A program made the translations under genes and the position numbers. Positions 1-58,600 of a stretch of DNA of 58,600 nucleotides are shown here, in pieces. The first letter of the stretch is position 1. Every line of letters begins with the position of its first letter. The stretch is from Chromera velia. Lineage: Eukaryota; Sar; Chromeraceae. The stretch is taken from NCBI GenBank assembly GCA_018398765.1, contig JAHBMJ010005748.1, positions 8,303 through 66,902 on the forward strand, written 5' to 3'. The notes under the pieces are model-generated. The model was given only the letters and a program-made list of their open reading frames with translations, ran no database searches and was not told the origin of the DNA.

Positions 1-3000
1 CCCCCCCCCTGATGCGCATTCTCTTTCTTTGCCTGCGCGCACTGACGGACCAGGAGCTGCTTGATGTCCTCGTCGGACTTCTGCTTCTTGATGTCCCGAA
101 GCTCATCCATAAGCTGTCGCACTCGCCTCGCCTCCACCATGTAGTCATCTGCGTGCAGGGGACCAAGGAGGCAGGCAGGCAACCAGTGCATGCAGAGGGC
201 AATGCAGATTGGTGGTAAGCAGAGAGCAGCTTCTGGCTGTTTGTGCAATAAGAAGAGAGTATGAAAGTTATAGAGTGCCGAGGTGGCAGGCATTAACCAT
301 GCATGAGTTCAATCGCGGCTGCATATGGATCTATGGATGTATATTAATGTCTTCAGACATCCATCTAGAGCCCTAGCGGCCCACCAACCTGCGTTTGCCG
401 CGTCCCCTGTGGCGAGTTGGTACAGAATGTGTTCTGCCTGCTTCTCGCGGAGTCGAAGCACTGTTGCGCGGAGCTGCAGGTCGTCCATTGTGCCAAGCTT
501 GGAGAGGGTGTCGACGTCTCTGGCGGGAGTGACGCCCTCCTTCTCGAGTTCGTACACAAGAGACGTGCTTCCCTGCATGCGTGTGCAGACAGAGAGAGAA
601 TGGGTGCGGGGGTGCATCATGGAAGAGGCGGCGCATGCATGATCGAACGACTCTATTTCTTTCCTCCTCGAATGCATTCAATCGGTAATGCCTTTACATG
701 CAGTCAAAAAACGCCGTAGCTGTTTCAAATGCCCGGTTGGAAAAAGAAAGCTTGACAATGGAAAGCAGAAAACTGAAATAAGATCAAGAGGATCAAATCG
801 GAATCCTCCCTTCGATCCTTGTCGAGAATTAACCCACACTTAGCGCCCCCCTACACCCTCCCACCCGCTTGCCCACCCGAATCATCTGATTCCTTGAGTC
901 CTCCTTGCACAGAGCCTCCAACTTGATGAGCGTGGGGCCGTCCACCTTCGATCTCCCGAAGATCGCCTCCTTGATCAGCTCCAGCTGGAAGTCCACAGAC
1001 CTGCGCTTAGACACGTCACAGACGTGTACATGCAGAAACGCGCGCGCGCGCGTGTGCGTGTGTGTGTGTGTGCGTGCGTCAATGGATAAATGAGTGCACT
1101 GGACACGCATCCAGACAAAGCCCACTGTGGCATGCGTGCATGGGTGTCTGTCGGTCTGTATGTATGCAGTGATTGAACAACTCTGTCCAGAATTTGAAGT
1201 GACTCACTGACTTGTCCATTTCTCTCTCTAGTGCCTTTTTCACATCCCTTTCAGAAGCGCTGGTGACTGCCTTGAGCAGTTCTCCCCTCAGTTTGAGGAA
1301 TTGCACGTTGTGTTGCCGTGCCGCCTCGGAGACCAGCTTCAGCTGTCGCCTGTGTTCCTCCGCCCTGTCGAAGGCTGTGTCATCATACTCAGGATCTCTC
1401 AGGGCCTGGTGCTGCTCCAGTCGGCTCTGCATACTCATTCATGCACGTGAGAGAGACGTGGGTGCGTGTTTTCGTCAAAAGACAGAGAGAGAAACAAAAA
1501 ACAATTAAGCAGCGTGAAGATGGGTCCTTAGAGGCCCCTTCTATTGGCCGGGAGCTCAACTTCATGCAATTTTGCTTGATGGATCGGAGAGGGGTCCACT
1601 GGAGAAAGTTGAAAAAAAATGTACAAACAGATTACCGACCTAATGACCAATGACAAGACATCTTACCTCATCGTCTGACCCTGGTCAGACAAACCGCACA
1701 AGCACCCAAATACTGCTCCACACAGAGAGAATGAATGATCCATCTCAGCTCTACAAAGATTGACCCGAAAAGAAAATTGACCATTCAAGATCCAGACAGA
1801 CAGACGGATGGACGGACCAACCTGAGCGTTTTCGATTTGGTCGTATGCCACCTGGTCTGTGACGTATGCCTTTGCATTGTCGAGCACCTGTCTCTTGTTG
1901 TGGTCAGACACAGAGTGCATCGCCGTGTTGTCAAAGAGGTCGATCGTGTCGGTCGTGAACTTCGAACGAAGCTCTACAAATCTGCAGGCAGGCAGCAAGG
2001 TAGACAGACCGTCGGTTCCAGATGTGCGTGCATCCTTTGTGGCATATCTTCGTCTGTCCTTCTATCATCGAGTGAAGAGACACAAAGAAAAAGGAAGAAA
2101 ACGAAAGAGCAACTTGACGAGAGCAGGGAAACCAAAGTTTGAGACAAAAACAGAGAGACAGCGTGAATGCACCAACGCTCACAGTACTGATGCTTCATTC
2201 TTTGTGGGTATTCAAAAGTCCTTGTCAACTGCCTTCACCAAGAAGTGACACATACGGTACTCTGTATAGATCTCTGAGTATACACACATCAGGATGTACA
2301 CAATTGCATAAAATCGCGCACGCACGTACCTCTTTTGGTCTGCCTCCAGTTCGTCTTCCTTCGCCTTCATCCTCTCCCACTTGGTGGAAAGGACCAAGGA
2401 GGACACTCTCTTCTCGTGCAGGGCAGCCTCACCAAGCTCAGAGCTTCCTGCCTGCTGGCGCTGCACCAAGCTCGCACCTTCAGTCTTCCTACGAACCTGC
2501 AAGGCCAGTAGGAGGTGTGTCAAGAAATTTAGGTGTTTGCACGCATGCCAATTTCAGATCGTCAACATTTCGATCATCGTGCACGAAGTGTAGTGTAAGG
2601 GCGGGGTTGAGTACATGCAATGGTTTTGCTTGTCAGCTATAGTCTCAGAGAGTGTATTTGAACAGCATACATCAATAATTCGTTCCTCCTGTCTTCCCGC
2701 TGGTACGCCTAAACCTCTCTTAGATGCGTATGGGCGTGCGTGGACGGACTGTGCCTGCATGTGCACCATCTATCATATCTGTCTGCTTGAGTGATTCAAT
2801 CGACTCTGTTGCTGACTGACTGACTCTGTCGACGGCTCCCTGGTACTCCCTGAGCCTCTCTCTGATGTTCTGCTTCTTGCACCTCTCCTGCGCGTCGTAG
2901 AAGTCCTGGTTGATGTGTCTGGTCATCTGGCGAGCTGCCACCTGCAGGGGAGGGGACGGGAGGGACATGACGGCCGTGTGCACAGAAGGCGCGAAAGGGG

Positions 3001-6000
3001 GAGAGGGAAACAGACGGGAACGTTCAGCTGTGCGGGAGAGGAATGAGAGACATACATGAAGACAAAGCAAAGGGAAGAGAGAGTGAGAAGTGGGTGAATC
3101 GTTGCAGGGTCTCATTTGATTGATTTGGAGGCAAAAAAAAAACATCAGACAAAAACAAGAAGGAGATTGGCGTGGATGGGCGGAGAAAAAGGAATTTTTA
3201 TCATCTCACCCAAACCAATGAAAAGGATCGATATGCATATAGACAGCCTCATGGGTCCATCCGTGTTTACACAGACAGAAAGGGAAAAAGAAGAAGAAGA
3301 AGCGTACCAACCTCAAAGAATGCGAAGCTGTTGTGTCTCTTCAGTTTTCTCTTCATCACTTCGAAAAGGACTTTGTGGCTGCTCTGTGCCTCCTTCAGCT
3401 CTGTTCTCTTCAATTCCAATTGGATCAACGCCTGTGAGGGGAACAGGGAGGTGTCGCCTCTCCGTGCCTGCAGCATTCCATCCATCCATTCGTCCATCCA
3501 TCCATCCATTCGTCCATCCATCCATCCATTCGTCCATCCATATATCCATCCATCCATCCATCCATCCATCCATCCATCGATTTATCGATTGATGCACCGA
3601 GCTAGAGTTTCTTCATTGTATTATTTCGATCGATCGATACACATGCTTGACACACATAAGGACCCGAGAATACTGATAACAAAGCGCGCCGAATTTCGGA
3701 AAGAATGGCACCAAATCAGTGAACAGTAAGTGAACGGGGGCTCGGCAAGAACAGCAAAAGCGTCCTCTTTCCGCCTGTCTAAGTGTTGGCGCGTCTTGCT
3801 GTCTGTTTCTTTTTTTTCACAGACGTTATGCATCTATTTCCTCATGTACATGCATGCATGAGGGCCATGTCTTGCTCCATCCGGCTTGACGTACTGACCA
3901 TTGCCACGAGAGTCTGAAGGTTTTCAATTTCTAGCAATAGACGCTCTTCCTGTTCGACGGCCTCCAGGTACTTCGGCATGTCACCCTTCAGATTGGAAAT
4001 TTCTGCCAAAACAGAGTTGTCCCTTGTTGCCTGGGTGGCGTAGATGTTCTGAATTCTCTCTCTCTTCTTCTCAGCAATCTCCAACGCTGTCTGGAGATTG
4101 TCGTGTTTCTTCTGGATCTCATCAAGCTGCCGTCTCTGGCTCTTGACCATGGCTGGATCCTGTGAGTTTGACACGAGCTCTGTCTGTGCCTTCTGGATCT
4201 CCTTCGTGGTGTCTTGAAGCTGAATGGTCAGGGCAGTGATCTCGTCGTCGAGGTTCCTGACCTCTCTCTCGAGACTGACTCTCTCGTCGGCGTGGGTGTC
4301 GCTGTATCGGGGCATGACCTTGCGAGCTGCAAATCTGAACGCGGCAGGAGAAGGGGAAGAGAGCTGGAGGAAAGCGGAGGGCAAATCACCTGCGTCGGCT
4401 TCTTCTTTCTGTGCTTGCATTTCCATTTGCTTGGTGGGTGTGTTGTTTTCTTCCACGACCATCTCGGCGTTCTGTTGAAGGAACGAAGAGACAGGGTAGG
4501 AGAGTCCGAGGTCGTCGAACTCAATCAACTCTTCTCCCACTTCGGCTGGTCTCTTGAGAGTTGACCCTCAAAATCCTTGTGGTGGTCTGCACATGTACAT
4601 ACAGAGAAGAATTTCAGGCAGACAGGCAAGCAAGCAATCATGATTGTGTTTGCTGTTTTATTTTTTCAATCAAAGCTGTTAAAGATCGCTGAGGTCTTTC
4701 TGACAAGTTTCATTCACCCGGGAAGTCTCAAGGGTGTTTTGATTCAGCACGAATTCAATTGCAAACAATTTTGGACACATGATATGTTAATTACAATAGA
4801 ATCCGATCAACCTACACCTGCAGGGCCATGTAAATGTCCGCACATCCATCAACCGGCCGGCCCACCTGCAACGACGGGCGCTGCGTTGGTCTGGCTGTTC
4901 ATCTCCTGGCTTGCCACGTCGATCATCTGGTTCACCTCTGCGCGCTTCTCCGCGTATCTGCGCTCACACATTGAGAGAGACAGAAAGGCGGGAGAGACGA
5001 GAGGCAAAAGTCAAGCTTTTGAGAGACAGGGAAACAGGTCGACTCTAATAAAGTGAAAAAGCTGAGAATGCACGTCCACTCTCTCTGATGTGCAAGCAAT
5101 GATGTGCATATGCAGGAGGGACCTGTGAGGTCAGCTGCCAGGAGTCCAGAATCCCCATCCATCCCCACGCAAAGAAAAATACAAACGTCAGCATACTCTT
5201 CAGGGAGGGCCAAAGTGTGTATTTCATATTTTGATATGCAAGTATCTCTTCGTAGAGTTCTCACCCGCATGAAGGGCTGGATCCTCCCTCCCTCTCTCTC
5301 GTCCTTTCTTTCCTGCGCTTTCAATCTGTCTTTCTCTCCCTCTCTCTCTCCCTCTCTCTTTCTGTTCATTCCACTTTTTTTTAATATTTCAAAATGTGCG
5401 TTCACTCTTTCTTTGTCGCATTACTGTTGAGTTTCTTTGTTCTTCTTCCACTGCTTTTGTTTCTCTTCTTCTTTCCTCTTTCTCCCCTCTGGCACCCGCC
5501 CCTGTCTTTTGGTCTCTGTCTGCCTGCGGGACTCCAGACTGAAGGTAGGTATGGGAAGTCTCTGGGTGGTTGGTTGGTTGGTTGGTTGGGGAAGGAGGGA
5601 CTTACTTGACTGTGCTGGTGGTGGGGTCCACCTTTCTCTCGATGGCGGGGTCTAGGGAGCGGTCTGCCTCCATGTGCTCTGTAGGCTCGCCTGCGTTGAC
5701 GATGACCCCGATGTTCTTTGTGCCGAGGGCCTTGTAGAAGGGCTTCCGGATCGCCTCTCTCTCGTACTGACCTGCATGTGCACACACATACACGCACAAA
5801 GAGAAAAAGAGGCGTGAAAGGCGATTGCCTGTGTACAAGGATGAATCGATCGATCTTGACGCCATGCAAGAGGTATGGGCTGAAATCGATCGATCGAGGG
5901 AGAATGTGTTGACATGAACGGACGACAGGACAGGACGATATTCATTCTCGTACCGTCCAGAAAGGAAGGGGCGCATAGGCAATTCGGGCGGAAGGGTTGT

Positions 6001-6388
6001 GCCGGAGACCCGGACGCTTAAAAGAAAAAAAAGACATGCAGAGAGACGGAGATTTCTGAGGAAGGCCAAAGACACAGCGTCACAAAGGCACAGATTCTCG
6101 TTTTGCTTGAGAAACCTATGAGGAAGTATGAGCGGTTTACTGAGACTTCCGGATTCTCTTCTACTGCTCAATATGCAATACAGAACTGCAACAAAGAAGA
6201 AGATTAACATACTGACTGACTGCGCTTGCTTCTGAGGTAGGCCAGGTAGTACGGAAGGAGTGCGGTTTTTTCGGATTCCACGAGGAGGTTCAGTCTCTTC
6301 TCCGCGACTTCGGGCGAGAAAGAGAGGCGGTTCTGGACCTTCGAGCGGACCTGCAACGATCGATGCGATGTGACATATATTTTATATA

Positions 6389-6456
<68 letters not shown>

Positions 6457-9400
6457 AATGAGGGACTCTCGTAGTCAAAAAATTTAAAATATAATCCAGA
6501 AGACGACGTCGTAAGAAAGTTCATGCACAAAATCTGATCGGCAGCACGCGTTCACAGCAACGTTCTAATGCATGAGTTCATCTCCACGCTCTGATTCACA
6601 TTCGTCTAATTGTGGAAGGCGTGCATCTCGAAAGAGCAAATTGATAGACACATCCACTAGTGTTCCATAGAAAGAAGTCCCTCAGAGGTTGACATATTGA
6701 TACACTCATTCTTGGGATTCTGCACATGTCTAGTAACTATTATTCCTTTATGATGATGACTGACTAGCTTCTTTCTGGCCAGAACCTCCGCCACATAGGG
6801 AGCGTTGGCGACTGCCTCGACGAACTGCTCTTCGAGGAGACGTCTGCGGGAGGCGAGGGTTAGTTGCTCGATAGAGGCCAGGATTGACGCACGCACGGAG
6901 TTCTTCATCACAGCCTCCATGTTTGCGTTCATCTCCTCTTTCCTCACCTGCAGGCCAAATCACCGACATGCAGTGCAAACACACACACGCATATTTCTAC
7001 ATACATATCTTCACAGGCATCACGCACATGCACAAACACAAAGACATCGATCAAGAGAGGAATCACAAAAGGCACAGACGGACAGCCAGCTCAAGGCGCG
7101 AAGACAGCTGGACGCACCAGGAGTAAATTCGACACCAATGAAGAATTCCAGACGGACCGATGAAGAACAAGGTGAAAAAAACAGACAGATGGGCAGTAAC
7201 AAGAACAAGCTTCCACGCAAGCAAATCAGACCAACAAAGCTGGCGACAGTCTGACCAAGAGAGCAGACAAAACCAGCCTCTGACACTGACCGACAAATTG
7301 GAACGAACCCCCAAAACATTGACTGACTGACGCGCATTCTGCTGAGCTACTGCTGAGAGCACATTGATTCGTCTCATGTCGGGACGCTTATCTGTGATCA
7401 ATGTTGCATCTCTGTCTGTCTATATCCACCTACCTCTGCTGTGCCCAGACTGCTGGAGACGCCAACAAGGCTCTTTGCCGTCCTGTACCACTCAGGATTG
7501 TCCTGAGTCACAGTGCCGGTGATGTCGTTCTGGACAGACAGAGCGTCCTGGGCCTGCTTTGCGTCGATTTCTGCTTTCTTCATGAAGAGATGCTTGGGGG
7601 GGAGAGACCTCTTTGCTTGCACATCCTTCTCCTTGGTGTTTGTCTTGGCGAAACTCTTCATCTCGTTCGTGTACCCAGAGAGCAGCTTCGTGGCCTCCTC
7701 GGCTGCAAGCAGAAGAAAGGTGCGTATAAATGCGTGCGTCAGGGGGAGGGACAGAGAAGTGTAAATGCGTGCACGCTGATCCATCGACACAATCTCTGTT
7801 AGCTTTCACTGTGACATGCTCCCCTGATGCAACCAAAAAGAAGGACGAATTAATGCGCACATATTTGTCGGATGGCATTGTGCGTCAGAGATTCGAAGGC
7901 TCACATAACCTTCTCAAGTAGATATAAAAGGATAGGAAGGATCCTCCTTTTTTTTGTCTTTTGAATTGTCTCTTGGCAGTGCTCTATTGTTCATGCAGGT
8001 ACAGGAACATATCCAAACAAATCGCTTGGCATGAAGACAGTCAGAGGGTCAGACGCATAGGTGCATGGATGGATGGATGGATGGATGGGCAGAGATGGAC
8101 AGGTACTGCATTTCTTTCATACAAAATTCTTTCACACATATGAAAGAAAATGCATGCATAGGTGATGCATCGTATTGCTTGATCTAGAGAAGCGGACGTA
8201 CCTGTGGCGATCATGTCGGTGTTCTGTTTCCTCATCTGGGCGAGGACTGCCTGGTCCTCCTGGGTCTTCAGTTCTTTCTCGACCAGTGCTTGACCAATGC
8301 ACGCATCGCCTGCCGCATTCACCGCCTTTCCGTCTCCGCAGTTGCACCTGCACGATGAAAGCACCATTCATTCATTCATGATTCACTATTACGTACAGGA
8401 AGTTTCTTCTCCAGTCTCTCTTTTGTATCAATTCACTGCGTTCGGGTTCCCGCATTTCAATCCACGGATAAAAAAGACGAACGGTGTTTTGACTGCTTGT
8501 CAAAAAGGAAGCAAACCAAAGAAAAAAATGAATGAACGAAACCAAGAGCAAGGAAGCAAAACTCCTAGGTGCCGGCTTTGAGCAATACCCCATCACCAGA
8601 AATGCATGCAACAAATGGGCGGTACAAGTCAAAATGAAAACTTGGCAATTAAGGTAAAGGAGGCATCGACCTCGCGTACACTGACGCGGTCACCAAACGG
8701 AAAAGGAAAATTTCGACGAAACTAAACGAATAGGAGATCTCCGGCAAGTGGAATGGATGGCAAAATGCGCACGATCGAAGGATAAATTTTGACTTCTTTA
8801 CTAGCAATGACTGAGTCTCTATCTGCCCCGTGCACGTACCTTGTCTTGTCTTCAGAGAGCCCGTCTGTCCCGGTGACTCCCGTCATCGTGCACTGACACT
8901 TCTGCGACGCGGAGTCGAGAACTGCTCCCCTGGCGATGCACTTGCAGGCAGAGCTCGGGTCAGTAGGGTCTTCCGCGTACTTTCCCTCTGATACTTTGCA
9001 GTTCCCGTTGGTCTCTTGGAGTTGCAGGAACACAGCTGCCCCTTTCTGATGGAAGAGATTCTCGGTGGGGACTGTAGAGTCGAGGAAGGCGGTCTTCGGC
9101 TTGCAGGCCCCATCGGTCCATGCTATTTTCTCCCCAGTGCACTCTGGCTCCGTCTTGGGCTTGCACTCCGGCGTGTCTGCAGAAGCGTCCCATTTTTTGG
9201 TGAGGTCCTTCTCGCACTGTGCCTGTGGAGTTTCTTCTGTTGCTGCAGTGGCGTCGGATGCTTCGTCAGTTCCTTCGCCTGTGCCCTCGGTCTTCGCCTT
9301 TGCTTTTTTGGCGGCCTCTCTGGCCTGAAATGCTTTCTGTGCCGCCTCCATGAGCTCCTCCCTCTCCTCCATGACAGCAGACTGAAAGATCTTCTCTTTG

Positions 9401-11748
9401 TGGTCGACTGCTGTCTCTGCCGCCTGACGGATGGCAGCAGCGACCCCCGAAGCGGAGGACTCAAGGGTTGCCTGCTTGTCTGCCAACTGCATAGCGCTCT
9501 GGATCTTCGCAGCTGACTCTCTCAACCGCAAAATCTGCTCTGCCTTCGACTTCCCACCGACTGCCACGATGTACGCTGCATCCGCGGTGGCTACTTCTTT
9601 TTTTTTGTCTCTCACCGCTTTCTCCTTGTTTTCGAGATCTTCTTTCAGATGGTCAAGCAGCGCCATCTTACTGTCATATGCTGCCGCAGCTTTGTGCTCC
9701 TGGAAGACGAGTGACTCGTCCCCCTGCTGTGGTCGTCTGGCCTCTGTCTGAAGGAACCCAGTTGTCACTTTGCACTTGTTGGCTGCATCATCCCATTCTA
9801 TTTTATCCCCGTTGCATTCGGGCTTAGGCTTGGGGACGCACGCTTTGGTATTGTCGTCCAACTTCTCAGCGGGGGTGCACGTGGGTCCACTTTGTGACTG
9901 TGCAGTTGCTGGGTTTCCGAGAACGCACTTGCCCTCTTTCCATTCGACTCCGTCTTCCGGTTTGCAGTCAGGCTCCAACTTGTCTATGCATTTTTTGTTA
10001 TCGGCGTCAAATTTTTGGGTGCGGTCACATTCCATGTTGTCGAATGCCAGTTTGGCTTTCTCGAGCGCTTCCTCTGCATCCTTCAATTCCTTGTTTTTAT
10101 CCGTGAGGGCTGTGAGCGTTGTTTCAATGTTAGTCGCGTTGTCGCCTTCCTTGAGGTTTGCAATGAGTTTCTCGATGGCGTCTTTTCTGTTGGTCAGCTC
10201 TACCACTGGACTCGCCTTCCCTCCCCTGCAGACTTCCAGAGAGGGGTCAAATTCTCCGTCCTCCTTTCCCGTCTTGCACTCCACCTGCGTGCACGCCGGT
10301 GTTTCGCGTCCTCTGGTCATGAAGAAGAGATTCTCGGCTTTGCAGGTCTTGTTTGTCACGCACTCTGCAGTGCTACAGTCCTCCCTGTCCTTGCATTGAG
10401 TTTCCTTTTTCTTTGCCTCTCCAGTCCCGGTCTCGACCTCGACCTCGTACTTGGCCCAGATATCGAAGTCCTTGCAGCTCGCATGAGGTTCTGTTTTGGC
10501 CTGCTGGAGCAGATTGAGGTCACCTCTCTCTCTTTGGGGACCCGTGCCAGCCTGCAGGGGAACGTTTGATCGATCACGCAGACAAAGGTCAAATGCGTAT
10601 TATGGTATACAGAGAAGAGAGAAGAGTCCACAATCTGCGAAGAAGCAGGAGGCGCACATCGCTCTTTCTTCCTTGAGGAGCTTGTAGACCTTCAGGACTC
10701 ATGGAGACTGAAAATTAATGCATCAGAGCTTCGAATTGGACTCGATGAAAAATGACATACACAAAGTTGAATTGAAATGAATTACGCCAAAATATAAAGA
10801 ATATGGAATGATACCATAAGCGCGATTCATTAGTTGGCTTTGGGGCTGCACTGAAGTAAAGACAACGAAGCGTTGCTGCTTTACAGACTCGCAGACCTCT
10901 CACTTACTTGCTTGTTCCGTTCCCCCTACTTTGTCTCTCGAGGGAGATTAATGCATTCCATTCATTCCAACAACTTGCAAGAGAATGGCAGATCCACAAC
11001 TATCGATAGAGAGCTTGCACAGCGGGAAAAGCGTACCATATGAAATAGAATGGGTTAAAAGAAAAAGAGAAACAGGTACAGAGCAACATATATGCTCCTG
11101 AATTTCGAACATAGGCACAGAGCTAAACCGACCTTCAGAAGCAGGTAGGGCATCGGCGTCCTCTCAAGGAAAAACGCCTGCTGCCCAGAGGTGGGCTGCA
11201 GGAACATGCACATGCATCAAACATATGAATATGAGCATGAGGGCGTGCGGATTCGTCCGCCCGTTGACCAAATATTCATTCGTACATGTGTACAGACAGT
11301 CAGTCAATACTGTAGAGACCAGATCACCTCAAAGCCGCAAGCACACCTTTCCACTGTATTAATCAATTGCGGTCGTCACTGAAGCAATGGCAGTACCCAG
11401 CAGGAATTGTTTGTTCTCTCTGCTCTACAACTTTCCGATTAGTGAAGGGAAGCAGCAAAAGATGCAGGTCGAAAAAAGAATGGATTTTATTCCTTCTTCA
11501 CCCTTCCTCTCTTCTCTTATCTCGCTGCCATTCGCATCTGATTGACGAGCGTAGCCGCACAGTGCTCTTCTCCCTGTCTGATTTCATCATCTCCGAGCAC
11601 AGAGGGAAACAGTTGAGTCAAAGAAAGACGTATCTGAATGGACCCGGATCGGACACCGCGGTATCCTTAATTGTTTTTTGAAATGCAAATTTGCACACAA
11701 ATGCACCCTCCCACACATACGCTCTCTCTTTCTCTCTCTCTCTCAGAC

Positions 11749-11847
<99 letters not shown>

Positions 11848-11957
11848 GAGAGAGAATTCGACCCACCGTGCCGCTAGTGGCCAGCTCCTCTTCATGGGGC
11901 TCTCCGGGGTACACGATCGCGCCTCCACGATCCTCTTCGACGGCTCTGACCTGTACA

Positions 11958-11999
<42 letters not shown>

Positions 12000-14900
12000 T
12001 TCCGACAAACAAGACCCCCTCAATCCCTCTGGCTTTTGGTCAGGCAACGAGAAGGGAGGAGACCAAGTGCGTTCAAACGGATACTTTCTGCATATCCTTT
12101 CTGCTTTTGCGGCCGAATACATACCTACTCATAAGGGTATGCAAGGGTGCGGCACAGAAACTGCCAAATGAACATGACCACAAAGCCAGTGCACGCATGA
12201 GCACAGACTGAAGATGATGCATGGATGCGTGCGCACCTCTGGGGCTGATTCTCTTTCGAACACCCTCTCCTTCTCCAGGCTTGCTGCCTTGCACATGGCC
12301 TCTGCATCCTTCTTGCAGTCTTCCTGTTTTGAGGGCGTGGTCTCCAGATGGCATTTCGTTTCCTCGCTGCAGCTCCACATCTCAATGAAGGACGCGATTG
12401 CGTGCTGCAGACAGAACACACGCAAACCCGAAGTCAATCGCCCACACACACGCACACAGAGACCGGGGTAAGGGTGGCAGACGGAGAGGGAGACAGACAG
12501 AGAGGGCCAGAGCGAGCAGGTTCTAAAGGTTCTTTTTATCTTTCTCCACAGTAAAAGAGCCAGCCAAGGAGAGGAAGTGACGTCAATCAGGAAGAATCTT
12601 GAGAGACACAGATGCGAAGCCATTCCATTTCGACATGATGGGAAGACGCATCGAGAATCACACGATTTCCTGCCTGGTTGAATTCAATGGCGATTGATGG
12701 TCTGCACTTTCCGTATCTTCCCTCTCGATCTCGCAAACCGTTCACAGTCCAGATTGTGCTCTCAAACACTTGTCCCGTTTGGGCGTTTCAACGTTCTTCG
12801 ACAGGAGTGTTTCTCGTTGAAAGAGGCAGAGCTGGCGGATTTGTTTTGCTCTCCCCGGAATTAAGTGAAAGCGATTAAGGCAATTAAAGTACGGACGGAC
12901 ATCGTAGATTTGGTTTCGCAGCGTTTCCACTTCCTCGGGAGTCAAGGTTCCCTTCGCTGTGTGGATATTCTCCAGAGCCATTTCTTCGGAAATCAAAGCA
13001 ACCAAGGCCTGGTCAGAGTTCCGCACTCCGGCCTTCGTCTTCGACCAAGCTTCGTTGTACGCACTGCGGAGCTCCTTCATCTGCACACAATGCAGTCAGT
13101 TTTTTGTTTTTTTGTTTGTTTGCTTGTTTCGTTGTTTGTTTTTTTGGTTGGTTGTGCTCCTTCATCTGCATGCACTCAGTTTCTTTTTTTTTTCTTGTTT
13201 GTTTGGTTGGTTGTGCTCCTTCATCTGCATGCACTCAGCTAGTTTCTTTTTTTTTTCTTGTTTGTTTGGTTGGTTATGCTCCTTCATCTGCATGCACTCA
13301 GCTAGTTTCTTTTTTTTTTCTTGTTTGTTTGTTTGGTTGTGCTCCTTCATCTGCATGCACTCAGTTTCTTTTTTTTTTCTTGTTTGTTTGGTTGGTTGGT
13401 TGTGCTCCTTCATCTGCATGCACTCAGCTAGTTTCTTTTTTTTTTCTTGTTTGTTTGGTTGGTTGTGCTCCTTCATCTGCATGCACTCAGCTAGTTTCTT
13501 TTTTTTTTCTTGTTTGTTTGGTTGGTTGGTTATGCTCCTTCATCTGCATGCACTCAGCTAGTTTTTTTTTTTTTTCTTGTTTGTTTGGTTGGTTGTGCTC
13601 CTTCATCTGCATGCACTCAGTTTCTTTTTTTTTTCTTGTTTGTTTGGTTGGTTGGTTGTGCTCCTTCATCTGCATGCACTCAGCTAGTTTCTTTTTTTTT
13701 TCTTGTTTGTTTGGTTGGCTGGTTGTGCTCCTTCATCTGCATGCACTCAGCTAGTTTCTTTTTTTTTTCTTGTTTGTTTGGTTGGTTGGTTGTGCTCCTC
13801 CATCTGCATGCACTCAGTTTCTTTTTTTTTTCTTGTTTGTTTGGTTGGTTGTGCTCCTTCATCTGCATGCACTCAGTTTCTTTTTTTTTTCTTGGCTTTT
13901 TTGACCCTTCGTTCACTCAGTCCGTTTGTCTGTTTGCGCGATGTGCAGCGCTGATGAGTATATATGCATCGAGTAGTGTACATACACAGAAAGAATGCAT
14001 CTACTACAAGAGTCACAATATGAACTCCCTCCATGGAGTTCTAGGAGGGTGCGTGGCTTGCTTGTGCACGACGGGGCAGTCAGAAACAACAAAACGATCG
14101 AAAATGAAGAAAATGCAGCAAGAGCTAGGCTGTCGTCTCCTTCCTGCCAGAAATTTTCTTTTTCTGCCCGCTTCCCTCGCATCCTTCTCCTCAGAGACCC
14201 CCCACGGTCTCCTCTCACTCACCTTCGCATCGAGAAGCTGCATGCAAAACCACATACATGCATGAAGGTGAAGTCAAGAGCAGACAAAAGTCAAGATGCT
14301 ATCGCATCAGAGGAGCAATGCGTTGTTTTTCATGGAAAGCCTTGCTGCCCTGTGGTCAGTCGGTCAGACGGACAGGCAATTCATTCAGATTGCAATGAAT
14401 GAAGCCGGTGAGAGAGAAGGTGGACAGACAAGGAACTTTCGAGAGGCCGACGCAGAAAAAAAAGAGACAGCGATGACAGACGTCAAGCAGAGAAGAGGTG
14501 AACGTCCGGCAGTCTGAAAGAGCACACCGCACGGAGAAGCTTAAAAAATACAAAAACGCCCTCTTGACGAGAAAGCTGCACAGTACCTTACCTCGAATTT
14601 TTCTTCTTTGTATGCAGTCGCCCCCTGCATCACTCACACACACACACACACACATGCATTCAGAGTCACACAGGAACCGAGCTATTTCGCACACTGCAGC
14701 CTCGAACAGGTTCGGAATCCTCCACTCAGAAAGAAGGAGAAAAGAGGGGGGGGGGGGCGCTTTCAGGATGATACAGTGGCAAGTTCATAGACAAGAAGGG
14801 GGGAAAGGACGGAGAATCACGGGCGGGCGGCAGAAAGGAACGAAGAATGATCTTTGCATGCTGTGAAACTGAAGGAAAGAGCTGAACTGCACTGGCTGCT

Positions 14901-15845
14901 ACGTACGGCCTTCCTGGAAGCACACAGAGAAAAGTTAAGGGACGTCCATCCTCCTCCTTTAGCTTTTCACTTTATTCGCTCCCTCACATTACACAGTCAC
15001 AAAAAAGAAGAACTCAAAAGGCCGGAAAAGGAAGAGCCAAGACAAAAAAGTGAAGCCACGCAAGACCAGACAGACCGTGAGAGAGTTTTGGGCATCCATC
15101 ACCATGCGTGCCTGCGGACAAGCACAGGACAAGACAGGCACTGAGCCACTTATACAAACGTGTGAAAGTACAAATGCGCGTGCTGGCAGATGATTCGTAC
15201 TGAGAGGTTCAATCTTCGGCAAACTCATCCATGCACGAAAGATTCTAGATCAGCTCTGCACTCTCTGAAAGGACAGCTTTCGATTATTTTTTGTTTCCTC
15301 TTTATGACAAACTCCAAGCGTGATTTTTCTTTCTTGCAGTCCCCTCTCCCTCGTCTTTCTTCGTGAGATGCGCTGATGCGCACTGAAAAGTCCACACGGC
15401 CTCACTGCATGCATGCTCACTTCATCTACTCTGTAGGTGACATCCCTTTCAAAGAGACAGATGTGTCAAACACGATCGGCCTGTTGAGACCTCAGTCCGT
15501 CAAGTCACTGACCATCTCCCTTGTGGTCATCATCTGCAGACAGTGTCAAGCAGCACAACACACAATCGATTCATTTGTTCACTTGTGATATTTTGTTTAT
15601 TTCGTTCTTCCATTATGCATTCATTGCATCATTTGTTCATGCACGTCGCCGTCCGCACGCCCATTTGATTATTCTCAATCAACACCAATTTTGCAGGTGA
15701 CACTGTCTGGGAGTCACGGGGAGTGGAAGAGAAAAGAAGAGGCGGGGAGGCGTGAACGGCTCACCACTCCTCAAGGCATACCGAGCCCTACAGATGAGAA
15801 TGCAGAACATCTCTTGCTGAGAGTCCTATCGAGAAGGCTTGCCTT

Positions 15846-15876
<31 letters not shown>

Positions 15877-16504
15877 GCTTGCCTTTGCATTATCAGCGAA
15901 TGGAACTGGGGTGCGCGAACGGAAAGAAGAGGGCACAGAGCGAGGCAAAGAAAAAGTCACAAAGAGAAAAGGAGGGACATGAAGTAAGGCATGCACGGCA
16001 GTGAAAGGAAGGCATGCAATCAAAGATTGACTCACGTCGAGAATGGTCTTCTGCAAACAGGAAGAGACGGAAAAACGAGGAGGAAACACATACGAGGGAC
16101 AGGGGAAGCAAATCAATGGTCCGATTTCTTTGCATGTGAATGGACGAAAGAACAAAGAAACAAATGAGCCGAGAGGACAAAGAAAGGAGCAAACGAGGCG
16201 AAAGAAGGCAGAAAAAAGAAAAGGATTGAATAGGACGCCCAGATCGACTAATTTATTCTTTTCCTGTCGTCATTCATGTCTCTGTATGTTCCTCTCCTGT
16301 AGCACTCCGTCACTTCCCCTCTCTCCTGTTCTCTCTGCGTCTACCGCAATCATTTCCTACCTTTCTCTTCCAGGAAACAGACGAAACCAAATGTGCATTC
16401 AGTCCTCTCTTCTGGATGATTGCTTTTGAAAACACTCCCAAAAGATGCCAGAGCAGAACAGCACGGCGCAGAGCAGGCCAAAAATGCGACCCGACCGCAT
16501 TCAC

Positions 16505-16541
<37 letters not shown>

Positions 16542-19521
16542 GAGAGAGGAAGAGAGAGAGAGAGAACGGATCAGGTAAAGCCCAGCCCTCTCCCTCCATT
16601 CTCACCGCTTGTTCGAGGACGTCGGTCTGCAAGAGGAAAAAGAAGAAGGAGAAGAGCAAGAACAAGAGAGACAGGAGGGGGTTAGGGATGTGCACGGATA
16701 AGTGGGAGTCAAGCAGAGGGATAAACCTTACGCATTGAAGGATTTAGACAGAAAGATGCGGGTGCATTTTAGCCATGAAAGGGAAAAATAGTAAGAATGA
16801 AGGGGCAAATTCACAAAGAAAACACTCGAAACCACAAAAACCAAAGAGGAAAAAGACAAAACCGCGCTTAGTTCGAGCAAGAAAGAAAGAAAGAAAGAAC
16901 GGGTCGCCCTGAGAGAGAGCAAAGGACAGGAGCCGACAGTGAAGGGACGCGAGACGGCAGACAAACTCACCGCGTACACGTATTTGTGAGTGTCCTGCAG
17001 GCGGCAGCCGGAGGGGACAGTGGGAGAAGACGATAACAATTTCGTTCCAGTTTTGCGAGAACACTTTCGAGCACTCACACTAACATTCAACAAATTTCAA
17101 ATGCGTGCACAGAAAGATGGGGGCGACCTGTTTGTCTCTCGCATCTGTACCTTCCACATTCAGTCACCTTCAGCTCAGCGAAGAGAAAAAGCAGAAGAAT
17201 AAGACGAAGAAGAAAGTCAGCTACACAAAAATGGGAAGGAGAGGACCGAAACAGAGGAAGGCACAAAGAAAAGACCGAGTGAAAACAAAACGAAAGAATA
17301 GAGAGAGGAGAAATCGGCACGAAAAAAGATGAAGAGCAGTCTCGCTCAAGTCGTATTGCAAAGAAGAGATGCGTTCCGAATGTCTAGAGAATCTCCTCTC
17401 TGCCTCTTCTGATCATGGTCATGATTGTGTCTCTTCCTACTGCTGCACTTCATCCATCCGTCTAGCTGCAGGACTGACGATCAGTTTGTTGCGGAAGTCG
17501 ACGAGTTGTTCCTTGCTGGCTGCCGCCATTTTTTGGTTCTTCATCTCTTGAGTCACCTCTCCGTCGATACCGAAAGCTTCCTTCCAGATGCCGTCCTGCT
17601 TTCTTTTCAAATCCTGGACACACACACAGAGACACAAAGACAGACAGACAGACAACCAGACAGACACGCAGACAGAGGGTTTTGGATCAATTTTTCTGTC
17701 GGAGACTCGATCATTCGGTACACCCCACTGGGTAAACCCAGCAAGCACATGCAGAACAAATCGAACGACAAAAGTGGGGGAACACATGTGCAAGGGTGCG
17801 AAGGGTGACTAACTGACTGACTGACTGACAAGCGGACTGACATCGCTGGCGCTCAGAGCAATTCCGTCAAAGTCCCTTTTTTGCTCTGCAGTCAGTTCTG
17901 AAGTCTCCAGGAGTTTCAGCGTGTCGTTGTCCTTCAACTGCAAGAAAGAGCAAGGGAGGCGAACAGCGAGGAGGGAACAATTGATTGAAGCATGGAAGGA
18001 TAGATCGATCCACCAATGAATATTTCAGACACCCCCCAATGATGTTTTTTCCCTGCATCTTTCACGCATGATCCTCTTGACAGTCGATTTGTGTGCCTGT
18101 GTTGCATTTCTTTCAAGGGATCGGTGTTGCAGTTCAGCCACAGGAAGCCGAAAGGAAAAAGAAATACTACGGAAGAGCAGACACAAAGGAAAAATCCGCA
18201 CATTTCGAAATGAAAGGCGCATGACAAGATACGCACGAAAGAAAAGAAAAGAAAAGATGTGCAATTCGAGCTTAATTCTCCCAGAAACAGAGGATCCCTG
18301 CCTTATGCCTGTATCCGTTTCTTTGCTTTGCGGTGGAAGGACATGCATATCTTTTGTAAACACAGCTCTAGCTTGAAATCTTTTGGAGTCATAATTCATT
18401 GGTTCATGTTTCGTTACCTGCTCACTCACTAACACAACTACTCACTCGCTTATTCACTCAACCGACCGACCGACAGACCGACCTCTCTGATGTCTGCCTC
18501 CTTGCTGTCGACAATTGGTTTCAGTTCTGCTACGTTGATCTTGAGAGCCTCCTCAAAGCTTTCAATCTTATTGCCAACGTTCTCCACGTCTGGGGCACTC
18601 TCAATCTCAGTGACAGTGTCTGCAGTCATTTTCGTTCATTCGTACGTGATTAGAGAAACATACCTATGTCAAAAGACAAATTCAAAAGACATTCGATATC
18701 CCGCATGCAACTATTCATATTCATTCGCATAGTGTCCTGGTCTCTACGAATATGTCCTGACTATGCAGACGCAGCATGCATGCAAACTTGCGAGACAAAG
18801 AACAATACGTAGAAGAAAAAAACATCAAGAAGATGATGTTTTGAGGGTCTCTGCGCAATTTGAGCCGTCATGTACTGAAAAAAAAAACTAACTTTTTCGG
18901 AGTTCTTCGTTGGTCTTGAAGGACGCAGGGTGGAGCTGCTGCATCTCCTCCACGTCCTTGTCGAGGTTCTTCTCCATTTGGACTTCGGAGAGAACAGCAG
19001 ACGGCTCTCCGCCCTCCTCCTGCATTTATTTATTTATTCATCATCGATGCGTACATCCATACGCGTACACAAACAAAGGGAGGGACCCGGACTGGGTCTG
19101 AAGCTTCTATCCCGTCAAGAGTTGCTGCATGGACGACTCTTCAAAACCACAATGGCAGACTCTTAATTTCGAAGGGGGGAGGAGGGGGGGAGAAATGGAG
19201 AAATAGAGATGGTTGGAAGGCGGGGACAAATTAAACGGGGAGGGAGGAGGTCCGAAGAGAAATGTAGTGGAAAAATGATAAGAAGAAAGGAAACATCATT
19301 TGCATCGTTCGGGAGGACCCAGCGGTTCCGTTCAGTAGGGGGTCGCTGTATTGCACTGGTGCTCTACCGAAGGAATTTATTTTCCCTTAGCAGCCATTTC
19401 GAAACTGTGGATTGTGATCTATCACCGCAGGATGCTCCTGTAAAGGAGACTCCTATCACACGCCCCGAACCCCCCCCTCGTGATCCCATGCCTGTTCTAT
19501 CCGTGGCCTTGTTAATCTCTG

Positions 19522-19592
<71 letters not shown>

Positions 19593-20557
19593 TTTGGACG
19601 CACCCCATTGACTTTGCCGCGAAGAGGGTCGGGAGAAGGCTCCTCGACGATCTCGTGGTTGACCTGCAGAGGCTTGCAAGAATTAAGTAAGGGAACCGAC
19701 AGCACAGCCAGCTAGAGGAATTAAATGTTTAGTCGATAGTTCTCCACTTTCACTTTTGCACAGGAACGGGCAGTTGGTTTGATGCTGCCCTGGTTATCCT
19801 TTGATCTCAATGAACCAAGCTGACACACACACACCACACGCACACACACACACCACACACACATACACGTGCACACGCTCACAGAGAGAAAAGGGGGGGG
19901 GGGCGGTAGCAAAGAGGGCAGAGACACAAAAAGGATAGCCAGAGAAAGAAGGAGAAAAGGTGGGGAAGCAGATAGTTCACAGACAATAAAACAACGCATA
20001 CAGATCGAAATAAGTAGAAATTAGATTCCTGCTTTCTCCGTTCTTTCCAAAATCGTTGTCTCTTTTGAGTCCTCACTGACCGCTGGGGAAGAGTCCGCAT
20101 CCCTCTCCGTCGTGACGGTGCTCGGTACGGTATCTGATGCAGCATCAGCACCCGGCAGTTGATCTTTTGTTGGCGTTTTTGGCGTGATGTCCTCGGTCTG
20201 ATCTTTTGTTGGCGTTTTTGGCGTGATGTCCTCAGTCTGACCGGTTCTGTCTTCCACCTCATTAGTTGCCAGAGTCTCGTCGACAGGGGTGTCACTTTCG
20301 GCATTCACCTTCTCTTTTTGGAGAATCTCCAGCAGAGTGGTGGGCTGCAGAGAGGATCGAGAGACGCATGCACATGCGAAATTGGATTATGATGGAAAGA
20401 GAAATGAAAACAAATGTTGATCGTCTCTCGGATCCACACCTAATTGTGCATTTTATTCCGCTTCTCAAGACAAAATCAGTGGCTACAAAAGCACAAGACA
20501 CCCAAAACAACAGAAGGGACCCCCCGACTGACTGACGGACACACAGACTATATCGTC

Positions 20558-20604
<47 letters not shown>

Positions 20605-22327
20605 CCGACCTTTCCGGATGGAGTCTCTCTCTGCAGGACGTCGTCTGCTCTGTTGAGAATCTTCTCGAGGGACGCCTGGTTGAGCATGTCGTCGGCGTTC
20701 TGCATTCAGGCAGGCAGGCAGGGAGGCACGCAGGCAGGCAGGCAGGGAGGCGCTGATACATGCAGGGAAATTTGTGAGGCATGGGGAGCTACAGGAGGCT
20801 TTCTTTTTTTCATGCGTCTCTTTGTCTATTCTCTCTTTCTGTGTGTGTGAGAGAGGGAAGGGAGCGGGGGGGGGGAGGCGGGCAGCCTTTTTTAGCAAAA
20901 TGAAATGTGCCTGCTGACAAAGCGAGCCAGGTAGGTGATGTCATGTATGTGCCTGCCTGCCTGCCTGCCTTGTTTTGGAATCCTCGACTGCCGGACGAGG
21001 TGTTTGTCTGCTCTGATTTGACCAGTGCATGTTTCAAGCCACTCCGATTGCAGAACCTCATGGCGGCTGTGTACGTATGAATGCTCCTTTAATAGCACAT
21101 GAGTAGAGTAGAAACAGACTCTTGGCTTCCTGACTGGCTGACTGACTGACTGACTGACTGACTGACGCTGTTGATGTCTCTGTCCCGCTGTCCCCTGAAG
21201 AAGTGGGCGCGGACCTCGGCATCGCGCCTCTGTTGCTGCACAGATGGACGGATGGAGAAACACACAGAAATACGGATGGAGATACGTGGATGCCTGGCTG
21301 GCTGGCTGGCTAGTAGACGGCTGGGAGGGTGGACTGATGGGAGCATGCAGAGAAAGAAAAAGGGAGGGAAGATGGGGGAAGAGAAGTCTGAGTTAGAGTG
21401 AATCAGTGGAGAAGAGAATTAAGGAGAGGGCGAAACACAAAAGGGGGGGGGCATCGAAGTTTCGTCGCAAGGTGGGAGAGGGGGGGACAGGGTAGCGTAG
21501 AGTCATGACCAGACAACCCCAACTCTGGTGGATGCGTGAAGGTGCAGAAGGAGAGGGGAGAGGTACACATACATACACACATACACACACACAGAGAGAG
21601 AGAGGGGGGGGAGGGGGGGGAGAGACTGATAGATACATAAAAACGAGCAGGAAGACACTCTACCACATAGATAAGTGCGAATATACACGGTAAGAGAGAT
21701 TAGGAAAACCCAAACGCAACAAAGGTTTGTGTGATCGACTCTTTTTTCTTTTCTGTCAAGGAAAAGCTCCAATGAGCTTCAAAGGAATGCAGTAAATGAA
21801 AAAAGAGCAATGTGTGCGAAAGAAGACATAAGACGGTGGTAAAGAGAAAGGAGAAAAAGGGAAAGAAAGAGGACTTCGAATCTTGAAATCCTTAATCTGC
21901 CATAAGAAATAAATAGGAACAGGGCTGACTGGAAAACACAGGAAGAAAGCCACAGCGAAGGCGATATCCTGACTGAAAGAGACAGCCAGAAAGGCACTAA
22001 CTATACCGATAGGGAAATGTGAGTAGGGATGTCTCGGCACAGTTTTGAGAAGTTCAAGGAAGTCATTTTGAGGGGTGTTGAGACTTTTGAAAGAAATACG
22101 TCCCGCCTGTTTTGATAGGCTACATGTATCGGCCTCACTGCATACTCTGAGCCAGATATGTGGTTGTATCAAAATGCATATATATGTGTAGAGCGAGAGA
22201 GACGTATACATGCATGTACATCTTTTAAGGAAAGAGTCCAAGAGATCCGCCTGACCACGAGTGCCAGATTTCCCATTGTCCTCTTCTTCCCTTCAGAACG
22301 GTTTGAAGTTTCGCTCGGTGAAAATCT
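1..22327 (-). CDS. Giant coiled-coil, cysteine-rich protein gene (partial, at least 35 exons)
   Basis: I do not recognise the family. Exons in gene order: 22256-22327 (tentative), 21167-21235, 20610-20699, 20308-20343, 19604-19663, 18893-19019, 18483-18619, 17842-17937, 17479-17613, 16971-16994, 16606-16626, 16036-16050, 15513-15533, 14592-14624, 14223-14237, 12901-13080, 12237-12404, 11867-11950, 11133-11195, 8840-10551, 8202-8347, 7434-7702, 6765-6947, 6221-6350, 5606-5771, 4866-4957, 4541-4586, 3899-4334, 3312-3431, 2825-2941, 2330-2496, 1822-1981, 1211-1426, 877-1000, 389-572 and 1-148. Every junction keeps frame, giving about 1,930 residues without a stop; most acceptors read TGCAG. The product is mostly charged, Glu/Lys/Gln-rich helical sequence typical of coiled coils, interrupted by a Cys-rich centre. 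I see no membrane segment or known catalytic motif. The start codon is unresolved and the 3' end lies left of the window. A scaffold or surface/matrix protein is possible, but that is inference. Confidence 0.75.
3475..3582. repeat. (CCAT)n microsatellite in an intron
   Basis: An imperfect CATC/CATT tetranucleotide array. It lies between the exons at 3312-3431 and 3899-4334 of the giant minus-strand gene, starting some 40 bp upstream, in gene sense, of the acceptor at 3431. Confidence 0.95.
6374..6455. repeat. (TA)n-(TG)n compound microsatellite
   Basis: Alternating TA followed by a pure TG run, in the intron between exons 6221-6350 and 6765-6947. Alternating purine-pyrimidine tracts of this kind can adopt non-B DNA. 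Confidence 0.95.
8202..10551 (-). other. Cysteine-rich repeat region of the giant gene (1.7-kb exon plus the next exon)
   Basis: The exon at 8840-10551 encodes about 570 residues, far longer than its neighbours. Three related modules are visible: one at roughly 9749-9840 (ECNGDKIEW, then CK and TGFLQ), one at 9078-9170 (ECTGEKIAW, then CK and TAFLD), and a shorter one at 9918-9980 ([10 protein letters not shown], then GKC). Between them are Ala/Glu/Lys-rich coiled-coil stretches, such as the segment at about 9340-9700. The end of this exon and the next one (8202-8347) carry closely spaced Cys pairs: CKC, CQC and, across the splice, CNCGDGK followed by ACIG. The pattern resembles small disulphide-bonded, EGF-like modules, which would suit a secreted or lumenal protein. 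I cannot assign a named domain. Confidence 0.6.
11725..11856. repeat. (CT)n-(CA)n-(GA)n compound microsatellite
   Basis: CT-rich, then CA, then GA repeats ending 11 bp below the exon at 11867-11950. On the gene strand the array therefore starts just inside the donor end of the following intron. A second CA run lies on the other side of the same exon at 11960-11996. Confidence 0.95.
13095..13893 (-). repeat. Intronic minisatellite carrying copies of a 3' splice site
   Basis: Twelve tandem units of about 57-68 bp. Each contains GCTCCTTCATCTGCATGCA, a poly-T run, and a GTTTGTTTGGTTGG-like tract. Read on the gene strand, every unit has TGCAG followed by ATGAAGGAGC. That is the acceptor and first ten bases of the exon that starts at 13080, immediately next to the array. 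Units differ mainly in an optional CTAG and in the number of GGTT repeats, as expected from slippage or unequal exchange. In frame the units read as repeated MQMKEHNQP and KKKK peptides; I treat these as intron, not coding sequence. Confidence 0.85.
14223..16994 (-). other. Run of six symmetric microexons in the giant gene
   Basis: Six tiny exons lie between the 45-codon exon at 17479-17613 and the 60-codon exon at 12901-13080. They are 16971-16994 (DTHKYVYA), 16606-16626 (TDVLEQA), 16036-16050 (KTILD), 15513-15533 (MMTTREM), 14592-14624 ([11 protein letters not shown]) and 14223-14237 (LLDAK). Lengths are 24, 21, 15, 21, 33 and 15 nt: all multiples of three, all phase 0, each bordered by an AG acceptor and a GTGAGT, GTGAGA, GTCAGT or GTAAGG donor. 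Joined in order they give one uninterrupted helical stretch that runs smoothly into the flanking exons, which is the main support for them. Each could be skipped without changing the frame. Confidence 0.65.
19528..19591. repeat. (CT)n-(GT)n microsatellite
   Basis: A pure CT run followed by a GT run, 13 bp beyond the donor end of the exon at 19604-19663, inside the intron. Confidence 0.95.
20021..20343 (-). other. Exon of the giant gene with an in-frame read-through tail (possible alternative C-terminus)
   Basis: The 36-nt exon at 20308-20343 encodes [12 protein letters not shown] and is followed by GTGAAT, which I use as its donor because it joins in phase to the next exon at 19604-19663. 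If that donor is not used, the frame stays open for another 95 codons to a stop at 20021. This tail is acidic and Thr-rich and contains two exact 13-residue tandem repeats, [13 protein letters not shown] (39-bp DNA repeat at about 20156-20233). An open, protein-like tail with an internal repeat suggests a retained-intron isoform, or else the true end of a separate upstream gene. Confidence 0.4.
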
Positions 22328-22836
22328 CTGCACACAGGTGACGGTGAGTGGATGAAAGCACTTCGCCCGTCTGTATCGATACGTACTACACAATTGACCG
22401 AAGCGCAGCTGCATGCTTGGAGGCAGAAAGAAAGAAACTTCGACCGCTTCGGGACCACTGAAAGCAGCTGATGCATTCATATTCATGGATTCACCTGTCA
22501 ATTTGTCACAGTGAACAGGAACGAAGTCCTGCGTAGGATGCGTAGGAAGGAACCTGTGAAGGGGCCAAGCTCGCTCTTGCGCGCTTTCAGAGCTGGCTAC
22601 CCTTTTGGTCGCTTTTTGTCTCTCTCTCTTTCACAAACGCACTTCTCTGTGTTTCTCTTCTCTTTTACCAGAGTCAGTATGCTCGATCCAGGAACAGCGA
22701 TTGCGAGCACCCGGCCCTAATACAGTTCTCTCCTGACGTATACGTATAGACGTATACGTACGGCTTCGATCGATCGCGCTTTCGATCAATTTAATTATAT
22801 GTACGAATATATTAAATACACGCGCATGCAATATTG

Positions 22837-22875
<39 letters not shown>

Positions 22876-23080
22876 TATACTAATTGTATGTATATATAAA
22901 TGTATATACATGCACATACATGCATATTTAAATATATATTAATTAGTCTATAAATTAATGTATCAATATTATAATTAAAATGATTAAATTTAAATGTGTA
23001 CGTATGTGTGTATATCGATATACACGTATCGGTTCAACTTTTTTAATGCATGCATATGGTATACGTGAGTGTGTTAACGA

Positions 23081-23670
23081 GATACACCCAACCAGTTGGG
23101 TGAGTGCCTCGGGGGGCCCTTTAGGGGGTCCGCAAATTTGATTGATGCACACCATCGGGGGTTTAGGCATGTCTTGTGCAGGTGCATACATGCATGGGGC
23201 GGGGGCCACGGCAACGCGCACGAAGTATGCTTTTCGGGACCACGCGAGCATACATTTGCAACTCCATGCGAGTTGTTTGAGGGGCACGTTTTAGAATTTG
23301 GGTGACACCGTGACGGACAGAGATAGAAGCGACCCCCCGGCCCCAAAAAATAAAAAAATGCGTTATGCGAGTGCATACGATCTCAGGGCCTCTCGGCTGA
23401 TCTCAGCAGAGCTGAGCTGCCCCCTGAGGCGATTGACAACCTAGTTGACAACGTTGTTCACGCGCATTTGCGCGTATACGATACAATGACGATAAAGCCG
23501 CCATTTAAGCCCCGCAGTACCCCGCGAAGCCCCTCCGCCCCGCCAATACCACTGAGCCAATGCTTATAAAAACGATAAAAAATGAAGTCTGTTTTTTTTT
23601 TAGCATTACATTTATTTAGTGAATTATAATGTGATACACCCAACTAGCTGGTGAGTGCCTCGGGGGGCAT
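23081..23670. repeat. Direct repeats (about 35 bp) flanking a 550-bp unit
   Basis: GATACACCCAAC followed by a short variable part and GTGAGTGCCTCGGGGGGC occurs at 23081-23118 and again at 23632-23668. The first copy contains a small palindrome (CACCCAAC/GTTGGGTG). The pair may mark the ends of, or repeated units within, a repetitive element. Confidence 0.6.
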
Positions 23671-24284
23671 ATAGGTAGTTCCGTAGAATGTCGCACGTGG
23701 ACTCAGACCTTAGCCTATTTGTCAGAACTAGCTTTAAGATCAGTGCAAATAGCACATTGGAGGCTTATTGAAGCGTTTTTAATGGTTGATATGTGGTTTG
23801 CAACTTATTAGAAACAATTTTGAAAGTGGCTGTTTAAAGTTATTTTGGGATCCCTGACCCCCATAACTTTAGGATCAGTGCGAAAGGGTTGGCGCCACCA
23901 CGGAGCGTGGCCAGGCGTCGGCCATGTGGCTACCTTTCTGGACATCTGCCGCCCTCACATAAAGTCGTACGCATGCAGAAATAATATGAATACGTACACG
24001 GCTATACACGGCCTGTATAATTGATACGTTAAGTGGAATCAATACAGTCAATGAGTTGTAAGATAGAGTCAGCAAGAGAAGCTGCGTGAACCGATAAGAC
24101 CATATGTGTTAGTATGTTATAATCCCGTCTATAAAATAAAAATATAAGAAATGCCGAGCTAAATAGGGGCCTGGAAGGCGCAAAATCCTAGAAAATATGA
24201 GGTGTTCCATGGATGGTTCCGCACGTGTTGCATGGCCTGTGCCGCCCGTCTACGTATGTCATGGGGGTTGCAGCTGCCAGATCT

Positions 24285-24558
24285 TTACCCCAATAGGGTC
24301 CGCGGGGGATCGGGCTCCCCCTCCCCCCCTCTATCTACCCACAATATCATAATCACCCCAAGAAGGAAGTCTGTCTTCAAGTACGGGCGCGCGCGCGTAC
24401 GTTAACATTGTGTATTGGTGTTTTTTTTATATTTTATTAGATTTTTGTATGAATTTTACAGTCAGATTTTCTTTTTCATACCTTCCATGCTCTGGGCTCT
24501 TCGGCGCATACATGCATATATGCATACAGATAAGTACATGCGGACCCTATTGGGGTAA
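24285..24558. mobile_element. Candidate 274-bp MITE with 19-bp perfect terminal inverted repeats
   Basis: TTACCCCAATAGGGTCCGC at 24285-24303 is matched exactly, in inverted orientation, at 24540-24558. The inverted repeats start and end with TA, so a TA target duplication of the Tc1/mariner kind is possible but cannot be told apart from the repeat itself. The interior has no coding potential. Confidence 0.55.
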
Positions 24559-25100
24559 TGGACCCAGCTGCCACCGGGTAAGTGAGTTTCTGCGATGGCG
24601 CACGCACTCACGCATGTACTCGAGTATACCATCCACGAACCCTCGTTCAAAAACGTTTTGGAACAGATCGATATACATGCATTTTTTATATAGTTTGATT
24701 GTATGTGTCTTCTTTAAGTTGTAACAGCGTGCGCGCGTGCGCAAGTGGCGCAACTGTTAGAATCGCAACCATAATTTGAATATACCGCATCAAATTAAGA
24801 CAATTTTTCACTTGAGTCATGAAAATTACAATTACAAATTATAAAACTAAAAATTTTTTTGGTGAGAAAATGGATCGCAATCGGTCAATACAGAGCCCAT
24901 ACGGTATGCCGGGGCCCATTTATACATTCTAGAACAGAAATTCATTTTAAATTACAAATTTTGAATTCGATTAGGATGATGATGATGTTATAAATATACA
25001 TCAACTACCCAAATTTAAATACCGTTTATTACTTTTTGCCAAACATGTCTTCCCTAACATTGTGTGTGTGATCGACCGTTTTCTGTTCATAACACCGAGA

Positions 25101-27669
25101 CTAGCTACTAGCTAGGAGACTAGCATTGAGACAAATATATAAATGGACACCTTTCAGACCCGATAACGAATGTTGCACCTTCCCTTGTTGTTTTTGCGGG
25201 GAACAAAAGTCTCCTTTGCCCCCTTCCTGTTTTCCTGGCTGTTTTCTTGCTAGTTTTCTTGCCTCCTCCCCACATCTCCGCCTTCCTTAAAGTTCCTTTC
25301 TTCTTGCTTGGTTGCTCTTTTGAGAAACTCGCTGTTTAACTTGACTACGCTCAATTCCTTGACATCCCACCCCTCACCAGTGCATGTCGCGATCGTCTTG
25401 TCGGTCTCGTGCCTGCATCAGATCGAATCTTCTCACTCACTCAACACACCCACCCCTTCTTGATTCTCCTGCATGGACTCTTTGGCCCGTCAAATTCGAC
25501 AACTAACACTCATACATTGAATGCATGTCCATGTAGCATGCACTCGTCATACAGTCAGTGGTCATACAACGTTCCTTCAACCCTTCCCAGAAGTCTGCGG
25601 GGACGTACGTTCTCCCTTCTTTGACTGTACGTCGGAGTTTGTGAATGTCTACGGCGTCTGCTTTCACGTCTGGTCTCAGTAAGTCTCTTCTATTTTCTTA
25701 ATTTGCCGGTAGATAGGGGAGTCCCTGCCTTTTTGCCCAAGGACACAGAAAGAAACCAACCAAAAAACTGTCGCCCCAACCCCTGACATACTGAACAGGC
25801 GATCTCTAGACAGATAAGCAGTCCGAGACCATCATTCAGTCAGCCAGTCAGTTCATGGGCGAGCCAGATAAACGCTCGACGGATTAATCGCTTGAGCTCC
25901 TCTCTCTGCCCTGCTGAGAGATCATCGCTCCATCGGTCATCCATCGCTCTGGGCCCGCAGCCCAAGAGACGACGACAAAACAAAAAGAAAAAAAGGGGGA
26001 GGAAAGGAAGGAAAGAAAAGAAGACAGACAAGAGAGACAGAAAGAAAGGCAAACAGAGAGGCAAAAAGAATGTATGAGAGGACGTTGCGTGAGAGAAAGA
26101 GAGATGAAGCCAGAGGCAGACGAGACAGACAAATGATTGCCAAGCAAATCGTAGGATGGATAAAGACGTTGTCTCTCTCCCCCACCCGGAGACAGAATAG
26201 AAAGGGAAGGAAGGAAGGGAGACCTTCTACTCACTATCGCTCTACCGTCTGAAAGAAACCACGTGGAACTCCGTGCCTCGTACCAGAGACTGCATGTGAG
26301 CTGTCTCAATCATTCATTCATCCATCCATCCACCCAAAGGGATGTATGAAATTCCAGTTCTCTCTCTCTCTCTTCCTTCCTTCCTCCCTTCCTCCGTTCT
26401 TTCTGGACTCATGGGTCCTTCACTGTCTTCGGAGCTCTCTCTCTTCGGTCCTCTCCCTAGCTCTCCCTAGCAGAAACAATTGTCTTCTGGCCCCTCCTCA
26501 CATGTCATGCCATACAGACCTGCAGACGTGACTCCTCTCCATGCAGGCCGCCAGTCGGCTCGATCCTTCTTCTGCCAGCAAAGCAAAAAGACAGCTAGGG
26601 AGGTAAGCTTGTGGGAGGGGGGGGCGAAAACGTCCACTGTGCTTCTTCAATTCATCCTTCCTTTCTTCCTTCCTTCGTTGCTTTGTCCCTTCCTCTTCGG
26701 AGTCTTTGATCTTCTTTCTCCCTGCATGTACCTGGCGAAGATTTGTGCCCCTCTTTCCTTTCTTCCTCATTCCGTTCTTTCTTTCTTTCATTCATTCATT
26801 CATTCATTTATTCATTCATTCATTCATTCATTCATTCATTCACTCATTTATTCAGTCGGTCGGTCAGTAGGTCAGTCAGTCGGCTGTCCATGCTTTCGAT
26901 CAGACAAGTGATATCTGGCCGTTCTTCTCTCTCATTCTTCGACCCGTGTAGGGAAGGAAAAAAAGATTCCCCCCCCCGCGGGTAGTGAAGAGAGAGGCGA
27001 AAGAATGAATACTGCAGGACCACAGTACAGTAGGTCGAGTTGACAGTCGACCAACCAATCAAGCATTTGTAGCACCGACTGGAAAAAGGAGAAAAGAGAG
27101 GAGGTTAGGCCTTTGGCCGAAATTATTCTCTCCTGCTTTTTCTTCTTCTTCGTCTTCTTTTTCTTCTCTTTCCTTCATCGGACGGACGAAGGAATGGATA
27201 AAAAGTCTCAAACGAATCCGGATTGAAGCAGTCCAATAAGGCATGCAGGCGGGCAGTGGCTTTTGTCGAAGGAAGACAGAAAGACACCGAGGAAGACGGA
27301 GAAATACCCCACCTCTCCTCTGGCAGGTAAGAGTTGAGGGGGGCACAGACCGAGAGAGACAGAGAGCAGAGGGAGGGAGGGGGAGGGAGGAGATAAGCAC
27401 GCAGCCAAAAGTGGAGGGGAAGGAAATGGAAATAAATGCAGTGGATCAACCAGCCATTCATTGATTCAACCTTCCACCTCGATCAGTTGATCGATCGGTA
27501 TTTGTCGAGCTGTTCCTCCCTCCATGCTTTCACACATTCAGCCATCTATTCTCTTCTCTTCCTTTCCTTCCTTGCTTCCTGTCCTTCTGAAAACAGATGG
27601 GCAAAACCACGAGCTGAGCTGAGCTCGTTCCGTCACCACACGCACGTGCCTGAAAGCTTCTGATACAAG

Positions 27670-27707
<38 letters not shown>

Positions 27708-28127
27708 GTGACCAAAAATCCATCCCTGCGGGTAAACCTTCCTTTCCGCCTCGTGGACCGACCGCATCGATCGATTGATTTTTCCTCAACTGAGCCGCTT
27801 GAAGGAAAAGAAAGAAAGACTGTCTGCCTGCACGGACAGACCCCGACTTCCCTTTTCTTTCTTTCTTTGCGGATGTACGTCGATACGACAACTGGAGAGG
27901 AGAGGAGAGAGGGACGGAATGAGGTGTTTCTTTGACGATCTTTTTCCCCCTCCTTCCCTCTCTCTTTTCCGTTTTTGCGCAAGCATGTCAGTGAAGATCG
28001 TTTTTTCTTGAGACCCTTTTCCACACAACTGTTTTCGTCCTTCTTTTCTTTCAGAAGTCATCTTGCCACTTTCCTCACCATTCATTCACCGCCTGTTCTT
28101 TCTTTCAAATTTCGGTCTGTCTCTCTC
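25101..28127. other. Region without a supported gene
   Basis: GC content rises again to genic levels, but I find no chain of exons. It contains a (CATT)n array at about 26785-26852, a (CT)n run at 27670-27703 and many poly-pyrimidine tracts. A minus-strand open stretch from about 26730 to 26498 begins right after a TGCAG and could be a 3' exon of the neighbouring CCCH gene, but nothing confirms it. It may be 3' untranslated sequence or intron. Confidence 0.4.
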
Positions 28128-31100
28128 TCACCACTTTTGATCTTTGCAGAGAGCAGAGAGGGGCACCGGTCGCACTCCGCCGGTCTTCGTTTTGAACCAC
28201 ACGACATGGGCGGTGCGCTTCACAATCTCTGTCTCTCCCTCTGCCCCAGCCGCCTCAGTCTTCCTCTCCGTCTGCCGGTCCTTAGTGTTGCTCTGATCCT
28301 CCACAGACCCCCGAAGTCCCCTTCTCCAACTACAGTTACCCTCGTCGCCTGCCTTTGCCTCCCACTCCCTCTCGCCCTCTCTTTCCAGGGCCACAGAGAC
28401 ACGTCCACCCCGTCTCCCCCTCTCCTCAGACCTTCTGAGGGAACCCCCCCGGGTCTCATCAGAGTAGCTGGAAGAGAGAGAGGACACTGCCAGTCCTCCT
28501 GACTTGGCTGCGGAGGTCGAGAAGGAGCACAACGTGCTGACGTCCTCCTCGCCCACGCCCCCCTTCTCTTTCTCCATCTCCTTCTGGGAATGAGAGGGAG
28601 AGTGAGACACAGAGAGAGGACCCACAGCCACAGGATCTCCAAAATCTGCACATTGAATATATGCATGAGTTCGTTCGTTCACGCACTCTGTGGATATGAA
28701 TTTGACTGACAATCTCTCTCTCTCTCTTCTCTCTCTCTCACACACACACATGCACTACGCACTTCCTGTTCGCATGTCTCTTCCATTCAACCCAAGCTTT
28801 TCTGACTGCTGTTCTTCTCCTTTTGTCGCATTGAAATTGCGTGTTTGTGTCTGTGAGTGTGAGCGTGCGTAGGAGGGAGAGACAAAAAAACTCAATCGGT
28901 CAGTCAGTCTGCCCGTCTCTCTCTCTGTCGGACTGTCTGACCTCTCTTCCTCCTGTCGCTGTCCCCGTGTGCGTGTCTGCAGAGGCTGCCGGCCTTGCAC
29001 AGTCCCCTTTGCCAGAAGACGCACAGCTCGGTCTTCCAGAGCTCGGGAGTTCCCCGTAGCTCGGACAGACTGTGCGCATACCTGCAGGGACAAACAAACA
29101 AACATGATCGACAATAAAGCATGCAACAGCACAGACTGAAGTAAGTGCATGTTTGCAAGCTATTAATAGAATAAGCAAGCAAGGATGGAAGAACATGCCG
29201 GTACGTTATGTGTGCGCACGTGCACCTGCATGCACGGATCCGGGAGGTGAGTCGGTGAGTCATCAATGCAGTCGATGCGCTTGCTCAGTCTCGCCCATTT
29301 CCAGTCCATGTGTGTGAAGTAAAAACACAGAGAGACAGACAGACTCATGCATGGTGGTGGGCATGCCCTTCGACTCAACTGCTGCAGATAGATAGATGGG
29401 TGCAGAGGTGTGTGTCATGCTCATATGAATGAATGAAGTGGGGTCGCCGAGAAGAAAGAAGAAGGCAGGCAACCGGGGAGACTTTCAGGAGACGGGCAGA
29501 GGAACTAGGGGGGTATTTGGCCAACGGAAGTTTTTCAGGAAGGGACGATGTGTGAAACAAGGTGTGTATGACGATGACTGAACTGACGGACTTGCAATCC
29601 CCTGCTTCACGCATGCACCTGCAAGAACGAACAGAATGGAAGGAAGGAAGGCACACCCACCAAGATGCATCATGGGTGGACAAAAACAAAGGCATCGATC
29701 GAGCCAGAGAGGTTTTCGTCATACTGCACCCCCATGCATGCAAGAGGGGAAAGAAGGGGGGGAAGCAACGACACCGCTACATGCAGATATCATTTGGAGT
29801 CCGTAGGTGTCCCCGGACCCCGGGACTCGACAAGCAAACAGAAGAAAGGAGAACCGGCTTTGATGGGAAGATTTTCATAATGTCGAAGAGTACCATGCAG
29901 CCAGCAGAGTCATGCATCCTCTTTCACGTCATTTGGATTTTCTCTTCACCTTAGTGACTTTTTTCTTATTGAAACACAAACTCTGCATGCATGCATCTAT
30001 CTGACGAACGAACGAACGCACGCACCTCCCGTGTCTCATCATGGGGCAGAGAGAGGTCTTGAACCTTCGGTTGTGCACGGGGCCGGAGAGACAGCCTGCG
30101 AAGGGGGTGGCTTCCTTCGGGTGACTGAAGGGACAGCGGGAACCTCGCTTGCACTTGCCCTGCATGCATACAGATATGGTGCAGTCAGCCACTCGGTCAG
30201 TCGTTTTCTCATGCATGCAGCCATACAGACGCACTTCCCACCCAATCTGACAAGCAGCGGCCAGGGCCCCTCTGCTGACAGACACCAGTCTTCTCATGCG
30301 CATGGGCGTGCCTTCTTTTCTCTTCACCTCTCTCAAACCCTCTCTGCTTACAGATGCTGTCAAGTCTGTGTCTGAGACTGAAGTGGCATCTCTTTCTCTC
30401 TCTCTCCCTCCCTCTCTCTCTCTCTCACACACACACACACAATCCCACATGGCAGAGGTGCTCCCCATGCAAACACATAAACCGTCCTTGACAGGCCAAA
30501 ACCACGAAGAGAAAAGCTCAAAAGTCCCGCATTCGCCCTCAGCGTTGTCTTGAAAGAGAAGAAGGGGAAGAAAACCTACCACAAGCCAGAATCGGCAGAT
30601 TCCCTCTTCCTCCCTCTCGGCGGCTTCTGCTGCTGCAGCCACAGCCCGGGCTCTGGTGGCGTCTCTGTCGTTTTCCCTCTCCACCTCCTTCTCTGTATTG
30701 GAGAGAGAGAAGGCGCGTCTGTGGAGGCCCACCCCTGCCTGGTTCCTCCACCCGTCTTCATCTTCGGCCCCCGAATCGTCCCATGCATCGTCTGATCTCT
30801 TCTTCTGTTGCTTCATCAGCCTCACCGGAGAGTCGGAGGAGACGGTGTCGGAGGCGCCGTCTTCCTCTGTATTCGGGGTGCTCCGTTTCGTCACGTCCTC
30901 TTCGTCCTCCGCTGCAGCTGCTGCTGAGGGGCTTCGGGAAAGGGAACGGCACTCCGTCCTGGGGGCGTCTGTCTCTTCGTCTTCCTCTTCCTCGTCGTCC
31001 TCGGTTCGTTGTGCGGACATGGGGAGAGAAAGGGGGGGGCAGATGAGATCAGAAACCCCGGCGACAGAGAGGACAGTAGCGGGAACAGAGGGGGTGGGGG

Positions 31101-31497
31101 AGAGGGGGCAGACAGTGGAAGCTCTGGCGAGACAGCCCGGGGAAGGCGGGAGGGGAATGTCGTCCTTTTGGAGAATCTTCGCGGACGTCTCGTTGATCTC
31201 CTTCGTCTCTGATATGGGAGGGAGTGGCTCGTTTGCGGGCTTCGTCCTCCTCTGCTGCTGTTGGCGCATGCGCACCGGTAGGATGTCGGCATCCGTGGAC
31301 AAAAGCCATCTAGATCCTCCGATAGCATCAGGGGGCTTAGGGGAACGAAATTTGAGAGCAGGAAAAGGGTTTGTGCCGGTCTTGGTTGTCTGCGAGCCGT
31401 TCTGAAGCGTTCGAGTGGGTGTGAAGGACCGGGAGACAGGGGCGTCGGATGTCGAAGCGGCGACATCCGCAGTCGTATCAACGGACACAAGAGTCAT
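28128..31497 (-). CDS. Three-finger CCCH-type zinc-finger protein (5 exons, 578 aa)
   Basis: Exons are 30580-31497, 30026-30159, 29592-29618, 28942-29081 and 28128-28645, totalling 1,737 nt with all phases matching. Three CCCH fingers lie in the middle: C301-x7-C309-x5-C315-x3-H319, C344-x7-C352-x6-C359-x3-H363 and C380-x7-C388-x5-C394-x3-H398. The third is preceded by LWKTELC, the lead-in typical of tristetraprolin-like fingers. This family binds AU-rich or other single-stranded RNA and controls mRNA stability or translation. The first 300 residues are low-complexity, acidic and Ser/Pro-rich; the tail is Ser/Arg/Glu-rich. Introns split fingers 1 and 2, and a 27-nt exon encodes the middle of finger 2. 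The ATG at 31497 starts the longest frame. The 3' end is less sure: a GTGAGA next to the stop could be a donor to further exons. Confidence 0.85.
29592..29618 (-). other. 27-nt microexon inside zinc finger 2
   Basis: It encodes the last base of Arg351 through the second base of Lys360, supplying Cys352 and Cys359. An AG follows a pyrimidine-rich TTCTTGC, and GTCCGT follows the exon. Without it finger 2 would lose two of its three cysteines while the frame would be kept, so skipping would give a two-finger protein. Confidence 0.7.
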
Positions 31498-32301
31498 GAC
31501 TGATTCCCGTGACGTGTATCAATCACAATGGACTTCTTTGCCACTCTCTGTGACTTCTCGTTTGGCCTTCAGAACCCGCGGCCAGGTCGTCTCTCAGACT
31601 GAAAGGCCTATTGCAAACACTTTCCGGAAATCGAAGCTCTCAAATGGCAAATTCGGGAAAATTGGTGCGGGCGCACTCGGCCGATGAGCAACAACTACCT
31701 GAGACAGCTCTGGCGTCTGGTTACACTGTGGTACATTCACACATCAGTGGTCTGTCTATCTGCGTGTGATTCTGCCCCTGCATACTGATCGTTACTGACC
31801 CGGCGGGCCGCGCGACGCGTCCCCGGCCGGGGCCCGCGCGTTCATATGGGCGCAAAAATTTGTGTCTCACAAAAAGCAGATCGCGCGCTAATGCGCGCGC
31901 GCAGCGGCTATTTTCAATTTGGACGTCTTCTATTAAATAAAACACATGCATGCAGCTATACACATTGTCGACCGATCGAGTTCGAAGTATATCGATCGCT
32001 TTTCGATCATTCCACAAGCAATGTAGAGAAAAAGCGTCAAAGTTCTCGTCTGCAGACCAAGAGAGCTGGGACGCATGCAGGAGAGAAGCACGAAACAGCC
32101 ACTTCACGTCTGTTTTGCATGCGATTTGAAGGTTCGTCTGTTGTGCGCTGCAGCTCTGCCTTTTGACTTTCTTCACTGTGTCCAGGAGTCCAAGAGGAGG
32201 ATAGCCACACGCATTTCGCTCACTCAGACCGCGTCTTAATCCCACGCAAAAACGCGTCCTTAGAAGAAACGCTTCTGAAAGACAACCACAAACAACACCA
32301 T
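31498..32301. promoter_or_regulatory. Shared intergenic region between divergent genes
   Basis: About 800 bp separates the start codons of the CCCH gene (minus) and the coiled-coil/IQ gene (plus). It includes a GC-rich core near 31800-31845 with CGCGCG-type stretches and an AT-richer segment around 31930. No TATA box or recognised element can be named. A bidirectional promoter is inferred only from the arrangement. Confidence 0.4.
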
Positions 32302-35300
32302 TTGAAACAAACGAAACAAAATATGACTTCTCACTTATCCTACGCCCCCAAAATGAACCTCAATCGTCTGAACATACCCAGTTTGCACTTGGACGCAGCC
32401 AACAACAGACGGTCCCTCAAAACGCATTCTGCACAAACAGAGAGGCCGAAAAAGAAAGCCCACCCAACCGCGACCAAGTCCAAGACTAATAAACAGGGAG
32501 CACGAATTCTTCGAACTGCGCGATCGTCAGTAGGCGAAGATCTCAATCGCCTCTCTCTCTTCAAACTTGAGCAGAACGACGACAAAGCCTTCAATTCTGC
32601 GAGCACTCCTCAGCCAGGCCTCATGGAGCTGGAGGATGGTTCACCGGAGAGAGAGACTGGCCGCATGTCCTTCCACCCCCAGGCAAACAACACCGCCCGG
32701 ACAGGTCACGGCAACAGCAACACCAACAGCAACGGAAGACTCCATCCGCCCGTAGGAAGAAGAATGGGGGGGGAGGATCCAGGCGCACAAAGCCAGGTCA
32801 GCAAAGAATTTCTGTCTCACCAGCAACAAGTGTGCGATTGAATGTACTTTTACAAGTAAATCTGTGTGAGTCTGAAGAACTGATTGCGACCGTATCGAAA
32901 ATCCGCATGTGCGGAAATCAGAGTCCAATTAATTGCGGCTTTATGACTCTGCCCAAGCCTATGTGTCTCGTTCCTGGACTCTTCTTGTAGGATGGCCCTC
33001 TCGCTTGGGTAAAAGTTGTGTACGTGCATGAATTTCTATCTGTGTGGAGGTGGGTGTGCATGTGCCTGTTCGCGGAAGAGAAAGTGCATTTCCCCTCATT
33101 TTGCGTGAGAGTTGTTCATGAACGCCTTTCTTCGTCGGGGAGCCCTGCCTGAACCTTTTTTTTCAATCACCTCTCGATCATCCAAGGTACTCTTCTTGCT
33201 CCCGTCTGTACGTGTAAACGCAAGACTTGGCCTGTGCATGCAGTTTGTTTCTGCACGAAAGGGAAGTGATAATGCCATGCTGTCTGATTTCACTGGCTTT
33301 GACGTTTTTTCTTCGTGGGTCGATGCAGCGTACGCACTCTCTCCAGCTCCCCGTGTTCTCTCGGGCGGAAGTCGAAAAGTCGTGGACGATCCAACTGGAA
33401 GACCTGCAGAGACAAGTGGTCGATTTTTCGGACTTGAAGGACTCTCTGGTCGGTTTTTTGCTTTTTGAATTCTTCTCTCTTTTTCTCTATTTAAGTCTCT
33501 TGTCTTCTCTTTTTGTATTCACTTCTTTCCTTTCCGTTCGTCCAGTTGTTTCTTTCGTTTTGTTGGAGGGATGCGTCGATCTCGTTTTCGCGTTCTATAT
33601 TCTGCGCTTTCTACTTTCTCTTTGCATTGTCTCGTCTCCTGCTTATGTACTTATCTGTCTGCCTTAGAGAATATCTTTGCCGTTCTATCTGTTGGTCTCT
33701 CTTAGATTCGACGCATCTCCATCCTCAAGGATCAACTGGCTCAAACGTTCCGCGAAAAGGAGGAAGAGGTCCGTCGGCTGCCCCGCATCAAACGCCAAAC
33801 GCCTGTTTTTGTCTACCGCTCCATTGGCCTCCCTCCCTCCCTCCCTCCCTCCCTCCCTCCCCCCCCAGCAAGAGCGAATCATATGATGAGCGCAAAGCGC
33901 AGAATTCTAGTCGCAGACAAGTACATGAGCACATTTATTTTTCTTGCTGTTTGCACCGGCCTCCCCATCTACTTGCTTGCTTGCTTGCTTTCAGCTTGCC
34001 CACAGCACCCGTCAGAGTCTGCTGCTCGAGAAGGAGACGGGGAGACGACGAAATCTGATGAGACGACTGGAGGAATCGGAACTCGCAAGAAAGGAGCTGC
34101 AGGTCCGTCCGAGCTAGATATATGATGAGTTGCATGCATTCATATCGGTTGCTATTTGGAGCATGAAGGGGTGCATGCACATGTTCACATCCCGTACACA
34201 GAATGGTCAGTCAGTCAGGCCGGTGATACCCTGAGAGACGGGCGGACGGACAGATGAATGAGTGAGTGAGTGAGTGAGTGAGTGCATTGCCTGCGTGCGT
34301 GCGTGCCTGCGTGCAGGATCGCCTTATGGATGTGAGGAGGGCACAGATTCGAGACGGTTGGGGGGCTGAGTTCACATCGGGAGATTCACCGGAGCTGGAG
34401 ATCGCCAGACTAAAGGTGAATAAATGGCTCGGACAGGCAGGCAGGCAGGCAGGCAGACAAACGAGGCAGGCAGGGAAAGGAAAGGGGTGTATTGGATCCT
34501 GTCTGGATCTGCGCGGGTCCACGCAGAGAAGGATTGCTGTGGCCACTGCTGCACCTTTCATTGATATGCTGCTGCTTTCAACAGCGTGTTTATCGCAATG
34601 TCACTGTGTCACTCTGTGGGTCTGATCATCCATGAGTTCGCTCTCTCTTCTCTCATGCAGGCTTCAAATCTGGAATTGGAGGCCGTGGTCTCGCAGCAGC
34701 GGGCAGAGGGAGACAGGGAAGCACTGCTGCGAGAACTTCAGAAAGATCTGGAGGTCTGTCTGTCTTTCTCTGTATATATATGTATATATATACATATGTA
34801 TATAGAGAGAAAGAAACACAAAGACAGAAAGAATCGAAAACAGTCAAAGGAGAAAAAGACTTCAGAAATTCTGTGTATTTGTTGTTCCCCTTGACCACAC
34901 GGAAGTTCCAAGTGAGGGAGGGAGGGAGGCATCCAGGCAGTCGGGCGGGTACATCACAAACGAGAGAGGAAGGAAATTTTTCTGCATACCCTATCCACTT
35001 ACCTGCATCTCTAGGTCATTGTGAGGGGGGACTTGAATTTGAACAAACACATCTGGAGTCGCGTGCGTGCGTCACCTTTTTGGCATGGCGGTGCTGACTT
35101 TTTCCTTCCCAGTCTTTCGATCTCGTTTTTGTTGTCTGGAAGATGTCCTCCTCTCCTCTCGGTCGTCTCCCTTGCCCCCCCCCCTCTCTCCATAGGTCCA
35201 GAAGGCGATTGCGGAAGAGAGGGCTGTCGAGCTCGCAGAGGCAAAAGCACAGGCTGCACATGCGAGACAAAAGGTGGGCAGGAAGAGGAAGAGAAAAAAA

Positions 35301-38183
35301 GTTAAACATTTTTTATCTGCTCTTCTGTGCTGACCTGTGCTCTCTGATGTCACCTCCCGAGCTGTTGTGACTGCAGCAAAACTTTCCACCTGCTCCTTTC
35401 GATTTTTGGTTCGTTGCCAAGAAGACTCCTGACAGGCAGAGAGAGACATATTGGGCGATCCAGAAGGGGGTAGCCAGGGTAGAGAGTTTTTCTTTTCCCC
35501 CTTTCTTCGCTCCTCTTTTCTGCCTGCTTTCCTCTGCATCTTCACCTGCCTGCTTGCCTTCGGTCCTGACTGCAGGCGGACCTCTTCGACGAAATGGAAA
35601 GGGTCAGGCAATCAGGCAGGCAGTCAGACAGACGATTTCAAGGGCAAGCAAGAACGAGACAAGAAAGCAAAAGCAGGGAGGGGGGATGGCGTGGGTCGGT
35701 TGATATCCCTCCGTTCAAGTAGACAAACGCTCGATCGACAGTGCAGTGACCTCTCGGCTCAGAAGCCGGGAAAGCACATCCGCGAGCACATACACATACA
35801 CACACATATATATATAGAGAGAGAGAGAGTTACAAATATATACATATACATGCACAAAAACACATACACACACACAAGAGGGAGAAAGAGTGAGTGGGTG
35901 AGTGAGTAAGGGAGGGAAGGAGGGAGGGAGAAACGCAGGAAGGGCCAGAAGCGGACAGTCAGGAACGCGAAAAGGCAAGCAGAGTCTGGAGTGGAGTAAT
36001 TGTAAGTGTCATCTTTGCAGACAAAAGAGGGGGGAGGGGAGTCGGAGGCGATTGCCCTCAGACGGCACAACAAAAATCTTCGGGAGAAGTATGAGACCCT
36101 AAAGCAGCAAGTGCAGGTCGGTCAGTCGGTCGGTCACTTTCAAGCAAGTCGTCCCCCTTTTTCTTTGCTTGTTCACTTTTTGAGTCCCGTTTTCGTTTGT
36201 TTCTCTTTTGGTCATATTAACACATCTGTTGCAGTTGCGAGTGCAATTTTTGCAAGACACATGATCGCAGACCTTCTTCTTCCCTCCCACCTAGTCCTTG
36301 TCTTTTTTTTGTCTGCGCCGCCTTCGCTCCCTCCTCTCTCCCGTGCTTGTTGCAAGGTGCTTTCCTCTTTCTCAACTACGCCACGCAAGAAAACAAAAAT
36401 CACCTCTCTCTCTCTCTCCCTCTCTCTCTCCGTATCTCTCTCACGCACGCACAGATGCGTATACACAGCCCTCATGCGAGTAAAAGTGAGCCGGCGCACC
36501 CACGACGCCGAAGCACACCAACCTGAATCGATGCCGCAGCGCATCTCTCTCTTGTCTTTTTGGTCGTTCCGTCCTCACGCAGCTCGCTTTTTGGTCGGAG
36601 AGGAGAAGTGGTTAAGGGTTCACGAGGTAACTATACATGAAGGTATCTGCAGAATATATCAATCAAATCACTACAGAACCCATGTCAACAATTTCGATTC
36701 ATCCTGCAGGTGGCGTCCCAGTGCGTGAAGGGTGTGTGCATGGCTGCATTGACACACCACGCGAACACGAACCTGACAGCGGGAACGTCCGGTCCCTCGG
36801 CAGCAGAGAAGGACAGGGGGGGGCAGAGGGGAAGGAGACAGTCGCAGGCCGACAGGGAGAGAGAGGAAGCGCAAACGGAGGCGATCATGAAGGCTCTGGA
36901 GAGACACCTGGCACCTGCCAGAAGCCTGGGACTGGGTGTCGAAGGTGCGTGGGTCACTTAATTGGACCTCTGGCTTCTTTCTCTGTCTGTATATACTTCC
37001 TTATTTGCTTACGTTTGTACACCTGCTTGCAAGGTTGTATGTGTGTGTGTGTGTGTGTGTGTGTTTGCGCACGTATGTGTGCACACATACTTGTTTGCGA
37101 TAGAGGGGCGAGAGAAAGAGGGAAAATGTTTATGCGTGTGCGCATGTTTTTGTTTATGACGCGTGTGTGTGTTTGTGTGCAGAGTTGCACGGGCAGCTTC
37201 AGAGGGGACATGTGGAAGCCCTGGGTCTCTCCTACAAGAATGTTCAGCAGAAGGTGGAGGTGGACAAACGGGCGCAGCAGGAGGTGGGGGGGGCATGGGG
37301 CCTCTTCGGGGGCGGGGGGGGTCCCTCGCGTGGCTCTTCACCGGGAGGGCTGGAGGAGGAAGAGAAGGGGGAGGGGGCCGCCGTGGCTGGAGGACCCCCG
37401 CAGGAGACGCACCCCCCAGAGCAGCATGCACCGCCGAAAGATGCCTCGTTTTCCTCCTCATCTTCAGCATCTGCAGCTGCTGCTGTCGCGGTGGAGGGTT
37501 GGTTTGGGGGAGGGCTGCCGGAGGAGGCAGGACCGGGGGACGCGTCCGGGTCTCCGTGTGTCTCCCGAAGGGGGGGGGGAGAAGGGGAGTATGAGGGGGA
37601 CATTTCAGACCTAGCAGACAGGGGGGGAGAGAAGGAAAAGGAAAAAGAGAGTGGGGTCGACGAAGATTTTCTGTTGGGTACAGAGGACGAAACAAAGGCG
37701 GCCCTTTTCATTCAATCGGCTTTCCGAAAGAAGAAAACTCTGCAAGAAATCCCCTCGAAGGCAGAGATTCCGGCAAATGAAGAGAAAGAGGAAGGGGAAG
37801 TGAGAGATGCAAACGAGATAGACAGAGAGGAGGGGGGTGGTGATCCTTCATCTTCCTCTTCCTTCCCACCGGACGGGCCAAACGGAATTGAGAACGAAGA
37901 GAAGGGCAATGAAGAGTCGAAGGAATTACGTTCTACTTTCTCTGAAGGTAAAGAGGAGACAGAGAAGAATCTTGCCGATGCAGTCTCGAGCTCCGTAGAG
38001 AGAGAAGAGAACGAGAACGACGAGGACAGAAAGTTTGCCAGTGGTGAAGGAAGAGAAGCTGAGAAAGACGATGAAATTGACGCAGACTTCCTTCAAGGCA
38101 CTGAGGATGAGACGAAAGCCGCTCTGTTCATCCAGTCCGCTTTCCGAAGAAAGAAAACCAACCAGCAGTTGCAAGAAGGGTGA
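32302..38183 (+). CDS. Coiled-coil protein with C-terminal IQ-like modules (13 exons, about 851 aa)
   Basis: Exons are 32302-32796, 33329-33448, 33706-33768, 33873-33920, 33995-34102, 34317-34415, 34661-34753, 35196-35273, 35377-35469 (or to 35478), 35576-35602, 36021-36116, 36710-36944 and 37183-38183. All junctions are phase 0 except the last (phase 1), with no internal stop. The N-terminal 165 residues are basic, with a PKKKAH-type cluster. Exons 2-11 encode heptad-like Leu/Glu/Arg/Gln-rich segments such as LLRELQKDLE, so a long coiled coil is likely. The last exon is very acidic and Gly/Ser-rich and ends with two near-identical copies of DETKAALFIQSAFR followed by a Lys/Arg run. IQ-type motifs bind calmodulin or related EF-hand proteins. 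I cannot name the family; a cytoskeletal or centriolar scaffold is one guess. The second ATG at 32323 could also be the start. Confidence 0.82.
37659..38165 (+). other. Duplicated IQ-like module (two copies)
   Basis: Copy 1 at about 37659-37748 reads D-E-D-F-L-L-GTEDETKAALFIQ and then SAFRKKK. Copy 2 at about 38079-38168 reads D-A-D-F-L-Q-GTEDETKAALFIQ and then SAFRRKK. The I-Q-x-x-x-R-x-x-[KR] core fits an incomplete IQ motif. The linker of roughly 110 residues between them is acidic and not repeated. Copy 2 sits almost at the C-terminus. Confidence 0.8.
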
Positions 38184-38641
38184 CAGACAGGACTGGCTGC
38201 AACACTAGGAAATTGCATAGTTGCGCAGTAAATCTAGAAAAGACCGAGCGGAAGCCAAAAAAAAGAATTTAACGCGCGGAAGACTCGGGCAAAGAAAAAG
38301 TTGTGATCAAAGTGATCAAACTTCGTGTAGAGAGAAGGAGAAAACGGTAAAAAAAAGACTTGTAATTTCTTTTTTGTGATTAAATTCAATTAAATTTGGA
38401 AAGTTCTACAGGAAAAGTTTCTAGGAAAAGTTTACTATTTTTCTTAAAGTGGGTTTCTTATACAGTTCAATAAAATCCCAATTTAAGTCTTATATAAACT
38501 AAATTCAGTTAAATAAACAAAAAACTTCAGAAAAGCCCCTCGAAAAGCTACTACTGTGTTAGTCCTTATATAAGTTTGTTTTAGCCTTTAGTCGATTTAG
38601 ACGGTAAATAATTTAATTTATGGAACATTTCACATACATAA

Positions 38642-40543
38642 ACACCTACACCATACGGTTAGGAGTAACTACCGGGGGTTTTGAGGGTAGCAGCCTAGTG
38701 ACCAGATTTGATTTGATTTGATTTGATTTGATTTGATTTAAAGTAGGGCTTAACCTCAAATCAAATCTTAGGCCTGAGAAACTTTAGCATGATAGGGTCT
38801 ATCAAATCCTATCAAATCTACTTCAAATCTGACCCTTTAACCTCAAATCTTCGAGGCCCCGGAATTGAGGTTAATCCATCATCCAGTATTCATCCAGTCT
38901 CTCAAATGAGTCTTCGCACTTTTTTGTGCGCCAAAAAAAAAAATCGCAAAAATTTTTTTTCATCAGTTTCACATGAATATGAACGCCCATGTAAAAGCTT
39001 TTCCAAATTAATGTCTGTTCAGTAAAAAAGAGATCCGCTTTTTTGTTGGTAGTTAAGTGTAGCAGTTTCGAAGTAAACTAGAGATTCAAAAGTTGAGAAG
39101 TGCAGTTTCCAACTATATTAAAGTTTTGGTCCGCTTTTTCATTAAGCATACAACGGTTAAGCATACAACTCTGCATGCTGAGGAAATTAACGGGTGGGGA
39201 AAGAGACAAGAGTTGTGAGCCCTTGGGATTCTCAAGCAAAGAGCGCCCCCAAGATTCCGACTTAGGGCTTTAGTGAAGACCTCATAGGGATGAAGATTTG
39301 TCATTCTGTTTTCATTGACTTGAACTCACTCGTGGAACCTGTCAAAAAAGTGAACATGGGTCAGCTATAGACCCCTTCCTGTATGGGTATACAGGCGGTC
39401 GGTTTTGACTTTTTTCCTTGCGGCATATATGGCCGGAGCCAGTTGGAGATATGCACAAGGATCCCGTGGCGCTCATGCGATGGGCAGGCCTGTATATTCG
39501 TAGCATGTCCCACCATGCGCGAGGACTTAGGTATCCCTAAAACATAGGAGACCCTAAGACGGACATCAATATCGAATCGATATTTCTTAGAAAGCAAACT
39601 CAGCCAAACTGCCCGATATCCGATATCGATATTCGATATCATCATATCGATACAATATTTTTCGATATCGATACGATAGCCATCCCTAATTCTAGTCTTA
39701 AATTAAGATGCTCGTTAAGATGACTCTCTATGATGACTCTAAGATAAAAACTTATGTAAGCTCTTAGCTTTGACAATAGCTCATTAATTTTGAGAGTCTT
39801 AATTTAGCTTTTCGTCTAGTTTTTAGTGATTTTCTTGTCTTTAGGGCTTTCTAGGATTTGCTAGTGGTATCGACTGTATCAATGTGTCATGTCGTCTTCA
39901 GTGCTGTCGCGAGTGACGGTCTCAGTGACCTCTAGACTTCAACCTCAAATCTACCTTAAATCTGGTCAGATTTGAGTTTGAAACTCAAATCAAATCAAAT
40001 TAAATCAAATCAAATCCTATCAAATCAAATCTGGTCACTAGGGTAGCCTTGTTTACTGTAAATTTGGTAACTGACGATTGGTAACTAGGGGGGTCCAGGG
40101 GCCCTACCACTACTATAGTAACTGACAGTAAGGGGCCCTGGCATTTGATGAAAAAAAAAAAACGTTTCAAAAGTTTTTTTATGTAAATTAACGTGCACGA
40201 TGAAATGATTCCATCGATCTATAAAAAAAAGGAACAAAGTTTCTCTGGTTTGAAGGAAGGACTGAAGATGGCAGCCATGTGTGACAGTCGGACACAGTCC
40301 TGCATATATGTGTGGCCGAAGAGGAAGACTCCGAGCAGGAATACTCGATTTACCCATGTACTAGTTTATCTAGCTTCAAAGAACAATTATAAGTGTTTTG
40401 GTTACCAAAATAACGGTAATCAATGTGACTCTGCATAATTACCGTAACTACGATTCTGGTTACCGTGCGGCCCTAGGCATGGCCTAACGACCACGCAAGT
40501 TACTATCCTAATTTGGTTACTCCTAACCGTACAGTGTAGGTCT
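38642..40543. mobile_element. Outer element with 29-bp imperfect terminal inverted repeats
   Basis: The sequence at 38642-38670 (core CGGTTAGGAGTAAC) is matched at 25 of 29 positions by the inverted copy at 40515-40543 (core GTTACTCCTAACCG). The span is about 1.9 kb and includes a second pair of inverted repeats, so another element appears to have inserted into it. No transposase reading frame survives, so the element is non-autonomous or decayed. Confidence 0.5.
38696..40040. mobile_element. Inner hAT-like element with 22-bp perfect inverted repeats
   Basis: TAGTGACCAGATTTGATTTG at 38696 continues two bases further, and the 22-bp sequence recurs exactly inverted at 40019-40040. Ends beginning TAGTG fit the hAT superfamily, which makes 8-bp target duplications. 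The flanks are GGGTAGCAGCC on the left and GGGTAGCC on the right, consistent with an 8-bp duplication carrying a 3-bp AGC insertion on one side. The inner ends run into (TTTGA)n arrays. No transposase is recognisable. Confidence 0.55.
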
Positions 40544-40620
40544 ATAAAAAAAACTTACCTTACAGTGAAACATGCAAGGGGGAAACATTGAGAAAGTAAG
40601 CTAGGGAAGAAAAACGTTTC

Positions 40621-41222
40621 AATGTTTTTTGCTCAGCTTTTTGAAAGACTCAATGAAAGTGTTAAGTATGATTATATAGGAACAGACACGCGTTTTCATG
40701 CTTCAGTCGAGACGATCCCTTTTCTTCTCTACCCCCTCTCTCTTTCTAGCAGTTTGCCTCGCCTGTCTTGGTGGCTCCAACTCCCTCTACGTTCCGACGG
40801 ATTCTTTCAAGAGCCTACCGGGAGGTACAGAGGGGTATTTCCACGGGAAGATCTTTCTCAAGTCTCAATCTCCATCAATTTTGCCATCGAATCACACATT
40901 CATTTCGTCGGTCTTCTCTCTCTTCCTCTGAACGAAAGCTGGCCTCTCCTCTCGCCAAGCTAGCTCATCTGGTCCTTCCCTCCTTGTTGCCTTCGATCGA
41001 TCAATCGGCCGATCGATCCGTCCGTCTGCATCAGGGACACGATACCGAGTCCACATTTCCTTCCGCTTCGGACATGCAGGTCAGTCAAAAACACTGGCAC
41101 CACCAAGACACATGCACACAGAGAAGGAAACCGTAGACTCCCTGAAAGACCCGATTAACTGCCCCCCTCTGAGAGGGGCAAATCGAGCCCTTCCTCCCCT
41201 CGTTATCCCTACATGATTACGT
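40621..41222. other. No confident gene; 3' flank of the PsbM-like gene
   Basis: Plus-strand open frames exist here, for example from about 40750 to a GTCAGT at 41080, but their composition is ordinary and they could continue only into sequence antisense to PsbM. I treat the region as the 3' untranslated part or flank of the minus-strand gene. Confidence 0.4.
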
Positions 41223-42525
41223 TTACTCCCTCTTCAGGGCCTCGGAACCTCTGTACCACAAGAGGAGTACGATCACGGGAAGAAAGAAGGAGGCGATGGA
41301 GGCCCAAAAAGCGAGGGGCTCGACGGTCATCTCGACTCCCAGAGAGAGAGCCTGGGTGGGCAGGCTCTCCAAAGCGGAAGGGTCCTGAAGGCAGACAGGA
41401 AAGGCAGTTACACTTCATCGCAATCACACAGACTGCTAGATACACACTGTCCAGAGAAACATTCATTATGACAGATGCGCTCGGAAGGTTCCAGAACGCA
41501 AAACCCCACGCTTGACAATGCTGGGCCAGGGGCACAAGAATCAACTTAGCTCGCTTCTCAGTTTGACGCAGTTTTGTGTGCTGCCGGCAAACAGAGGGCC
41601 TAACGGTCATTTCACACCGGGGTGTATTTTCATGTGGGTGTGGCAAGGGACTCGGCTCATTTGAATACTTCTTCGGTTCCAGCCTGTGCAGTGCACCAGC
41701 TAGCTGCTTTCTGCTGTGGCCTTTTCTGTTTTTTTCCGTTTTAACGTTCGGGAAGACGAAAGGTGCTTTGTAGCGGTGTCACAAAGAAAGAGGATCGAAG
41801 GAAAAACGACGAAGAAATGAAAAAAAAAGCCCCTCTCTCACTCACTCGCTCGCTCACTCACTCACTAACGCACGCGAGGATAGAGTGCACTCACGCCCTC
41901 ACTCCATTTGGCTCACTTGCACTCCCACTCACTGCCTCACTTATAAGCGAGAGACGCAGCAAAAGGAAGCAGAAGGGAGAGGCACAGGAAACTTGTCTGC
42001 TTGCCTGACCGAGGGATGCGAGAAATCTAGTGCTGTTGGCTTCATCACTCTTTCAGACAACTCAGACGAAGAGAGGGAGAGACGAAGGCAAAGGCAAAGA
42101 AAGGAAGGGGAGCACTGAAAAATCTCAAAAACTTGATTCAAGGCACTTAACAGTCAGTCTCCCATTCGCACAAAGATGATCGGAATCAAGAAAGTCACTG
42201 GTTGCTGAGAGAAGCGCGTGGATTGCTCACGTTCACGTCCCACACACACAGTCCTACGTGCAAGGTTGTACTCAGCTGACAGGCGAATGGAGAGACCCGA
42301 ACAAGGATCTCACATCCTCAGGTGAATCGTTCGTTCAAGGAAGAATCAGGAACTCACCTGCAATTGCGGAAGCTGGTCAAAGAGGGCCTCATGGGCATTC
42401 ATGGAGGAGATGGGCGTCCGTTGCGGGACTCTAGACAGCAGCCTCGCCCCGCTGCTGCTAGAGACTGACGGGACAAATGCGGAGACGGCCGCAAAGCACA
42501 CAAAAGCCAAAACAGCGCGAAGCAT
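41223..42525 (-). CDS. psbM: Plastid-targeted photosystem II subunit PsbM-like protein (nuclear-encoded, 109 aa)
   Basis: Exon 1 is 42358-42525 (56 codons) and exon 2 is 41223-41384 (53 codons plus TAA), joined in phase 0 by a GTGAGT...CTTCAG intron. The N-terminus is a hydrophobic signal peptide (MLRAVLAFVCFAAVSA) followed by FVP and a Ser/Arg-rich stretch, the bipartite leader of secondary plastids. The last 35 residues, starting MTVEPLAF, form one transmembrane helix. They align without gaps to PsbM (34 residues in cyanobacteria): M1, V3, L6, A10, P18, L22, Y26 and E30 coincide. PsbM sits at the monomer interface of photosystem II in the thylakoid membrane. A further in-frame ATG lies 13 codons upstream, but this start leaves a clean signal peptide. 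The identification rests on a short protein; another one-helix thylakoid subunit is the alternative. Confidence 0.65.
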
Positions 42526-42628
42526 TGTGTTACAAATCGAGGCTGGTGCAGGCCGTTTGGTCAAAAAAGCAAGAAAAGAAAAACTGATGCACCTCTGTCT
42601 AGCTCTTCAATACACCCCTTTGCATGAC
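42526..42628. promoter_or_regulatory. Short head-to-head gap upstream of the PsbM-like gene
   Basis: Only 103 bp separates the chosen ATG of the PsbM-like gene (minus) from the ATG of a small plus-strand ORF. If both are genes, their promoters must overlap and their 5' leaders must be very short. No named promoter element is visible. Confidence 0.25.
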
Positions 42629-42778
42629 ATGGAATCATTCTCCAAGAAGTATTTAGGTCTCAGCCCGGAAGAATTGGGCTCGGCAGCTATATTAATATCT
42701 GGACTTGGCTTCATCCTCGCGGCCGTGTGTAAAATTTTGCCGTACGTGAGCGAGGCCCACGGGGCCCAGGAAGGATGA
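42629..42778 (+). CDS. Possible 49-residue single-helix protein
   Basis: The frame begins MESFSKKYLGLSPEELGS, then has a hydrophobic stretch (AAILISGLGFILAAVC), and ends in a short polar tail before TGA. An amphipathic N-terminus followed by one membrane helix is typical of small subunits of organellar membrane complexes. The same frame is open further upstream, across the PsbM start. I recognise no family, and a chance ORF is possible. Confidence 0.35.
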   Translation: MESFSKKYLGLSPEELGSAAILISGLGFILAAVCKILPYVSEAHGAQEG

Positions 42779-43291
42779 GCTCACAAAGCCGCGGGGCCGC
42801 GGTTGGAAGGGAAATTATGCAATTTTATCTTCCCTGGGCCCTTTTCAATGGAAATCCGAAAGAAAGTATTTTGATTTGTGCGTTCCAAAGATGGCGCGAA
42901 TGAAAATAAAAGGACCAAGGACGCGCCGGGGCCCCAACATATTGACGGAGAGGCCTTGTGCGGCAGTGATGGGCCCGCACGACAGGATTTTGCAAAATTC
43001 AGTCGGAATTAATTATTGATTGTGTCAGACATGCGCTCATTCCGAGCGAACCTTCAGCCCATGTATAGCCGTGCTGATATGTCCCATGAATGGAGTCACC
43101 GAAGAAAGCGAAGACTACATGATGAAGAGAGAAAGAGTTCCGCAGACAAAGAAGAAGACAAGTCATCGACATCAAGAGAGGACATCCCGCCACCGGAAGA
43201 GAATTTTTGAGCGAAGAGCGACGCAAAAAGGGAGGAGGCGACAAAAGAAGGACGGCAGGACAAAGGAGACAGCTGGAGATTGATCGATGAG
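42779..43291. other. Intergenic region upstream of the plus-strand 16-exon gene
   Basis: It contains short charged open frames (for example 43079-43210) ending shortly before the chosen start at 43292. These could be upstream ORFs in a 5' leader. Nothing else is recognised. Confidence 0.4.
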
Positions 43292-43844
43292 ATGAGGACC
43301 TTCAGCAGTTCTCTCTTCATTGCAGCGTCATGCGCATCTCTCTTCACCTCCCTGCATGCAAATGCGTCGACAGCTGCGGGGGCTCCACCGATCGTCCATG
43401 TAAGGGTCACATATGCACATGAATATCTATGTATCTGCACGCATGTATACAGGCATGCATGCCAGCATGCCTGCCTGCCTCCCTGTGGGCCCGTCTACCT
43501 AACAGGAGGCCAGTCTCATGACTGTGTGTCTTTGTGCCTCTGCCTGCTTGTTGGTACCTGCCTGCCTGCCTAGCTGCCGGTGGGCCTGAACGAACATGCA
43601 TGTATGTGCGCATGCACGCCTATCCAACTACCTTGCCCGTCAGCCTATCTGCCTGCTGACTTCTCTGCCCGTGTTTCTGCATGAACGCACGCATCTCTGT
43701 CTGCGTATCCTTTGTTGATCTGTCTGTTGAAAAGCACGCCTACCCACCTGCGTACTGAACTGCCTACGCAGGTGCCTATGTGCCTCCTCGCCTGTATGCC
43801 CGCCTGCGTGCCTGTATGCCCATCTGCTTGCTTGCCCGTCTGCC

Positions 43845-43885
<41 letters not shown>

Positions 43886-44088
43886 GCCTGCCTGCCTGCC
43901 TGCCTGTCTGTCTGTCTGTCTGTCTATCTGTCTGTCTGTCTGTCTGCCTGCCTGCCTGCCTGCCTACCTGCCTTTCTGTCTGTCTGTCTGTCTGTCTGAC
44001 TGTCTGCCTGCCTGCCTGCCTGCCTGTCTGCCTGTCTGTCTGCCTGTCTGTCTGTCTGTCTGTCTGTCTGCCTGCCTGTCTGTCTGTG

Positions 44089-44121
<33 letters not shown>

Positions 44122-45851
44122 GCCTGCCTACCTGCCTTTCTGTCTGTCTGTCTGTCTGTCTGACTGTCTGCCTGCCTGCCTGCCTGCCTGTCTGCCTGTC
44201 TGTCTGCCTGTCTGCCTGTCTGTCTGTCTGTCTGTCTGTCTGTCTGCCTGCCTGTCTGTCTGTCTGTCTGTCTGTCTGTCTGCCTGCCTGTCTGTCTGTG
44301 TGTCTGTCTGTCTGTCTGTCTGTCTTGTCTACTGCCTTCAAGCCTACGTACGTATCTGCTTGTGTGCCGTCTTCTTGCCTGCCTGCCTTCTTTCCTTCTA
44401 ACATGCCAAGATAGGACTCGAAGCCGAGATAGGACTCGGTGTTACGGTAGCGCTTCCTTGTGCGGGTCTCTTAACTAAGAAGGGGCCTTTTCTGCCTGAC
44501 CTCCTCCGTCTTCATTTATCTACTTTTCTTTCTTTCCAAGCATGTATTGATGTGTGCGTATGCATGCGTAGCGTGTGTGGAATGTATCCATGCGTCGTCT
44601 CCCTAGTGACTTACTTCATCCGTTGGTCAATGAATGCGCTTGGGTCTCTGAGCGCTTGGTTGCTTTTCACCTCGTATCGAATGCACAGATAGAATGTCTC
44701 CTGGATAGAATGTCTCGTCTCTTAGTGTGGGGATATGTGTGTCCCGGATCAACTCATCCTTCCTTCCTTCCTTCCTTCCTTCCGTGTCTGAGCGTTCCTT
44801 TGCGTGTCCCCCCCCCATAGATTGGTGTGCCCTCCCTCCCTCCCTCCCTCACTGCAGATGCCTCCATCAGATCTGGATCGGGATTTCGGGGAGACTTTGA
44901 AGGGAGAAAGGAAAGGGGGAAAGGCGAAGGAGGGACTTTTGTCGGGAGTCAGTTTCTTCTTCTCCCATTCCTCCCTCCCTCCCTCCTTCCCTCCCTTCCT
45001 TTCTTTTTGTTTTCTCTGTGATCCCATCTCTTTGACTGCCCTGCTTCTACCTTTCTGGGTTCGATTGTCTGATGTGCCCATGCATAAAAGAAAGCCCACA
45101 TCTCCTTGCCTTGCCACCAATAGATCGATCGGGACTCGGTCAGTCAGACTCACCCGTGTGGTGATACTGTCGATCATTCGATCATTTGTTTTTGTTTTCT
45201 TTTTTGGTTCAATTTCATTCATGCGGAACGAACACGTCGGACAGTCTCCCATTCACTGCCTCCTCTAATCCGGAGAGTGGAGCAGAGGGAAAAAGCCGAT
45301 AGGTAGGCACCTCCATCCATCCGCAAGATCACCCACCGCCTTCTCGATCGTTCGTTCCCATCTTCTGTCTGTCTGTCTTCACCCTTGCAGATTGTGCAGG
45401 GGCTCTTCAGAAGAATCTCAGGACCTCCAAAGAATGACCAGAGAAGCTTGGGGGAGAAGGGAGAGGGAGAGAACGCGCCTCTGCTTCCTGACAGCTTCTT
45501 CCAGGTAGGTCCCGCGGGATGAAGGACTGAAAGTGAAAGCCTCGCGAGAGTGACAATTTTTGTATCATTCAATTTTCGTGAGGTGCTTTCCATTTGAGCC
45601 GTCCGTCTTCTTCGGCAGGGGAATGCCGAAAGAACCACTAGTGAGTGCCTTTCTGTCATTCCCTTTGTGCATGCACCCGTCTTCTTCCTTCTTCTTCTTC
45701 TTCTTCTTTTCTTCCTTCTTCCTTCTTCCTTCTTCCTTCTTCCTTCTTCCTTCTTCTTCTTCTTCTTCTTCTTCTTCTTCTTCCTCTTCCTCTTCCTCTT
45801 CCTCTTCCTCTTCCTTCTTCCTCTTCTTCTTCTTCTTCCTCTTCCTCTTCC

Positions 45852-45901
<50 letters not shown>

Positions 45902-47658
45902 TTCTTCTTCTTCTTCTTCTTCTTCCTCCACAAAACTCGTTGGCCTCTCTGCATGCCCACATGCATGCTTGCATGCCTCGCTGTATGTACGCCTGGTTCC
46001 CTACTCGCCTTGTGTGCTTTGCCGCTTGCTAATGGCTGCCATGGGCATTTTGTCCACTGAGGAAAAGTGCATTCACCCAGTCACCATGCATGTCTATGCA
46101 TTGGGAGCAGAATGGATCCTGACATCTTCGCCACACACACTCTCAAGCTTCCCCACCCCCCCCCCCNNNNNNNNNNNNNNNCCCCCCTCTCTCTCTCTTT
46201 GCGCAGAAGGAAGTGGCAGAGCCCTCCGACGATCCACTCCCCCTCCTTCACAGAGCCAACAAAGAGCAACAGGAAGAGGATACGCAACCCTCTCCTTCGC
46301 CTACCCTTGCTCCTGAGAACGAAGAAACAGAGAGAGAACAAGAAAGAGAGCCGATGAAACCAACCGCAATGCCGCCTGCCTTCTCCAACGTCACAGACGC
46401 AAAAAGAGAAAGTGCAGGAAGCTTCTCAGAGATTCGGTTGGTTGCTGCGTGTTTGCATTTCTTCTGTTCTATTAGACGGCTTTCCATTTTGGTTGCATCC
46501 CTACTGGCATCGCCGCGTGTGTTTCGCAAGACTTCTGTTTCGTTTTTCTTTCCACTCTTATTCATGTTCTTCTTGTCTGCTTCCTCTCTGTTGGAGTGGG
46601 TGGCACCGGGGGTGAGAGGGTTCATTTGTGCGTGTGTGCGTGTCTGCGTGCAAGGCTTACTTCTGTATCCAATGCAGAATGGACCATACAGAAGAACAGG
46701 AGACTGAGAGACGACTCGCACATCAGGCGGGACTGGGAACAAACGAGGCCGTCTGGGTTGGTGCGTTTGCTTGCGTTCGCTTTCTCTGTATCTATCAGTA
46801 AATGCACGCACATATACATCTATCGATTTGTCTGTCTGTCTGTCTGTCTGTCTGCCTGCCTGTCTGTCTGTCGTCTGTCTGTCCTGCTCTCGCTGTATTT
46901 GTGCACTTGTCGGCTCACTGTCCACCAAAGACACTCGGAAGAAAAAAAGGAGGAAAATGCCGGGACCATTTCTGTTCCTTCCCGTCCTTATCGACCGTGT
47001 CTGTCTGTCTGCCTGCCTGCCTCTCTTTCTCTCTTTCTTTCGGTTTTCTTTTCCTGCAGAGCAACAAGGGTCTGGCTGACCACGATCTCGACAAGGGGGT
47101 CAGTCAGTTAGTCAGGTAGGGAGGCAGACGTGCAGACAGGCTGCGAGTGAGTAAGTAAGTAAGAGAGCAGCAAGTCAGAGAGCGAGCATGCGGTACTTTC
47201 ATTATTTATATATGCATATTGTTGTTTTGGCTGTCCTCTTCTGTTTTGTGGCATCTGTGCGGAGCGTGTTTGCGGTGAGGGGCGTATAGGGGGGCAGGTG
47301 CAAGAAGCAAAGAGAGTTGAGATAGAAGGAGATAGGAACATCACTGTCACGAGCCCTCCGTCGTCCCTTCCCCTCTGTCTCAGTGCGTAGATATGCATTC
47401 GTGCACGTGAAAGCTCTGTGTGTGTGTGTGTGTGGTTGATATGGAGGGAAGGTGTATACAGACATCAAGTAGAGTGGGTATGCATTGTTATCCTTGTTTC
47501 CTCGACTTTTAAAGTGTCTGAATTTAGGGGGATGCACTCTATGGATGCATCCTTGATTGTATGAACATTCATCCACGGGCCGTTGGTTGCTTTGTCTGTC
47601 TCTGTCGCCTTTGCAGGAGGGAGCGCTGGTCAGTCAGTCAGTCAGTCAGTCAGTCAGT

Positions 47659-47689
<31 letters not shown>

Positions 47690-48548
47690 TCAATCTACCT
47701 GTTTGTCTCTCCTTCGGATCTCACCCGAACGCAAGACGGAAGATCGTCAGACGAGCGTTCTCTCTCTTTTGAATTCTTTCGGCTCCTCTCTCTCTTTCTC
47801 TCTCTCTCTTTCTTTATTCATTTATTCATTTTTGTTTTCTTTATTTATTTCTTTGTTTGCTTCTTTGTTTCCTCTCTCTGCCCTGGTGTCTCTTTGCGTG
47901 TCTGTCCGTCTTTCTGTCTGTTTGTCCACCTCCCTGCCTGTCCCTATGTCCGTGTGCTGAAGTAAGCTGTGTTGCGTTGCTCAGAGATTTTCCTCTGCGC
48001 GTGCGATTTCGTTGGACGGACGGCTTCATGCATGATGAAAGGAAGGAAGGCAAATTGCACACCATCTCAGTCAGAGATCTGCGTGGGGAAGGGGCGTTTG
48101 TGAATTCGTTCTTCCTCATCTACTCTGTCTGATTCAGAGAGCCCCTGCATGTACGTACGAACGCAGATGCGGGAGGTCGAAGAGTTGACCGGTCTTGGTG
48201 CATCGGGAGGCGGCGAAAAGTTGGCGGCGGTCGCAGGGAAGGGGGCATCGATGTTCGACACTCACGAGGTAAGGTGAACGGGAGGGAGGGAATGCGGAGG
48301 TTGCAAGGCTGCATGGTGGAGTTTTCCCTCTGTCTGTCTGTCTGTCTGTCTGTCTGCTGATCATCTGTCGATTCGGTTCTCTGCATGTGTTGTGAGATAC
48401 TCTATGCGTTCGAAGTTTCCGGATACTCCGCCACCTGTCTGCTCCTCTCTCTGGCTTCCTGCCCCGGCCATTCTGTTCGCCTCTGACCCAGAAGGTGTCT
48501 GTCTCTGTGTCCCTCCCTGCTTTCTGCCTGTCTGTATATCTGTCTCTG

Positions 48549-48581
<33 letters not shown>

Positions 48582-49027
48582 GCCTGTCTGCCCGTTTGTC
48601 TGTCTGTCTGTCTGTCTGTCTGCACAAACGCAGGCTCTGAAGACAAATATCGCTGTGGCTCTCAAAGGGGCGGACGTGAAGGTGACGGACAAACGAGAAA
48701 AGTCCAAGTGCGGGTCTGCTGTCGGCAAGGCAAGGGACGATCTAATCTCTGGGATTCAGGTGATTCCTTCCTTCCTCCTTGCTTCCTTCCTTCGTTGACT
48801 GCGTTAGTTGAGTTATGATTGTTTCCTTGGTTTTTGCTTCTGTTTCTTCTACTCTTTGCTTTTCATTCATGCTGCATGCATCTTTGTGTCCACCTTGTCG
48901 GTAGTCTTCCCCTGTCTCTCTTTCTTTCTCTCTCGTCTACGTCTGTCTGTGTATCTCTCCCCCCACCTCTGTGTGTGTGTGTGAGTGTGTGTGTGTGTAG
49001 GTGTGTGTGTGTCTGTAGTTGTGTAGG

Positions 49028-49078
<51 letters not shown>

Positions 49079-49166
49079 TTGTGTGTGTGTAGGTGTCTAG
49101 GTGTGTGTGTGAAGTATCCAAAGATGACCCGAAAGGTTTCCACCCTCGTTAGATTCTGCTTGTGTG

Positions 49167-49201
<35 letters not shown>

Positions 49202-50582
49202 TTATTTGTTTGCAGCACGACTGCCAGACTACGGAGATCGACCTGACAGGCCTAAAGGGCGCCTACAACGAAGTCAAACATGTGAGTGAGTGAGTGAGTG
49301 AGTGAGTGAGTGAGTGAGTGAGTGCGTGAGTAAGGATTTTGATCCTTTTTCTCATATACTGAACTTCAATGAGAAGTGGCTCATATGTGAGAACAATCGG
49401 TTGTTCCTTTCTGTCGAGCAAGAATGTGGCTACACATTGCAAGAGGACTGGGCTTTGGTGGCTCATTTGGGAATTGAAACTTGCGAGAAAAGCTCCAGAG
49501 TGATCCGATACTTTTCTGAAAGAGCTTTGTGTGTCTGACATTTGGGCGTTCTGTCTCATTGCAGCTGATGGAAAATCACCTTGCTTTCTGGCTGGCCAGA
49601 AAGGTCGGTCTCTCCCTCTTTCTCTCTCTCTGTGTGTGTGTGTGCGTGTGTGTGCGTGTGTGTGTGTGTATGTGCGTGCGTGCTTTTCAGCCAGTGAAGC
49701 ATTGGACTCCTTTTGACGTCTTTTTTGTTTCTTGACCGTACCAAGCCGTCAAATGGCAAGATTTTCGCATTCATCTCTTGAAGGCCTGTTTACTGGGTTA
49801 CCGGATTGGTTCACGTATTGATTGATTGATTGATTGATTGACTCATTGATTGACTCATTGATTGATTGATTGATGAATGGATGCATGGATGGATGGATGG
49901 ATGGATGGACGATGGATTGCTTCCTTCCTTCCTTCCTTTTGTGCCTGCCTGCCTGTCCAAGCAGGCGTCTGCCCATAAGATGATGGAGCGATTGATGGAT
50001 CAGTTCTTCGTGACAGACTTGGTCAGCCACTCTCTCACTGTTCATCAAGGGATCCACGGGGGTGGTATGTAAATGAGCAACGCGGTAAGGGTCCCCCTCT
50101 CATCTTCCTCCTCCTTCTCCTCCTCTCTTGTTGCCGTGTGACTTCCCTCCACCCCTCTATACCTAGTTTGCGACTTCTTTTTCGTATTTGGAGCTCTCCC
50201 TTTCCCCCTTTGACAGTGTCCTGTGTCGCGCATTCGCTTCAAATTCTCCGACTTCCGCTTTTCCCTTCCTTTTCTTGTCTCCGAATCCTCCCGCCGTCTG
50301 CTTACCTAGTCGAAGTTATTGTCTGCAGGAATACAAAGTGTCAATTCTCGAGGATCCCCTGATTCGGTCTGTCTCTCTGTCTTTCTGTCTGTCTGTCTCT
50401 CTGTCTGTCTGTCTGACTGTCTCTCTGTCTGTCTGTCTGTCTGACTGACTGACTGACTGACTGACTGCGGCCGACTGACTGACTGCCTGTCAGTGGTAGA
50501 GTTGAGAGGAGAGCAAAGAAAAGGGAATAGGAGAGGAATTGAAATAAAGCAAGCAGATCCGTCGACTTCGTACTTAAGGGTT

Positions 50583-50618
<36 letters not shown>

Positions 50619-50725
50619 GAGGCCGTCTCTGTAACAGGAAAACGTTCAGCAGAGCAAGTTGTTTGCTGAGTCGTGTTGGCGAGACAAATCCAGCCAGCAT
50701 GAGGGTAGTCTCTCTTACTCTTCCC

Positions 50726-50777
<52 letters not shown>

Positions 50778-52176
50778 AGAGCACTTTGGTCTGTACGGAG
50801 AAGAAGAGGGGGTTCCCAATCCTTCTGACATCGCCTCGTTGAAGAGAGACGCCGACAGACTCTCAGGCCTCGTCTGCGGAAGCGATGCCACGTCTGTAGG
50901 CCTTTCCCTTTGTTTCTTTCTGTAGATTCTCCACTTAATTCACCACACGGACAATTTCGAGTGCCCTCGCGCTGTGCACTCTTGTTCTTGCTCCCACTGA
51001 AGACTCTCTCAATATGTCAACGCACATTGCATCAGTATCGGCACGCGCTGTCTTTTCATTCAGTATCTTTCCTCTTACCCATTCAATTGCGTGTGTCTTT
51101 CTTTGATGCACAGGGGGTAGACAAAACGTTAATTGAGATTTGTGCAAGGCTGGCTGCCCCTTGGTGTTTCCTCTCCTCAGGTGTGCCCAAAGCGAGGAAC
51201 AGTTCCGTGCGTGGATGGAGGCCCGGAAGACCCTGTTCAGGACCCCTACAGCGGAATTCGATCCAGTCAGCCGGGGCCCTCGGGCTGGCAAAGTGCCCAG
51301 GGAGTTCTCTGACTACACCTTCAGGTCAGCCAAACGGCAGCGAACAGGCAGAGAGGGGGGGGATGCTTTCTGTATTTCTTTCTTGGCTTCTGCCCGGCTT
51401 TCCACATACCTTTTTCTTCGTCTCTCACCTCAACGACCTTATCCGTTTTTCTTTGTCTCTGTACCGACACTGCTGACACCATGAAAGACAATCCAGAGCA
51501 TGGGATGGTTGGATGGATGAGAGGGCGGTTGGGCAGGTGAGTGGATGGGTCGTTTTGCAGACCCATACATGCATGGTGATGTGAATATGTGCTGCCTGCG
51601 TTCAGTTATCCGGAAAAGGTCGGCGGGGGCTCGGTCTCAGGTTTTGTCCAGGAAGAGCCGTCCATTTCTTCTTCTTCCCCTCAAGACAACCAGCAAGGTC
51701 CGGAGGAGGCTGCAGAGAACGGGCTTTCGTCTTCCTCTACCCAGATCAGCTCACAGACAAGTGAAGGCGAGGGAAGAGATAATCAACCAGCGGAGACTCA
51801 GGAGGACAGAGAGAGAACGCGGCAGCAACACCAGGCGTTAGTCCAAACACTCAGCAGTGCTCAACAACAGATGAAGGATTTGAAGATGCATCAGAAGATT
51901 ATCAGCAAGAGAGAAAGAGACAGTACTTCAGCACACTCTCCTCCCCCTGTTTCTGTTTTGCCATCGGAAGAAGAGGCCCAACTCATCCAGTCATTTGCGC
52001 AAAACAGCGGAGCCCCCCTTGCCCCCTCCAGTCCTACGGACAGAGAGGAGGCAGAGGAGCGACTTGAGCCTTCGAACAGTCAAAGCGGGAATGCAGAAGA
52101 ACAGAGAGGAGGCCCGGGACTCTTGGAGTCCATTGTGTCCCCCCACTTGTTTGACTCACTTTCTGAGTCTGCATAA
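43292..52176 (+). CDS. Unknown protein with signal-like N-terminus (16 exons, about 620 aa)
   Basis: Exons are 43292-43399, 44858-44947, 45391-45504, 46207-46436, 46678-46756, 47060-47098, 47617-47628, 48167-48268, 48634-48759, 49216-49281, 49565-49603, 49965-50021, 50329-50366, 50778-50891, 51181-51324 and 51606-52176. Phases match throughout. The first exon starts MRTFSSSLFIAASCASLF and resembles a signal peptide or organelle leader. The middle (exons 8-15) is a compact, conserved-looking region with helices such as LMENHLAFWLARK and HKMMERLMDQFFVTDL, then EHFGLYGEEEG and FRAWMEARKTLFRT. The last exon is 190 codons, Ser/Gln/Glu-rich, with a coiled-coil-like stretch (QHQALVQTLSSAQQQMKDL). 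Exon 7 is only 12 nt (EGAL). I recognise no known domain. The assembly gap at 46167-46181 lies in intron 3 and may hide sequence. Confidence 0.75.
43836..44325. repeat. (TCTG)n / (CCTG)n array, about 490 bp
   Basis: A long tetranucleotide array in the first intron of the 16-exon gene. It alternates blocks of TCTG and CCTG with blocks repeated at higher order: a phrase containing CCTACCTGCCTTTCTG recurs at about 43964 and 44127. Confidence 0.97.
45684..45928. repeat. Homopyrimidine (TTC)n / (CTTCCT)n tract
   Basis: About 245 bp of almost pure pyrimidine on the plus strand, in intron 3 of the 16-exon gene. Frames in both directions stay open only because the repeat lacks stops. Mirror-symmetric TTC tracts of this length can form triplex (H-) DNA. 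Confidence 0.97.
46167..46181. other. Assembly gap (15 N)
   Basis: A run of 15 N flanked by poly-C on both sides. It lies 25 bp before the acceptor of exon 4 of the plus-strand gene. The true length is unknown. Confidence 0.99.
48969..49115. repeat. (TG)n microsatellite
   Basis: A TG-rich tract with TAGG interruptions in the intron between exons 48634-48759 and 49216-49281. Confidence 0.95.
49282..49325 (+). repeat. (GTGA)n array starting exactly at a 5' splice site
   Basis: The donor of the exon ending at 49281 is GTGAGT, and GTGA continues as an uninterrupted array of about ten copies. The first copies are the splice site itself. Confidence 0.9.
49817..49911. repeat. (GATT)n-(GGAT)n tetranucleotide array
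   Basis: GATT repeats passing into GGAT repeats, some 50 bp upstream of the exon at 49965-50021 of the 16-exon gene. Confidence 0.95.
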
Positions 52177-54752
52177 GAACAGAACAAGGCACGAATGCAG
52201 GAAGAAACTCAAAAAGAGCGAAAAAGGATGCAGTCGCTTATTCACCTTTCTGCCTCTGCGACCATAAAGAGAGAAAGAAGCAGGGAAACACAGAGACCGG
52301 ACCTGAGAAACTCGGGAGCGGAAGCAAGAAGAAATTTTCAACAAGCCCAAGTGTTTCCACCCGCCACACCAGTGAGAGAGAACGCAGCACCGAGGTCCTT
52401 GAAAGCACGCAGAGACAACAACAAGGGTGAAAAGGGAAGTCTACTTACCTCTCTTTCCATTTTTCTCTCGCTTCAATAGGTTTGTCTTATTTTTCTCCCA
52501 CCTCACCAAATTTCATGGCAAAGACAAACCACGAATGAAAAAACCCTGTGGTCGAACAACACGATGAAGATGATAAGGAATCCACATAAACGGCGAAAGA
52601 GCAAACTGCTTGAACAAGAAAAGAAAGAGGGGGTGAAAAACATAGGAGTTGAGACAAAAAGGATGGAGACGTTTGTCTAAACAGTGGAAGAGCTCATAGA
52701 AACTTAAGAATAAGAACTTGTTAAGAAACGTAAAAGTGGTGAACAATGCATGCTAATCAACAAAGTGACCCGACTTGAAGCTACTTTACTAATATATGTT
52801 GTTACTGAAGGGCTAGACTATACTGTTTATTGTCGACTATAATAATAATAGATTGTCGATCTGACTACAGAATGCATTGATAACTTTCGTAACCTTCCTT
52901 TACTCATGTGTTCGATTAATCATTATTTTCAGGACGCCTAGCACGACGCACTATTGTAATAAATTTAAAACAAAGTTATAATTTACGTCTGCCTTGTTTG
53001 AATCACTTTGATTGTTAGATCTAGATCTGTAATATGACTCTGTATCCTACTCTATATCGCTATCTATATGCTTACTCCAATCCCTCGTTTCAATTAATTC
53101 CTCCCAGAATCCATTAATTCCAATCCATTAATTCTTCTGAGAATTCCTCAATGAATTCTACTCTCTACCTTTCTTTTCTAGTTTTTTTTGCTTCTAGCTC
53201 GGAGAGCCTGTTGCCTCTGCAGGCTTAGTAACCTACCCTGCAGGTATATAAGTAAGAATTTATGGGATTTTTACTATGATTTTGCCAAATTTTATAGGAT
53301 TTCAGCTAGGGATCTAGTGGAGTATATTATGTAGTATTAGATTTATGAGATGCCAAACAACTCGCAGGTCTATAGCTCCGTTCCCGAACACTAAGCGTTG
53401 GCTAAAAAAAAAAAAAAAGATCCTCTCAAACCCTTTGCTTTTTTTTTCTTTCTTTTTTTCTTTTTTAGTCAAACAACTGTTGTTCAAGTGTTGCACAGTT
53501 GTTGTTCATGTGTTGCACAACTGTTGTTAGGTGTTATATGGAGGGTTAAAAAATAAAAAAGAAAAAAAAAAATAATCTTCTCTGATCGCTTATTTTTTTT
53601 CTTTTTTTTTTTCTTTATAAAGCCGACGCCCAGCCCAAACACAATTTAGTCTTGTATGGACGTGTAATGCTGTAATTCTTCTACTTAATATATGGTACTC
53701 ATACTGAGTTATACAACTCAGCCTAGTCTAGTGCTACCTAAAATTTTAAAAAATATAATGATCGATGAAATACATTTTGATATATAACAAGATTTGAGGT
53801 TCGATTAGGTTCGATCTATATGACTCACTTTATATGGCTAGTACGATCACAGTCAAAACCGTTATGTTAAACTTATATTAAAGCAGTACTATAGTAATTG
53901 CCAGTGGGAGATTGTTTAATTCTAATCTAGAGTGATGAAGAAAGAAAAGAATATAAAATCTCTTAGATAAAATGAGTACTAATTATCTTAGTAATTAGAA
54001 TGACCTACTAGAAGTAATAAAAAGGAATGAAAGTGGTAAGAGGAGAGATGATACAACAAATAATTGATACAATGAAAGTATTGGTATAGACAGCAGGTAT
54101 GCAGAGGGACAATAGATACGTCATGCTTGCAGTCGCATACATGAGACTTGGTCAGGGATGAAGAGACGGAAACCAGCATACTGGAACTAGTGTCAGATGA
54201 GATCAGACTGAGCCAACACACTGAAGCCGATTAGCCAAATAACTGAGTATATATTCCAAGTACACACACGTAGCCGAATCATTAAGTATGTCCTCCGAGT
54301 ATACACACGTGCAATAAGTTTAGGATGATCTAGATGAAGCACCTAAACTTATTCAAAGAAGAAAGAGAGAAGTCAACTGAACATAGTTGGACTTATGAAT
54401 AGAAATGAAGAATGTCAATCCGGCAGATACCCACAAGAACACGAAGATCTTCGAAGCATCCGAGAAATCGATCGATCAATCAAGATGAAGTCTAGATGCA
54501 AAGACAAAGAGCAGACTTTCTATCCACTTCAAACCATGCAATCGGATCCACTCGAATTCTTAGAATCGATAGTGTCCAAAGCAAACTATGCTTTAGTTGC
54601 TTGGACAGCGAAGAGATCATATCGAATGGACCGCGGTGATCAATCGACGGGCAGATTGATGGCCCCGGAAAATGACTCATTGCATGCTTCATAAAGCGAA
54701 AATCCGCGTGCACAGGCGGGGTACTGAAATAATGACGCACACAGTTCTCTTA
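52177..54752. other. AT-rich intergenic region
   Basis: After the 3' end of the 16-exon gene the composition falls to AT-rich. There is no gene. A short tandem repeat of about 22 bp (TGTTGTTCAAGTGTTGCACA) occurs near 53478-53528, poly-A/poly-T tracts lie around 53400-53620, and two diverged 39-bp units lie at about 54236-54312. The remainder shows nothing recognisable. Confidence 0.6.
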
Positions 54753-57066
54753 CGCTGCACGCTTTACCTCTGAAGCGCTCTGAAGCTTTACGGGGGTTCT
54801 TTTCTTTATAGCAGTAGCGCAGAGGCAAAGAAAAATTAAGGAGTGAGAGAAAGAGGGGGTAGGCGAGAACATTCAGCCAATCTAAAGAGCTCAGAAGCAT
54901 CCGCGGACAAAGAGAGGAGCCGAAAAAGTAATCTAATGTCACGGGCTTTGGTCAGGATGTCGGAGACATTCACGTCCGTAGGGATCTTGAAGACACCCAC
55001 TTTGTGCTGTTCGGTGAGGTCTGTCACCGCTAAGAGGGGAACCATGCAGGCGCGGTCTCCCAGACGACGGACTAGAGGAAGGAGCGCTCTCTCAGCAGAG
55101 GAGGCACCACCAGACTGGAGAAGGTGCAGAACGTTGGCGGCATCGCAACCAATGCCAATCTTCACAGACTTGTAGAAGGGAATCAGACAAGCCGCGAAAT
55201 GAAGAGAGGTATCGACAGCGTCCTCAAGAGCGAGAACTTCTGCATGGGTCATAGATCTCGCCACACGAGACTGTCGGCGACTCTTATAGAGAAGAGGAGA
55301 CCCTTGGAGAAAGAGCAACCAGCCAGTCTGAGGGTGGGGAGAGTCAGGGGTACCAAACGAGGCATCTGCGTGGACAACCGCAATGAGCTCGTCGGGGTTG
55401 AGAGAGGGACGGATAGGGATGCCCAAAGAGGGAGTCGATCGAAGGTACCGGATCGTCTGAAGGAGAAGGCGGAAAGCTCTCTCCGTCGGGGCAGCCATGA
55501 AGCGAGAGAGATAGCTATGAGCCAACGAGATATTAGGGCGGGTACAGTAGGCAACGTATCCCACCTGGCCCAGAAGTTCTCGATAGACTCTCGCACCGGC
55601 TGTATCGAGAGGTGGGGAAATGTCCTCTTCATGAGTCGCGCCAACAGGCAGAGGCTTGTCGGCAGGACAGGACTCACTAGAGGAAAATTCCGGAGGCAGG
55701 GAAAAGGATGAGATATAGTCGTGCTGGTAGATCAGGATGCCGTCAGCAGTCACATTGAACTGAACTCCGACAAAGCAACCAGAAGTGGCGTCAGTGTCGT
55801 CACCACACACAACATGATCTCGGAGGGGACCTGAGAGATCAGCAGCGTCTTCACCGATGTCAATCAAAAGCAGGTTGTCAACGTACGTGCAGAGGATCCC
55901 ACGAATCTCTTCATCAGCGCCTCGAAGAAACCAGACACCAGGAAAGAGTGTAGTAGACCATCCAAGCTCGCGAAGTTTAGAGCTAAGAAAGTCCTCAAAA
56001 ACCTTGTCGGCATCGGGGAGACCGTACACAGCCTTCAAGAGCTTCCAAAGGTGATGGCCACGATTTGGGTGATCAGGAGGAGGCAGCACGTATGCAGGAG
56101 TATGGGAGCTCGGAAGTAGAGCCTGGAGGTACGCCTGGACGACATCCGCCTTCTTGAGAGAGAAGCTGACACTGCACTGCTTGCAAAGATTGAGAGCAAG
56201 CTGGAGAACAAAGCGCATGGCATCGGGAGGACAGAGGTGAGTGGTGACGTCCAAACCGATGTGGTTGACAAGGTCTCCTCAAATGACTGTGCGAGTTTTG
56301 AAGATGCGAGTACCATCATCTCGCAGCTTCTCTGTATGGACTCGCTGCAGGGGAACACGCTGAAAATTGGGAGGTACAGCAGTGAGAGGGACACGCTCAT
56401 ACACCTGTCTGTCTTGCCCATCTTTGTCTTCCTTTGCGTCTGCTTCACGAACACCTTCACGCTCACTAGAATTCAGAGAAGAGAGACGGACAGGCTTGTG
56501 TGTAGTCGCAGTGAAAGCTGAAGTCGAACAGTCGGAAAAAGTCAGAAAGTTGACAGCAGCATGCACAGCAGGATCGGTAGGCTCAGACGTAGGATATTGA
56601 GAGAAGAAACAGCCACGCGAACCATCAGACAGCCGAGCACACAAATTAGAGGGAAGATGAGAGCCACGAGCTCTACGGTTCTTGACCATCTCGAATTGAG
56701 AAGCAACCACATTGCTGTGGCGAAGCTTGACAATCTCACGGTCCGTACAACGTCCTCTCGAGTGGCGCAGCATACCAGGGCCTACGTCTCCCCATTGGGA
56801 CCCGGTCCGGCTGTATGCAACTCTGGCCTTTCCTGCACCTGGAAGGTTTTCTCGGCCACCTCCGATGGCCTACCATGGGTTTGGTTTCGAAGTGTGATGA
56901 CCCACACTCGTCGTCCGCCCACTCCAAGCACAGATAGCGCGAGTCAAGGTTCGCTTTCTTGATAGTTGTGGTCTGTCTTCTCAAACAACAAGGGTCTGGT
57001 TCCAAAGTGCCTGCTAATGCACTGGTCGCTGCACGCTTTACCTCTGAAGCGCTCTGAAGCTTTACG
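54753..57066. repeat. 40-bp direct repeats flanking the copia fragment
   Basis: An identical 40-bp sequence containing GCTTTACCTCTGAAGCGCTC lies at 54753-54792 and 57027-57066 in the same orientation, 2,274 bp apart, enclosing the reverse transcriptase fragment. The repeats may be remnants of long terminal repeats or the result of an insertion into a repeated site. Confidence 0.75.
54836..56773 (-). pseudogene. Ty1/copia-type retrotransposon pol fragment (reverse transcriptase and RNase H), decayed
   Basis: The main frame (54836-56254, about 472 codons) carries Ty1/copia landmarks in order: KKADVVQAYLQA (residues 34-45), YGLPDADKVFEDF (77-89), the catalytic box as YVDN (124-127), RPNISLAHSYLSRF (239-252), the RNase H ADASF (296-300) with a Glu at about 339, and DILTK (432-436). 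In active elements the catalytic box is YVDD, so the second Asp is lost. Upstream on the same strand, 56279-56773 continues element-like sequence in another frame, and SFEETLSTTSVW in a third frame abuts the reverse transcriptase start, showing a frameshift near 56240. Integrase and gag are not recognised. The copy looks inactive. Confidence 0.88.
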
Positions 57067-57171
57067 CACGTGTCTGTACTTGAAGTACATACACAAAGCA
57101 AAATCACTTTCTCAAAAGATTCTTGAACTTTTTTATCCTTCAGAAAGATAGAAGGGAAATGGGACAGCAAG

Positions 57172-57717
57172 ATGGAAGAAAGAGCCAGAAAGGCAGTCAC
57201 AAAAAGAGAAGGGCTTAACAGAGAAGAAAGAAAAAGGGACAACTCGACGCTTTTCTGTTTTCTGTTGAATGAATGTTATGCCGGAGTGGATGAGTTTTTG
57301 GGATGGGCGTCATTCAGATGGAGGGTGTTTGAGGAGTGTCCAGGACGGTACGGACACATAGAGGGAGACGCTCTGGCGGCCAGACATGCAGGAATCACCG
57401 GAAGGCAGCGGGCGATCGAGAGACTAACAAAAGAATATGAGGAGACAATTGATAACTTAGAGACGACCGAAGGAGCATTAGGGTGGGGAAGGAGGGAGCC
57501 GCAGAAGAAGATTGATAAAGCAAACAAAAAGAGCGAGGAAGCCCAAATCACATGCCGTTTCAGATCGATTTTCAGGCCGGAAAGCCAACGCGGATCCAGA
57601 GCCGTGGCTCGAACAACGAACAATCATGCAGCAGCGGCCAGGGCAACAGACTCTGGCGGGCCCCGAGGGCGGGGTCTGATACCTCAGCTTAGGCTGGGGA
57701 ACGCCCCGCCCTGCTAG
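57172..57717 (+). CDS. Unassigned ORF, 181 aa, next to the retroelement
   Basis: The ATG-initiated frame begins with a charged MEERARKAVTKREG stretch. A middle part with aromatic residues (FLGWASFRWRVFEECPGRYG) and a Glu/Lys-rich helix (RAIERLTKEYEETIDNLE) follow, then a Gly/Arg/Ala-rich tail. I recognise no domain. It lies just outside the 40-bp repeat and may be transposon-related or part of an unresolved gene. No introns are evident. Confidence 0.35.
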   Translation: MEERARKAVTKREGLNREERKRDNSTLFCFLLNECYAGVDEFLGWASFRWRVFEECPGRYGHIEGDALAARHAGITGRQRAIERLTKEYEETIDNLETTEGALGWGRREPQKKIDKANKKSEEAQITCRFRSIFRPESQRGSRAVARTTNNHAAAARATDSGGPRGRGLIPQLRLGNAPPC

Positions 57718-57763
57718 CTCTGGCGACAGATAGACATAGCGGGAAGGCCCTAGGGCGGAACAT

Positions 57764-57803
<40 letters not shown>

Positions 57804-58600
57804 TATCAAAAGAATCGATGAATAAATGAATGTTCTAGTGAATGTTACTGAATGAATGAGTGAGTGAGTGAGTAAGTGGGTGAATGAATGAATGATTCAG
57901 GATGACTGAGCCCAAAATAGCCCAAAACTGACTCTAGGTCCGAATCTAGGACTGACTCCGACTGAGCCACAGTAAATTAAACTAAGTTTGATCAATTAGT
58001 ACTAGCGGCATAGTCTAGCGCTGAACCTTATAGGTTGAGCCTTTTATAATAAGTTACGCTAGAAGTTATACGTGATTTTGTAAAAAATAAAAAAGAATTA
58101 ATTAAAATGTTCAACTTAAATTCAGAATTCTATAGATTTGGGTATCAAACATAGTATTTTTTAGTATAACTAGTGTATGACTATAGCTTTATATAATGAA
58201 GTCACTGTAGCAGATGTCAAAAAGCCTAGCAAAAGGCTTACTAGTTCAAAATTCTATACTGTTAACTATAAAATTTTTTTAAAAAATTTTGTTATATATT
58301 ATTAAAGTCAGTTCTAGAGTCAGTTAGAGCTATCGAGAGCTATGATGTACGCTATAATTTAGTTTAAGTAGCAGCACCAAACCAATTGAAACCATAAAAT
58401 ATTTCCCGGGCTTTCTTGTATAGGCTGTATTAGGCTAGATATTAGCCTATTATTATTATAGGCTAAATATTCGGCTATGTGCAAGCTTACAGCGCTTCAA
58501 ACGTTTTTTTATAGACGCTCGATCATGAAAAGTGTTCTAGGAAGTGTTTCGGCTGCTGACCGACATTCAATGAATTCTATTCATCTACCACTGCATCAGG
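57718..58600. other. AT-rich terminal region with (AATC)n repeat
   Basis: It contains an (AATC)n array at about 57764-57799, a GAGT-rich stretch near 57858-57885, and AT-rich sequence to the window end. No gene is seen. Confidence 0.7.

What the first reader, a model, noticed from the sequence alone, without database searches (positions are those of the whole stretch)
41223..42525. Nuclear, plastid-targeted PsbM split by an intron
A two-exon gene joins a secondary-plastid bipartite leader (signal peptide, then SAFVP) to a 35-residue membrane segment that aligns without gaps to PsbM at eight positions, including the mid-helix Pro and the following Tyr. PsbM is tiny and easily missed by annotation. 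A nuclear copy would document transfer of a photosystem II core subunit and the leader it acquired.
Basis: partly seen in the sequence, partly recalled or inferred. Interest (0 to 1): 0.8.

Follow-up and report, generated by a model that had tools for sequence, protein, structure and literature searches.

The report
Missing photosystem II subunit in Chromera
A small nuclear gene of the alga Chromera velia, listed so far only as an uncharacterized protein, probably encodes PsbM, a photosystem II subunit that two published surveys reported as absent or lost in this alga.

Summary
The gene is real and the coordinates are exact. The spliced product (42525-42358 joined to 41384-41223, minus strand) is identical over 109 aa to UniRef A0A0G4IA12, "Uncharacterized protein", Chromera velia CCMP2878, also held from MMETSP. 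Single copy.

Pfam and NCBIfam PsbM models miss it. A PsbM profile made without it matches it ungapped by HHalign at 88% (full) or 92% (tail); the next of 650 hydrophobic frames in 258.6 kb scores 18%. But two of five fragments picked genome-wide for PsbM likeness score 89-90%, so similarity alone does not settle it. Adding the tail to a three-PsbM profile raises 11 of 11 red-lineage PsbM chains; shuffled tails raise 5, 0 and 0.

Two papers call psbM absent or lost in Chromera; one links this to monomeric photosystem II. Its PSI-BLAST cut-off was 1e-10, hardly reachable for a divergent 35-residue protein. Nuclear PsbM is known in red-lineage algae: a new member of a known kind that would correct a published loss. 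Protein evidence is lacking.

The parts
42478..42525 (-). signal peptide, residues 1-16 (MLRAVLAFVCFAAVSA)
   Evidence: translation; cleavage site before FVP judged by eye
42358..42477 (-). first part of plastid transit peptide, residues 17-56 (FVPSVSSSSGARLLSR...), end of exon 1
   Evidence: Phe at +1 is the recalled red-lineage transit-peptide motif
41385..42357 (-). 973-base GT-AG intron, phase 0
   Evidence: sequence; its exact removal gives the protein held from UniRef and MMETSP
41331..41384 (-). residues 57-74 (DPSALESLPTQALSLGVE), acidic end of the leader
41223..41330 (-). residues 75-109 plus stop: PsbM-like mature segment MTVEPLAFWASIASFFLPVIVLLLWYRGSEALKRE, one transmembrane helix

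Best explanation
The gene encodes the photosystem II subunit PsbM of Chromera velia. It is transcribed in the nucleus and spliced once (sequence plus MMETSP match). A bipartite leader takes it through the secretory route and across the plastid membranes (inferred from the leader). It is processed near residue 74, and the 35-residue remainder inserts as a single helix with the acidic N-terminus on the lumen side and the basic RGSEALKRE end on the stromal side, where two PSII monomers meet (inferred from PsbM homology and recalled PsbM topology).
For: Exact spliced product in UniRef and MMETSP. The HHalign match of the PsbM profile to the full 109 aa is ungapped, in register with M75, at 88.3%; tail 92.2%. 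Next best of 650 hydrophobic Chromera frames 18.4%; 13 other small thylakoid subunits (recalled sequences) at most 7.3%. Shuffle nulls 0/1900 and 1/1900 at the tail's value, 10/20000 by HMM. The best of 177,635 distinct PDB sequences for the tail is a PsbM (8eqm), in register 3-29 to 3-29, though at E = 1; the other 22 hits are long G-protein-coupled receptors. Adding the tail to a three-PsbM profile raises 11 of 11 red-lineage PsbM chains (mean +3.7 bits) and lowers the other 26 of 26 PsbM chains. Three shuffled tails changed the same 11 by +0.3, -2.1 and -4.3 on average, raising 5, 0 and 0 of them, and in each of the 11 the real tail beat all three. The mature segment starts at residue 75; in six long red-lineage entries it starts at about 60-79. 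Single copy.
Against: No Pfam hit (tail, full length, exon 2) and no NCBIfam hit (tail, full length). The full-length protein scores only 6.7 bits with the 118-sequence HMM. The own-genome PF05151 search does not list this gene, while five short fragments reach 14.7-15.9 bits. Given to HHalign, those five score 89.9, 89.3, 68.2, 67.0 and 17.1%: two exceed the 88.3% of the full-length protein, none the 92.0% of this exon's frame. They match 12 to 24 profile columns, not the whole helix, and were selected from the whole genome for PsbM likeness, but they show that this level of similarity can arise by chance in 178 Mb. In the one-sequence PDB search no red-lineage PsbM reached E 10. 4 of 9 invariant positions of A2 differ (N4E, F14S, F21V, I24L). 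Red-lineage, Vitrella or dinoflagellate sequences could not be aligned directly. The 11 chains come from few species, and only three shuffles were run. One metagenome copy (P0004) seems to carry an extra CT in exon 2 that would break the frame. No protein evidence.
Confidence: 0.8

Rival explanations
1. It is a plastid-targeted single-helix thylakoid protein of another family (another small subunit of PSII, PSI or cytochrome b6f, or a lineage-specific one) that resembles PsbM by convergence of transmembrane composition.
For: No curated PsbM model recognises it; 4 of 9 invariant PsbM positions differ; HHalign values near 90% also occur in two fragments chosen from the whole genome.
Against: 13 other small subunits (recalled sequences) score at most 7.3% with the PsbM profile. 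The PDB search with the tail returned a PsbM first and no other photosystem subunit up to E 10. The pull towards red-lineage PsbM is lost in two shuffles that hold all eight residues shared with the three PsbM proteins.
Confidence: 0.16
2. The frame is a chance or decaying feature: a hydrophobic open frame with leader-like look but no functional product.
For: One JGI contig (P0004) carries the same tail but reads as if a CT repeat in exon 2 were one unit longer, which would put the tail out of frame with exon 1.
Against: Canonical splice sites, product identical to a predicted protein held also from MMETSP and EukProt, leader in frame across a 973-base intron.
Confidence: 0.04

Closest known systems
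PsbM (PF05151, TIGR03038), cyanobacterial and plastid-encoded
   Same: 35 residues, one helix, ungapped register, M1, A10, P18, L22, Y26 kept
   Different: Nuclear with a bipartite leader and an intron; N4E, F14S, F21V, I24L; not found by the curated models
Nuclear PsbM precursors of red-lineage algae in PDB entries 4yuu, 7y5e, 8wb4, 9kqb, 8iwh, 9l5v
   Same: Entries of 101-130 residues with the PsbM part starting at about residue 60-79; the Chromera tail raises their profile scores
   Different: Each still scores 21-31 bits with the 21-sequence profile A2; the Chromera full-length protein scores 6.7 with a similar 118-sequence profile
Nuclear psbM of Symbiodinium minutum (PMC4079212, passages) and of Dinophysis acuminata (PMC3017763, passages)
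   Same: Nuclear psbM in alveolates
   Different: Sequences could not be retrieved here; Symbiodinium has four models, Chromera one copy

Membership tests
PsbM | Match to the curated PsbM models (PF05151, TIGR03038) over cut-off | tested here: not met
   No hit at E up to 10: Pfam for tail, full length and exon 2, NCBIfam for tail and full length. Control P0005 hits both. Accepted diatom PsbM chains (6j3y, 6jlu, 7vd5) also score only 14.4-17.6 bits with a cyanobacterial/green profile, so such models can miss known divergent members.
PsbM | Profile similarity to PsbM beyond local real-sequence and shuffle nulls | tested here: met
   HHalign 88-92%, ungapped; next of 650 frames 18.4%; shuffles 0/1900 and 1/1900
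PsbM | Similarity that stands out in the whole genome by sequence alone | tested here: inconclusive
   Five PF05151 fragments found genome-wide score 17-90% by HHalign; two exceed the full-length value of 88.3%, none the exon's 92.0%
PsbM | Residues shared with red-lineage PsbM | tested here: met
   11 of 11 chains raised by the real tail and higher than with any of three shuffled tails; indirect, alignments not seen, few controls
PsbM | All invariant positions of the cyanobacterial/green family | tested here: not met
   5 of 9 invariant columns of A2 kept
PsbM | About 35-residue mature protein with one transmembrane helix | tested here: inconclusive
   Residues 75-109 hold one hydrophobic stretch, mean Kyte-Doolittle 2.09; the processing site is inferred
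PsbM | Plastid import signal if nuclear | tested here: inconclusive
   Signal peptide plus FVP and S/R-rich stretch by eye; no predictor or localisation
PsbM | Position at the PSII dimer interface | not testable with these tools
   Needs a Chromera PSII structure or proteomics

The most novel reading that the evidence does not exclude
Chromera keeps a fast-evolving PsbM in a photosystem II that behaves as a monomer: its interface has changed so far that PsbM no longer holds two monomers together, so the protein serves another role (for instance in the PSI-PSII assembly seen after mild solubilisation), and the published reason for the monomer, loss of PsbM, is wrong.
Probability: 0.3. Interest if true: 0.65.

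Novelty: new member of a known kind. Interest (0 to 1): 0.5.

Why it matters
[quoted passage not shown] If this gene is PsbM, that loss falls and so does its part in the explanation, and other losses scored the same way in small subunits need re-testing; a possible PsbX turned up here in the same genome. It would also show that E-value cut-offs suited to long proteins can create false losses of 30-40 residue subunits.

Tried and rejected
Protein database searches with cyanobacterial and green PsbM did not bring me nuclear red-lineage PsbM: one search listed the best 120 of 1059, and the sequences printed look cyanobacterial or plastid; one search returned 53 proteins, of which I opened 8, which look cyanobacterial, plant or spurious. 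A direct alignment with Vitrella, dinoflagellate, diatom or cryptophyte PsbM was therefore not possible; the indirect profile test took its place. A search of this genome with one cyanobacterial PsbM (P0010) found nothing. The own-genome search with PF05151 gave five short fragments. I set them aside as PsbM because none covers the whole helix and none shows a leader in its own frame; a leader in another exon, as here, was not sought for them, except that by eye the C167 fragment lies just upstream of what looks like a kinase exon, so in an intron. The contexts printed for minus-strand matches are of the wrong strand; searches give the right frames. A weak second match of the protein at C1820 is low-complexity sequence reported with two stops. 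The opposite-strand frame next to exon 1 was tested as a small subunit: Pfam gave only a chance hit and its PDB matches are mostly accumulated weak hits to TALE repeats, so no identity is claimed. No structure was predicted, since a lone helix would not discriminate. PF00223 found no PsaA/PsaB in the held assembly, so the plastid genome seems not to be in it and absence of plastid psbM rests on the papers. A paper search for dinoflagellate PSII structures with PsbM found none.

Full report
What is there. On the minus strand, exon 1 (42525-42358) and exon 2 (41384-41223) are separated by a 973-base intron with textbook ends, CAG|GTGAGT and CCTTCAG|GAC, in phase 0. The joined product has 109 residues. 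It is 100% identical over its whole length to P0003, which UniRef names 'Uncharacterized protein ... Chromera velia CCMP2878', A0A0G4IA12, and which is also held from MMETSP and EukProt. The window is therefore a nuclear scaffold of Chromera velia; the size of the held assembly (177.8 Mb in 4040 contigs) is compatible with the published 193.6 Mb in 5953 scaffolds (PMC4501334, passages). MMETSP is a transcriptome resource, so its match supports transcription and this exact splice. A search of the held genome with the protein finds its two exons and one low-complexity match with two stops: one copy.

Leader. By eye: a signal peptide MLRAVLAFVCFAAVSA, then FVP at the expected cleavage point and an S/R-rich stretch, then an acidic run up to residue 74. 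The Phe at +1 is the motif I recall for red-lineage plastid leaders. No predictor was available, so targeting is inferred.

Is the tail PsbM? Curated models say nothing: no Pfam or NCBIfam PsbM hit up to E 10. The own-genome Pfam search lists five short fragments of 14.7-15.9 bits elsewhere but not this gene. Compared one to one, the best of 177,635 distinct PDB sequences is a PsbM (8eqm), in register, but at E = 1; the other 22 hits up to E 10 are G-protein-coupled receptors, and no red-lineage PsbM is among them. These results alone would not make a case.

More sensitive tests favour it locally. I built an HMM from 118 cyanobacterial and plastid PsbM proteins (of 122 in the box; P0001-P0004, which come from the Chromera locus, were left out). 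The 35-residue tail scores 12.1 bits, which 10 of 20000 block shuffles reach; the full-length protein scores only 6.7 bits, which 295 of 20000 reach. With HHalign and 21 of those PsbM proteins (A2), the full 109-aa protein matches at 88.3% and the tail at 92.2%, ungapped and in register with Met75. In 258.6 kb of Chromera DNA (the window and 20 stretches of 10 kb) there are 4762 frames of 30 residues or more, 650 of them hydrophobic; this exon ranks first by HMM (9.6 bits, next 8.5) and by HHalign (92.0%, next 18.4%). In shuffles of the tail within its three blocks, 0 of 1900 reach 92.2%, while one (89.9%) exceeds 88.3%; with M1 and P18 held, 1 of 1900 reaches 92.2%.

The limit of similarity. 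When this report was checked, the five genome-wide PF05151 fragments were given to HHalign as well: 89.9, 89.3, 68.2, 67.0 and 17.1%. Three of them also outscore this exon with the 118-sequence HMM (15.4, 14.8 and 13.4 bits against 9.6). They were picked from 178 Mb for PsbM likeness, match 12 to 24 profile columns, and none spans the helix or shows a leader in its own frame. But they show that a value near 90% can arise by chance somewhere in a genome of this size. The case for PsbM therefore rests on the combination: an expressed gene, a plastid-type leader, a tail that is one 35-residue helix starting at a Met in PsbM register, local nulls, and the kinship test below. For this reason I put confidence at 0.80, not 0.85.

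A test of kinship. I could not obtain the sequences of nuclear red-lineage PsbM, but eleven such chains are in the PDB sequence set, and their scores can be read. With a profile of three PsbM proteins (A5) these eleven score 18.0-33.2 bits. With the Chromera tail added (A6) all eleven rise, by 3.7 bits on average (for 9kqb from 27.3 to 35.0), while the other 26 PsbM chains all fall. Three shuffled tails were used as controls: one with M1 and P18 held, two with all eight residues that match the three PsbM proteins held. They change the eleven by +0.3, -2.1 and -4.3 bits on average, raise 5, 0 and 0 of them, and in each of the eleven the real tail gives the highest score. So the residues in which the Chromera tail departs from cyanobacterial PsbM are of the kind found in red-lineage PsbM. 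Limits: three controls only; the aligner put small gaps into the C-terminal ends of the control alignments, which may handicap them a little; alignments to the chains were not seen; profile A6 also let in three non-PsbM chains at E 1.1-9.5 and A9 two PsaI chains at E 0.83-1.1; and the eleven chains are not independent (6jlu, 7vd5 and 6j3y are all from C. gracilis and 8iwh from T. pseudonana; 8xr6 and 8wb4 are both from Chroomonas placoidea and 8xlp is Rhodomonas salina; 9kqb is given as C. roscoffensis; the sources of 4yuu, 7y5e and 9l5v are recalled or inferred). I did not check the organism of each of the other 26.

Architecture agrees. In six of the seven long red-lineage entries (101-130 residues) the PsbM part starts at about residue 60-79; the seventh, 6j3y (131 residues), extrapolates to about 43. 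Here the protein has 109 residues and the segment starts at 75. Of the nine invariant columns in A2 the tail keeps five (M1, A10, P18, L22, Y26) and changes four (N4E, F14S, F21V, I24L).

What it does. Most likely it is PsbM: a single helix inserted with the acidic end towards the lumen and the RGSEALKRE end towards the stroma, at the boundary between the two monomers of photosystem II. The gene and splice are shown at sequence level; the leader's function, processing, orientation and place in the complex are inferred.

Against the literature. The Chromera genome paper says psbM was found in Vitrella but is absent in Chromera (PMC4501334, passages). Sobotka et al. [quoted passage not shown] Their rescue search was PSI-BLAST against the predicted proteins with a threshold of 1e-10. 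A divergent 35-residue helix can hardly reach that: accepted diatom PsbM chains in the PDB (6jlu, 7vd5, 6j3y) reach only E 0.02-0.2 with a 21-sequence profile. Library searches for Chromera with PsbM or photosystem II (one search listed 20 of 203) and for the accession (none) showed me no title or abstract that reports a PsbM in Chromera; I read passages of only some of these papers, and most subscription journals are not held.

Open points. One metagenome protein (P0004, JGI, 1277-base contig) shares the tail, but its upstream part reads in another frame, as if the CT repeat near 41341-41350 were one unit longer; this would separate the tail from exon 1. It may be an assembly error or a variant; the contig could not be fetched. 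No protein evidence exists here.

A second case. The same genome holds an intronless 140-aa frame (G000:C3843:45640-46062) with a signal peptide, a lumen-type APAFA site and one helix (by eye), whose only Pfam hit is PsbX (E 0.0043, 17.5 bits; without the leader 0.0011, 19.4 bits; cut-off 25). PsbX too is on the published list of losses. PsbY and Psb30 gave nothing, and PetM and PsbI only weak matches in frames where I saw no leader; since this PsbM candidate is itself invisible to such searches, those blanks prove no absence.

Noticed in passing
G000:C3843:45640-46062 (+), locus L030 1249-1671: Intronless 140-aa frame with signal peptide, lumen-type cleavage site and one helix (by eye); only Pfam hit PsbX (17.5-19.4 bits, below the cut-off of 25). 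PsbX is reported lost in Chromera.
   Followed up: partly
42629-42778 (+): 49-aa frame with one strong hydrophobic stretch (MESFSKKYLGLSPEELGSAAILISGLGFILAAVCKILPYVSEAHGAQEG) starting 103 bases from the PsbM start codon on the opposite strand: a possible head-to-head small gene, no identity found.
   Followed up: partly
41341-41350 (-): CT repeat in exon 2; a metagenome copy (P0004) reads as if one unit longer, which would shift the frame between leader and PsbM segment.
   Followed up: no
43712-44414: Long repeat array that stays open in several frames (CLSVCLPACL... / DRQTDRQTGRQ...) beside the gene.
   Followed up: no
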